Assembly: GCF_014174275.1 (NCBI RefSeq)
Contig: NZ_JABEQK010000019.1
Coordinates: 1-41,410 of the forward strand
Origin: Gluconacetobacter takamatsuzukensis
GTDB taxonomy: Bacteria > Pseudomonadota > Alphaproteobacteria > Acetobacterales > Acetobacteraceae
DNA: 41,410 nucleotides
Direction: 5' to 3'
The position numbers were made by a program, and so were the translations under genes. The notes beneath the pieces are model-generated. The model did no database searches. It was given only the letters and a program-made list of their open reading frames with translations, and was not told the origin of the DNA. Position 1 is the first letter of the stretch, and each line of letters starts with the position of its first letter. Below are positions 1 to 41,410 of this stretch, in pieces.

Positions 1-1
1 A

Positions 2-56
2 ATGCCAGCCTGGCCGCTCGGTTCCGCTACGCTTCACCTCCCGGCCAGGCTGGCAT
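2..56. repeat. Perfect 15-bp inverted repeat (hairpin) at the window edge
   Basis: Positions 2-16 (ATGCCAGCCTGGCCG) and 42-56 are exact reverse complements separated by 25 nt. The stem is GC-rich and could be a transcription terminator or the end of a mobile unit. There is no clear T-run on either side. It lies just upstream of the point where the rep reading frame begins without its 5' part, so it may mark a recombination junction. Function is inferred only. Confidence 0.5.
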
Positions 57-121
57 CAGAAGCGCATATCAACTAACTATGAAACCGGACCAGTCATCGC
101 AGGCAGCCCAGAGTAGCCTGT

Positions 122-532
122 GTCGAGATTGAAGTTCCGAAATGGATTTACAAGGAAGTTACTGACGGTAAGCGGCCGGACGTCCTGACAGTCGATCCTG
201 ACTATTTTCTGATTTCCACGGGTATTGGACGTTTTATCTACCGATTGGCACGTCAAGCTGCCGGTAAGGGGCAGGCAAGATGGAGCTTCCAGACAATTTA
301 CGAACGCAGCGGTAGCGTCAGTTCATTAAAAGAGTTCAGCCGTATCCTCCGTAAGATTATCGCAACCAATGACCTGCCTGATTACGTCTTGCGAGAAGAG
401 GTGGGGCAGAGGGGGCCGCAACTGATGATGCTTCATCGGAAAGCAGCTTTCGATGAACTTCTGGCTGGTGCCAATGGGGTAGTCGATAGGACGGTTTTGG
501 GTGGGGCGATAAGTGATCAGACCTGTGGATAG
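122..532 (+). pseudogene. Plasmid replication initiator (RepA/RPA-like), 5'-truncated
   Basis: The reading frame is open from about 83 to the TAG at 530-532 and looks protein-like from about 122 (VEIEVPKWIYKEV...). Segments such as DPDYFLISTGIGRFIYRLAR, QARWSFQTIYERSGS and KEFSRILRKII resemble the C-terminal winged-helix half of iteron-binding initiators of the RPA (replication initiator protein A) family found on plasmids of acetic acid bacteria. These normally have about 280-350 residues; only about 135 are here and no plausible start lies upstream. The TTG at 245 is internal, since family-like sequence continues before it. The N-terminal half appears lost or lies beyond a rearrangement at about 110-120. 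The stop is one base from the first iteron, the usual rep-iteron arrangement. A functional Rep from this frame is unlikely. Confidence 0.72.
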
Positions 533-533
533 G

Positions 534-617
534 CCGTCTATTACACACTGATCACCGTCTATCGCACACCGTTTACCGTCTATTACACACCAGATGCCGT
601 CTATCACACACCGAACA
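534..617 (+). repeat. Four tandem 21-bp iterons
   Basis: Direct repeats start at 534, 555, 576 and 597, an exact 21-bp period. Each begins CCGTCTAT, followed by two variable bases and CACAC (CCGTCTATTACACAC, CCGTCTATCGCACAC, CCGTCTATTACACAC, CCGTCTATCACACAC). The last 6 bp of each unit vary. A two-turn period directly after a rep gene is the signature of Rep-binding iterons that control plasmid initiation and copy number. There are no unique spacers, so this is not CRISPR. Confidence 0.88.
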
Positions 618-716
618 AACTTATAACCATTTGATATAATTGAATAAAAATTCGTTTTTCGCGACTAAAACTTTAAAACTATATAAAACTCTTAAAACCC
701 CCTTGGGTGTGGATAA
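534..716. other. Plasmid replication origin (iterons, AT-rich region, DnaA box)
   Basis: The iterons are followed by a strongly AT-rich stretch (about 612-700), a candidate duplex-unwinding element. A perfect DnaA box follows at 708-716 (TGTGGATAA, the complement of TTATCCACA). A one-mismatch box (TGTGGATAG) lies at 524-532 across the rep stop. Iterons, AT-rich DNA and DnaA boxes in a row are the classic theta-type origin. Between 717 and 836 I see no gene. Because the adjacent rep is truncated, origin activity would need a Rep supplied from elsewhere. Confidence 0.75.
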
Positions 717-836
717 CTCGTCGACCAGTAAGTGCCTGAAGCTTCCAAAATGAGATGAGGGTTTCTGTGCGGATGTGGTATTGGCCTCCCGAACGTCCAT
801 GAGGCATCTCGTACGGTCACCGGAGCAGAGAAAAGC

Positions 837-1193
837 TCAATCTTTCGGCGCAGGGCTGAGCCAGTGTCTGATTTTATCGGGATCTGGATCCGGATCAAAG
901 TGGACGGGACGAGCCGTAAAGGAATGACGTTTGGGAGAGGGTTGTTCTTCAATTGTCGAGCGAGGAGTTGCGACGAGGTTAGGTATCGGCTGAACATTGG
1001 TTGAACGCGCCACAGAGGGCTGCACGATGAACTTCTGGATATGCCGAGTGAACTGGCTGTAGCTCATTAGCAGAGCATCATGATGCTTTTGGAAAATATC
1101 CGTTCTGTTGTAGCCTTGTTCCAACTCTTTGGTGATGACGTCCTTCAGGGCGATAAATCTGACCCGCGCCATACCTTTTTTGCTTGGCGTCAT
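837..1193 (-). CDS. TraK-like oriT-binding / relaxosome accessory protein
   Basis: This 118-residue basic protein has an N-terminal part (FIALKDVITKELEQGYNRTD, then DALLMSYSQFTRHIQKFI) resembling the TraK family of IncP-type plasmids. TraK binds and bends oriT DNA next to the nick site. The 'SYSxFxRHIxKFI' pattern is the family hallmark; the C-terminal half is Pro/Asp-rich and not conserved. The start at 1193 has AGGAAAAG upstream on the minus strand; Met8 (1172) is an alternative. It is transcribed away from the traJ-like gene, with the candidate oriT between them, the same layout as RP4 traK-oriT-traJ. An unrelated DNA-binding protein cannot be excluded. Confidence 0.6.
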   Translation of the reverse strand: MTPSKKGMARVRFIALKDVITKELEQGYNRTDIFQKHHDALLMSYSQFTRHIQKFIVQPSVARSTNVQPIPNLVATPRSTIEEQPSPKRHSFTARPVHFDPDPDPDKIRHWLSPAPKD

Positions 1194-1301
1194 TGAAACG
1201 TCTTTTCCTTTCCAAAAGAATGCCTCTCTTGCGGCGATGTGTTTAAACGCATAGGCCTGAGGCTATCATGAAGCGCAAATAAGCTAATATAGGCAATTAA
1301 A

Positions 1302-1362
1302 TGCAATTATATGCGAACATAAGCAATAACTTATCATCCTGTTATTTTTGCATATAATTGCA
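1302..1362. other. Candidate origin of transfer (oriT) with IncP-type nic core
   Basis: The gene-free space between the divergent traK-like and traJ-like genes (1194-1462) contains CATCCTGT at 1335-1342, an exact match to the IncP/RP4-type nic core YATCCTG|Y. It is enclosed by two nested inverted repeats: TGCAATTATATGC (1302-1314) with its exact complement at 1350-1362, and AATAAC (1325-1330) with GTTATT (1341-1346). The surroundings are AT-rich, as usual at oriT. Position and motif agree with an oriT; the nick itself is inferred. Confidence 0.55.
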
Positions 1363-1393
1363 CAAAATTGCATAATCTCTGAAAGCAAGATAG

Positions 1394-1413
1394 GTTGCCC
1401 CATAGGGGGCAAC
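1394..1413. repeat. Inverted repeat upstream of the traJ-like gene
   Basis: GTTGCCCC and GGGGCAAC face each other around a short centre (GTTGCCCCATAGGGGGCAAC). It lies about 50 bp before the traJ-like start and may be a binding site for the RHH protein TraJ or part of oriT. Perfect arms are seen; function is inferred. Confidence 0.5.
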
Positions 1414-1462
1414 GTGCTTGTTCGCCTTCGGCTCAACGCGAAATCAGGAGAGCAGGGGAAAC

Positions 1463-1852
1463 ATGTCAGGAGAAAATGACACCAAGAAAAGGCGAGAGAA
1501 GCACATCGGTCCGCGCTCAAAGAAACCTATTTGGGTAAGCGTCACAGAGGACGAGAGGAAAGCCATTCAGGATACAGCCCGGCAAGTACGGCTTCCTGTT
1601 TCTGCCCTGCTTCGGAAGCTGGCCCTTGGCTATGAACCGCCGAGCATGATTGACCTTGATACCCTCTCGACCCTGACCCGATTGCGGGGTGATTTCGGGC
1701 GGTTGGGTGGTCTCTTGAAATTGTGGCTTGTGGACGCGCCTGGCCAAGCTGTTTTAGAGAGCGAAGTGAGAGCCGCGCTCGATACGATTTTGGCTAAGCA
1801 AGGCGAGCTTTCCAACCTTATTGTAGCCATGGAGAAAGCAACTGGTAACTGA
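1463..1852 (+). CDS. TraJ-like relaxosome protein (ribbon-helix-helix)
   Basis: This 129-residue protein has a basic N-terminus, then the RHH pattern KPIWVSVTEDERKAIQDTAR / LPVSALLRKLALGYEP and the C-terminal block RLRGDFGRLGGLLKLWL, all typical of TraJ/MobC-type proteins of MOBP plasmids. TraJ binds one arm of the oriT inverted repeat and recruits the relaxase. The start at 1463 is preferred over an upstream in-frame codon at 1418 because AGGGGAAAC precedes it and the family starts near here. The stop overlaps the next start (TGATG), as in traJ-traI operons, but the following frame is short and not a relaxase. Expected partners are oriT at 1302-1362 and the traK-like gene. Confidence 0.7.
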   Translation: MSGENDTKKRREKHIGPRSKKPIWVSVTEDERKAIQDTARQVRLPVSALLRKLALGYEPPSMIDLDTLSTLTRLRGDFGRLGGLLKLWLVDAPGQAVLESEVRAALDTILAKQGELSNLIVAMEKATGN

Positions 1853-1998
1853 TGGCTCGTTTGGAATGGAGTCATGAGAACAATGCAAGAGTGCCCAGAA
1901 AACGATGGTTTTCTAAACGCCATGAAAACATCGCAATTTTCGTCGTGAGAACCGCTTGGGATTTAATATATCCGTCAAGTTTTCAATGTCCTGGTTGA
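1852..1998 (+). CDS. 48-residue ORF coupled to the traJ-like gene, possible relaxase-position remnant
   Basis: ATG at 1852 overlaps the traJ-like stop (TGATG), an arrangement that favours translational coupling. The product (MARLEWSHENN..., ending SSFQCPG) is basic in its first half and hydrophobic in part of the second. I do not recognise it. In IncP-type plasmids the relaxase traI sits here, so this may be a leftover after deletion. The sequence runs directly into the resolvase fragment at 2003. Confidence 0.35.
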   Translation: MARLEWSHENNARVPRKRWFSKRHENIAIFVVRTAWDLIYPSSFQCPG

Positions 1999-2002
1999 GT
2001 TC

Positions 2003-2152
2003 ATGAATCAACGTATAGGGTACGCTCGCGTATCGACTGACGATCAGCACCGCGGCCTACAGCGCGACATGTTTAAGAAGGCTGGACGCCAGCTTAGCTA
2101 TCGTGACAGGCCGGTGTATAGCTGTTATCGTCACCCTGTTAGTGCATGTTAA
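2003..2152 (+). pseudogene. Serine resolvase/invertase, N-terminal fragment
   Basis: The frame starts MNQRIGYARVSTDDQHRGLQRD, the N-terminus of small serine recombinases (TnpR/Hin family). The catalytic serine is in the YARVSTDDQ motif. The expected arginine-containing downstream motifs and the HTH domain are missing: after about 26 residues the sequence loses similarity and stops at 49 residues, against about 180-200 for the family. It is probably a remnant of a plasmid multimer-resolution or Tn3-type gene. Confidence 0.7.
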
Positions 2153-2180
2153 GTGCTTTGTTATTGCAAGGGGGCCCGGT

Positions 2181-2351
2181 TTGGAGCAAACAAACTTTAC
2201 ATGCCGAGTCGATGTTGATCTCAAGCAAGCTTTTCTTAGAGCTGCTAAGGCGAATGATCGCCCTGCTTCCGTGCTAATTCGTGACTTCATGCGTGACTAT
2301 GTGCAGCAGTCTGTTCAAAGACAGCAAAACAGCCTGCCGTTTGAATGGTAG
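2181..2351 (+). CDS. RHH antitoxin-like protein (orphan)
   Basis: This 56-residue product starts at a TTG (MEQTNFTCRVDVDLKQAFL...). It has the pattern TCRVD-LK--F--AAKANDRPASVLIRDFMRDYV, typical of plasmid-borne RHH antitoxins of RelB/CopG type, in which an N-terminal strand binds the operator. The frame is open further upstream, but similarity to the family begins only at about 2181; GGGGG just upstream could serve as ribosome-binding site. No toxin gene follows; the next gene, after 74 bp, is the methyltransferase. It may be an orphan antitoxin or a regulator left from a plasmid stability locus. Confidence 0.55.
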   Translation: MEQTNFTCRVDVDLKQAFLRAAKANDRPASVLIRDFMRDYVQQSVQRQQNSLPFEW

Positions 2352-2425
2352 GCAGACAGTCCCGATGATTGATATGAGTTTAAGGCATGGGAACGGGGTT
2401 ACATCTTTGAGATGGTAGAGTGTAG

Positions 2426-3661
2426 ATGGAAATAACTCTGGATCAAGAGTTTAATGCAGCTAAAGCGCTCAACTATTCTGCATTTTCTGATTGTGTGCAG
2501 CCGAGCGATGATCAGCATTTTCTCGATATTGTTGAAAAGGAGCGTACTAGCGCTTTGCCGTGGAGGGGGCAGTTCAGTCCACAACTCATTGAATACTTAC
2601 TTGCAAAGCATTGCAAGGAAGGGGACTACATTTTCGATCCTTTTTGTGGGAGTGGCACCGTTCTTCGCGAAGCAGCCAGGGGCGGCTTTAATTCTCTTGG
2701 GATGGATGTTAATCCTGCTGCAATCTGCCTTGCCAAAGTTAGTGAGTTGCTAGGGGTTGAGCCAGAGTGTAGGCAGTTGCTTGTTGATTGTGCGCGCAAG
2801 TTCTGCCGAAACCTGCAATTAATCTCATCCGGAGATCAAGGGATTATTTTGGTTGAGCAAGCAGTAAGAGTACTCTTTGATGCGGAGTTGAATGAAAAGG
2901 AGAGAGTTTTATTGGAGGGTTCTCTTCTGTTTCTATTTTCAAATGGCAATTCAGTTTCAGGCACAAAGTTGTCAAAAGGGATTGAGCGTTATTTGAATGT
3001 TGTTTTTGACTTTTATGCTCCTAAATGCTTGATTTCTGCGAGGCTTGGTGATGCTAGATCAGTAGATATTCCGCCGAATACTTTTGATTATCTAGTCACT
3101 TCTCCTCCATATATAAACGTATTCAATTACCATCAAAACTATCGCCCTGTTATTGAGGCTCTCGGTCATGAACCTCTCTCTGCCGCTAGGTCTGAGATTG
3201 GTGCTAACCGAAAATTTCGACAGAACAGATACATGACTGTTGTGCAGTACTGCATGGATATGGCGCAGTTTTTTATAGAGGCAAGTCGAGTTCTAAAAGA
3301 GCAGGCAAAAATAACGATAGTGCTTGGGCGAGAGTCTAATGTTCGATCTGTATCGTTTAAGAACGGAGAGTTGATTAGTGCTGTTGCTTGCCAGGGGATG
3401 GGGTATGACCTCATTGAATGGAATGAGCGAAAGTTCACAAATCGTTTTGGAGAATCTATATTTGAGGATGTGCTTACAATGACGCCTCAGCAATTCAGCC
3501 TCGATAAAGCTGTGGAGATTGGGCGTGCTGTAGGTGCTCAGGCGTTGAAAAATGCCTTGAAGTATTGCCCTGCAGAGAGGCGAGAAGAAATCTCAGAAGC
3601 AATTTGTTCAGCAAATAAAATTTTGCCATCACCAGTGATTAGGGATGCAGCCAATGATTGA
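2426..3661 (+). CDS. Type II DNA methyltransferase (SPPY type, probably m4C or m6A)
   Basis: This is a 411-residue SAM-dependent amino-methyltransferase. Motif I (DPFCGSGT, about residues 71-78) binds SAM and is followed by MDVNP. The catalytic motif IV is TSPPY (about residues 229-233), which favours N4-cytosine methylation, though N6-adenine enzymes can carry it. Motif I precedes motif IV, and the roughly 150 residues between them probably hold target recognition. The 3' end overlaps the next gene by up to 17 nt, so the two are co-expressed. The pair is clearly AT-richer and uses different codons from the GC-rich genes downstream, a sign of recent transfer. No C-protein gene is visible. The function protects DNA from the adjacent endonuclease. 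Confidence 0.88.
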   Translation: MEITLDQEFNAAKALNYSAFSDCVQPSDDQHFLDIVEKERTSALPWRGQFSPQLIEYLLAKHCKEGDYIFDPFCGSGTVLREAARGGFNSLGMDVNPAAICLAKVSELLGVEPECRQLLVDCARKFCRNLQLISSGDQGIILVEQAVRVLFDAELNEKERVLLEGSLLFLFSNGNSVSGTKLSKGIERYLNVVFDFYAPKCLISARLGDARSVDIPPNTFDYLVTSPPYINVFNYHQNYRPVIEALGHEPLSAARSEIGANRKFRQNRYMTVVQYCMDMAQFFIEASRVLKEQAKITIVLGRESNVRSVSFKNGELISAVACQGMGYDLIEWNERKFTNRFGESIFEDVLTMTPQQFSLDKAVEIGRAVGAQALKNALKYCPAERREEISEAICSANKILPSPVIRDAAND

Positions 3662-4580
3662 TGTTGTCTATGTTCGGGCACATGGAGATAAACTTCATGC
3701 GTTAGCGCAGAATACTAAGCTTCCTGACAGTGATAAGCCCATGGTAGAGAAGCAACTTCAGGCTTATGCCTCTTGGGTGAAGAGCATGGACTCTCTTACA
3801 AGCGAGGGCGATGAACTCCTAGAAGAGCTGGTGACCCTCCTTAATGCATACAAGAAAACGGTAGAGTTCGACCTTATTTTTTGTTCTGGGGAAAACTTTC
3901 TTTACAGGCAAAAGGGACAGCTTAAGTTAGACAATACTATTCTTGAAGAGTTTTTGCCTCGATTGTTCGATGCTCGGCTTATTCCGGGTTTTGCTAGACA
4001 AAATGGCCTTGAGTGTGGGCCGAAAGCTAGTTTTGCTGGGTTGTCATTCGAAAGTCCGTTGCTTGCGCTGTCTGGTGGAGGAGTTTATATCAAGCGGAAA
4101 GATCAAGATTTTTCTGTGACTCGTAGGCATAAAATGCGGATCACGACTCCCTCTAATCCAAATGATATTTTTGAACAAGATTTTCATGTTTCTTATTTCG
4201 CTACAGAAATAAAAACTAATCTCGATAAGACTATGTTCCAGGAGGCGGCTGCTACCGCTGGTGAACTGAAAAGAGTCTCGTCAGGGTCAAAATATATTTT
4301 ACTCTGCGAATGGTTGGATATGACACCAATCAACACAAAACTAACAGCGATGGATGAAGTAATTGTGCTTCGGCGTGCTAAGCGCATAGCTTCTAATCAG
4401 CGTTCAGAGTTTTCCACAGCAGCAGGGCGTCAGGAAAAAAGTCAGTGGTATAGCGATTATCTTGATAAACACCCTCTCAGTCTTGAGGGGTTCAAGAGGT
4501 TGATTTGGCATCTTAACGAATGTTTTCCTGCTGAGGAGCATGATTCTGAGGACATTGTGCTTGAGCGTGGATATTTTTGA
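3645..4580 (+). CDS. Type II restriction endonuclease, Bpu10I-like
   Basis: The 311-residue product directly follows and overlaps the methyltransferase, the standard position of a cognate endonuclease. A conserved-looking central block (FATEIKTNLDKTMFQEA, about residues 187-203) contains an E-x-K pair that could be the catalytic half of a PD-(D/E)xK site. It is followed by KYILLCEWLDMTPI. These blocks resemble the Bpu10I restriction-enzyme family (known members cut CCTNAGC-type asymmetric sites), but recognition specificity cannot be read from sequence. ATG at 3645 or 3654 are both possible starts; the second gives a tighter overlap. AT-rich like its partner. The assignment as REase is strong from context; the family name is less certain. 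Confidence 0.72.
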   Translation: MQPMIDVVYVRAHGDKLHALAQNTKLPDSDKPMVEKQLQAYASWVKSMDSLTSEGDELLEELVTLLNAYKKTVEFDLIFCSGENFLYRQKGQLKLDNTILEEFLPRLFDARLIPGFARQNGLECGPKASFAGLSFESPLLALSGGGVYIKRKDQDFSVTRRHKMRITTPSNPNDIFEQDFHVSYFATEIKTNLDKTMFQEAAATAGELKRVSSGSKYILLCEWLDMTPINTKLTAMDEVIVLRRAKRIASNQRSEFSTAAGRQEKSQWYSDYLDKHPLSLEGFKRLIWHLNECFPAEEHDSEDIVLERGYF

Positions 4581-4591
4581 GGGGAGAGCGC

Positions 4592-4654
4592 ATGTCTAAT
4601 GCTCTAGGCCTGATCGACATTCAGGATTTCCTTTTTGGAATGAGTGATTCATAG
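4592..4654 (+). other. Short ORF after the restriction gene, inside the IS left arm
   Basis: A 20-codon frame (MSNALGLIDIQDFLFGMSDS) begins 11 bp after the endonuclease stop, behind a good ribosome-binding site (GAGGGGAGAG). It may be the 5' end of a gene that followed the R-M pair and was cut by the IS insertion, because homology with the inverted arm at 5100-5201 begins at about 4602. Confidence 0.3.
4613..4628 (+). repeat. Left 16-bp arm of a perfect inverted pair
   Basis: ATCGACATTCAGGATT here is repeated in exact reverse complement at 5174-5189. It is the best-conserved core of the longer diverged arms that bracket the broken IS. Confidence 0.8.
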
Positions 4655-5088
4655 AGCAGCATGTTGGCGCACGGAGCATGGGATAGGGATCAAGCGTTAT
4701 GAGTTGAACGAGGTGCAATGGCAGAGGATTGCGCCTCTGCTATCCGGCAAGGTCGGTGATGCGGGCCGCAGCGGGACGGATAACCGCATGTTCGTGAACG
4801 GCTGTCTTTGGGTTCTGCGCTCCCGCGCGCATTGGAAAGACCTGCCTGAGCGGTATGGCAAATGGAAGATGGTACATCGTCGGTTCAACCGATGGTGTCA
4901 TGCCGGGGTGTGGGAAAAGGTTTTCGAGACGCTGACGGCCGATCGGAACAATCAGTATCTGATGCTCGATTCAACCATCGTTCGCACTCATCAGCAGGCC
5001 GCGAGCGGAAAAGGGGGATCAAAGATCAGGCGCTGGGGCGTTCTCGAGGTGGTCTGACGACCAAGATCCATATGCTGGCCGATGCGCT
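4644..5088 (+). pseudogene. IS5-family (IS1031 group) transposase, truncated
   Basis: The first frame reads KRYELNEVQWQRIAPLL, DNRMFVNGCLWVLRSRAHWKDLP, MVHRRFNRW and YLMLDSTIVRTHQQA. This is the N-terminal DUF4096-type region plus the start of the DDE domain (first Asp in MLDST). At AAAAGGGGG (5009-5017) the reading shifts -1 to KRGIKDQALGRSRGGLTTKIHMLADAL, the usual orfA/orfB frameshift of this group rather than damage. The protein then ends at about 5088, where a full element would continue for another 100 or so residues with the second Asp and the Glu. The usual ATG of MGIKRYEL is ATA here; the upstream GTG at 4644 is in frame. Inactive. Confidence 0.82.
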
Positions 5089-5173
5089 GCGCTCAATTCG
5101 TATCGCTTGATCCCCATCGCACGCTCCGCCCATCAACACGGAGACCTATGAAGCAGCGATTAGCCTATTTGGG

Positions 5174-5189
5174 AATCCTGAATGTCGAT
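5174..5189 (-). repeat. Right 16-bp arm of a perfect inverted pair
   Basis: AATCCTGAATGTCGAT is the exact reverse complement of 4613-4628 and belongs to the inverted second left end of the IS1031-type element. Confidence 0.8.
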
Positions 5190-5201
5190 TGGCCCTAGAT
5201 C

Positions 5202-5361
5202 AGTTTGCTTTCTTGAATGACGAAGAGCCATCTAATGATCTGCCTGCGTTCATCTCCCCACCAACGCCCGCGAGCTATACGGGCTGCGCGAGGGCGAAAC
5301 CGTGGTTGAAGCCATAGCTCGGCACCGGAGTGACGCGTTAGACATGCGTGACCCTGAATGA
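5202..5361 (+). other. Unrecognised gene remnants between the IS scar and the GC-rich block
   Basis: Two short protein-like stretches appear in different frames: one ending ...LALDQFAFLNDEEPSNDLPAFIS (to about 5257), and one reading NARELYGLREGETVVEAIAR and ending at the TGA at 5359-5361. Neither has a credible start. They look like 3' ends of genes broken by the rearrangements here. I do not recognise the family. Confidence 0.3.
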
Positions 5362-5539
5362 CTGCGGATTAGCGGCACATGGTATTTTTCATGGAATTTA
5401 GATTGATATTTCAATTAACATTTTAATAAATATGATATTTTCTCAGAAATTGATAATCGAGTGGGAATGATTTCGGCCTGCCCGCTCGTATCCCGCAGCG
5501 ACCCGGAAACCAATCTAACCAATTGATATGAAAAGTTAA
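5362..5539. other. AT-rich junction, no gene seen
   Basis: This stretch holds a strongly AT-rich core (about 5390-5455) and no open frame with coding character. It separates the plasmid-type DNA on the left from the GC-rich genes on the right. Confidence 0.5.
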
Positions 5540-5573
5540 GCCGACCGATAGCCTTCGAAGGCTATCGGTCGGC
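5540..5573 (-). terminator. 34-bp perfect palindrome, likely terminator of the GDPD gene
   Basis: Every base of 5540-5573 pairs with its mirror (GCCGACCGATAGCCTTC and its complement). On the minus strand it folds as a long stem followed by CTTAACTTTTCAT, a U-rich tail. It lies 79 bp after the stop of the minus-strand glycerophosphodiesterase gene, so an intrinsic terminator for that gene is the simplest reading. Confidence 0.7.
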
Positions 5574-5651
5574 AAAGATCGCGGCTGACGGTCGAAGTCC
5601 GCATTGTGAAATGCTGATTTCGGAAGATACCGTCGGAGGAGCGCCGGAAAC

Positions 5652-6518
5652 TCAGCCTTTCCGAACCGCCCCAAGCGTAGCGCGCGGATGGTTCGTGACC
5701 AGGATATCGACCGGCCGCGTCCGGACGAAGGCAGCGATTTCGGCGGCAGAAAGCGCATCCATCAGCGCATCGCGGGTCAGCACGTCGCTGATCACGACAC
5801 AGCCGCGCCGATGGGCGGCGGCGAACAGGTCCGGTGGCGCGGTGCGGGGAATATAGGCCGCAAAGCGCCGCCCGCCCGCCATGGCGGCATAGGTCGAAAG
5901 ATCCGGCTCCCCTTTCACCAGGCAACTCACCAGGGTCCGGCCGGCCCCGGCAAACGCCCGCGCGGCATTGTCAGCGCTGAAGGTCAACAGAACCGCGCGA
6001 TCCTCCAGCCCTGCATCCCGAACCAGCCGCGCGACCCGTTCGGGGCCGACGGCCTTGATGTCGAGCATCAGCAGGGCCGGGGGCGTGCCGGCCGCCCAGC
6101 GCAGCAGTGCGTCGAAGCCCGGAACACCCTCATCCGTCACCCCGCGCCGATCCCGCAGCCGCAGGCCGTCGATCTCGCGGCGGGTGAGTTCCGCCACGGC
6201 ACCATGGCCGGTCGTCGTCCGGTCCACCGTTTGGTCATGCATCAGGACAATCGTACCGTCGCGTGTTTCCGCCAGATCGACCTCGACCATGAACGGCCCC
6301 GCATCCGTCGTACGCCCGATCTGCGCAAGGTCGTTTTCCGCCTGCTCCGGATCGAGCCACCCCCGATGGGCACAGATCAACGGCCGGGGCGACAGCCGCG
6401 CGGGCAGGCCCTCCGACCGGTCCGGCGCAATCCCGGCCGACCGGGCATGCACCGCGTGGAGGGAAGGTGCGAGGCCGCAAGCCGTAACGCTCGCAACAAG
6501 TCGGCGGCGGGTCATCAT
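5652..6518 (-). CDS. Exported glycerophosphodiester phosphodiesterase (GDPD)
   Basis: The enzyme hydrolyses glycerophosphodiesters to glycerol-3-phosphate and an alcohol. The GDPD barrel shows the N-terminal AHRG motif, then MVEVDLAETRDGTIVLMHD, which supplies the metal-binding Glu/Asp and the second catalytic His, and TVDRTTTGHG. The protein ends VDILVTNHP, as GDPDs do. The N-terminus (MTRRRLVASVTACGLA...HARSA) looks like a Tat-type signal with twin arginines, placing the enzyme in the periplasm. ATG at 6518 (or 6515) is preferred; the frame opens with TTG at 6545, but AGGA precedes the later ATGs. It lies 23 bp downstream of the tetR stop, so the two form an operon. Confidence 0.85.
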   Translation of the reverse strand: MMTRRRLVASVTACGLAPSLHAVHARSAGIAPDRSEGLPARLSPRPLICAHRGWLDPEQAENDLAQIGRTTDAGPFMVEVDLAETRDGTIVLMHDQTVDRTTTGHGAVAELTRREIDGLRLRDRRGVTDEGVPGFDALLRWAAGTPPALLMLDIKAVGPERVARLVRDAGLEDRAVLLTFSADNAARAFAGAGRTLVSCLVKGEPDLSTYAAMAGGRRFAAYIPRTAPPDLFAAAHRRGCVVISDVLTRDALMDALSAAEIAAFVRTRPVDILVTNHPRATLGAVRKG

Positions 6519-6541
6519 GTCGGCCAGTCCTTTGTCGTTTC

Positions 6542-7108
6542 TCAATCCGATCCCGTCTCGCCCGCGTCTTTCGGCCGCACCAGTCCGGCCATGAGCGCAT
6601 CGAACAACACGACGTTCGCAGACCTGATGTCGGCGACGGGCGTACCCTGCATGAACAGCGTCAGTACCCCGTTGGCGGCCGCCCAGACGGCCAGCGCCGC
6701 CGTGTCGACGTCGGTCGTCAGGCGGCCGTCATGTCCCAAGCGCTCGACGGTCGCGCGCATCAGCACGAAAGCCTCCTGGCTCGTGCCGGGGTCGGATCGG
6801 GTGCTCTCGATCATCAGGCGAAACAGGTTCGGCCGTTCGAGCGCGAACGCGATCCAGCCGTCCCAGCCGCGCTTCAGATCGGCCAGGGCATCCGCCGTCT
6901 GACGGTTGGCGCGCTTCTGCGCCATGAACGCGGCGACACCCTGGGCCAGGACGGCGCGCAGCAGGCCCTCCTTGTCGCCGAAATGATGATAGAGCGTCGG
7001 CGCGGTAACCCCCGCCACCTGGCAGACGGCGCGCGTCGTCAGCGCCGCGACGCCGCCTTCTTCAAGCAGGCCGGCGGCAGCGGTCAGGATCTGGTCTTCG
7101 GTCTTCAT
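6542..7108 (-). CDS. TetR-family transcriptional repressor
   Basis: This 188-residue regulator has an N-terminal HTH (LTTRAVCQVAGVTAPTLYHHFGDKEGLL, about residues 25-52), the standard TetR DNA-binding unit. A ligand domain follows with the pattern WAAANGVLTLFMQG. The ATG at 7108 (MKTEDQI) is chosen over the TTG at 7120. It is divergent from the SDR gene at 7187, and the 78-bp space contains two operator-like palindromes. It probably represses itself with the GDPD gene and the SDR gene. The inducer is unknown. Confidence 0.88.
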   Translation of the reverse strand: MKTEDQILTAAAGLLEEGGVAALTTRAVCQVAGVTAPTLYHHFGDKEGLLRAVLAQGVAAFMAQKRANRQTADALADLKRGWDGWIAFALERPNLFRLMIESTRSDPGTSQEAFVLMRATVERLGHDGRLTTDVDTAALAVWAAANGVLTLFMQGTPVADIRSANVVLFDALMAGLVRPKDAGETGSD

Positions 7109-7140
7109 GGTCGTTCTCAAAAGCAGGTCTTGCCCTTCTC

Positions 7141-7180
7141 TATATCGTCGCTATATTCTCACCTATAACGACGCTATAGG
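7141..7180. promoter_or_regulatory. Two tandem TATA-N7-TATA operator-like sites
   Basis: TATATCGTCGCTATA (7141-7155) and CCTATAACGACGCTATAGG (7162-7180) are two imperfect palindromes of the same design, TATA-N7-TATA, 21 bp apart. They lie in the divergent tetR/SDR promoter space and end 6 bp before the SDR start. TetR proteins bind such palindromes cooperatively. Site design is visible; the binding protein is inferred. Confidence 0.65.
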
Positions 7181-7186
7181 TTTATC

Positions 7187-8170
7187 ATGAAAAAGGCATT
7201 CGTGACAGGGGGCTCCGGCTTTATCGGCGCGCCGCTGATCCGTCGATTGGTGGCGCAGGGCGTCACTGTCGTGGCCCTGGCCCGCAGCGAGGCCGCGGCG
7301 GCGGCGGTCGGCCGGGCAGGGGCCGTCGTCTGTCGCGGCGATCTGCTGGACGCCGGGGCCATTACGGAAGGCATGCGGGGCTGCGACACCGTCTTCCATG
7401 TCGCCGGGTATCTGGGCGACTGGGGCCCTTACGCGGTCTTTTACGACACCAACGTCGTCGGCACGCGCACGATGCTCGCCGCCGCGCAGGCCGTGGGCGC
7501 CGCGACCTTCGTCGCCGTCGGGGCAGCCGGCGTCGTCATGGGCCGACCGATGCCGATGAAGAACATATCCGAAGACCTGCCGCTCCAGGCCCCGTCATGG
7601 GCGCCCTACATCGCGACGAAGGCGGAAGCCGAACGGCTGGTCCGGCAGGCGAATACAGCCACGCTGCGCACAATCGTGATCCGGCCCCCCATGATCTGGG
7701 GCGAAGGGATGCCGACGCTCAGGGAAATGGTCGCGGCGGCCGGCAACCGGTACTTCGCGCTGCCCGATGGCGGGCGCCAGATCATATCCACCTGCCACAC
7801 CGACAATGTCGTGGAATGCCTGCTCCTGGCGGCGGAAAAAGGCCGGGGCGGCGAGGCATACCACGTAACGGACGGCGAGGAGGCAACGCTCAAGACCGTG
7901 CTGAACGGCCTTCTCGGCACACGCGGCGTTCCACCGATCGAACGCAGCGCCCCTTTCGGCGTCGTCTGGCGCATGGCGGCCGTCATGGAGGTCGCCTGGC
8001 GCTTGTTCCGCCTTCGCGCCAAGCCACCCCTGACGCGCCAGACCCTGCGGATGATCGGCCAGGATTTTGCCCTCGACATCTCCAGGGCACGCCGGGACCT
8101 CGGCTACGTGCCGATCATCGACCGCGCCACCGGCATCGCGCGCATGCGCGACAGCCACGGCGAAGGATGA
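7187..8170 (+). CDS. NAD(P)-dependent epimerase/dehydratase (extended SDR, 3-beta-HSD-like)
   Basis: The 327-residue protein begins with the Rossmann motif TGGSGFIG (residues 8-15) and has the active-site YxxxK as YIATKAE (about residue 142). The overall pattern resembles the 3-beta-hydroxysteroid dehydrogenase/isomerase branch of extended SDRs. The strand that normally carries the catalytic Ser/Thr (VSSxxV) reads VAVGAAGVVMG, so that residue appears to be Ala or Gly. Activity may be altered. No Shine-Dalgarno sequence is evident before the ATG. Control by the adjacent TetR is likely. Substrate cannot be deduced. Confidence 0.75.
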   Translation: MKKAFVTGGSGFIGAPLIRRLVAQGVTVVALARSEAAAAAVGRAGAVVCRGDLLDAGAITEGMRGCDTVFHVAGYLGDWGPYAVFYDTNVVGTRTMLAAAQAVGAATFVAVGAAGVVMGRPMPMKNISEDLPLQAPSWAPYIATKAEAERLVRQANTATLRTIVIRPPMIWGEGMPTLREMVAAAGNRYFALPDGGRQIISTCHTDNVVECLLLAAEKGRGGEAYHVTDGEEATLKTVLNGLLGTRGVPPIERSAPFGVVWRMAAVMEVAWRLFRLRAKPPLTRQTLRMIGQDFALDISRARRDLGYVPIIDRATGIARMRDSHGEG

Positions 8171-8390
8171 CGGCCGAATGGATGCTCCGCGACACCTTTG
8201 GCGTCCAGGCGCTCCAGGATCGCCGACAGATCGTCCCCCGCGAAATTGAGCGCCCGGACGGTTCCATGTAGGCACTGGCGCGGTCGAACGCATTCAGCAC
8301 CAGGACCGGCGGATGGTGCGGCGCATCGTAGGACAGTATCGCGCCGCCCCGGGATTCGATCCTGATGCCCAGCATGTCGCGCGGCCACAC
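8165..8390 (-). pseudogene. VOC-family (glyoxalase-like) fragment with frameshift
   Basis: On the minus strand one frame reads DMLGIRIESRGGAILSYDAP and continues to AYMEP. A neighbouring frame then continues VRALNFAGDDLSAILERLDAKGV. Together these form the end of one half and the start of the next of a vicinal-oxygen-chelate fold, where ALNFA-DDL--ILERL--KGV is typical. The frame break is near 8265. The remnant runs into the 3' end of the SDR gene and lacks a proper stop and start. Confidence 0.55.
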
Positions 8391-8395
8391 GCCGG

Positions 8396-8908
8396 TCAGG
8401 CCGCCAGATGCAATATGCCCAGCACTTCGGTCACCAGTTCGTCCGCCGGTGCCCCCGTATCGATCGTGATGGCGGGTTCGTCGGGGCCGGGCTCTTCAAG
8501 CGTGGCGAACTGGCTCTCCAGCAGGCTCGCCGGCATGTAGTGGCCCTGCCTGGCAGCGAGACGCTGCGCGATCGACGGGGAACTGCCGCGCAGATAGACG
8601 AAGTGGACATCGTCCGCCCCGCCGGCGATGGTCTCGCGGTAGCACCGGCGCAGGGCAGAGCAGGCGATGATGCCGGCCTTGTCCGCGCCCCGCCAATCCC
8701 GGATCGTGCGGGCGATTTCGTGTAGCCAGGGCTCGCGGTCCGTATCGTCCAGCGGGATGCCCTGGCGCATCTTCTCGACATTGGCGGCTGGGTGCAAGGC
8801 ATCGCCCTCGATGAATTCCCAGTCCAGCCGTCCGGCCAGGAAAGCCGCGACCGTGGATTTTCCACAGCCGGAGACCCCCATGACCACGATGAAGCGCACG
8901 GCGCTCAT
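8396..8908 (-). CDS. gntK: Gluconokinase
   Basis: This 170-residue kinase phosphorylates D-gluconate to 6-phosphogluconate, feeding the pentose phosphate pathway, which is central in acetic acid bacteria. The P-loop GVSGCGKST (residues 11-19) is followed by FIEGDALHP, the segment DDTDREPWL, ACSALRRCYR and FVYLRG, all diagnostic of thermoresistant-type gluconokinase (GntK/IdnK). Length matches the family. The start overlaps the stop of a truncated MFS gene (ATGA), so translation is probably coupled to that remnant. The LacI-type operator and regulator at 9223-10300 probably control it. Confidence 0.93.
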   Translation of the reverse strand: MSAVRFIVVMGVSGCGKSTVAAFLAGRLDWEFIEGDALHPAANVEKMRQGIPLDDTDREPWLHEIARTIRDWRGADKAGIIACSALRRCYRETIAGGADDVHFVYLRGSSPSIAQRLAARQGHYMPASLLESQFATLEEPGPDEPAITIDTGAPADELVTEVLGILHLAA

Positions 8909-9132
8909 TGGGGCGACGGGATCGGCTCGATCCCCCCCAGGGCCATGAAGATGCGGCCGAAACCGCTGAAAAGAAGCCCGATATCGGTGGCCATGAGGTG
9001 AAACGCCGCCCGAATCTGCGGCGCCGCGACCGACAGAGTGATGCGATCGATAGAATTGACAAGCACACCCCTGCCGAGCAACCCGCCAATAATCCAGCGG
9101 CGCCGTGGGACTTGCGTGGAAAGGCTGGCCAT
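8905..9132 (-). pseudogene. MFS transporter remnant in front of gntK
   Basis: The first 60 or so residues (RRRWIIGGLLGRGVLVNSIDRITLSVAAPQI...DIGLLFSGFG) match the N-terminus and first membrane segment of an ACS-type MFS transporter (sugar acid:H+ symporters), about 420 residues in length. Here the frame jumps from within the second segment to MALGGIEPIPSPQ and stops at 75 residues. A large internal deletion left promoter, start and a short tail that ends exactly on the gntK start (ATGA). It can still serve as a translated leader for gntK. It probably was a gluconate transporter. Confidence 0.78.
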
Positions 9133-9222
9133 ACTTCCCCCCGATACGTTGATTATGGAGCTTCTCTTGATTGTTGCTTATGAAGCTGCGGTTCGTACCT
9201 TGATTGTTGATTTTGGCCTAAT

Positions 9223-9236
9223 TGTTAGCGCTAACA
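9223..9236. promoter_or_regulatory. LacI-family operator, perfect 14-bp palindrome
   Basis: TGTTAGCGCTAACA is a perfect palindrome with the central CG typical of LacI/GalR/GntR operators. It sits 41 bp before the LacI-type regulator gene and 91 bp before the divergent MFS-gntK unit, so it can serve both. Autoregulation and gluconate-responsive repression are inferred. Confidence 0.78.
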
Positions 9237-9277
9237 TATTTTGCCTGTAAAGTGGAAATTGAGGAGACACCCGATCG

Positions 9278-10300
9278 ATGGCTGCCAGGAAACCACGCAC
9301 GTCCGTCAGGGGGCGCGTGACGATCGAAGAGGTCGCCGCGGCAGCCGGCGCCAGCACAATCAGCGTTTCCCGCGCTTTTCGGGGCTCCGCCCGGCTCAGT
9401 CCCGACCTGCGGGCACGGATCGAGAATGCCGCGGCGGCGCTGGGCTATGTGCCGGACCGGGCGGCCAGCGCGCTCGCCTCCGCACGGTCCATGAATGTCG
9501 CGGTACTGGTCCCGTCCATCACCAACATGGTGTTTGTGGACATGCTGGCGGGCATCGACGCGGTGCTGTCGCAGGCGCGTTATCAGATCATCATGGCGAC
9601 CACGAACTACTGTCCGGCGGAAGAGCAGCGGCAACTGCATGGATTGCTGGCCTTTCGGCCGGATGGGGTGCTGCTGACCGGCATCGACCATCTGCCCGGA
9701 ACGCTGAACCTGCTGAAGGCACCCGCCCTGCCTGTCGTCCATATGATGGAGCTGAACCATCAGGTGGGCAGCTATTCGGTAGGCTTCTCGCAGGACGAAG
9801 GCGGCGCCGCCATCGCGCGGCATTTCGTGGGGCGCGGTTATGGGCGGATCGGTTTCGTGGCGGCGCAACTGGACCCGCGGACCCTGGCGCGCGGGGCCGG
9901 ATTCCGGCGCGCGCTGAAAGAGGCCGGGCTGGATGCCCCCTACGAACTGATGGTACCGGATCGGTCTTCCATAGCGCTCGGTGCGACGCTGCTGGACCGC
10001 GTTCTGACGGAGTGCCCGGACATCGAAGCCGTGTTCTTCTGCAATGACGACCTGGCGCACGGCGCGCTGTTCCGTTGTCAGCGGCTTGGCATCGCCGTGC
10101 CGCAACGGCTTGCGATCGCGGGGTTCAACGATCTTCCGGCCTCGTCCTGGACCGTGCCGGCACTGAGCACCGTCGCCACGCCACGCCACGAGATCGGCAG
10201 GAAATCCGCCGCGATGCTGCTGGACCTGATGTGCGGTCGAACACCCGAGGCCGCCCGGCTCGACTTGGGGTTCACGCTACACGCAAGGGAAAGCAGCTAG
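9278..10300 (+). CDS. LacI-family regulator, probable gluconate repressor (GntR-like)
   Basis: This 340-residue LacI-family protein has an N-terminal HTH (VTIEEVAAAAGASTISVSRAFRG) with hinge helix (RAASALASAR), then a periplasmic-binding-protein-like ligand domain (MNVAVLVPSITNMVFVDMLAGID..., VFFCNDDLAHGALF, IAGFNDLPAS). The LacI GntR group, whose members bind gluconate or its phosphate, is close in pattern. It is divergent from gntK, with the palindromic operator between. GAGG precedes the ATG. The ligand assignment rests on neighbourhood. Confidence 0.82.
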   Translation: MAARKPRTSVRGRVTIEEVAAAAGASTISVSRAFRGSARLSPDLRARIENAAAALGYVPDRAASALASARSMNVAVLVPSITNMVFVDMLAGIDAVLSQARYQIIMATTNYCPAEEQRQLHGLLAFRPDGVLLTGIDHLPGTLNLLKAPALPVVHMMELNHQVGSYSVGFSQDEGGAAIARHFVGRGYGRIGFVAAQLDPRTLARGAGFRRALKEAGLDAPYELMVPDRSSIALGATLLDRVLTECPDIEAVFFCNDDLAHGALFRCQRLGIAVPQRLAIAGFNDLPASSWTVPALSTVATPRHEIGRKSAAMLLDLMCGRTPEAARLDLGFTLHARESS

Positions 10301-10425
10301 GCGACCTGTGCGCGGGTGATGGAAATCGCCGATCCCGCCATCAAGGCCGTTCCGCTCCGATGCCCGTTCGCGCCGGAATCGAAAATGCGCCGTTTTCCGG
10401 AATTATAATGTAATAAGGTCAGGAA

Positions 10426-11484
10426 ATGACGGGATTGGGGCGGGAAGGAATGTCCGAATGTAACACCAGGCGCCCGGTCAGCCTGCTGGACGTCGCGAAG
10501 GCGGCAGGGGTTTCGCGTGCGACGGCCTCGCTTGTCTTGCGGCAGAGTCCCCTGGTGGCGGACAAGACACGTTTGCGTGTCGTCGAGGCAATGCAAAGCC
10601 TGGGTTATATTTACAACAGGGGGGCCGCCAACCTGCGGCGCAACCGCACCGGGACGATTGGGCTGGTGTTGAACAATATCGGCAGCCCGTTCTACAGCGC
10701 GCTGATGGCGGGGGTGGACGAGGTCAACGAGGACGGGTCCGTCGTGACGCTGGTGGCCAACAGCGTCGATTCCCCGGACCGGCAGATACGGCAGATCAGG
10801 CGTCTGCGCGAACATAATGTCGATGGGATCATCCTGTGTCCGGCGATCGGGAGCGATGAGACGCTGGCGGTCGAACTGGCGCGGCTGGACCTGCCATGCG
10901 TGCAGGCGCTGCGGCATGTTGAATTGCTGGGCGGGGACTATGTCGGTGCCGATTATCGGTCGGGGATCGAAAAAGCGGTGCGCCATCTGGTGGGCTCGGG
11001 GCACAGGCGGATCGTGTTCGTGGGGGCCATGGCGCTGCATTCGGCCGCGCGGGAGCGCAATGAGGGCTTTCGGCATGCGACCGGGCTGCATGGCCTGGAG
11101 GGCGGCCTGGTCGTGGCGGGCGGGCCCGACAATGTCTATGACGTCGCGGCGTTCGACCGCCTGCTGAAGACGCGCAATTCGCCAGATGCCGCCGTGTGTT
11201 ATAACGATGTCATCGCCCTGAACGTCATGAACAGGCTCCGCTCCCTCGGGCGCCAGCCCGGCCGGGATTTCGCGGTGATCGGCATGGATAATCTGCCGCA
11301 GGCGGCAGGGGCCTTTCCGGCACTGACGACGATCGACACGCGTCCGCACGAAGTCGGGCGGAAAGCGGCGGCACTGTTGCAGAAGCGAATCGCGCAGCCC
11401 GGACTGGCGAATGGGGAGCATATCATCGTGCCGCCCAGCCTGATCGTCAGGCAAAGCTGCGGAGAGACGAGCGCCGCGGCCTGA
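10426..11484 (+). CDS. LacI-family regulator of the downstream sugar-acid cluster
   Basis: This 352-residue regulator shows the HTH VSLLDVAKAAGVSRATASLVLRQSP, a hinge (GAANLRRNRTGTIGLVLNNI) and the usual ligand domain (HRRIVFVGAMALHSAARERNEGF, VCYNDVIALNVMNRL, VIGMDNLPQAAG). ATG at 10426 follows AGGTCAGGA; Met9 (10450) after GGGAAGGA is equally possible. A TATAAT box lies at 10404-10409, with no obvious -35. It precedes, in the same direction, the oxidoreductase-symporter-hydratase-dehydrogenase genes, so it is probably their local regulator. Ligand unknown. No clear palindromic operator was found between 11485 and 11772. Confidence 0.82.
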   Translation: MTGLGREGMSECNTRRPVSLLDVAKAAGVSRATASLVLRQSPLVADKTRLRVVEAMQSLGYIYNRGAANLRRNRTGTIGLVLNNIGSPFYSALMAGVDEVNEDGSVVTLVANSVDSPDRQIRQIRRLREHNVDGIILCPAIGSDETLAVELARLDLPCVQALRHVELLGGDYVGADYRSGIEKAVRHLVGSGHRRIVFVGAMALHSAARERNEGFRHATGLHGLEGGLVVAGGPDNVYDVAAFDRLLKTRNSPDAAVCYNDVIALNVMNRLRSLGRQPGRDFAVIGMDNLPQAAGAFPALTTIDTRPHEVGRKAAALLQKRIAQPGLANGEHIIVPPSLIVRQSCGETSAAA

Positions 11485-11772
11485 GCGGCACCGTCCGAAG
11501 CGGCATTATCCAAAGATGATACAATCGTGAATGCAGGCGGCCTGTATGCCGTGCGCGTGACGGCAGGCGGAATCATGCCCGGGAAACAGTGCCTTGCGGC
11601 GCCTGATGCCGGGCTGGCGCCGGATATCCGGCCTGGCACGAAGAGGCAGCCAAAAAAATGATTTTGCATCTTTGCCCGATTTGGATCGATCTATATCCGT
11701 CGTAGCAACCTCTTAGCCAAGAACAAGAACAGGCGCGCAGGATGATTCCTGATGCCGTCACGAGGGGGACGC
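11485..11772. other. Gene-free leader before the sugar-acid cluster
   Basis: These 288 bp contain no convincing gene. The segment holds GC-rich self-complementary patches, including the palindrome GCCGGATATCCGGC near 11617-11630, and an AT-rich part at about 11653-11700 that could carry a promoter. Nothing more can be supported. Confidence 0.4.
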
Positions 11773-12774
11773 ATGAAAAATTCACTCGGCTGGGGCCTGA
11801 TCGGCGCCAGCAATGTCGCACGGGAGTGGATCGTCGACGCGATCCGTGCCCAGCGCGGCAATCATATCCGGACGGTCCTGAGCCGCGATGCGGCCCGTGG
11901 CGCGGCATTCGCGCAGGCGTGCGACATTCCTGCCAGCACGACGGATCTGGACGATATCCTGCGCGACCCGATGGTGGACGCGGTCTATGTCAGCACCGAG
12001 AATGCGCTGCACCATGACCAGGTTCTGGCGGCGGCGCGTGCCGGCAAGCATGTGCTGTGCGAGAAGCCGCTGGCGCTGAGTGTCCACGACGCGCAGGAGA
12101 TGGTCGATGCCTGCCGGGCGGCCGGCGTCGTCATGGCCACCAATCACCATCTGCGGTGTTCCGCACTGCATATCGCGCTGCATGAACATCTGAAGGCTGG
12201 GGCGATCGGGCGGCTGAATGCCGTGCGGGTCTTTCATGCCAATTTCCTGGCCATGATGGGCGGCTGGCGGCTGAACGACGCGGGTGGCGGCGTCTTTCTG
12301 GACAGTACGATCCATGACGTCGACACGTTGCGCTTTCATCTGGACGCAGATCCGACGGACGTGTTCGCCATGGCCCAGAGCGGCAGGCGGGGTGCCGCAG
12401 GGGTCGAGGACGGCATCATGGCCGTCCTGCGCTTTCCCGATGACGTCCTGGTACAGATCCATGGTGCCTACAGCGTGCCTTTCGCGCCGGGCGGGATCTC
12501 GTTCTTTGGGGAAAAGGGCGTGCTGGTCGGGCGTGACTGCATGAGCCAGCGGCCGGCTGGCACGCTGGCATTGCGCGACGGAGACGGCGAGCGGGATATT
12601 CCGCTGGTGCATCACAATCTTTACCATTTCGCCCTGCGACGCTTCACGCAGGCCGTCGCGGGCGAGGGGCGGCCAGCCGCGACCGGCGAGGATGGCGTGG
12701 CGTCGCTGGCGATCGTGCTGGCGCTGAAGGAAGCGGCCAGGACCGGGCGCCAGATCCGGGTCGGTGCAACATGA
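11773..12774 (+). CDS. Gfo/Idh/MocA-family oxidoreductase
   Basis: This is a 333-residue NAD(P)-dependent sugar or sugar-acid dehydrogenase family member. The N-terminal Rossmann motif is GLIGASNVA, the catalytic-lysine motif is CEKPLAL (about residue 100), and the C-terminal domain has GGGVFLDSTIHDVDTLRFH, where the His lies in the active site. ATG at 11773 is chosen over 11752 because GAGGGGGA precedes it. Its end overlaps the next start (ATGA), starting a co-transcribed cluster with an MHS symporter, FAH hydratase and 2-hydroxyacid dehydrogenase. Probable role: oxidation of the imported polyol, sugar or sugar acid. Substrate not determinable. Confidence 0.85.
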   Translation: MKNSLGWGLIGASNVAREWIVDAIRAQRGNHIRTVLSRDAARGAAFAQACDIPASTTDLDDILRDPMVDAVYVSTENALHHDQVLAAARAGKHVLCEKPLALSVHDAQEMVDACRAAGVVMATNHHLRCSALHIALHEHLKAGAIGRLNAVRVFHANFLAMMGGWRLNDAGGGVFLDSTIHDVDTLRFHLDADPTDVFAMAQSGRRGAAGVEDGIMAVLRFPDDVLVQIHGAYSVPFAPGGISFFGEKGVLVGRDCMSQRPAGTLALRDGDGERDIPLVHHNLYHFALRRFTQAVAGEGRPAATGEDGVASLAIVLALKEAARTGRQIRVGAT

Positions 12775-14207
12775 GCGCGGTCGTGGCAACGCATGGGCGG
12801 TCCGCCTATGCCGTGGCGTCCGGCCCGCAGGCCGGTCGCGGCAACGATCATGCGCTGGACCGCGCGTCGGATCAGGAAAGCATGAGCCCGGCGGAACTGC
12901 GGCGGGCCACCTGGACCTGCTCGATCGGCAGCGCGATGGAGTATTACGATTTCGCGTTGTACAGCCTGGCGTCGGCCCTGGTTTTCGGCCCGCTGTTCTT
13001 TCCCAGCACGGTGCCGTTCATGGGGCTGGTGGCCAGTTTCGCCACCTATTTCCTCGGGTTTGCCGTACGGCCCCTGGGGGGCATCTTCTTCGGGGCCCTC
13101 GGCGACCGGGTCGGGCGCAAGACGGTGCTGCTGGCGACGATCACGCTGATGGGACTGTCGAGCACCGCGATCGGCCTGATTCCGACCTATCAGTCGATCG
13201 GGGTCTGGGCGCCGATCCTGCTGGTCCTGATGCGGCTGCTCCAGGGGTTCGGCGCCGGGGCGGAGCAGGCCGGGGTCGCCATCATGATGACCGAGTCCGC
13301 TCCCCGTGGCCGGCGTGGCTTCTATGCGGCCCTGCCGTTCCTGGGGATCCAGGTCGGGACGGTCGGTGCCGGGCTGGTCTATTTCACCATGCTGGTCGGC
13401 GTGCCGAACATCGCGGCCACCTGGCTGTGGCGCCTGCCGTTCCTGGGCAGCGCCATCCTGCTGGTCACGGCGATCTACATGCGGATGCGGCTGAAGGAAT
13501 CGCCCGCCTTCGCGCGCCTGCGCGAAGAGCGGCATGTGGAGACGACGCCGATCCGCGAGACCCTGCAATCGGCCTGGAAGCCGATCCTGTGCGGGCTGGG
13601 ACTGCGGATGGCCGAGAACGGCAGTTCATCGATCTATCAGGTTCTGGCCATCAGCTATCTGGTTCATACCGTCGGGATGAGCGGCCGCTGGGGCACGATG
13701 GCACTGATCGGCGCCGCCTGCGTCGGGGCGGGGACCATTCCGGTGGCGGGGCTTCTGAGCGACCGGTTCGGGCGGGTGCGCGTCTATCGCGCCTTCGCCA
13801 TCCTGCAAGTCGTTTCCGCCCTGCCGATCTGGTTCGTCTTCAGTCGCGGCAATCCGTGGCTGTGCCTGGCGGCGCTGTCGCTGGGGTTGGGTATTGCGAC
13901 TTGGGGCATGTTCGGGACCCAGGGCGCGTTCCTGCCGGAAATGTTCGGGGCGCGGCATCGCTATACCGCTGTGTCGTTCACGCGTGAGTTTTCCTCGGTC
14001 ATCGCGGGCGGCGTGTCGCCCATGGTGGGGCAGTTCCTGATCGCGATGTTCGTCCATTTTCATGTCGGTGGAACGGATGCCGGCAAGATCGCATGGCTGC
14101 CTCTGGCGATCTATGTGGTGTTTCTGGGCGTCCTCGCGATCATCGCGACCTATTTCATCCCCGAGACGCGCGACCGCGATCTGCTCGACGATCGGGATGC
14201 CTTCTGA
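12771..14207 (+). CDS. MHS-family metabolite:H+ symporter (MFS)
   Basis: The 478-residue inner-membrane protein has about 12 hydrophobic segments. The hallmark MHS motifs are GSAMEYYDFALYSLA at segment 1, RPLGGIFFGALGDRVGRK in loop 2-3, LQGFGAGAEQAGVAI, and ETRDRDL at the C-terminus. Relatives include ShiA, KgtP and ProP, which import organic acids or related solutes with protons. An unusually long hydrophilic N-terminus (about 45 residues) precedes segment 1; Met38 (12882) could be the true start, although the ATG at 12771 overlaps the previous stop. It is the uptake component of this cluster. Confidence 0.88.
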   Translation: MSAVVATHGRSAYAVASGPQAGRGNDHALDRASDQESMSPAELRRATWTCSIGSAMEYYDFALYSLASALVFGPLFFPSTVPFMGLVASFATYFLGFAVRPLGGIFFGALGDRVGRKTVLLATITLMGLSSTAIGLIPTYQSIGVWAPILLVLMRLLQGFGAGAEQAGVAIMMTESAPRGRRGFYAALPFLGIQVGTVGAGLVYFTMLVGVPNIAATWLWRLPFLGSAILLVTAIYMRMRLKESPAFARLREERHVETTPIRETLQSAWKPILCGLGLRMAENGSSSIYQVLAISYLVHTVGMSGRWGTMALIGAACVGAGTIPVAGLLSDRFGRVRVYRAFAILQVVSALPIWFVFSRGNPWLCLAALSLGLGIATWGMFGTQGAFLPEMFGARHRYTAVSFTREFSSVIAGGVSPMVGQFLIAMFVHFHVGGTDAGKIAWLPLAIYVVFLGVLAIIATYFIPETRDRDLLDDRDAF

Positions 14208-14231
14208 ACATGTATGGGAGATCATGCGGTG

Positions 14232-15053
14232 ATGGACAGTCTTGAATGCAGTCGCGTCCCGCCGGATGCGACCGGGCAGGTCGATGCGGACATGATCGCC
14301 GTCCTGAGCGACGCGCTGCTGGAGGCCCGACGCGCGCAGGGCGGAACGGTCGATACCCTGCCGGCGGGCCTGTCGCTGCCGGATGACGCCGCGGCCTATG
14401 CCGTGCAGGATGCGGTGGCCAGATGCCTGCGGGAAAGCGCAGGGCCGGTGGTGGGGTGGAAAGTCGGAGCCCCCAGTCCGGACGCCACGCCGTTCTGCGC
14501 GCCGCTGCATCGCGCGACGCTTTTTTACGGCGATACGCAATTGCCGCCCGGGCTGTGCCGCGTCTTCGGTGCCGAGGCAGAGATCGTCTATCGGATCGGC
14601 AGGGACCTGCCCTTCAGGGAGGGCGGCTGGGACGAGGCCGCGGTGCGCGATGCCATCGCCTCGGCGCATCCCGCGATCGAAATCTTCGATACGCGCTTTC
14701 CCCGCCCGTTTCAGTATGCGCGGCTGATTCATCTGGCCGATCAGGGCAATCACGGCGCGTTGGTCATTGGCGAGGGCATCACGGACTGGGCGTCGCTGCA
14801 TCCGGTGACCGAGCCGGTGCGCCTGGTCGTGGATGGCGCGGTCCGGATGGCGCATCGGGGCGGCAATTCGGCCGGAGATCCAATCCGGCTGCTGGTCTGG
14901 CTGGCCAATCATGCCGCCGCGCGCGGCATGCCGTTGAAGACAGGGGATGTCGTGACCACGGGGTCGATGACGGGGACCGAATTCGTGCCGGCCGGTACGG
15001 TGGTGCGTGTCGAATTCGGGTCGCTGGCGCCCGTCAGCGTCACGATGCCCTGA
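14232..15053 (+). CDS. FAH-superfamily hydratase (2-keto-4-pentenoate hydratase-like)
   Basis: About 273 residues. It shows the family blocks VVGWKVGAPSP, FGAEAEIVYRIGRDLP (metal-ligand Glu), HPAIEIFDTRF, LADQGNHGALVIG and GDVVTTGSMTGTEFVPAG, typical of 2-oxopent-4-enoate / 2-oxohept-3-enedioate hydratases (MhpD/HpaH). These Mg-dependent enzymes add water to, or decarboxylate, 2-keto acids. ATG at 14232 is preferred (GGGAG upstream); an ATG at 14214 is in frame. Within this cluster it more likely handles a 2-keto-3-deoxy sugar acid or a similar intermediate than an aromatic breakdown product, since no aromatic genes are nearby. That role is inference. Confidence 0.8.
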   Translation: MDSLECSRVPPDATGQVDADMIAVLSDALLEARRAQGGTVDTLPAGLSLPDDAAAYAVQDAVARCLRESAGPVVGWKVGAPSPDATPFCAPLHRATLFYGDTQLPPGLCRVFGAEAEIVYRIGRDLPFREGGWDEAAVRDAIASAHPAIEIFDTRFPRPFQYARLIHLADQGNHGALVIGEGITDWASLHPVTEPVRLVVDGAVRMAHRGGNSAGDPIRLLVWLANHAAARGMPLKTGDVVTTGSMTGTEFVPAGTVVRVEFGSLAPVSVTMP

Positions 15054-15083
15054 CCGTCTGTCATCATTTTCAGGAGTTGAAGC

Positions 15084-16010
15084 GTGAAGCCGGAAATACT
15101 TTTGATCGAACCCATGATGGCGGAAATCGAGGACGCGCTCCGCTCCGCCTATATCGTGCATCCCTATGACGGCGCGGCCGATCCGACGCATTATGCCAGG
15201 ACGATCCGGGGCATCGCGACCGGTGGCGGGACGGGTGTCCCCCGCGCGGTAATGGACAGCCTGCCGGCACTGGAGATCATTGCCATCAACGGCATCGGCA
15301 CCGATGCGGTAGACCTGAAGGAAGCGGCGCGCCGCTCCATCGCCGTGACGACGACGCCGGGCGTGTTGACGGACGACGTCGCCGACCTGGCCCTTGCCTT
15401 CATTCTGACGGCGATGCGCGACCTGCTGGCGGGCGATCGCTTCGTCCGGGACGGGCAGTGGGGAAAGGGCACGCTGCCGCTGGCCCATACGGCCTCCGGA
15501 CGGCGTCTGGGGATTCTCGGCATGGGGCAGGTGGGACGGGCCGTCGCGCGCCGCGCGCGGGGCTTCGACATGTCCATCGCCTATCACGACCTGAAGGATC
15601 TCGAGATCGAGGGCGCCGCGTATGTTGAATCGCTGGTGGAACTGGCCCGGCAGAGCGATATTCTGGTGATCGCGGCCTCCGGCGGCCCGCAGTCGCGTCA
15701 TATCGTCGATCGCGCGGTCATGGAGGCTCTCGGGCCGCATGGCCTGCTGGTCAATGTCGCCCGTGGCAGCGTGGTGGATGAAGAGGCCCTGGTCGCGGCG
15801 TTGCGGGACGGCGTTCTGGGCAAGGCGGCGCTGGATGTGTTCGAGCATGAACCGAACGTGCCGCCGGCCCTGTGGTCCATGGAGAATACCGTGCTGCAAC
15901 CGCATCGGGCGAGCGCCACGGTCGAAACCCGTCTGCGCATGGGGCGTCTGGTCGTTGACAATCTGGCCGCGCATTTTGCCGGCCGGCCATTGCTGACGCC
16001 TGTGCGGTAG
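15084..16010 (+). CDS. D-isomer-specific 2-hydroxyacid dehydrogenase
   Basis: This 308-residue NAD(P)-dependent enzyme reduces 2-keto acids such as glyoxylate, hydroxypyruvate or 2-keto-gluconate to D-2-hydroxy acids. The nucleotide-binding motif is GILGMGQVGRAVARRARGFD. Catalytic residues are visible as Arg in NVARGSVVDE, Glu in DVFEHEP and His in LQPHRAS. GTG start at 15084 with AGGAG seven bases upstream. In acetic acid bacteria 2-ketogluconate reductases belong to this family, which fits the sugar-acid setting, but the substrate cannot be fixed. It is the last cytoplasmic gene before the porin. Confidence 0.85.
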   Translation: MKPEILLIEPMMAEIEDALRSAYIVHPYDGAADPTHYARTIRGIATGGGTGVPRAVMDSLPALEIIAINGIGTDAVDLKEAARRSIAVTTTPGVLTDDVADLALAFILTAMRDLLAGDRFVRDGQWGKGTLPLAHTASGRRLGILGMGQVGRAVARRARGFDMSIAYHDLKDLEIEGAAYVESLVELARQSDILVIAASGGPQSRHIVDRAVMEALGPHGLLVNVARGSVVDEEALVAALRDGVLGKAALDVFEHEPNVPPALWSMENTVLQPHRASATVETRLRMGRLVVDNLAAHFAGRPLLTPVR

Positions 16011-16020
16011 AGACACGATC

Positions 16021-16047
16021 CGGCCGGCTGCCTCACGCAGCCGGCCG
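16021..16047 (+). terminator. Terminator-like hairpin after the dehydrogenase gene
   Basis: CGGCCGGCTGC (16021-16031) pairs exactly with GCAGCCGGCCG (16037-16047) around a 5-nt loop, 11 bp after the stop. There is no T-run, so termination may be partial or Rho-assisted. Confidence 0.65.
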
Positions 16048-16150
16048 CGGGCCCGAAGAAGCAAGAATAAAACAAGCAGGCATCCCGCAAGAGATGACCT
16101 GCGGACGGGATCCGGTATTCGATAAGCGATTACTGGCATTGGATCGATCC

Positions 16151-16175
16151 ACAACGTCCTGCAATCAGGCGTTGT
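16151..16175 (+). promoter_or_regulatory. Hairpin just before the porin ribosome-binding site
   Basis: ACAACG-T-CCTG-CAAT-CAGG-CGTTGT folds into a stem of 6 plus 4 pairs with one bulged T, ending in TTTC a few bases before the GAGG of the porin gene. It could be an attenuator, a protein-binding inverted repeat or an mRNA-stabilising 5' hairpin. Confidence 0.5.
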
Positions 16176-16191
16176 TTCGAGGCATGTCATC

Positions 16192-17610
16192 ATGAACAAG
16201 AAAAAGACGATCGCCCTTTATGGCGTGCTGGCCTGTTTTGTCCTGACGGCTTTTTACGGAACGGCGCGGGCGCAATATCGCGGCCCGGTTTCCTATACGG
16301 CGCCGGTTTTTGCGCTGGATGCGCCTGGTGCCTATGCGAATACGCCGTTTACGCCGGATGTCGAGAATATGCTTCTGCCCTGGGAAAGGGTGGTCAAGAA
16401 GCTGAATTCCTACGGAATCGGCATTGTCATCGATTATACCAGCGAAAGTGCGATTGCATTGAATGGCGGGCGTCCCGGCGATGCAGCCTATGCCCACCAG
16501 ATCGGTGCGGAACTCGATCTGGACTGGGAAAAGCTGATCGGCTGGAAAGGACTGATCATGCATGCCGTCTTCGTCAACCGGGCCGGCCGCAATCTGGCAT
16601 CGGATTTCGGGGATGTATCGCTCAACGGATTCCAGGAAATCTATGGCGGCGGCGGGAATGTGGGCGTCCATATGGTCTACGCGTATGCGACGCAGGATCT
16701 GTTCAGAAAGCGCGTGCAGATCGCGGTCGGCAAGATGCCGGTCAATATCGATTTTGCAAATTCCTTTCTGTTCTGCACATTCATGAACAAGTCGAACTGC
16801 GGCATTCCGAAATCGCTGACCCGTGGGGCGGCCGGGTTTGGCACCTATCCCGGCTCGACATGGGGCATGCGCGTTCGCTACTGGCCGCTGCATGGCGTTT
16901 ACGGGCAGTTCGGGCTGTATGGCGTCAACCCTTATCTGAATACCAACCAGTATGACCGGACGGGATTCAATGTCGGCACGGATCTTTACACCGGGGTGTA
17001 TGTGCCGGTGGAAATCGGCCTGGTGCCGTCCTTCGGGCCGAACCGGCTGCTGGGGCACTACAAGGCCGGCTTCGGGTACGATTCATCGCAATATCGCGAT
17101 GTCTATTACGATGCGCAGGAAAGGCCGGCGCTCGCGACCGGGCAGCCTTATCGCTGGACGTCCGGCAAGACGCAGTTCTGGCTGGAAGGCGACCAGATGC
17201 TGATGCGCAACGGCAAGGGGGCCATGGACGGCCTGTATCTGCTGGGCGGCATGGTACGCAACGAGCCGGGGAACGGACCTTATCTGTATCAGTTCTATGC
17301 CGGTGTCGTGGATCGCGGCATGTTTAGCGCGCGACCGAAGGACATGTTCGGTATCGAGTGGTCGCGTACGACGGTGAGTCCCGATCTGCAATCTTCGCAA
17401 TGGCTGGCCTATGACAATGGAAGTCGCACCTTGCCCGGCAAGGCGACCTATCCACAGAGCTATGTCCAGACACTGGAAGTCACCTACGTCATTCACGCTT
17501 TCCGGGGGCTGTCGATACAGCCTGACTACCAGCATATCTGGCGTCCGAACCTCCAGCGCAACAAGTCCCAGATCGACGCGCTGGGACTGAAGATCCATGC
17601 GGCCCTGTAG
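16192..17610 (+). CDS. OprB-type carbohydrate-selective outer-membrane porin
   Basis: The 472-residue protein starts with a Sec signal peptide (MNKKKTIALYGVLACFVLTAFYGTARA-QYRG). The mature part is rich in aromatic beta-strand sequence with blocks such as DLDWEKLIGWKG, QIAVGKMPVNIDFA, WPLHGVYGQFGLYGVNP, PVEIGLVP and LSIQPDYQHIWRP, matching the OprB family. These 16-strand barrels admit sugars and related solutes into the periplasm, and acetic acid bacteria often carry several. It follows the sugar-acid cluster in the same direction but is separated by a hairpin terminator and 180 bp, so it may have its own control. It is probably the outer-membrane entry for the cluster's substrate. Confidence 0.9.
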   Translation: MNKKKTIALYGVLACFVLTAFYGTARAQYRGPVSYTAPVFALDAPGAYANTPFTPDVENMLLPWERVVKKLNSYGIGIVIDYTSESAIALNGGRPGDAAYAHQIGAELDLDWEKLIGWKGLIMHAVFVNRAGRNLASDFGDVSLNGFQEIYGGGGNVGVHMVYAYATQDLFRKRVQIAVGKMPVNIDFANSFLFCTFMNKSNCGIPKSLTRGAAGFGTYPGSTWGMRVRYWPLHGVYGQFGLYGVNPYLNTNQYDRTGFNVGTDLYTGVYVPVEIGLVPSFGPNRLLGHYKAGFGYDSSQYRDVYYDAQERPALATGQPYRWTSGKTQFWLEGDQMLMRNGKGAMDGLYLLGGMVRNEPGNGPYLYQFYAGVVDRGMFSARPKDMFGIEWSRTTVSPDLQSSQWLAYDNGSRTLPGKATYPQSYVQTLEVTYVIHAFRGLSIQPDYQHIWRPNLQRNKSQIDALGLKIHAAL

Positions 17611-17750
17611 GGCGGCGCGACACCCCGGCCGACGCCGGCAGCCCCAGGTCCTCGCGGCCCCGATCGGTGCCCTCCGCCATGCCCCTTGATCGCGCGCCCC
17701 CGCCCCGGCACGGTTCGGGGGGCACGTGCCGGGGAGGAATCGGAGGTCCG

Positions 17751-18947
17751 ATGCACAAGCGTTTTCTCATGGCCGGTTTTTTTCTGCTGGCCGCTTCCGT
17801 CGCCAGAACGAATGCTCCGGCACGCGCGGCCCCGGTCTCGGCCGCGTCGGAAGAGGCCATGTCGGCCAGCCAGACACAGCGGGCCGTCGCGGCCGCAACG
17901 GCGTTTCTCGCGACGTTCGATGCACGGGGCAGGGCGGCAGTGCAGTTTCCCTTCGTGGCGGAAAAGCACGGCATGTTGGCACGGTTCCGCCGCAGCACGC
18001 CCGACGGGCCCTCGGTACCGGTAACCGACGCGCAGGCAGCGGCTCCGGCGGCACGCGGACCGGGCATGGGGCCGCCGGGCGGCTTCATCGGCGAGCGGTA
18101 CGGGGCGGCGGTATGGTCGAACTTTCCCGTCAGCGACGTGCCGCGCCCGGGTGTGCGGATGGGGCAACTGACCGGGGCGCAGCGTGCGGCGTGCATGCAC
18201 CTGCTGGAGGTTCTGCTGAGCGCGAAGGGCTACCGGAAGGTCCTCGACATCATGGGCTCGGACCAGGCGCTGGCCGATAGCGGCACACCGTTCGCCTCCG
18301 GCCGCGCGGTCTATACGATCGCCCTGTTCGGCACGCCATCGGCCACGGCACCGTGGATGGTGCAGTTCGGCGGCCACCATCTCGGGCTCAATCTGGTGAT
18401 CGACGGCGCGCATGGGGCGATGACGCCGACCCTGACCGGGGCGCAGCCGGCGGTGTACCAGGCGGATGGCAAGACGGTGCGGGTGCTGGCGGGCGAAAAC
18501 GACAAGGCCTTCGCCCTGCTAAACGCACTGGACGCGACGCAGCGCCGGCAGGCCATCCTGCCCTATGCGGTGGACGACCTGGTATCCGGCCCGGGGCATG
18601 ACGGCGAGACGCTCGTCCCCGAAGGGATCCGGGGCGCCGCGCTGACCCCGGCGCAGAAGGACCTGCTGATGGATGTGATCGGCGAGTGGGCCGGGATCAT
18701 CGACGATGCCTACGCCGCGCCCCGCCTGAAGGAAATCCGCGACGACCTGGACGAGACCTGGTTTGCCTGGAGCGGACCGGTCACGCACCCGCAAGGCCGG
18801 AACGGCTCCTCCTATTACCGCATCCAGGGACCGCGCCTGCTGATCGAATTCTCGCCGCAGGGCGTGGGCGGCGACGCGACGATGCACGTTCATACGGTCT
18901 ATCGCGACCCGACGAACAGCTACGGCAGCCGGTTCACCCTCCGATGA
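17751..18947 (+). CDS. Exported DUF3500-family protein
   Basis: A 398-residue exported protein of unknown function. The start at 17751 is supported by CGGAGG and by the signal peptide that follows (MHKRFLMAGFFLLAASVARTN...). Conserved-looking stretches include FVAEKHGMLARF, RMGQLTGAQRAACMHLLEVLLSAKGY, WMVQFGGHHLGLNLVI, DETWFAWSGPV, YYRIQGPRLLIEFSPQ and HVHTVYRDPTNSYG, which are characteristic of DUF3500. Gly/His-rich motifs such as GGHHLGLN and MHVHTVYRDP could bind metal, but that is a guess. The stop overlaps the start of the next gene (ATGA). DUF3500 genes often neighbour HupE/UreJ-like genes, as here. Confidence 0.82.
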   Translation: MHKRFLMAGFFLLAASVARTNAPARAAPVSAASEEAMSASQTQRAVAAATAFLATFDARGRAAVQFPFVAEKHGMLARFRRSTPDGPSVPVTDAQAAAPAARGPGMGPPGGFIGERYGAAVWSNFPVSDVPRPGVRMGQLTGAQRAACMHLLEVLLSAKGYRKVLDIMGSDQALADSGTPFASGRAVYTIALFGTPSATAPWMVQFGGHHLGLNLVIDGAHGAMTPTLTGAQPAVYQADGKTVRVLAGENDKAFALLNALDATQRRQAILPYAVDDLVSGPGHDGETLVPEGIRGAALTPAQKDLLMDVIGEWAGIIDDAYAAPRLKEIRDDLDETWFAWSGPVTHPQGRNGSSYYRIQGPRLLIEFSPQGVGGDATMHVHTVYRDPTNSYGSRFTLR

Positions 18948-19501
18948 GGCACGGAGGATGGATGGCCCTCATGGCCCTGCTGGCGGCCATCGGGGCCCCG
19001 GCGCAGGCGCATCGGCTGGATGAATATCTCCAGGCGACGACGATCGACCTCGCGCGCGACGGCATCACCCTGCGGCTGCGGCTGACCCCCGGGGTGGACG
19101 TGGCGGCGCGGGTGATCGGGCAGATCGACCGGAACGGCGACGGTGTGCTGTCGGCGCAGGAACAGCAAAATTATGCGGAGCAGGTCGCGCGGACCCTGTC
19201 GCTGTCGCTGAACGGCACATCCATTGCCCTTCACCCCGACGCGGGCGCGTTCCCGACCGTGGCGGCGATGAGGGGCGGCGCCGGAACCATCGATCTTGCG
19301 TTCGACGTGCGGACCCGCCTCGAAAACGGGGCCTATCGTCTCGCCTACAGCAACGGTGCCTCCGGCCCCGATACGGTCTGGCTGGCGAACTGCCTGCTGC
19401 CCCGGGATTCGTCCATCCACGTCACGCAGCAGCACCGCTCGGCGGACCAGTCATCCTACCGGCTGGATTTCGTCGTCGGTGACGGGAAATCCGCGCGATA
19501 A
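18944..19501 (+). CDS. Exported EF-hand protein resembling the soluble part of HupE/UreJ-like proteins
   Basis: This 185-residue protein has a signal peptide (MALMALLAAIGAPAQA-HRLDEYLQ). AHRLDEYLQATTIDL and LRLTPGVDVA match the periplasmic N-terminal region of large HupE/UreJ-2-type proteins that accompany DUF3500 genes. One EF-hand is visible: DRNGDGVLSAQE supplies Asp/Asn ligands for calcium. The membrane-spanning C-terminal half found in the family is absent: the frame ends GDGKSAR, and no continuation was seen in other frames. It is either a natural short version or a truncated gene. ATGA overlap with the DUF3500 gene indicates coupled translation. Confidence 0.65.
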   Translation: MRHGGWMALMALLAAIGAPAQAHRLDEYLQATTIDLARDGITLRLRLTPGVDVAARVIGQIDRNGDGVLSAQEQQNYAEQVARTLSLSLNGTSIALHPDAGAFPTVAAMRGGAGTIDLAFDVRTRLENGAYRLAYSNGASGPDTVWLANCLLPRDSSIHVTQQHRSADQSSYRLDFVVGDGKSAR

Positions 19502-19662
19502 CCCGATCTTGTCGGGTCTTTTCCTCAAGGCGCCCACCGACCCGGTCGCGCACGATGACGCTGTATTGCGCGCAGGACAATTGCGGATCGGGGCGATTGG
19601 GCGTTTGCTCCCGGTGCGGGAGGTCAGCCACCGGGGCGGCTCCCATGACACAGGAGGCCATC

Positions 19663-20205
19663 ATGTCCGACCTTGTGGTACTCGGTTTCGATACGCTCGA
19701 CGGCGCGACGCTTGCCCGCGAAGAGATATGGAAACTTGAAAACGAATATCTCGTTGATGTGGAGGATGCGGTCGTCGTCCGTCGCACCGGCGACGGCAGG
19801 CTGCATCTCGATCAGTCCGTGCATACGGTGGCCCTCGGGGCACTGGACGGATTCTGGAGTGGAATGCTGCTTGGAACATTGGTGGGGCTGGTTTTCCTCA
19901 ACCCCCTGGCCGGTTTCGCCATCGGCGCGGTGGCGGGGGGAACGGCCGGCACCGTCGGGGGTGCCCTGACGGATTTCGGCATCAATGACGACTTCATCCG
20001 GCATGTCGGCGAGAGCCTGGCGCCCGGCACGTCGGAACTCTTCGTCCTGGTGCGGAAGGTGGAGCCGGAAAAAGTCGTCGCGCATCTGCGGGCGCTGACG
20101 GGCCATCCCCATATCGTCCAGACCTCGCTTTCACCCGAGGCCGAACAGAAGCTGCGCCTGGCATTCACCCAGGCAGGCCCCCAGGGAAGCGCCGGCACGG
20201 TCTGA
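19663..20205 (+). CDS. DUF1269-family membrane-associated protein
   Basis: This 180-residue protein starts MSDLVVLGFDTLDGA behind a strong AGGAGG. It contains ENEYLVDVEDAVVV, a Gly-rich hydrophobic hairpin (GFWSGMLLGTLVGLVFLNPLAGFAIGAVAGGTAGT, about residues 65-100) and NDDFIRHVGESLAPGTSELFVLV, the DUF1269 pattern. Its role is unknown; such genes are common near stress and repair genes. It is the first of a same-strand series running to LigD. Confidence 0.8.
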   Translation: MSDLVVLGFDTLDGATLAREEIWKLENEYLVDVEDAVVVRRTGDGRLHLDQSVHTVALGALDGFWSGMLLGTLVGLVFLNPLAGFAIGAVAGGTAGTVGGALTDFGINDDFIRHVGESLAPGTSELFVLVRKVEPEKVVAHLRALTGHPHIVQTSLSPEAEQKLRLAFTQAGPQGSAGTV

Positions 20206-20233
20206 CCTTCGCGCGGATAACGGGAGAGATAGT

Positions 20234-20641
20234 GTGGCAACCATCTACGATCAGGTTCAGCGGCTTCGCTCCGACCTCGAGACACTGGGCGCCGACCTTC
20301 TGGATACGGACCAGGCGCTGCGGACCGAATTCAAGTCCTGGGGATTGCGGAGCGGCGCGAAGGCGCTGCGAAAAACCGCCAAGCGCCTCCAGGACCTGGG
20401 CGATACCGCCGTGAACCAGGCCAACGACCTGAACGCGAAGATCCTGGAAAAGGTCGGGGATTCGCAGGAACGCGCGCAGAAGGTCTCCGTGCTTCTCGGC
20501 GAGACCGCCGCCAGGCTGGAACGGAGCAATCAGGTCGTCAAATCGGGCGGCATCGGCCGCAAGCTGGCCGGCGTGGCCATCGGGCTGGCCGCCGCCGGGG
20601 CCATCGCGGCGGTGGCCAGGGAAATGTGCCGCAAGCCATAG
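20234..20641 (+). CDS. Small helical protein with C-terminal membrane anchor
   Basis: A 135-residue protein of unrecognised family. Its first hundred residues are Leu/Lys/Glu/Asp-rich and predicted helical (VQRLRSDLETLGADLL, KALRKTAKRLQDLG, ERAQKVSVLLGETAARLERS). A hydrophobic Ala/Gly segment follows (KLAGVAIGLAAAGAIAAVA) and then a basic tail. GTG start at 20234 with GGGAGAGA upstream. It may be an ElaB/YqjD-like or phasin-like stress protein, but this is not established. It sits 28 bp after the DUF1269 gene and 30 bp before ku. Confidence 0.6.
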   Translation: MATIYDQVQRLRSDLETLGADLLDTDQALRTEFKSWGLRSGAKALRKTAKRLQDLGDTAVNQANDLNAKILEKVGDSQERAQKVSVLLGETAARLERSNQVVKSGGIGRKLAGVAIGLAAAGAIAAVAREMCRKP

Positions 20642-20671
20642 TCGCCTCCGTCCCGGAACAAGGATGTCGCC

Positions 20672-21517
20672 ATGGCCGCGCGGGCAAGCTGGAAGGGCAC
20701 GCTCACGATCGGGAAGCTGGCCTGCCCGGTTGCGCTCTTCGCGGCGGTATCGACGTCCGAGCGGATTGCCCTGCACCTGGTCAACCGCGCGACGGGCAAC
20801 CGCGTGCATCGCCATTATGTCGACAGCGAGACCGGCGACGAGGTTGCGCGCGACGACCAGGTCAAGGGCTACGAGACGAAAAACGGCGACACCGTGCTGC
20901 TCGATCCCGAAGAGATCGCGGCGGCGGTGCCCGACAGCGACAAGAACCTGGCAGTTTCCGCCTTCATCCGCTGCGGGGAGGTGGACGATGTCTATCTCGA
21001 CCGGCCCTATTATCTGGGCCCCGCCGAACCGGCGGCGGAAGAGGCCTTCGCGCTGATCCGCGAAGGCCTCGCGCAACGCAAGGTCGTGGCCCTGGCCCGG
21101 ACCGTCCTGTTCCGCCGCGTGCGGACCCTGCTGATCCGGGCGCACGAAGGCACCCTGATCGCCACGACCCTGAATTTCGATGACGAGGTACGCGCCTCCC
21201 AGGACGCGTTCAGGGATATTCCCGACCACCCGCTGCCGCAGGAAATGCTGGATCTGGCGGCCCATATCATCGAGACCAAGAGGGGCCATTTCGACCCCTC
21301 GGCCTTCGAGGACTGGTACGAGGCAGCCCTCGCCGCCCTGGTCGAGGCCAAATTGAAGGGAAAGGCGCCCGTCCCGCCGCCCCATCCGGCCGAAAGCAAG
21401 GTCGTCAACCTGATGGACGCCCTGCGCCAGAGTGCCGGGGCATCATCGCGGCCACCCGGGCGGAAAAAGCCCCGGTCGCGCGCGCGACCCACCGGTGAAA
21501 GTCGCAGGGCGAGCTGA
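20672..21517 (+). CDS. ku: Ku protein (NHEJ), first copy
   Basis: This 281-residue bacterial Ku binds DNA double-strand ends as a ring and recruits LigD. Family blocks: WKGTLTIGKLACPVALFAAVS, HLVNRATGNRVHRHYVD, RDDQVKGYE, YYLGPAEPAAEEAFALIREGL, ALARTVLFRRVRTLLIRAH and FDPSAFEDWYEAALAALVEAK. The core (to about residue 235) is followed by VVNLMDALRQS and a very basic tail (KKPRSRARP), which in bacterial Ku contacts DNA or LigD. The ligD start lies 3 bp after its stop, so the two genes are co-transcribed. Confidence 0.95.
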   Translation: MAARASWKGTLTIGKLACPVALFAAVSTSERIALHLVNRATGNRVHRHYVDSETGDEVARDDQVKGYETKNGDTVLLDPEEIAAAVPDSDKNLAVSAFIRCGEVDDVYLDRPYYLGPAEPAAEEAFALIREGLAQRKVVALARTVLFRRVRTLLIRAHEGTLIATTLNFDDEVRASQDAFRDIPDHPLPQEMLDLAAHIIETKRGHFDPSAFEDWYEAALAALVEAKLKGKAPVPPPHPAESKVVNLMDALRQSAGASSRPPGRKKPRSRARPTGESRRAS

Positions 21518-21520
21518 CCG

Positions 21521-23974
21521 ATGGCGCTCGACACCTATCGCCGGAAGCGCGATTTCACCCGGACCGGCGAACCGGCGGGCGAGAGGGCGCAGGCCGAGGG
21601 ACATCGCTTCGTCGTCCAGAAGCATGACGCCCGGCGGCTGCATTACGATTTTCGGCTGGAACTGGATGGTGTCCTGAAAAGCTGGGCCGTGACCAAGGGC
21701 CCCAGCCTGGTGCCGGGCGAAAAGCGCCTGGCCGTCCATGTCGAGGATCACCCGCTGGATTATGGCGATTTCGAAGGTACGATCCCGCAGGGCCAATATG
21801 GCGGCGGCACGGTCTCCCTATGGGACCGGGGAACGTGGACACCGCTCGAGGATGCCGAGAAAGGGCTGGCCAAAGGCCATCTCGATTTCGAACTGCATGG
21901 CGAAAAGCTCACCGGGCGCTGGCATCTGGTCCGGATGAAAGCCAGGCCGCGTGAAAAGCGCGACAACTGGCTGCTGATCAAGGGCGATGACGACGCGGCC
22001 CGCGACGCCGACGACCCGGATATTCTCGAAGAACAGCCGGATTCCGTCAAAACCGGCCGCACGCTCGCCCAGATCGCCGGCGGCGCACCGTCGATCGAGG
22101 GGGCAAAGGCAGGCAACCTGCCCGCCTTCGTCGCGCCCGCCCTGGCCACCCTGGTCGCCACGCCGCCCTCGGGCCCGCGCTGGATTCACGAAATCAAGTT
22201 CGACGGCTATCGGCTGGAGGCCCGGATCGCGGATGGCGCGGTCAGGCTCCTGACGCGGAGCGGCCTGGACTGGACGGCGAAATTCGGCAGCGCCATCCGC
22301 GATGCGCTGGCGGCGCTGCCGGTCGAAACGGCCCTGATCGACGGCGAACTGGTGGTGGAAATCCGCTCCGGCGCCAGCGATTTTTCGGCATTGCAGACCG
22401 ATCTCAGCGACGGACGGACGGACCGTTTCCTCTTCTACGCCTTCGACCTGCTGTATCTGGACGGCAAGGATCTTCGCGCGTCACCATTGCGCGACCGCAA
22501 GGCGGCGCTCCGCCGCATCCTGCCGGAGACACCCGGCATCCTGCGGCTCAGCGCGGATTTCGCCGATGACGGCGCGCGCGTGCTGGACCATGCCTGCCGC
22601 CTGGGCCTGGAAGGGATCGTCTCCAAACAGGCGGATTCGCCCTATCGCTCCGGCCGGGGCAAGATCTGGGTGAAGGCGAAATGCTCGGCGCGGCAGGAAT
22701 TCGTCATCGGCGGCTACGTGCCCTCGACCACGGGCCGCAGGAGCATCGGCTCGCTGGTGCTGGGCGTGCACGACGCACAGGGTCTTCGCTATGTCGGCCG
22801 CGTCGGGACCGGGTTTTCGGCCCATGTCGCCCGGGATCTGTTCGGCGCGCTGGAAGCCATAGGCACGCCCAAAAGCCCATTCGCGGACCGGCTGTCCGCC
22901 GACGAGGCACGCGCCGTCCACTATGTGCGCCCCGAGCGCGTGGCAGAGGTGGAATTCCGGGCCTGGACGGCCGATGGCCGGCTCCGGCACGCTGCGTTCC
23001 GGGGCATCCGTGACGACAAGCCAGCAGCGGAGATCGTACGCGAAATGCCCGTTCCCGAAACGCCGCCCACCCGATCCGCGCCCGCGCGGAAACGCACCAT
23101 CGCCCTGACCCACCCGGACCGGATCTACTGGCCCGATGCCGGTGTCACCAAGCAGGGGCTGGCCGAGTATTACACCGCCATATGGCCGCATATTGCGCCG
23201 TTCATCGTGGACCGTCCCCTGGCCCTGCTGCGCTGCCCGGAGGGCATTGCCGGCCCGCGTTTCTTCCAGAAGAATGTCTGGAAAGGCATGAACGCCCATA
23301 TCCGCGCGCTGGACGATCCCGCCGGCGATGCGGAGGAGCACCTGATCGGCATCCACGATCTCGACGGCCTGATGGGGCTGGTGCAATCGGCGGCGCTGGA
23401 AATCCACCCCTGGGGCGCCTCCTGCCGCGACTGGGAGAAACCGGACCAGCTGGTCATGGATCTCGACCCCGGCGAGGACGTGGCGTGGGAGAGGGTGATC
23501 GACGCGGCGCGGCAGGTCCGCGCGCGCCTGGAAGCCTCCGGCTTGACCCCCTTCGTCAAGACCTCCGGCGGCAAGGGGCTGCACGTTGTGGCACCCCTGA
23601 AGCCCGAGGCGGATTGGGAAACGGTCAAGAGCTTCTCCAAAACGCTGGCGCAGACGATGGCCGCCGATCGTCCGGACCGCTTTATCGCAACGATCACCAA
23701 GGCGAAGCGGCACGGGAAGATCCTGCTCGACTATCTGCGCAACCAGCGGGGCGCGACTTCCGTGGCCCCTTACTCGACACGGGCACGCCCCGGCGCCCCC
23801 GTCTCGATGCCGCTGGCATGGGACGAACTGGGGGCAATCGTCGGGTCGGCGCAGTTCACGGTGGGCAACGCCATGGCCCGGCTGGCATCGCTCCGCACCG
23901 ACCCGTGGGAAGGATTCCACGCGGCGCGATGTCCGGTTCCTAGCCCTTCGGCGCCGATTTCAGGCTCGCCCTGA
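21521..23974 (+). CDS. ligD: Multidomain ATP-dependent DNA ligase D
   Basis: An 817-residue NHEJ repair enzyme with domain order phosphoesterase-ligase-polymerase. PE domain, about residues 25-185: HDARRLHYDFRLEL, HVEDHPLDYGDFEG and GQYGGG. ATP-dependent ligase, about 205-525: the nucleotidyl-lysine motif EIKFDGYR has Lys226, followed by LIDGELV, EGIVSK and WVKAK. Archaeo-eukaryotic primase-like polymerase, about 540-800: TIALTHPDRIYWPDAGVTK, metal-binding VMDLDPGED and KTSGGKGLHV. All catalytic motifs look intact. The end overlaps by 35 bp the 3' end of the convergent second ku gene, so antisense effects are possible. Partners are the Ku proteins. Confidence 0.95.
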   Translation: MALDTYRRKRDFTRTGEPAGERAQAEGHRFVVQKHDARRLHYDFRLELDGVLKSWAVTKGPSLVPGEKRLAVHVEDHPLDYGDFEGTIPQGQYGGGTVSLWDRGTWTPLEDAEKGLAKGHLDFELHGEKLTGRWHLVRMKARPREKRDNWLLIKGDDDAARDADDPDILEEQPDSVKTGRTLAQIAGGAPSIEGAKAGNLPAFVAPALATLVATPPSGPRWIHEIKFDGYRLEARIADGAVRLLTRSGLDWTAKFGSAIRDALAALPVETALIDGELVVEIRSGASDFSALQTDLSDGRTDRFLFYAFDLLYLDGKDLRASPLRDRKAALRRILPETPGILRLSADFADDGARVLDHACRLGLEGIVSKQADSPYRSGRGKIWVKAKCSARQEFVIGGYVPSTTGRRSIGSLVLGVHDAQGLRYVGRVGTGFSAHVARDLFGALEAIGTPKSPFADRLSADEARAVHYVRPERVAEVEFRAWTADGRLRHAAFRGIRDDKPAAEIVREMPVPETPPTRSAPARKRTIALTHPDRIYWPDAGVTKQGLAEYYTAIWPHIAPFIVDRPLALLRCPEGIAGPRFFQKNVWKGMNAHIRALDDPAGDAEEHLIGIHDLDGLMGLVQSAALEIHPWGASCRDWEKPDQLVMDLDPGEDVAWERVIDAARQVRARLEASGLTPFVKTSGGKGLHVVAPLKPEADWETVKSFSKTLAQTMAADRPDRFIATITKAKRHGKILLDYLRNQRGATSVAPYSTRARPGAPVSMPLAWDELGAIVGSAQFTVGNAMARLASLRTDPWEGFHAARCPVPSPSAPISGSP

Positions 23975-24731
23975 GCGCGTCCATGATGTTCACGACACGA
24001 TCCTCCGCAACCGGTTCGGCCCGGGCCGGCTTCCTGGGCCGCCCACGCTTCTTGGCGGCGATAATGCCCTGTAGCCGCGCCTGCACAGGGTCCTGGATCA
24101 TCTCCGGGTTCCAGGACCGCAGGCGCTCACCGATCACCTTGCCCAACTGCGTCAGGGCCTCCGGCTCGGGCCTCGATGCCTTTTCCGCCGGCAGACATTC
24201 CGCCGGCGGGCGAACCTCCTCGCCATAGCGGAGCGTCCAGACCACGATCCCCTTGCCGCGCGGTTCCAGCAGCACGGCATGTTCCCGCCGATACAGCACC
24301 AGTCGCGCAATGCCGACCGTGCCCGTATGGCGCATGGCATCGCGGATGACGGCAAACGCTTCCGCGCCGACCGCGTCATCCGGCATCAGGTAATGGGGCG
24401 TATCGTACCAGATCCAGCCGATCTCATCCGCATCGACAAAGCGTTCGATCTCAATGGTATGCGTGCTGTCCAGGGCCACGGCATCCAGTTCGTCATCCTC
24501 AAGCAGCACATAGCGGTCGCCCCCGCGCGGATAGGCTCTCACCAGGGCATCGTCATCGACCGGCTTGCCGGTCGCGGCGTCGACATACTGGACGACGACC
24601 CGATGCCCGGTCTTTCGGTTCATCATATGGAAGCGGATGCGCTCCGCCTGTGTCGTGGCCGGCGTCATCGACACGGCACAGGTCACCAGCGAGAGCTTCA
24701 GATATCCCGTCCAGAAAGGTCGCGGCGCCAT
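23940..24731 (-). CDS. Ku protein (NHEJ), second copy
   Basis: A second, divergent Ku of about 263 residues. Family blocks: FWTGYLKLSLVTCAVSMTPAT, FHMMNRKTGHRVVVQYVD, YYxxP-type segment TPHYLMPDDAVGAEAFAVIRDAM, IARLVLYRREHAVLLEPRG, EALTQLGKVI and VVNIMDALRASLK. The ATG at 24731 (MAPRPFW) follows GGAGGA; the upstream ATG at 24749 overlaps that site and is less likely. It faces ligD tail to tail, so it has a separate promoter. Unlike the first Ku it has the AT-hook-like tail KKRGRPRKPARAE before the last conserved block. A heteromeric Ku or condition-specific use is possible. Confidence 0.93.
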   Translation of the reverse strand: MAPRPFWTGYLKLSLVTCAVSMTPATTQAERIRFHMMNRKTGHRVVVQYVDAATGKPVDDDALVRAYPRGGDRYVLLEDDELDAVALDSTHTIEIERFVDADEIGWIWYDTPHYLMPDDAVGAEAFAVIRDAMRHTGTVGIARLVLYRREHAVLLEPRGKGIVVWTLRYGEEVRPPAECLPAEKASRPEPEALTQLGKVIGERLRSWNPEMIQDPVQARLQGIIAAKKRGRPRKPARAEPVAEDRVVNIMDALRASLKSAPKG

Positions 24732-24794
24732 CGGCCGGTCCTCCTCCATTCACTGGTTTCCCCGCGCCCGCCACCCATATCGACAGACGACCCC

Positions 24795-25127
24795 ATGGCC
24801 GAGGAAGGGAGCCGTTTCATGACCGTCCGGAAGAACGCCGACCCGCCTGCGCAGCCCAGGCGCTGGTCGGCAGACGTCACCCACCACAGCGACGCGCTCG
24901 ATCTCGAACCCGATATCTTCAACTCCGACGATCCGCACCGCATCGCGGAATCCCTGAAACAATCTGCCGAGCGCAGCACCCGCCGAAAGGCCCCGCCGTT
25001 CCGCTCGGCCATGTCGATGCTGGTCTTCTACATCAACCGGGCAGGGCGCGCGCTCTCGCCACAACGGCGCAAGGTGCTCGACCGCGCGAAGGTGGAACTC
25101 CGCCGGGTGTTCGGCCGCCAGGGTTGA
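24795..25127 (+). CDS. DUF3175-family protein
   Basis: A small basic protein of 110 residues from 24795, or 102 from the ATG at 24819, which has GAGGAAGGGAG upstream and is perhaps the truer start. Family blocks: RRWSADVTHHSDALDLEPDIF, RIAESLKQSAERS, KAPPFRSAMSMLVFYINRAG and LSPQRRKVLDRAKVELRRVFGR. Function unknown. It is transcribed divergently from the second ku gene and convergently with the small gene at 25148. Its place in the repair/stress island suggests stress-linked expression. Confidence 0.75.
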   Translation: MAEEGSRFMTVRKNADPPAQPRRWSADVTHHSDALDLEPDIFNSDDPHRIAESLKQSAERSTRRKAPPFRSAMSMLVFYINRAGRALSPQRRKVLDRAKVELRRVFGRQG

Positions 25128-25147
25128 GCCCGTGGGCCGCGTACACC

Positions 25148-25453
25148 CTATTCCACCGTTTTCTTCCGGCGGGTCTCGGCGGCCTTCCGCGCGGATGCCG
25201 AGCGCTCCTCCGCCGGGCGCCCGGCGGCGGCGGCACCCCCCAGCCGGCCACCCTTGCGGGACGGCTCATGCGTCACCGCATGCCCCCTGCCGGAGCCACT
25301 TTTCTTGCCACCCCCCGTCTCCTTGTTGACGGTGGCCCATGCCCGGCGCTCGGCTTCCTCCTCGCCCACGCCACGCTGTTCATAACTTTGCTCGATATGC
25401 TCGGCCTGTCTCTTCTGCTTGTCCGTGTATGCGGACTTGTCGCCACGCGGCAT
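25148..25453 (-). CDS. Small KGG-type stress protein ('plasmid stabilization'-annotated family)
   Basis: A 101-residue hydrophilic protein starting MPRGDKSAYTDKQKRQAEHIEQSYEQRG and containing EEEAERRAWATVNKETGGGKKSGSGRG. This conserved pattern is widespread in proteobacteria and often labelled plasmid stabilization protein, without firm evidence for that role. The Lys/Gly/Ser-rich tail (RKGGRLGG, RKAAETRRKK) resembles KGG-repeat stress proteins. Probably disordered, possibly nucleic-acid binding. Confidence 0.65.
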   Translation of the reverse strand: MPRGDKSAYTDKQKRQAEHIEQSYEQRGVGEEEAERRAWATVNKETGGGKKSGSGRGHAVTHEPSRKGGRLGGAAAAGRPAEERSASARKAAETRRKKTVE

Positions 25454-25829
25454 GGCTCATGCTCCCGTTCGCAGGAAATGGGCGCGGCCCCATGCCCCAT
25501 GCGGGGGCGCGACCGCGTCCGATAACAAGGCCGGACAGCGGAGAAAGTTCTCCCGATGTGCCGTGCGGGGCAAGGATGTGCGGCAGGGCGCGAGCGCATG
25601 GCATATGCAGGATCATCGCCCCTCTTCGACGCGCCGAAATGGTGAATGAACTGAAAATTCATATATTTTATCAGGAAAAATATTACGAATAGCCAATCAT
25701 GGGTAAACATGATTGCGGAACCTCTCCGCCCACTGTGCGTAGCAGGAGGATGATGTCGGGCGTGGGCGGTCGGTCTCCCGGAACGGCGATCCTGGCGCCC
25801 CGTCAGCAACGGCGGCGAGGAGAGAGATC
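25454..25829. other. Gene-free region upstream of the catalase, with an inverted repeat
   Basis: No coding frame is convincing here. The part at about 25640-25700 is AT-rich and could hold promoters for katE. An 8-bp perfect inverted repeat, CAATCATG (25694-25701) and CATGATTG (25708-25715) around GGTAAA, is a possible operator. The catalase ribosome-binding site is GGAGAGAG at about 25818-25825. Confidence 0.45.
25694..25715. promoter_or_regulatory. Inverted repeat upstream of katE, candidate operator
   Basis: CAATCATG-N6-CATGATTG, perfect 8-bp arms, about 115 bp before the catalase start at the edge of an AT-rich patch. A regulator cannot be named. Confidence 0.4.
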
Positions 25830-27974
25830 ATGACCCTCAAGGGCAGGAAGTCGGGAGACGCGCCGAAAAAGACCCCGGCCGCGCAGGCCGGACCAGGTAG
25901 CGAGGCGCCCCTGGGCGCGGGCGGCGAGACGCACCAGGTGGCGGGCGGCGATGTCGCGACGCTGACGACCGCGCAGGGCGCGCCGGTCGCCGACGACCAG
26001 AACACGCTGCGCTACGGCGCGCGCGGCCCCGCGCTGATGGAGGATTTCCATTTCCGCGAGAAGATCTTCCATTTCGATCATGAACGCATCCCCGAACGCG
26101 TGGTCCATGCGCGCGGATACGGGGCGCATGGCTATTTCGAACTGACCGACAGCCTGGCGGACGTGACGCGCGCGGATATCTTCCAGCGCGTGGGCGAACG
26201 CACGCCGGCCTTCGTGCGCTTCTCGACCGTCGCGGGCTCGAAGGGCTCGTTCGATCTCGCCCGCGACGTGCGCGGCTTCGCGGTCAAGCTCTACACGCAG
26301 GAGGGCAACTGGGACCTGGTTGGCAACAATATTCCGGTCTTCTTCATTCAGGACGCGATCAAGTTTCCGGACATGGTCCATGCGGTAAAGCCCGCACCCG
26401 ACCGCGATTTCCCGCAGGCGCAGTCGGCCCACGACAATTTCTGGGACTTCATCTCGCTGACGCCGGAAAGCCTGCACATGATCATGTGGGTGATGTCCGA
26501 CCGGGCGATTCCGCGCTCCTTCCGCTTCATGGAAGGGTTCGGCGTCCATACATTCCGCCTCCTCGACGCGCAGAACCGCTCGACCTTCGTGAAATTCCAT
26601 TGGAAACCCAAGCTCCGATTGCAATCGGTGGTCTGGAACGAGGCGGTCAAGATCAACGGCGCCGACCCCGATTTCCATCGCCGCGATCTGTGGAACGCCA
26701 TCACCAGCGGCGATTTTCCGGAATGGGAACTGGGCGTGCAGCTTTTCGACGAGGCATTCGCCGAGAATTTCGCCTTCGACGTGCTCGACCCCACCAAGCT
26801 GATTCCCGAAGAGGACCTGCCGGTGCGGATCGTCGGCAGGCTGGTGCTGGACCGCGTGGTCGACAATTTCTTCGCCGAGACCGAGCAGGTGGCCTTCTGC
26901 ACCCAGAACGTGCCGCCGGGGATCGATTTTTCGAACGATCCGCTGCTCCAGGGGCGCAATTTCTCCTATCTCGACACGCAGGTGAAGCGTCTGGGCAGCC
27001 CCAATTTCACCCATATTCCCATCAATGCCCCCAAATGCCCGATGGCCCATTTCCAGCAGGACGGGCACATGGCGATGCGCAATCCGATCGGCCGCGCCAA
27101 TTACGAGCCCAATAGCTGGGGCGCCGCCGGCGGCCCGCGCGAAGACCCGGTGCGCGGCTTCCGCAGCTTCGCGGCAGAGGAAGCCGGCCCCAAAGTCCGC
27201 CTCCGCCCCGAGAGCTTCGCCGACCATTACAGCCAGGCACGGCAATTCGTGATCAGCCAGACGCCCATCGAGCGGAAGCATATCGGCGACGCCATCACCT
27301 TCGAACTGAGCAAGGTCGAACGCCCCGATATCCGCGCCCGCGTCGTCGCGCATCTGCGCCATATCGACGAGGACCTGGCGGGCACCGTCGCCAACGGGCT
27401 GGGCCTGCCCCTGCCCGAACCGGCGAAGGCGGCATGGCCCCCCATCACCGACCTGCCGCCCTCGAATGCGCTCAGCATCGTCAGGAACGGCCCCGACAGC
27501 TTCGCCGGGCGCAAGTTCGGCATCCTGCTGACCGACGGCGCCGATGCGGGCCTGTTCGACGCGCTGGTCACGGCGGCGGAGAAGGAAAAGGCCGTTTACG
27601 AGATCGTCGCGCCGAAGATCGGCGGCGTGACCCTTTCCGACGGCAGGCATGTGGCGGCACAGCAGAAGATCGATGGCGGCCCGTCGGTGCTGTTCGACGC
27701 GGTGGCGGTGATCGCCGCCAAAGACGGCGCGGCACTGCTCGCCGGCGATGCGGCGGCCAAGGATTTCGTCACCGATGCCTTCGCCCACTGCAAATTCATC
27801 GGCTACACGCCGGAGGCGACCATATTGTTCGACAAGGCCGGCCTGGGCGGCGATCTCGACGCCGGTTGCATCGCCCTCAAGAGTGAGGGCGACATCGCAG
27901 CCTTCGTGACGGCATGCCACGCGCTGCGCTTCTGGGATCGCGAAGCGAAGGTCGATCTCGACGCCAAAGCGTGA
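25830..27974 (+). CDS. katE: Large-subunit (clade 2, HPII-type) catalase
   Basis: The 714-residue heme catalase converts hydrogen peroxide to water and oxygen. The catalytic His is in [16 protein letters not shown] (about residue 90), the distal Asn in [11 protein letters not shown], and the heme-ligand Tyr in [12 protein letters not shown] (about residue 378). The N-terminal extension and the extra flavodoxin-like C-terminal domain (about residues 565-714, [21 protein letters not shown]) identify the large-subunit type, about 700-750 residues in E. coli-like enzymes. No signal peptide: cytoplasmic. The stop overlaps a GTG that may start the glycosyltransferase (GTGA), so the following four genes may be co-expressed with it. 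Confidence 0.95.
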
Positions 27975-29101
27975 CGCCCTTGCCCACTGCGACCCTCCCC
28001 GCCATGCGCCCCACTTACGCCATCGCCATCCCGGCGCGGGACGAGGACAGGCGCATCGTCCCGTGCCTCGACGCCTGCCGCGCGGCCATGGCGCGATGGC
28101 CCCAGCCTGGGGTCATCGCCCTTCTGGTCAATAACAGCCGCGACCGCACCGTGGCGCGCGCGCTGGCATGGGCACGGAAAACGGGCGCCCCGCTTCGGCT
28201 GGCGGAACGGCGCTTTCCCGACCGGGCGGCTCATGCCGGCACCGCGCGTCGCGCGGCATTCGATCTCGCGCGCGCCCAACTCGAAACGGGCGGCTATCTG
28301 CTGGCGACCGATGCCGATTCCCGGCCCGACCCGGACTGGGTCCGCGCCTGCCTGGCCCCATTGGAGGCAGGCCGGGCGGCCATGGTGTGCGGCACCATCG
28401 CACTCGATCCAGCGGAATTCGCGCAACTGCCCGCCTGGGTCACGGCCAATGGCGCGGTCGAGGACCATTACCGCCGCACCGCACTGGAACTGACGAGCCT
28501 GCTCGACCCCGACCCCCTCAATCCATGGCCGTTCCACGGCACGATATCGGGGGCCAGTCTCGCGATGTCGGTGGCCGCCCATGACCGGATCGGCGGGGCG
28601 CCGATCGTGCCATATGGCGAAGATCGCGCATTGGTCCGCCGCTTTCTCGACCACGACCTGCCCGTTCTCTACAGCGACGCCGCGCATGTCGTCACCTCCT
28701 GCCGGCTGAAGGGACGGGCACCGGGCGGCATGGCGGACACCATCGCCTCCCGCCTCGCGGGCGGGCCGCATTGGTGCGACGAAACCCTGGAGCCCGCGCG
28801 CCAGACATGGTTCCGGGCGCAGGCGCGCGCGCACCTGCGCAGGGCGTTTCGCGACCATCGGCACCGGGACGAGGCCTTGGCCGAGGCCGGATTGTCCGCC
28901 GACCAGCGCCGGACGATACCGGCCTTCACCGGCTTCGGCGCCTTGTGGGCCTTTGTCGAAACCGCCAGTCTCCGCCTCGCGCGGCGCCGGATGTCGTGGG
29001 ACGAGATGGCGGCCGAACTCCCCCGCCTGGAAGTGTTGCGGGACGAAGCGGCGGCGGCTGCGACGGGCGCGCGGATCAGGTCGTCGGGGGAAATCGCATG
29101 A
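27971..29101 (+). CDS. GT2-family glycosyltransferase
   Basis: The ATG at 28004 gives 365 residues ([18 protein letters not shown]); a GTG at 27971 overlapping the catalase stop would add 11. GT-A fold signs: AIAIPARDE at the start, nucleotide-binding [14 protein letters not shown] with a DxD-type motif (about residues 100-110), and [11 protein letters not shown] and [13 protein letters not shown] as the acceptor/catalytic region (ED pair). No membrane segments, so it acts in the cytoplasm. The stop overlaps the next start (ATGA). In this cluster it probably adds a sugar that the deacetylase and methyltransferase then act on, or builds their acceptor. Donor and acceptor unknown. Confidence 0.8.
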
Positions 29102-30240
29102 ACCATCCGGCCCTGTCCCCCGGGCGCCATCAGGCGGACGGATACGACGCGTTGATGCGCCGGATCGCGCAGCGCGCCGACAGCGCCGAAACCGATCCGG
29201 CGGGCCTGGCGCCGGAGATGGACGCACTCCGCCAGGCCGGCCTGCTGACGGCCTGCCTGCCCACTTCCGAGGGCGGGCAGGGTCTGGGGCTCGGGGCCGA
29301 TACCGCGCGCGTCGCCTTCGACCTGCTGCGGCGGCTGGGTCGCGCCAACCTCTCGGTCGCACGCCTGTTCGAGGGCCATATGAACGCGGTGAAACTGCTG
29401 CATCTGTACGGCACCCCGGGCCTGCGGCAGCATGTCGGGCAGGCGGTCCGGAACGGCGCCCTGCTCGGCGTCTGGGGCGCCGACGGGACGCATCCGCTTC
29501 GCTGCTTCGGGGTCGGCGGCCGCCTGTGGCTGGAGGGCGAAAAGATCTTCGCCTCCGGCCTGGGCCTGGTGCGCCTCGCCGTCGTCACCCTGCGCGCCGA
29601 CGATGCCGATGACGGGCTGTCCCGTCTGGCCCTGGTCGACGTGTCCGACCCCGCGCGCCAGGACCTGTCCTCCTGGAGGGCGTCGGGGATGCGCGCCACG
29701 GCCTCAGGCTGCTTCGCGTTCACCGGGCTGGAACTCGACCCCGGCCATATCGTCGGCCGGCCGGGCGATTACACGCGCGAGCCGTTTTTCGAAGGCGGAA
29801 TCTGGCGCTATTGCGCCGCCCATCTGGGGGGCGCCGAGGCGCTGGTCGATCTGTGGCGCGACGCGCTTGCCGCGCGCGGCCGGCTGGACGACCCGATGCA
29901 ACTCGGGCGCTATGCGCGCGCGGTCGGCCTCTGCCACGCCATGGCCAGCCTGCTGCGGGAGACAGGCCACACTGTCGAGGCCGCGGCGGAAGACCGAGAC
30001 AGCATCGATGCAGCCGTGGCCGGCGCCCTGCTGGCGCGCCAGTTCGTCGAGGAAAGCTGCGTCGAAATCCTGCAACTCGCCGAAAAATCGCTGGGGACCG
30101 CCGCCCATATCAGCGGGACCAGCATCGAGCGCATCCGGCGGGACCTGTCGATGTTCCTGCGCCAGGCGGCGCCCGACGCCAAACTGCTCCAGGCCGGCCG
30201 GCTCCTGGCCGGCGCGGGCGGCGGTGGTCCGCCATGGTGA
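29098..30240 (+). CDS. Acyl-CoA dehydrogenase-like flavoprotein
   Basis: 380 residues with the acyl-CoA dehydrogenase layout: N-terminal helical domain (ALRQAGLLTACLPTSEGGQGLGLG), middle beta domain (GALLGVWGADGTHPLR, GEKIFASGLGLVRLAVV) and C-terminal helical domain (EESCVEILQLAEKSLGTAAHISGTSIERIRRDLSMFLRQ). The C-terminal block is shorter than usual and differs from classic dehydrogenases, so the substrate may be an amine or carrier-bound group rather than a fatty acyl-CoA. It overlaps both neighbours (ATGA on each side), a sign of a fixed operon. Confidence 0.75.
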   Translation: MNHPALSPGRHQADGYDALMRRIAQRADSAETDPAGLAPEMDALRQAGLLTACLPTSEGGQGLGLGADTARVAFDLLRRLGRANLSVARLFEGHMNAVKLLHLYGTPGLRQHVGQAVRNGALLGVWGADGTHPLRCFGVGGRLWLEGEKIFASGLGLVRLAVVTLRADDADDGLSRLALVDVSDPARQDLSSWRASGMRATASGCFAFTGLELDPGHIVGRPGDYTREPFFEGGIWRYCAAHLGGAEALVDLWRDALAARGRLDDPMQLGRYARAVGLCHAMASLLRETGHTVEAAAEDRDSIDAAVAGALLARQFVEESCVEILQLAEKSLGTAAHISGTSIERIRRDLSMFLRQAAPDAKLLQAGRLLAGAGGGGPPW

Positions 30241-30983
30241 CACCCTTTGCCGAGGGCGTCATCGTCCGGGCGGCCGGCCGCGCGCCCTCCATCGCCATCG
30301 CGACGCTGACCGGGCCGGGCAACGTGCTGGTGCTGACGCCGCATCCCGACGATGAATCGCTGGGCTGCGGCCGCGCCATCGCGGCGGCCAGCCACGCGGG
30401 CAGGGAGGTCCTGGTCGTCGCCCTGACCGACGGCCGGCTGTCGCACCCCCACTCGCATCTCTTCCCGGCGGACAGGCTGATCGCGCTCCGGCAGGCGGAA
30501 CTGGTCGCGGCGACGGCGATCCTGACGCGGGGGACCGGCGATACCATCATGCTCGGCTTTCCCGACCAGGGCGCCCCGGAGGCACCGGCCGACCGCGCCG
30601 CCGTGCGCAACCGGCTGCTGCACCTGATCGACGCCCGGAACGTCAGCGCGCTGTGGACGACCTGGGAGAAGGACCCCCATCCCGATCACCGCTGCGCAGC
30701 CGTCATCGCCCGCGAGGTCGTCCGCGCCCGGCCCGCGCTCCGGCTCTGGCGCTTCCCGGTCTGGGGCCGCTTCACCGAGGACGCGCCGGGGCCGGGCGAT
30801 GTCCTCTACCGTTTTGACGGCGCGCCGTTCGCGCCGGAAAAGCGCGCGGCGCTGGACGCCCACCGCTCGCAGATGACGGCGCTGATCCCCGACGATCCCG
30901 ACGGGTTCGTCATGGACGCACGCGCACGACGCCATTTCCTCGACATGCCGGAACTGTTCCTCGGCGATGGCGGACATGTCTGA
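30234..30983 (+). CDS. PIG-L (LmbE)-family deacetylase
   Basis: A 249-residue zinc-dependent N-deacetylase-type protein. The metal/catalytic motif is TPHPDDESLGCG (HPDD, about residue 36), with the third zinc ligand in KDPHPDHRCAA (about residue 146). Relatives remove acetyl groups from GlcNAc-containing molecules (GPI precursors, mycothiol or bacillithiol precursors). ATG at 30234, overlapping the previous stop. The 3' end overlaps the methyltransferase start by 17 nt. Placed between a glycosyltransferase and a NodS-like methyltransferase, it probably exposes an amino group for methylation. Confidence 0.85.
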   Translation: MVTPFAEGVIVRAAGRAPSIAIATLTGPGNVLVLTPHPDDESLGCGRAIAAASHAGREVLVVALTDGRLSHPHSHLFPADRLIALRQAELVAATAILTRGTGDTIMLGFPDQGAPEAPADRAAVRNRLLHLIDARNVSALWTTWEKDPHPDHRCAAVIAREVVRARPALRLWRFPVWGRFTEDAPGPGDVLYRFDGAPFAPEKRAALDAHRSQMTALIPDDPDGFVMDARARRHFLDMPELFLGDGGHV

Positions 30984-31587
30984 GCGCGCCACGCGGTTCG
31001 ACCGGCTCTATACGGGCGATATCGACCCATGGGGCTTCCGAAGCTCGGCGTACGAGAAGGAAAAATACCAGGCAACGATGCTGGCCCTGCCACGCGCGCG
31101 CTATGCGCTGGCGATCGAGGCCGGCTGCTCCATCGGCGAACTGACCCGGCTGCTCTCCTTTCGCTGCGATCGTATCATCGGGATCGACATTTCATCGGTT
31201 GCGCTGGACGAGGCGACGCGGCGGAATGCGGATCGGCCGAACATCGTATTTCGCAGGGGCGAACTGCCCGGCGCGTGGCCTGGCGAAAACGCGGCCGACC
31301 TGCTTGTGCTGTCGGAAGTCCTCTATTTCCTTTCGCCGCAGGAAATTGAAGACCTCGCGGATCGGATCGTGGCGAACTGGTGCCCTGGCGGCCATTGTGT
31401 GCTGGTCAATTATCTCGGCCCCACGGCAGAAGCCCTGCAGGGTAGCGAGGCCGCGAATCTCTTTATCTCCTGCATGAAGGCACGGACCGGCATCCGGCAT
31501 GATGCCGTCGCAACGGCGGAGCACTATCGGCTCGATGTTCTGGAGCGCTGCGCTGTGACCGGTGCGGAACAAGGCATCAATCCATAA
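30967..31587 (+). CDS. NodS-like SAM-dependent methyltransferase
   Basis: This 206-residue class I methyltransferase opens RFDRLYTGDIDPWGFRSSAYEKEKYQATMLALP, the signature N-terminus of the NodS family. The SAM motif AIEAGCSIGELTRLL (about residues 50-64) and IIGIDISSVALDEA follow. NodS of rhizobia N-methylates the deacetylated glucosamine of Nod factors. Here it overlaps the PIG-L deacetylase gene, so deacetylation followed by N-methylation is an attractive reading. ATG at 30967 or 30976. No terminator with a U-run was found downstream. Confidence 0.85.
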   Translation: MADMSERATRFDRLYTGDIDPWGFRSSAYEKEKYQATMLALPRARYALAIEAGCSIGELTRLLSFRCDRIIGIDISSVALDEATRRNADRPNIVFRRGELPGAWPGENAADLLVLSEVLYFLSPQEIEDLADRIVANWCPGGHCVLVNYLGPTAEALQGSEAANLFISCMKARTGIRHDAVATAEHYRLDVLERCAVTGAEQGINP

Positions 31588-31619
31588 TTTATTCCTATAT
31601 CGTCAAAGATATCTTGAAA

Positions 31620-31648
31620 TTGACAGGAGCCTCCTTCTGTCTGGATAT
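31620..31648 (+). promoter_or_regulatory. Candidate sigma-70 promoter of the GH13 gene
   Basis: A perfect TTGACA at 31620-31625 is followed after 17 bp by GGATAT (31643-31648), or after 18 bp by GATATT. It lies about 70 bp before the glucosidase start in an AT-rich gap. The -35 is ideal, the -10 is weak. Confidence 0.5.
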
Positions 31649-31716
31649 TTTGATATCGATATATTTGTCGCCTTGATTCGATTGGCCGACATCCTCCCGA
31701 ACCGAAAGAGACATGA

Positions 31717-33468
31717 ATGCTGAAGCGGAGAACGATGCTGGGCGGGGCAGTCGCGGGGGCCGGCATGCTCATGATCGGACGATCGCACGCGGCATCCGGT
31801 GTCCGGCCCGCGGGAAGGCAGCCATGGTGGAAAGAGGCCGTCATCTATGAAATCTATCCTCGTTCGTTTCGGGATTCGAACGGCGACGGGATCGGCGATC
31901 TTCCAGGCATTCTCGAAAAACTGCCCTATATTCGCGATCTTGGCGTGGATACGATCTGGCTCGCGCCGATCTTCCAATCCCCTAATCGCGATAACGGCTA
32001 CGATATCAGCGATTATCGGGCGATCATGCCCGAATTCGGGACCATGGATGATTTCGACAGGCTGATGGCCAAGGCATCCTCTCTCGGCCTGCGTATCATC
32101 CTCGATCTGGTCGTCAATCATACCAGCGACCAGCATCCATGGTTTCAGAAAAGCCGCGCCGCGAAAGACAGTCCCTATCGCGATTACTATATCTGGCGCG
32201 ATACCCCGCAGGGCCATCCGCCCAATAACTGGCCCTCGGTCTGGGGCGGCAGCGCCTGGGCATCCGATCCGGCGACCGGAAGCAGCTACCTTCATCTCTT
32301 CTCCCCACAACAGCCCGACCTGAACTGGGATAATCCAGCCGTTCGTGAGGAGGTTTTCTCCATCATGAAATTCTGGCTGGACAAGGGGGTCGCGGGATTC
32401 CGCATGGATGTCATCACCATGATTTCCAAAATTCCCTCTTTCCGCGACATGACGCCCGAAGAACTGAAAGCGCCGGAATATGTCTATGCGGCAGGCCCGC
32501 ATCTGCACGCATATCTACGCGAGATGAACGATCGTGTTCTCTCCCATTACGACGTCATGACCGTAGGCGAGGCATACGGCATGCGCGCCCGGGATATCCC
32601 CCTGTTCACGGACAGCGCGCGCCGGGAACTCGATATGGTCTTCGCGTTCGACATCGTGCATGTCGACCGGCAGGGTTGGCGCAAGATCGACTGGCCGCTC
32701 TCCAAACTGAAGCAGGTCTACGCGGCAGCCGGAAAACCGCGCTCACCCGATTCATGGAATACGGTCTTCCTCGACAATCACGACCAGCCACGCGCCGTTT
32801 CCCGCTTCGGCAACGACAGCCCGCCGTTTCGCGAGGCCTCGGCCAAGGCGATTGCGACCATGCTTCTCACCCAGTGCGGCACTCCCTTCATCTATCAGGG
32901 CGAAGAACTGGGCATGACCAATCTTCCGTTCAGCGGCGTGGAAGATTTCGACGATGTGCAGGTTCCTATCCAGTGGGAAGCGCGCGTAAAGCGCCAGGGG
33001 GTAGATCCGGATGCGTTTCTCGAAAGCCTGAAGGACATGGGCCGCGACAATGCGCGAAGCCCCATGCAGTGGGATGCCACGCGGAACGCCGGATTCACCA
33101 CGGCGAACAGACCGTGGTTTCGGGTCAATCCGAATTATACCGAAATCAACGCCCAAGCCTGCATGCAGGACCCGAACTCGGTCTACCATTACTTCCAGGC
33201 TCTTCTTGCGCTGCGTCGTAAATATCCGGCATTGATCCATGGCACTTATCAGGACCTGGATCCCGATCACCATGCGGTCTTCCTCTACGCCCGCGAACTC
33301 GGCAGAAGCAGGCTTCTGATCCTGATGAACATGTCGGACCGGGGCTTTACCTATGAATCCTCGTCTCTGACCAGGGCATCGCTTCTGATCTCCAACATGC
33401 AACACCGTGGTGCAACGCAGGGGGTAACATGGCTGGAACCATGGGAGGCACGCATCTATCGGGCCTGA
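31717..33468 (+). CDS. Exported GH13 alpha-glucosidase
   Basis: The 583-residue protein has a Tat-like signal (MLKRRTMLGGAVAGAGMLMI), so a periplasmic location is likely. The GH13 barrel is evident: YEIYPRSFRDSNGDGIGDLPGI, DLVVNHTSDQHPWF (region I), GFRMDVI with the nucleophile Asp (region II), TVGEAYG with the acid Glu (region III) and FLDNHDQPR (region IV). NGDGIGDL is the calcium-site type loop of oligo-1,6-glucosidase/sucrose-isomerase relatives. The RLDRD product motif of sucrose isomerases is not seen, which favours hydrolysis. Exact substrate is open. It converges on the mutase gene. Confidence 0.88.
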   Translation: MLKRRTMLGGAVAGAGMLMIGRSHAASGVRPAGRQPWWKEAVIYEIYPRSFRDSNGDGIGDLPGILEKLPYIRDLGVDTIWLAPIFQSPNRDNGYDISDYRAIMPEFGTMDDFDRLMAKASSLGLRIILDLVVNHTSDQHPWFQKSRAAKDSPYRDYYIWRDTPQGHPPNNWPSVWGGSAWASDPATGSSYLHLFSPQQPDLNWDNPAVREEVFSIMKFWLDKGVAGFRMDVITMISKIPSFRDMTPEELKAPEYVYAAGPHLHAYLREMNDRVLSHYDVMTVGEAYGMRARDIPLFTDSARRELDMVFAFDIVHVDRQGWRKIDWPLSKLKQVYAAAGKPRSPDSWNTVFLDNHDQPRAVSRFGNDSPPFREASAKAIATMLLTQCGTPFIYQGEELGMTNLPFSGVEDFDDVQVPIQWEARVKRQGVDPDAFLESLKDMGRDNARSPMQWDATRNAGFTTANRPWFRVNPNYTEINAQACMQDPNSVYHYFQALLALRRKYPALIHGTYQDLDPDHHAVFLYARELGRSRLLILMNMSDRGFTYESSSLTRASLLISNMQHRGATQGVTWLEPWEARIYRA

Positions 33469-33484
33469 CCCCGACATGAGACAT

Positions 33485-33503
33485 CCGCCGCAAGGGGCGG
33501 CGG
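33485..33503. terminator. Short hairpin between convergent genes
   Basis: CCGCCGC (33485-33491) and GCGGCGG (33497-33503) with a 5-nt loop lie in the 42-bp gap between the convergent glucosidase and mutase genes. It could end transcription from both sides. The stem is short and no U-run is present. Confidence 0.5.
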
Positions 33504-33510
33504 TCCCGGC

Positions 33511-34986
33511 TTATGAACGTTCTTTCCAGACGCTGACGGCATCGATGCCCGTCTTCAGCAGCGCCGCCGCACGCTCCGGCGTATCGGCCTCGACATAGAC
33601 GCGCAGTTCCGGCGCGTTGCCCGAGGGGCGCAGATGGATGATCTCGCCATTGGCGAAGGTCATGCGCAGCCCGTCCGTCCGGTCGACATGCGCCAGGTCG
33701 CCCGGCGTGTCGATAAAGCCCAGCCCCACGGCACCCTCGGCCGGATTCCCGCCCAGCTTTTCGATTTCCGCCTGGCTCTGCGCGGTCGGCATGTTCTCCA
33801 GCCGGTCGCTGAGCGTAAAGCGCGGCGGCAGCGTGCCGACAAGGGCGGCAAGGCCGGTGCCTTCCCGACGGGCGGCAACCAGCGCGCACAGCATCGGCAG
33901 CACGGCATCGCGCGTCGGCAGCGCCTGCAGCGTGCGCCCATTCTGCGGGATATCGGTCGCCAGCAGGAAGCCGCCATTGGCCTCGTAGCCGACCGAGGGC
34001 GTGATGCCGGCCCCGGCGGCCTCGGTCATGGCGGCGACGACGAAGGGCGACCCGATCCGGGTGCGCCGGACATCCCGCGCAAAGCCGCTCTTCTCCAGCG
34101 CTGTATTGCTGCTGACGGGCGTGGTGACGGAGGCAGCGCCGAGAAAGCGCGCGGCGAGGATGCCCAGCACATCCCCCCGCAGCCAGTTGCCCCGCGCATC
34201 GGCCAGCAGAGGGCGGTCGGAATCGCCGTCGGTGGTCAGGATGGCATCCAGCGTGCCGCCGGCCGCCCAGTCGCGGGCAAGGGCGGCATCCTCGGGGCGC
34301 ACGGCCTCGGTGTCGACGGGGATGAAGCTCTCCGCGCGGCCCAGCGGCACAGCCGTGCCGCCCAGCGCCTCGACCACCTGCACCAGCACGTCGCGGCCGA
34401 CGGCGGAATGCTGGTAGACGCCCAATGTCAGGCCCGACAGCGCGTCCGGGCCGAAGAAGGCCCGATAGCGCGCGACATAGGCGGGGACGATATCGGTGGG
34501 CCGGGGCAGTTCAATGGGCACGACCAGGGCGCCATGCGCATCGAACCAGCCGTCCGGCAGCGTCGCATCCAGCGTCCGCATGGCGGCTTCGTCGGATTTC
34601 AGAAACTCGCCGCACGCGCGGTTGAACTTGATCCCGTTGCGGTCGGCGGGGATATGGCTGCCCGTGACCATCAGCGACGGATATCCGTGCGCGAACGCAT
34701 GCAGGCACAGCGCCGGGGTGGGGACAAAGCCGCAGAAGACCGGCTCGCCCTGCATATGCCGGATGGCGGCCACGCAGGCGCGCAGGATGCGGGGCGTGCT
34801 GGGCCGCAGGTCGCCCGCCACCGCAACCGGCGTGCCGGGCGCGAACTCGCCGAGGTTCGCGAGATGCCGCAGATAGCCGACAGTATAGGCAAAGCAGACC
34901 GCATCGGTCATCGCGGTCACAAGCCCCCGGGCGCCGCTGGTGCCAAAGGCAACGCCGGACTGAGTCATCCACTCGGCTATCTTCAT
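33511..34986 (-). CDS. Phosphomannomutase/phosphoglucomutase
   Basis: The 491-residue alpha-D-phosphohexomutase interconverts hexose 6- and 1-phosphates. Phosphoserine loop TGSHIPADRNGIKF (Ser at about residue 109), metal loop TTDGDSDRPL, sugar-specificity loop GYEANGGF and phosphate-binding loop RPSGNAPELRVY are all present. The product feeds nucleotide-sugar synthesis, such as dTDP-rhamnose (rml genes at 39.6-41.4 kb) or GDP-mannose. The gene stands alone on the minus strand. The 154 bp upstream (34987-35140) hold no gene I can support. Confidence 0.9.
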   Translation of the reverse strand: MKIAEWMTQSGVAFGTSGARGLVTAMTDAVCFAYTVGYLRHLANLGEFAPGTPVAVAGDLRPSTPRILRACVAAIRHMQGEPVFCGFVPTPALCLHAFAHGYPSLMVTGSHIPADRNGIKFNRACGEFLKSDEAAMRTLDATLPDGWFDAHGALVVPIELPRPTDIVPAYVARYRAFFGPDALSGLTLGVYQHSAVGRDVLVQVVEALGGTAVPLGRAESFIPVDTEAVRPEDAALARDWAAGGTLDAILTTDGDSDRPLLADARGNWLRGDVLGILAARFLGAASVTTPVSSNTALEKSGFARDVRRTRIGSPFVVAAMTEAAGAGITPSVGYEANGGFLLATDIPQNGRTLQALPTRDAVLPMLCALVAARREGTGLAALVGTLPPRFTLSDRLENMPTAQSQAEIEKLGGNPAEGAVGLGFIDTPGDLAHVDRTDGLRMTFANGEIIHLRPSGNAPELRVYVEADTPERAAALLKTGIDAVSVWKERS

Positions 34987-35140
34987 TGAGACTCTCTCTC
35001 GAACAGAGACGATGCGAACAGAGACGACGATCCGTCATCGCATCCCGCAAAAACCATTTTCGGCAAACGCGCGATACGGGCAACGTTTCCGTGCGGCGTC
35101 GAAGCTTTTGAAACGATCTCCGCACCCGGCCCCTGTACCA

Positions 35141-35569
35141 TCAGCCTGAAATATCGTCCATTCCAGCCTGCGCGGCATCGTCCCCCTCGTCGTGCAGCAG
35201 GCGACTTGGCCAGCCGATGCGCACAAGCAGGTCGTCGGGGCCGTTGAGGGCGAATTCGTACATGCCCCACTCTGTATGGCGGGGTGCCTTTACCGCGCCG
35301 AGGATGGCATTCCCCGCCGCTTCGGCCAACCGGTCGACGCGGGCGGTCGAAAGATAGACGCCGAACGGGTTTCGCCCCGCCACCAGCCATCCGGCAATGG
35401 CAGGCTGAAGATGGATCGTCGCGCCGTCGGCATCGGAGAGGATGCGATAATCCGTGGGGTTTTCACCAGCGGGGCCGAAGAAACCCAGCCCGTTCCACCA
35501 GCGTTCCGCCGCATCGATGTCGGTGCAGGGAATGATGGCGCTGACGCGGCTGGCGGGCGGACTGCGCAT
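35141..35569 (-). CDS. VOC-family (glyoxalase/bleomycin-resistance-like) protein
   Basis: 142 residues with the single-domain VOC pattern: VSAIIPCTDIDAAERWWNGLGF at the start, ATIHLQPA, GVYLSTARVDRLAEAAGN and EFALNGPDDLLVRIGWP near the end. Known relatives bind metals and act on small electrophiles or sequester drugs; no substrate can be named. The ATG at 35569 overlaps the crcB stop (TGATG), so it is the third gene of the usp-crcB-VOC operon and presumably shares fluoride control. Confidence 0.8.
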   Translation of the reverse strand: MRSPPASRVSAIIPCTDIDAAERWWNGLGFFGPAGENPTDYRILSDADGATIHLQPAIAGWLVAGRNPFGVYLSTARVDRLAEAAGNAILGAVKAPRHTEWGMYEFALNGPDDLLVRIGWPSRLLHDEGDDAAQAGMDDISG

Positions 35570-35988
35570 CAGGGCTCTCCCGATGCCGGGCGGGGCGGGG
35601 TGAGCGCCTGGGCGGCAACATACCCCGCCGTCACGCTCGCCATGCCCAGCGTGACGGACAGCACGATATTGAGCAGCGCGCGCCCCGGCGCCCCGCCGCG
35701 CAGCAGGTCCAGCGTCTGGAGCGTGAACGAGGAAAAGGTCGTGTATCCGCCGCAGATGCCCACCATGAACATCAGCCGTGCGGTATCGGACACCTGGAAG
35801 CGCGCATTGCCCAGCGTCAGCGTGCCGAAGAACGCGATGGCGAACGAGCCGCTCATGTTGATCAGGATCGTTCCCCACGGAAGGGTCTGGCTGATCCGCG
35901 CGGTCGCCAGCCCGACCCAGTAGCGCATCAGGGTTCCGCAGGCACCGGCAAGGGCGATGCCCAGGGTCGTCACAAGGTTGGAATTCAT
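35569..35988 (-). CDS. crcB: Fluoride channel CrcB/Fluc
   Basis: A 139-residue inner-membrane fluoride exporter that works as a dual-topology dimer. Signature stretches: AGACGTLMRYWVG, PWGTILINMSGSFAIAFFGTL (central Asn) and GICGGYTTFSSFTLQTLDLL with the Phe/Ser/Thr fluoride path. Four hydrophobic segments and length match the family. It overlaps the universal stress gene (ATGA) and the VOC gene. A fluoride riboswitch lies upstream of the operon at about 36917-36985, giving a clear mode of regulation. Confidence 0.95.
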   Translation of the reverse strand: MNSNLVTTLGIALAGACGTLMRYWVGLATARISQTLPWGTILINMSGSFAIAFFGTLTLGNARFQVSDTARLMFMVGICGGYTTFSSFTLQTLDLLRGGAPGRALLNIVLSVTLGMASVTAGYVAAQALTPPRPASGEP

Positions 35989-36833
35989 GCGATAGAGTCT
36001 TCGAAGCCGTGATGACAGGTCAGGATCGGGAGCGTGGCGTGGGCGAACAGGTCGCGCGTCGGCCCGCCGAACAGCCATTCGACGAAGCGCGAATGCGTAT
36101 AGGCGCCCATGATCAGCAGGTCGCCCCCGGCGGTCAGCGCATGGGCGCGGATCTCCTCGCCCATCCGCTCGCGCGGGGCGGTGAAGCGGTCGATCGTGAC
36201 CGGAACGCCGCGCGCGGCCAGCATCCGCGCCCACTCCGGCGACGCATCCTCCGTCTCGTGCTCCGAACCGATCACGAAAGTGACATGCCCGGCCGATTCC
36301 AGAAGCGGCCGGGCCAGGTCCAGCGCCCGGTCGAGCGCGGGCGAGGGCGCCCAGGCGACGATCGGGCGCAGGCCCACGGTGTCGTATGCCTGCAAGGGGG
36401 CGACAAGGACGGGTGCCCCGGCATCGTACAGCGCCCCGGCAAGAGCCTGCCCGACATCGTCCCGGTCATCGGCGCGCGGGCGGCTGACGACCACCAGGCC
36501 GGCCTCCCGGGCCTCATGGGTCACGATCCTGCGGATATCGCCGGCGGTCTCGACCCATCCGGCCCGGGCGGCCAGCGGGTCGCCGGCCGCGTCGCTCCAG
36601 TCGCGGGCGATGTCGTGCAGCTGCTTCGCACGGCCGGCGACCTGCCGGGCGAATGCTTTCCGCCGCGCGGGCGTGGGCATGCCTTCGTCGGGCGCCTGAA
36701 AGGCCGGGTCGGTCATCGGCCGGGGATGCAGCAGCCGGATTTCGCGCGCGTTCAGCCGCCGGGCCATGTCTCCGGCGGCCCGGAGGGTGAACAGGGCCGT
36801 CTCCGGCCGGTCCAGAATGGCGAGTATGCGCAT
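35985..36833 (-). CDS. Tandem universal stress protein (UspA family)
   Basis: A 282-residue protein with two Usp-like halves. The second half ends with the ATP-binding-like pattern LLIMGAYTHSRFVEWLFGGPTRDLFAHATLPILTCH, matching G-2x-G-9x-G(S/T). In the first, MRILAILDRPETALFTLRAAGDMARRL opens the fold. ATG at 36833 is chosen because GGAGGGG lies 5 bp upstream; an ATG at 36884 is in frame but weak. First gene after the fluoride riboswitch, overlapping crcB (ATGA), which links a stress protein to fluoride response. Confidence 0.85.
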   Translation of the reverse strand: MRILAILDRPETALFTLRAAGDMARRLNAREIRLLHPRPMTDPAFQAPDEGMPTPARRKAFARQVAGRAKQLHDIARDWSDAAGDPLAARAGWVETAGDIRRIVTHEAREAGLVVVSRPRADDRDDVGQALAGALYDAGAPVLVAPLQAYDTVGLRPIVAWAPSPALDRALDLARPLLESAGHVTFVIGSEHETEDASPEWARMLAARGVPVTIDRFTAPRERMGEEIRAHALTAGGDLLIMGAYTHSRFVEWLFGGPTRDLFAHATLPILTCHHGFEDSIA

Positions 36834-36916
36834 CGGCGGCCCCTCCGTCGCCGATTCCGGGGCAATCGTGGAACAGGCGCACATGGACGGATTCCTCCCT
36901 TCACGCCCTGTCGGGC

Positions 36917-36985
36917 CGGGTAGGAATCATCAGCCCGGTGGCGGGCGGTTCGACCCGTGCGGGGTCAGGCAGAATCCATTGCCGG
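36917..36985 (-). ncRNA. Fluoride riboswitch (crcB motif)
   Basis: On the minus strand, GGCAATGGATTCTGCC (36983-36968) is followed about 35 nt later by GCTGATGATTCCTAC (36934-36920). These are the two conserved halves of the crcB motif: the GGC-atgg-n-tc-GCC hairpin and the 3' GCTGATGA-n-nCCTAC strand. The pseudoknot between GGATT and ATTCC can form with one mismatch. It lies about 85 nt before the usp start and leads into usp-crcB-VOC, the canonical context. Fluoride binding is known to turn on downstream genes. Whether it acts on transcription or translation is not clear; no U-run terminator is visible. Confidence 0.9.
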
Positions 36986-37041
36986 CCCTCAGCAGGCCAC
37001 CGGGGCCGCCTTCCTGTCAAGTCTCGCGGACCGGCACGTCG

Positions 37042-37073
37042 CGCGGCCGGCGGCGCAGGCGCCGCCGGCCGCG
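37042..37073 (-). terminator. 14-bp GC-only hairpin after the TonB receptor gene
   Basis: CGCGGCCGGCGGCG (37042-37055) pairs exactly with 37060-37073 around a CAGG loop, 4 bp after the receptor stop on the minus strand. Very stable, no U-run. It separates the receptor gene from the fluoride operon downstream. Confidence 0.7.
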
Positions 37074-37077
37074 TGGG

Positions 37078-39438
37078 TCAGAAACGCTGCTCGATGCCGG
37101 TCAGGATGGTGCGGCGCAGGCCGTATTGCGGCGCGCCGACGCCGATGCCGGTGCCGCTGCGCAGTTCGTAGCGCTTGTCGAACAGGTTGATCACGTCCAG
37201 CCGCAACTGGGTGCGCTTGAGGAACGGGATATGGAACAGATCCTGGAACGACTGCACGGCAGACAGGTTGAACGTCGCATATTGCGGGATCACGCCCCCG
37301 TTGGGGATGTCGCTGTCCTGGCGCAGGCCGCTGCCATAGACCATGGTGGCCGACAGGCGCAGCGGGTGGCCGGTCCTGTAGAAGGCGGTGTAGCTGCCTC
37401 CGGCCGACGCGGTCCAGCGCTGGTCATGGTCCAGATGAATCCACCGGTGCTGGATATAGGCCAGCTCGTCGGGGTCGAAATTCCACTGGGCGGTGGTGAT
37501 GTCCTTGCCGATCGCCCGCGACCAGGCAAAATTGCCATAGACGCTGAAGGGCCCGCGCGTGTAATCGGTGGCGAATTCGTAGCCATGTACCTGCCCGCGC
37601 CGGTAATTGAAGGCGGAAAGGATGATGGGCGACCCGAACTGGCCCTCATCGATCAGGTTCTTGGCCAGCTTCAGATAGGCATCGAACGATGCGTGCCATC
37701 CGGGCAGGATCTCCTGGGCGAAGCCGGCATCGAAATAATGATCGCGTTCCGCCTTGACGGTGGTGTCCTGCAACGTGGCCGGCGCCGCCGAGGTATTGGC
37801 GAACTTGTTCAGCGACGTGCCCCCCACCAGCTCGAACGGCGGCGGCGTGAAATAGCGCGAATAGCCGGCATGGAACGTCCCGCCATGCCAGGGCTGGTAG
37901 ACGATGTTGATGCGCGGGCTGACCTGCTTGGAATGGGTATATTCGTCCACCCCGTCGAAACGCAGCCCGTAATTGACGGTCAGGTTGCGCACCGGGTGCC
38001 ATTCGTCCTGAGCATACAAGCCATAGAGCCACCCGGTGCGGCCATTGCCGTCATGGACCGAAAGCGGCTGGTCGCCAAAGATCGCGTTGCCGTCCGCATC
38101 CGTTCCGGTCTGCGGATAGACGGTCGAATCCGTCTTGGAGATATTGCGTTCGACATAGATCTGGTAGCCGAAGCGCACCGTATGCTGCGCGCCCGCATGC
38201 CAGGTGACATCGGTCTGCGAACCGGACGAGAAGACCGAGCGCTGGGCGCGCTGGGCAATGCCGTTATAGACCAGGTCGCCCAGCGGGTCCGGCGAATAGC
38301 CCAGCGAACTGTAGCGGACCACGGCCGAGCTTTGCAGGCTGATATTCCCCATATCCTTCTGTAGCGACAGGATGCCGAAATCGGTGATCTGCTTCTGGCG
38401 CTCGTTCAGGCTGGCACTGTCGACGCTGCCGTACAGATTCTGCGACAGCGCGCTGTCCAGGAAGGACGGGTTGGCAAACTGCCTCTGCTGGCCAGGATTG
38501 TTCGGAAGCTGGTATTCGGCGTTCGACACGCCGGCCGTCAGGCTGATGCGCGTATTCTCATCGGCCGTGTAGCGCAGATGGCCCAGGAAATGGTACTGGT
38601 TCGTCAGGTCGTGCAGGGCATTGAAATCCGGCGTCGGGTTTTCCACCCCCACGCGGTCATGCACGAAATCGGCGGTCGCGAAATAATCCCATTTTCCGGC
38701 ATGGCCGCCATATTGCAGCGACGGAAAGAAGTAATCGCGCGCCCCGCCATAGATCGACACGTCGCCGCCCGGGTCGGCGCTGCCGGTCTTGGTCGTGATG
38801 TCGATCACGCCGGCCTGCAGAAAGCCGTATTCGCTGGGCAGCGCGCCCGTGGTCAGCGCCATGGAATGGGCAAAGCGCGTCATCAGCGTCTGGCCGAACA
38901 CGCTCATCCCCTCGGGCAGTTCCACGCCGTCCAGGCGGAACTGCACCTCGTTATGGTCGCCGCGGATATGGATCTGGCCGTAACTGTCCTGCGCCACGCC
39001 CGGGGCCTGCAACAGGACCGAATTCAGCGGCGCATTGTCGCCGCCGGGAATGGTCTCGATATCGCGCCGCGTGAAGCGATAGGTCGTGGCCCCCGTCGCG
39101 GATTGCAGGGCCGCGCGCGTCACGTCCAGATGCGCGTTGACCAGGATATGCTCCTCATTGGCGGCGGTCGCCTCCACGGTGCCGTCAGGCAGCACCCGGT
39201 CGGCCGCACCCGCCGCACCGAAGGTCGAGCGGGACGACGCCCCCTGCGACGCATTCGTGCCCGGGGCAGGCTTCGAAGCCGGGGCAGACGTAGCAGAGGT
39301 GGCGGACGTAGCAGACGTAGTGGATGTGGCGGAGGACCGGGACGGATCGGGCGTGGCCGCACGAACTGCCTGAGGCAGGGCAAGTGCGGTTCCTGCCAGT
39401 AAAACGGCCGTGCGCAGCGCAGGTCGAGACGGGCTCAT
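37078..39438 (-). CDS. TonB-dependent outer-membrane receptor
   Basis: A 786-residue receptor with a signal peptide (MSPSRPALRTAVLLAGTALALPQAVRA) and a low-complexity Ser/Ala/Thr linker (ATSTTSATSATSATSA). The plug domain follows: RDIETIPGGDNAPLNSVLLQAPGV, IHIRGDHNEVQFRLDGVELPEG and EYGFLQAGVIDITTKTG. The barrel shows RLDVINLFDKRYELRSGTG and ends TILTGIEQRF with a terminal Phe, the BAM signal. ATG at 39438 has AGGA upstream. No clear TonB box or FecA-type signalling domain is seen; ligand unknown. The upstream gap (39442-39615) holds ATTATAAC on the minus strand as a possible -10. Confidence 0.9.
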   Translation of the reverse strand: MSPSRPALRTAVLLAGTALALPQAVRAATPDPSRSSATSTTSATSATSATSAPASKPAPGTNASQGASSRSTFGAAGAADRVLPDGTVEATAANEEHILVNAHLDVTRAALQSATGATTYRFTRRDIETIPGGDNAPLNSVLLQAPGVAQDSYGQIHIRGDHNEVQFRLDGVELPEGMSVFGQTLMTRFAHSMALTTGALPSEYGFLQAGVIDITTKTGSADPGGDVSIYGGARDYFFPSLQYGGHAGKWDYFATADFVHDRVGVENPTPDFNALHDLTNQYHFLGHLRYTADENTRISLTAGVSNAEYQLPNNPGQQRQFANPSFLDSALSQNLYGSVDSASLNERQKQITDFGILSLQKDMGNISLQSSAVVRYSSLGYSPDPLGDLVYNGIAQRAQRSVFSSGSQTDVTWHAGAQHTVRFGYQIYVERNISKTDSTVYPQTGTDADGNAIFGDQPLSVHDGNGRTGWLYGLYAQDEWHPVRNLTVNYGLRFDGVDEYTHSKQVSPRINIVYQPWHGGTFHAGYSRYFTPPPFELVGGTSLNKFANTSAAPATLQDTTVKAERDHYFDAGFAQEILPGWHASFDAYLKLAKNLIDEGQFGSPIILSAFNYRRGQVHGYEFATDYTRGPFSVYGNFAWSRAIGKDITTAQWNFDPDELAYIQHRWIHLDHDQRWTASAGGSYTAFYRTGHPLRLSATMVYGSGLRQDSDIPNGGVIPQYATFNLSAVQSFQDLFHIPFLKRTQLRLDVINLFDKRYELRSGTGIGVGAPQYGLRRTILTGIEQRF

Positions 39439-39538
39439 CAAGGCGATCCTGTTCGTATGAAAGCGTCCTCAGCCTGATAGATGGTATGTTATAATGTTGC
39501 AATTGATCGACGGAAAAAGACCGCATTGCGTGACAATA

Positions 39539-39556
39539 TGTTGTATATCTGCAACA
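39539..39556. promoter_or_regulatory. Operator-like inverted repeat in the TonB receptor promoter region
   Basis: TGTTG and CAACA flank TATATCTG (TGTTG-N8-CAACA), with partial symmetry continuing inward, about 100 bp upstream of the receptor start. It may bind a regulator. It is not a Fur box by eye. Confidence 0.35.
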
Positions 39557-39615
39557 GAAATCGCGCTCACCGGCCTGGACACAGGCACCACGCTGCGTCC
39601 AGGAACGCCGCCCCG

Positions 39616-40524
39616 TCAGGCCGGCGGCGTCTCGAGCGATCGGGCAACCACACGCGCAACGCTGTCGCGCCACCAGGGCAGACGGATGCCGAACACATCG
39701 TGCAGCCGGGTGCAGTCCAGTCGGGAATCCTGCGGCCGGGCGGCCGGGGTCGGCCAGTCGGCGGTGGCAATGGCCAGCACTTCCGGCATCGGCTGGCCGG
39801 CCCGCGCGGCCTCCTGCAACGCCGCCACGGCCAGCCCGTGCCAGCTCGTATCGCCGCTGCCGGCGGCATGGAACAGGCCGGCATAGGCATCGTGCCAGCC
39901 ATCCCGGTCGATCGTGTCGACGATCGCCAGAATGGCATCCGCCAGATCGTCGGCGCTGGTCGGGTTGCCATGCTGGTCGCCCACCACGCGCAGGACCGGG
40001 TTCTTCGCCCCGGCATTCAGCATGGTACGCACGAAATTGCGGCCATAGGGCGAATAGACCCACGAGGTGCGCAGGATGATCGCGCGGTCATGCGCCGCCA
40101 AAATCGCGCGTTCGCCTTCCGCCTTGCTGCGTCCATAGACGGTGCGGGGCGATGTCGGGTCGGTCTCGACATAAGGCGCGCCCTTGCTGCCGTCGAACAC
40201 ATAATCGGTCGAGACATGGATCAGCGGAATGCCGCGGTCGGCGCACAGCCGGGCCAGCAGGGCAGGGCCGTCGCGGTTGGCGCGCGCCGCCCCCTCGGGG
40301 TCGCTTTCCGCCGCATCCACCGCCGTCCAGGCGGCGGCGTTCACCACCAGGGCGGGGGCGTGTGCGGCAAACGCCGCCGCCAGCGTCTCCGGCCGGTCGA
40401 AATCAACGTCGGGCCGGCCGATGCAATGCAACCCGGCCCGGCCCGACCGTGCCAGCGCGGTGGCAAGCTGGCCCGACCGGCCGATGACCAGGATCGTGAA
40501 GGGCCGGGCCGGGGCGCCGGCCAT
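39616..40524 (-). CDS. rmlD: dTDP-4-dehydrorhamnose reductase
   Basis: This 302-residue SDR reduces dTDP-4-keto-L-rhamnose to dTDP-L-rhamnose. ILVIGRSGQLATAL is the RmlD-type nucleotide loop (G-x-x-GQL). VVNAAAWTAVDAAE, LIHVSTDYVFDG (catalytic Thr), YGRSKAEGE (YxxxK), LRTSWVYSPYGRNFVRTM and DQHGNPTSADDLA are all diagnostic. Its start overlaps the rmlC stop (TGATG). Rhamnose of this pathway goes into lipopolysaccharide or exopolysaccharide such as acetan-like polymers. Confidence 0.93.
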   Translation of the reverse strand: MAGAPARPFTILVIGRSGQLATALARSGRAGLHCIGRPDVDFDRPETLAAAFAAHAPALVVNAAAWTAVDAAESDPEGAARANRDGPALLARLCADRGIPLIHVSTDYVFDGSKGAPYVETDPTSPRTVYGRSKAEGERAILAAHDRAIILRTSWVYSPYGRNFVRTMLNAGAKNPVLRVVGDQHGNPTSADDLADAILAIVDTIDRDGWHDAYAGLFHAAGSGDTSWHGLAVAALQEAARAGQPMPEVLAIATADWPTPAARPQDSRLDCTRLHDVFGIRLPWWRDSVARVVARSLETPPA

Positions 40525-41075
40525 CAGAACCAGTCCCGTACCGTGGAGAAGGACGGCGCCTCGGCATCTTTATCGGACAGGATCGCGGCACCCGGCGCCA
40601 CCGGCCAGGCGATGGCCAGTTCCGGCGAATCCCATCGCACCGATCGCTCGCTGTCCCGGTCCCACAGGTCGGTGCATTTATACTGCACCTCGGCATCCTC
40701 GCTCAGGGTGCAGAACCCGTGCAGGAAACCGGGGGGGATCCACAATTGCGACCCGTTCTCCGCGTTCAGCTCCGCCGCGACCCATTTGCCAAAACTGGGC
40801 GAGGCCTGCCGCGCGTCGATCGCCACATCCCAGATCGCGCCGCGCGTGCAGCGCACCAGCTTGCCCTGCGGATGCGGCGCAAGCTGGCAATGCAGGCCCC
40901 GGATCACGCCGCGCTGGCGGGACAGGCTGTGATTATCCTGCACGAAGGGCTGCGTGATGCCGGCCTCGGCCATCGTGCGGATATTGTAGGTCTCGCAGAA
41001 GAAACCCCGCGCATCGGCAAAACGGCGCGGCGTCAGCAGCAGGATGTCGGGAATGGCCAGGCGTTCGATCTGCAT
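40524..41075 (-). CDS. rmlC: dTDP-4-dehydrorhamnose 3,5-epimerase
   Basis: A 183-residue cupin epimerase. Motifs: DARGFFCETYN, FVQDNHSLSRQRGVIRGLHCQ (catalytic His), GKLVRCTRGAIWDVAIDAR, LWIPPGFLHGFCTL and the Tyr in VQYKCTDLWDRDSERSVRWDSP. Length and order match RmlC. ATG at 41075 lies 7 bp after the rmlA stop; the rmlD start overlaps its stop. Confidence 0.94.
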   Translation of the reverse strand: MQIERLAIPDILLLTPRRFADARGFFCETYNIRTMAEAGITQPFVQDNHSLSRQRGVIRGLHCQLAPHPQGKLVRCTRGAIWDVAIDARQASPSFGKWVAAELNAENGSQLWIPPGFLHGFCTLSEDAEVQYKCTDLWDRDSERSVRWDSPELAIAWPVAPGAAILSDKDAEAPSFSTVRDWF

Positions 41076-41082
41076 GGGCGTC

Positions 41083-41410
41083 TCACACTCCGTCGGCGAT
41101 GTCGCGCAGCACGCGACCCAGTTCGGTCTTGGGAACCTTGCCGGCGATCTCGCGCAGCCGGGCGGCATCGATGAAGCCCATGCGGAAGGCGACCTCGGCG
41201 GGCGAGCCGACCAGCATGCCCTGCCGGGACTGGATGGTCTGCACGAACATCCCGGCCTGGAGCAGCGCATCGGGCACGCCGGCATCCAGCCAGGCGCAAC
41301 CCCGGCCCAGTCTTTCGACCTGGAGCGAGCCTTCCTCGAGATAGATCCGGTTCAGGTCCGTGATCTCCAACTCGCCCCGGGGCGAGGGGCGGATCTGGCG
41401 GGCGAACTGG
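41083..41410 (-). CDS. rmlA: Glucose-1-phosphate thymidylyltransferase, C-terminal part (cut by window end)
   Basis: The frame enters from the window edge as QFARQIRPSPRGELEITDLNRIYLEEG. It continues LQVERLGRGCAWLDAGVPDALLQAGMFVQTIQSRQG, VAFRMGFIDAARLREIAGK and LGRVLRDI, the C-terminal third of RmlA, which makes dTDP-glucose from dTTP and glucose-1-phosphate. ELEITDLN and WLDAG are diagnostic for the sugar-nucleotide site. The 5' part lies beyond position 41410. First gene here of the rmlA-rmlC-rmlD series. Confidence 0.93.
   Translation of the reverse strand, partial: QFARQIRPSPRGELEITDLNRIYLEEGSLQVERLGRGCAWLDAGVPDALLQAGMFVQTIQSRQGMLVGSPAEVAFRMGFIDAARLREIAGKVPKTELGRVLRDIADGV

Follow-up and report, generated by a model that had tools for sequence, protein, structure and literature searches.

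Within a 41,410-nt stretch of Gluconacetobacter takamatsuzukensis DNA (the window throughout), four overlapping genes belong to a set that recurs in many other genomes, and co-occurrence, gene fusions and unlinked PIG-L copies support that they form a functional unit. The genes encode a family 2 glycosyltransferase (GT2), an acyl-CoA-dehydrogenase-fold flavoprotein, a PIG-L/LmbE-family de-N-acetylase and a NodS-like methyltransferase. Our preferred reading, held tentatively and at slightly less than an even chance, is that they make up one horizontally mobile biosynthetic cassette for a de-N-acetylated, N-methylated and possibly oxygenated amino-sugar conjugate.

Gene layout downstream of katE

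The features of the region are as follows.

21521..23974, plus strand: LigD (context, outside the cassette; PF21686, PF13298, PF04679, PF01068)
23940..24749, minus strand: Ku (context, outside the cassette; PF02735)
25717..25741, plus strand: GGAAC-N16-CGTA block ahead of katE, a candidate EcfG-type promoter of the general stress response (conservation)
25830..27974, plus strand: katE, encoding a long-form catalase and probably the first gene of the transcription unit (PF00199, PF06628, PF18011)
28004..29101, plus strand: GT2 (PF00535)
29098..30240, plus strand: acyl-CoA-dehydrogenase-fold flavoprotein, probably a flavin-dependent monooxygenase (weak Pfam domains, structure model)
30234..30983, plus strand: PIG-L/LmbE-family de-N-acetylase (PF02585, zinc-site residues)
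30967..31587, plus strand: NodS-like class I SAM methyltransferase (PF05401; tree)
31622..31641, plus strand: stem-loop 3' of the methyltransferase gene, possible operon end (terminator-like scan)

The first-pass annotation had described four overlapping genes here, and the plus-strand coordinates and overlaps read from the sequence bear this out: successive genes overlap by 4 bases (ATGA, GT2/flavoprotein), 7 bases (ATGGTGA, flavoprotein/PIG-L) and 17 bases (PIG-L/methyltransferase, where an in-frame ATG at 30976 offers a shorter methyltransferase alternative). Its family calls of GT2, PIG-L and NodS-like likewise agree with Pfam (PF00535, PF02585 and PF05401). The GT2 ATG lies 29 nt past the katE stop and the GT2 frame stays open back to 27914, within katE, making a GT2 start that overlaps katE possible. 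A scan for terminator-like sites found none in the katE-GT2 gap and three in the region, no more than in shuffled sequences (mean 3.5); the cassette is probably co-transcribed with katE in the window.

Recurrence and genomic context

Co-occurrence of the four families elsewhere had been named as a check on the proposed pathway, and we found that they do recur together, in 94 loci and in a survey of 150 Acetobacteraceae genomes. Within 6 kb of the flavoprotein gene (distances measured on the longest ORF), the methyltransferase was present at 94/94 loci, GT2 at 90/94 and PIG-L at 89/94, with contig-edge or split loci (L069, L071, L079, L089 and L093) counted as they fell. These loci comprised 80 found via the flavoprotein, 13 plasmid loci picked from PIG-L matches, and the window; the 80 were those most similar to the window out of 507, so that its lineage is over-represented and the species are related. 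The figure of 507 is the number of places at which a single sequence pattern for the flavoprotein matched in one-genome-per-species data, the best 80 being those inspected. The cassette or its core also occurred in Deinococcus, Kitasatospora, Nostoc, Acinetobacter and Hymenobacter, and one pattern scan of viral contigs found no relatives.

Among the 150 genomes, scored at thresholds set after the scores had been seen (at least 160 bits for the flavoprotein, 140 for the methyltransferase and 150 for PIG-L), the flavoprotein was found in 44, the methyltransferase in 45, both in 43 (43 of the 46 with either), and these two together with PIG-L in 41. PIG-L occurred without a strong flavoprotein match in 11 genomes, and two genomes (G232 and G311) carried the flavoprotein and methyltransferase and lacked a cassette-type PIG-L. 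For all five Methylobacterium/Methylorubrum loci without PIG-L, a PIG-L copy scoring 267-279 bits lay at another place in the same genome. Pfam matches also revealed two one-ORF fusions, of PIG-L with the methyltransferase in Advenella (L048) and of GT2 with the flavoprotein in M. aquaticum (L038). Since the same genes cluster again and again, at the 94 loci as well as in the 150-genome survey, we conclude that the grouping is not due to chance. Three PIG-L loci unlinked to the cassette (L199, L201 and L202), drawn from those whose neighbours were scanned, adjoin GT2, two of the three also neighbouring a gene of the WecG type or one for a polysaccharide flippase. Unannotated ORFs beside two further unlinked PIG-L genes (L196 and L205) were considered as diverged flavoproteins; they were not recognisable as such and may be gene-calling errors.

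A link to catalase and oxidative stress, as first suggested, holds in part: among the window-like loci, katE adjoins cassettes of several genera, in differing orientations, but we found none beside 20 other Acetobacteraceae copies. Stress genes flanked the cassette in 54 of the 80 window-like loci (best 80 of 507), versus 1 of the 20 other Acetobacteraceae loci (hand-chosen, mostly from the list top, out of 47 matching genomes, two spanning 12 kb rather than 17 kb) and 2 of 40 controls (round positions, 39 in six cassette-carrying genomes and one in G330, which lacks a strong flavoprotein match; all Acetobacteraceae, so that other families have no control). From these counts the stress link is limited to some lineages. 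The GGAAC-N16-CGTA block is common to the window and three other loci (L044-L046), where it stands at the 5' edge of a longer conserved leader reaching the katE start, and was found in L047 also; it is a candidate EcfG-type promoter. Genome-wide, the GGAAC-type pattern was not enriched (84 matches vs 78 for a reversed control). A loose general-stress promoter pattern matched ahead of the first core gene in 13/94 loci vs ~3.6 expected, the window not being among the 13, which we regard as a hint. The genome has two PhyR_sigma2 matches over the cut-off and a NepR-like match just under its own, and the gap between the two phyR/sigma-like ORFs contained no GGAAC-type site. The words deacetylase, glycosyltransferase and methyltransferase do not occur in the main text of a desiccation paper (PMC13130816).

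Family assignments and competing readings

The flavoprotein had been called acyl-CoA-dehydrogenase-like, a label supported by weak Pfam domains (PF08028, 24.5 bits, just above its cut-off of 22.7; PF02771, 22.7 bits, just below its cut-off of 22.9) but undercut by the missing dehydrogenase Glu and by a fold more like a flavin monooxygenase. At position 356, the catalytic-Glu position of dehydrogenases, 55 sequences had Ala (42), Pro (10), Gly (2) or Thr (1) and no Glu, and position 235, the other Glu site in dehydrogenases, was Trp in 53/55; both columns are presumed Glu sites, assigned from sequence motifs. Foldseek searches with the structure model (pLDDT 92) returned monooxygenases at ranks 1-34 except rank 8, with dehydrogenases otherwise from rank 35. 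The nearest folds were those of TdsC, DszC and MsuC and of the nitrososynthases KijD3, 3mxl and DnmZ (TMq about 0.75-0.82), which gives the model a DszC-type fold, and an SG motif in a stretch shared with these proteins is also present; identity to them is 17-21%. Gln355, invariant in 55/55 flavoproteins, aligns with a His of MsuC near the C-terminus to which we presumptively assign a catalytic role in MsuC/DszC-type monooxygenases, so the DszC-type His is lacking. Pfam found no flavin reductase among the 17 window proteins scanned, and the flavoprotein's sequence profiles match true dehydrogenases well too. With the Glu replaced and the modelled fold nearest flavin monooxygenases, the protein is probably no dehydrogenase. 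We consider it unlikely that the flavoprotein is truly a desaturase of a carrier- or glycan-bound acyl chain, with the cassette making a modified glycolipid-like conjugate: the Pfam acyl-CoA-dehydrogenase domains, the adjoining glycosyltransferase gene and profile hits on numerous acyl-CoA and acyl-ACP dehydrogenases, prolyl-ACP dehydrogenase among them, fit a desaturase, but the residues at both Glu sites and the top structural matches do not.

The deacetylase call for PIG-L was supported by its Pfam match (PF02585, 80.2 bits vs a cut-off of 28.2), by the motifs P-H-x-D-D-E and D-x-H-x-D-H, which we take to be the zinc site and which were invariant in 12/12 rows, and by a profile whose nearest solved relatives include diacetylchitobiose deacetylases. 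Diacetylchitobiose deacetylase, BshB and MshB share its family and zinc-site residues, but their partner genes are unlike those of the cassette. We rejected PIG-L as BshB2 (53.6 bits vs an NCBIfam cut-off of 195.25) and, more broadly, as a BshB/MshB thiol deacetylase (44.7 vs 182.5 and 23.7 vs 224.35 bits for the other equivalogs, and below the Mca cut-off too). A low-molecular-weight thiol pathway resembling bacillithiol or mycothiol is thus very improbable; weak matches to the BshB2, BshB1 and MshB models and the adjoining catalase gene are in its favour, but the scores fall far below the curated cut-offs, the four genes include no thiol-adding ligase, and the methyltransferase and flavoprotein would be left unexplained. 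As for the methyltransferase, an identity as NodS proper fails on score (57.9 bits vs an NCBIfam NodS equivalog cut-off of 300) and on position in a quick, unrooted tree (built without bootstrapping after one short Gloeothece row had been removed), where a branch with SH-aLRT 95 splits four NodS and two trifunctional proteins from 96 cassette methyltransferases. Its best solved relative is 4isc, an entry titled just 'Methyltransferase'. GT2 retains D103 and D105 in 46/46 rows, and its model (pLDDT 95) has generic GT-A folds as neighbours (TMq <0.5).

The suggested parallel to Nod-factor synthesis survives as a shared combination. NodC/NodB/NodS (nod layout in L164) likewise encode a GT2, de-N-acetylation and NodS-like methylation together, but the cassette has an unrelated deacetylase (PIG-L for NodB), a methyltransferase on a separate branch outside NodS, and an extra flavoprotein. 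Two proteins (L159 and L160) named in RefSeq as trifunctional glycosyltransferase/class I SAM-dependent methyltransferase/polysaccharide deacetylase join these roles in one polypeptide, but their deacetylase is named polysaccharide deacetylase, not PIG-L, and their methyltransferase groups with NodS. That the cassette is itself a lipo-chitooligosaccharide pathway or a degenerate nod cluster is barely credible despite the three matching roles, being largely refuted for the methyltransferase, with PIG-L in place of NodB and no NodA match (PF02474) in the genome, although control genomes gave none either. Modification of sugars in an exopolysaccharide or cell-surface polymer, not a small conjugate, is conceivable, if on the doubtful side: GT4, GT28-like and further GT2 genes join the cassette in Brevundimonas (L119), related genes recur in sphingomonad loci, and the unlinked PIG-L relatives L199, L201 and L202 sit among glycan genes, but a flippase, a polymerase and a second glycosyltransferase are all absent among the 17 window proteins scanned.

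Proposed pathway and significance

For the preferred amino-sugar conjugate, we infer the step order, substrates, oxygenation, regulation, mobility, physiological role and chemical product. GT2 would attach an N-acetylhexosamine to an acceptor that is either small or oligomeric. The acetyl group would be taken off by the zinc PIG-L enzyme and the freed amine methylated by the NodS-like enzyme, and the acyl-CoA-dehydrogenase-fold protein, working as a flavin monooxygenase, would add oxygen to the product, possibly on nitrogen. The cassette lies behind katE in the window lineage, probably on a single transcript controlled by the general stress response, and the conjugate would therefore serve stress survival. 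More speculatively, and improbably as things stand, the cassette may have been transferred widely, work together with genes for catalase, DNA end joining and other stress functions, and yield a stress metabolite or a glycan decoration not described before. This would be an amino sugar de-N-acetylated, N-methylated and N-oxygenated (as a hydroxylamine, nitrone or nitroso), whose N-oxygenated group could scavenge radicals.

Word matching in open-licence full text found no published description of the cassette, and its broad spread points to an amino-sugar product without an assignment in the literature searched. The combination of a glycosyltransferase, a NodS-like enzyme and an unrelated deacetylase bears on the assembly of Nod-factor chemistry and, if the katE link reflects function, the cassette would add a small molecule or a glycan to the means by which bacteria survive stress.

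The cassette as a conserved unit

The first-pass annotation had described an overlapping four-gene set 3' of katE, and reading the sequence bore this out: genes for a GT2, an acyl-CoA-dehydrogenase-like flavoprotein, a PIG-L deacetylase and a NodS-like methyltransferase follow katE in that order, all on the plus strand, with overlaps of 4, 7 and 17 nt between successive genes. A scan of the region listed no terminator-like site between katE and GT2, and a weak one 3' of the methyltransferase, the region's total of such sites being not above that of shuffles. This window of a 3.78-Mb genome, which also encodes a GH13 enzyme, looks like a stress island, with LigD, Ku, katE and a Usp-family match:

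21521-24749, LigD and Ku, convergent pair with a slight overlap (23940-23974), ~1 kb before katE
25830-27974, katE, directly before the four cassette genes
35985-36884, universal-stress-protein (Usp-family) match, 30.8 bits

A one-pattern profile search of the genome contigs (genome_contigs) with the flavoprotein found 507 places, of which we kept the best 80 (the named loci); within these the closest named relatives of the window flavoprotein were from Gluconacetobacter species (72-79% identity). With 13 plasmid loci found through PIG-L and the window itself, this gave 94 loci. The co-occurrence of the four families elsewhere was confirmed, as within 6 kb of the flavoprotein there was a methyltransferase in 94/94 loci, a GT2 in 90 (missing in L039, L071, L093 and L100) and a PIG-L in 89. 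The GT2 is found either upstream or downstream, in the latter case sometimes on the opposite strand, making the other three genes the steadier part of the cassette. Two Pfam-confirmed fusions each join two of the genes in one ORF, PIG-L with methyltransferase in Advenella (L048) and GT2 with flavoprotein in Methylobacterium aquaticum (L038). A second sample comprised 150 Acetobacteraceae genomes: a strong flavoprotein (at least 160 bits) occurred in 44, a strong methyltransferase (at least 140 bits) in 45 and both in 43; PIG-L (at least 150 bits) occurred in 52, together with both others in 41 and without a strong flavoprotein in 11. Pairwise co-occurrence of these three genes gave Fisher p-values of ~6e-34, 5e-23 and 4e-26, uncorrected for relatedness. 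The four genes are thus one unit.

Five PIG-L-less loci (L088, L095, L098, L100, L118) have a strong PIG-L copy elsewhere in the same genome, which in two cases (L196, L197) adjoins a second cassette-type methyltransferase. Genome G195 also has a strong copy elsewhere; none was found in G232 or G311.

Predicted enzyme classes

Despite its dehydrogenase-like annotation, the flavoprotein's predicted model (pLDDT 92) matched flavin monooxygenases at Foldseek ranks 1-34, including TdsC, DszC, MAB_4123, MsuC and the nitrososynthases KijD3, 3mxl and DnmZ, apart from rank 8, titled a putative acyl-CoA dehydrogenase; dehydrogenases appear from rank 35 on, and likewise match well by sequence profile. 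The place of the dehydrogenase glutamate holds A, P, G or T in 55/55 sequences and the position aligned with a His of MsuC holds Gln in 55/55, marking the cassette flavoprotein, as judged from these residues, as a distinct subfamily. A distant relative in Gloeothece (L160:27882-29770) lies divergently beside a gene annotated as an NADPH-dependent FMN reductase; a flavin monooxygenase would need a partner of this kind. The Deinococcus radiophilus flavoprotein (L040:3722-5971) carries a long extra N-terminal stretch that matches no Pfam family and by eye resembles a glycoside hydrolase.

PIG-L retains the motifs P-H-x-D-D-E and D-x-H-x-D-H in 12/12, and its best profile matches are diacetylchitobiose deacetylases and relatives. 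Of the unlinked PIG-L loci L199-L204, a neighbour scan covered L199, L201 and L202; the three adjoin GT2, two of them with a WecG-type gene or flippase, and this context points to glycans containing N-acetylhexosamine as the likely class of substrate. In the GT2 the DxD is present in 46/46, and its structural neighbours are generic GT-A folds alone. At Brevundimonas L119 (4695-10223), GT4, GT2 and GT28-like genes extend the cassette upstream in one apparent operon, and related genes recur at sphingomonad loci.

By profile the closest structure to the methyltransferase is 4isc, with NodS next, but the methyltransferase reaches 57.9 bits against a NodS cut-off of 300. A quick tree, left unrooted, places four NodS and two trifunctional proteins on their own branch. 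The latter (L159:4378-7380, L160:12952-16428; Rhizobium leguminosarum, Gloeothece) combine in one polypeptide a glycosyltransferase, a NodS-like methyltransferase and a polysaccharide deacetylase (RefSeq name); since their methyltransferase part clusters with NodS, they may stand closer to where Nod chemistry arose.

Stress genes, distribution and proposed function

At least one stress gene (KatE, Mn-catalase, LigD, Ku, DUF892, TreZ or OtsA) was present in 54/80 named loci and 5/13 plasmid loci, and in 1/20 other Acetobacteraceae loci versus 2/40 control loci. By tblastn, katE occurs in 39/94 loci, upstream on the same strand in 19 (in 14 of these ~60 nt or less from the first core ORF) and otherwise downstream, inverted or overlapping. 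This link to stress genes persists through rearrangement in window-like loci, yet it does not hold for the cassette everywhere. A Crp-like HTH regulator lies near the cassette in 25 of the 80 named loci (L044-L123), and a YetF/DUF421 protein in 10.

A GGAAC-N16-CGTA block 5' of katE, which we take to resemble the EcfG promoter consensus, is conserved between the window and three species of Gluconacetobacter and also occurs in L047. Upstream of it the sequence has diverged, but conservation extends past it as far as the start of katE, which makes it the border of a longer conserved leader. The genome encodes PhyR-type sigma-2 domains and a NepR-like ORF scoring just below cut-off. Speaking against a promoter of this type, the pattern is not enriched genome-wide (84 vs 78 for the reversed pattern).

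The flavoprotein (E 1e-40 or better) was found in 17/398 Pseudomonadota genomes, the window's own counted, and PIG-L above 200 bits in 2/190 genomes of the class, the window's own and one more, so the cassette is patchy. Plasmids of several genera carry it or its core, as do Deinococcus, Kitasatospora, Nostoc, Acinetobacter and Hymenobacter. A congeneric copy (L259, G230:C10:72700-89700) has its GT2 on the opposite strand, with neither katE nor any other of the stress genes found there, an arrangement consistent with the horizontal exchange by which we infer the cassette moves.

Full-text literature searches found no description of this cassette, which is a real, conserved, patchily distributed four-gene set. 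Its enzyme classes are supported, and its pathway, product and role are put forward as an inference. The cassette would most likely make a de-N-acetylated, N-methylated amino-sugar conjugate with flavin-dependent oxygenation.
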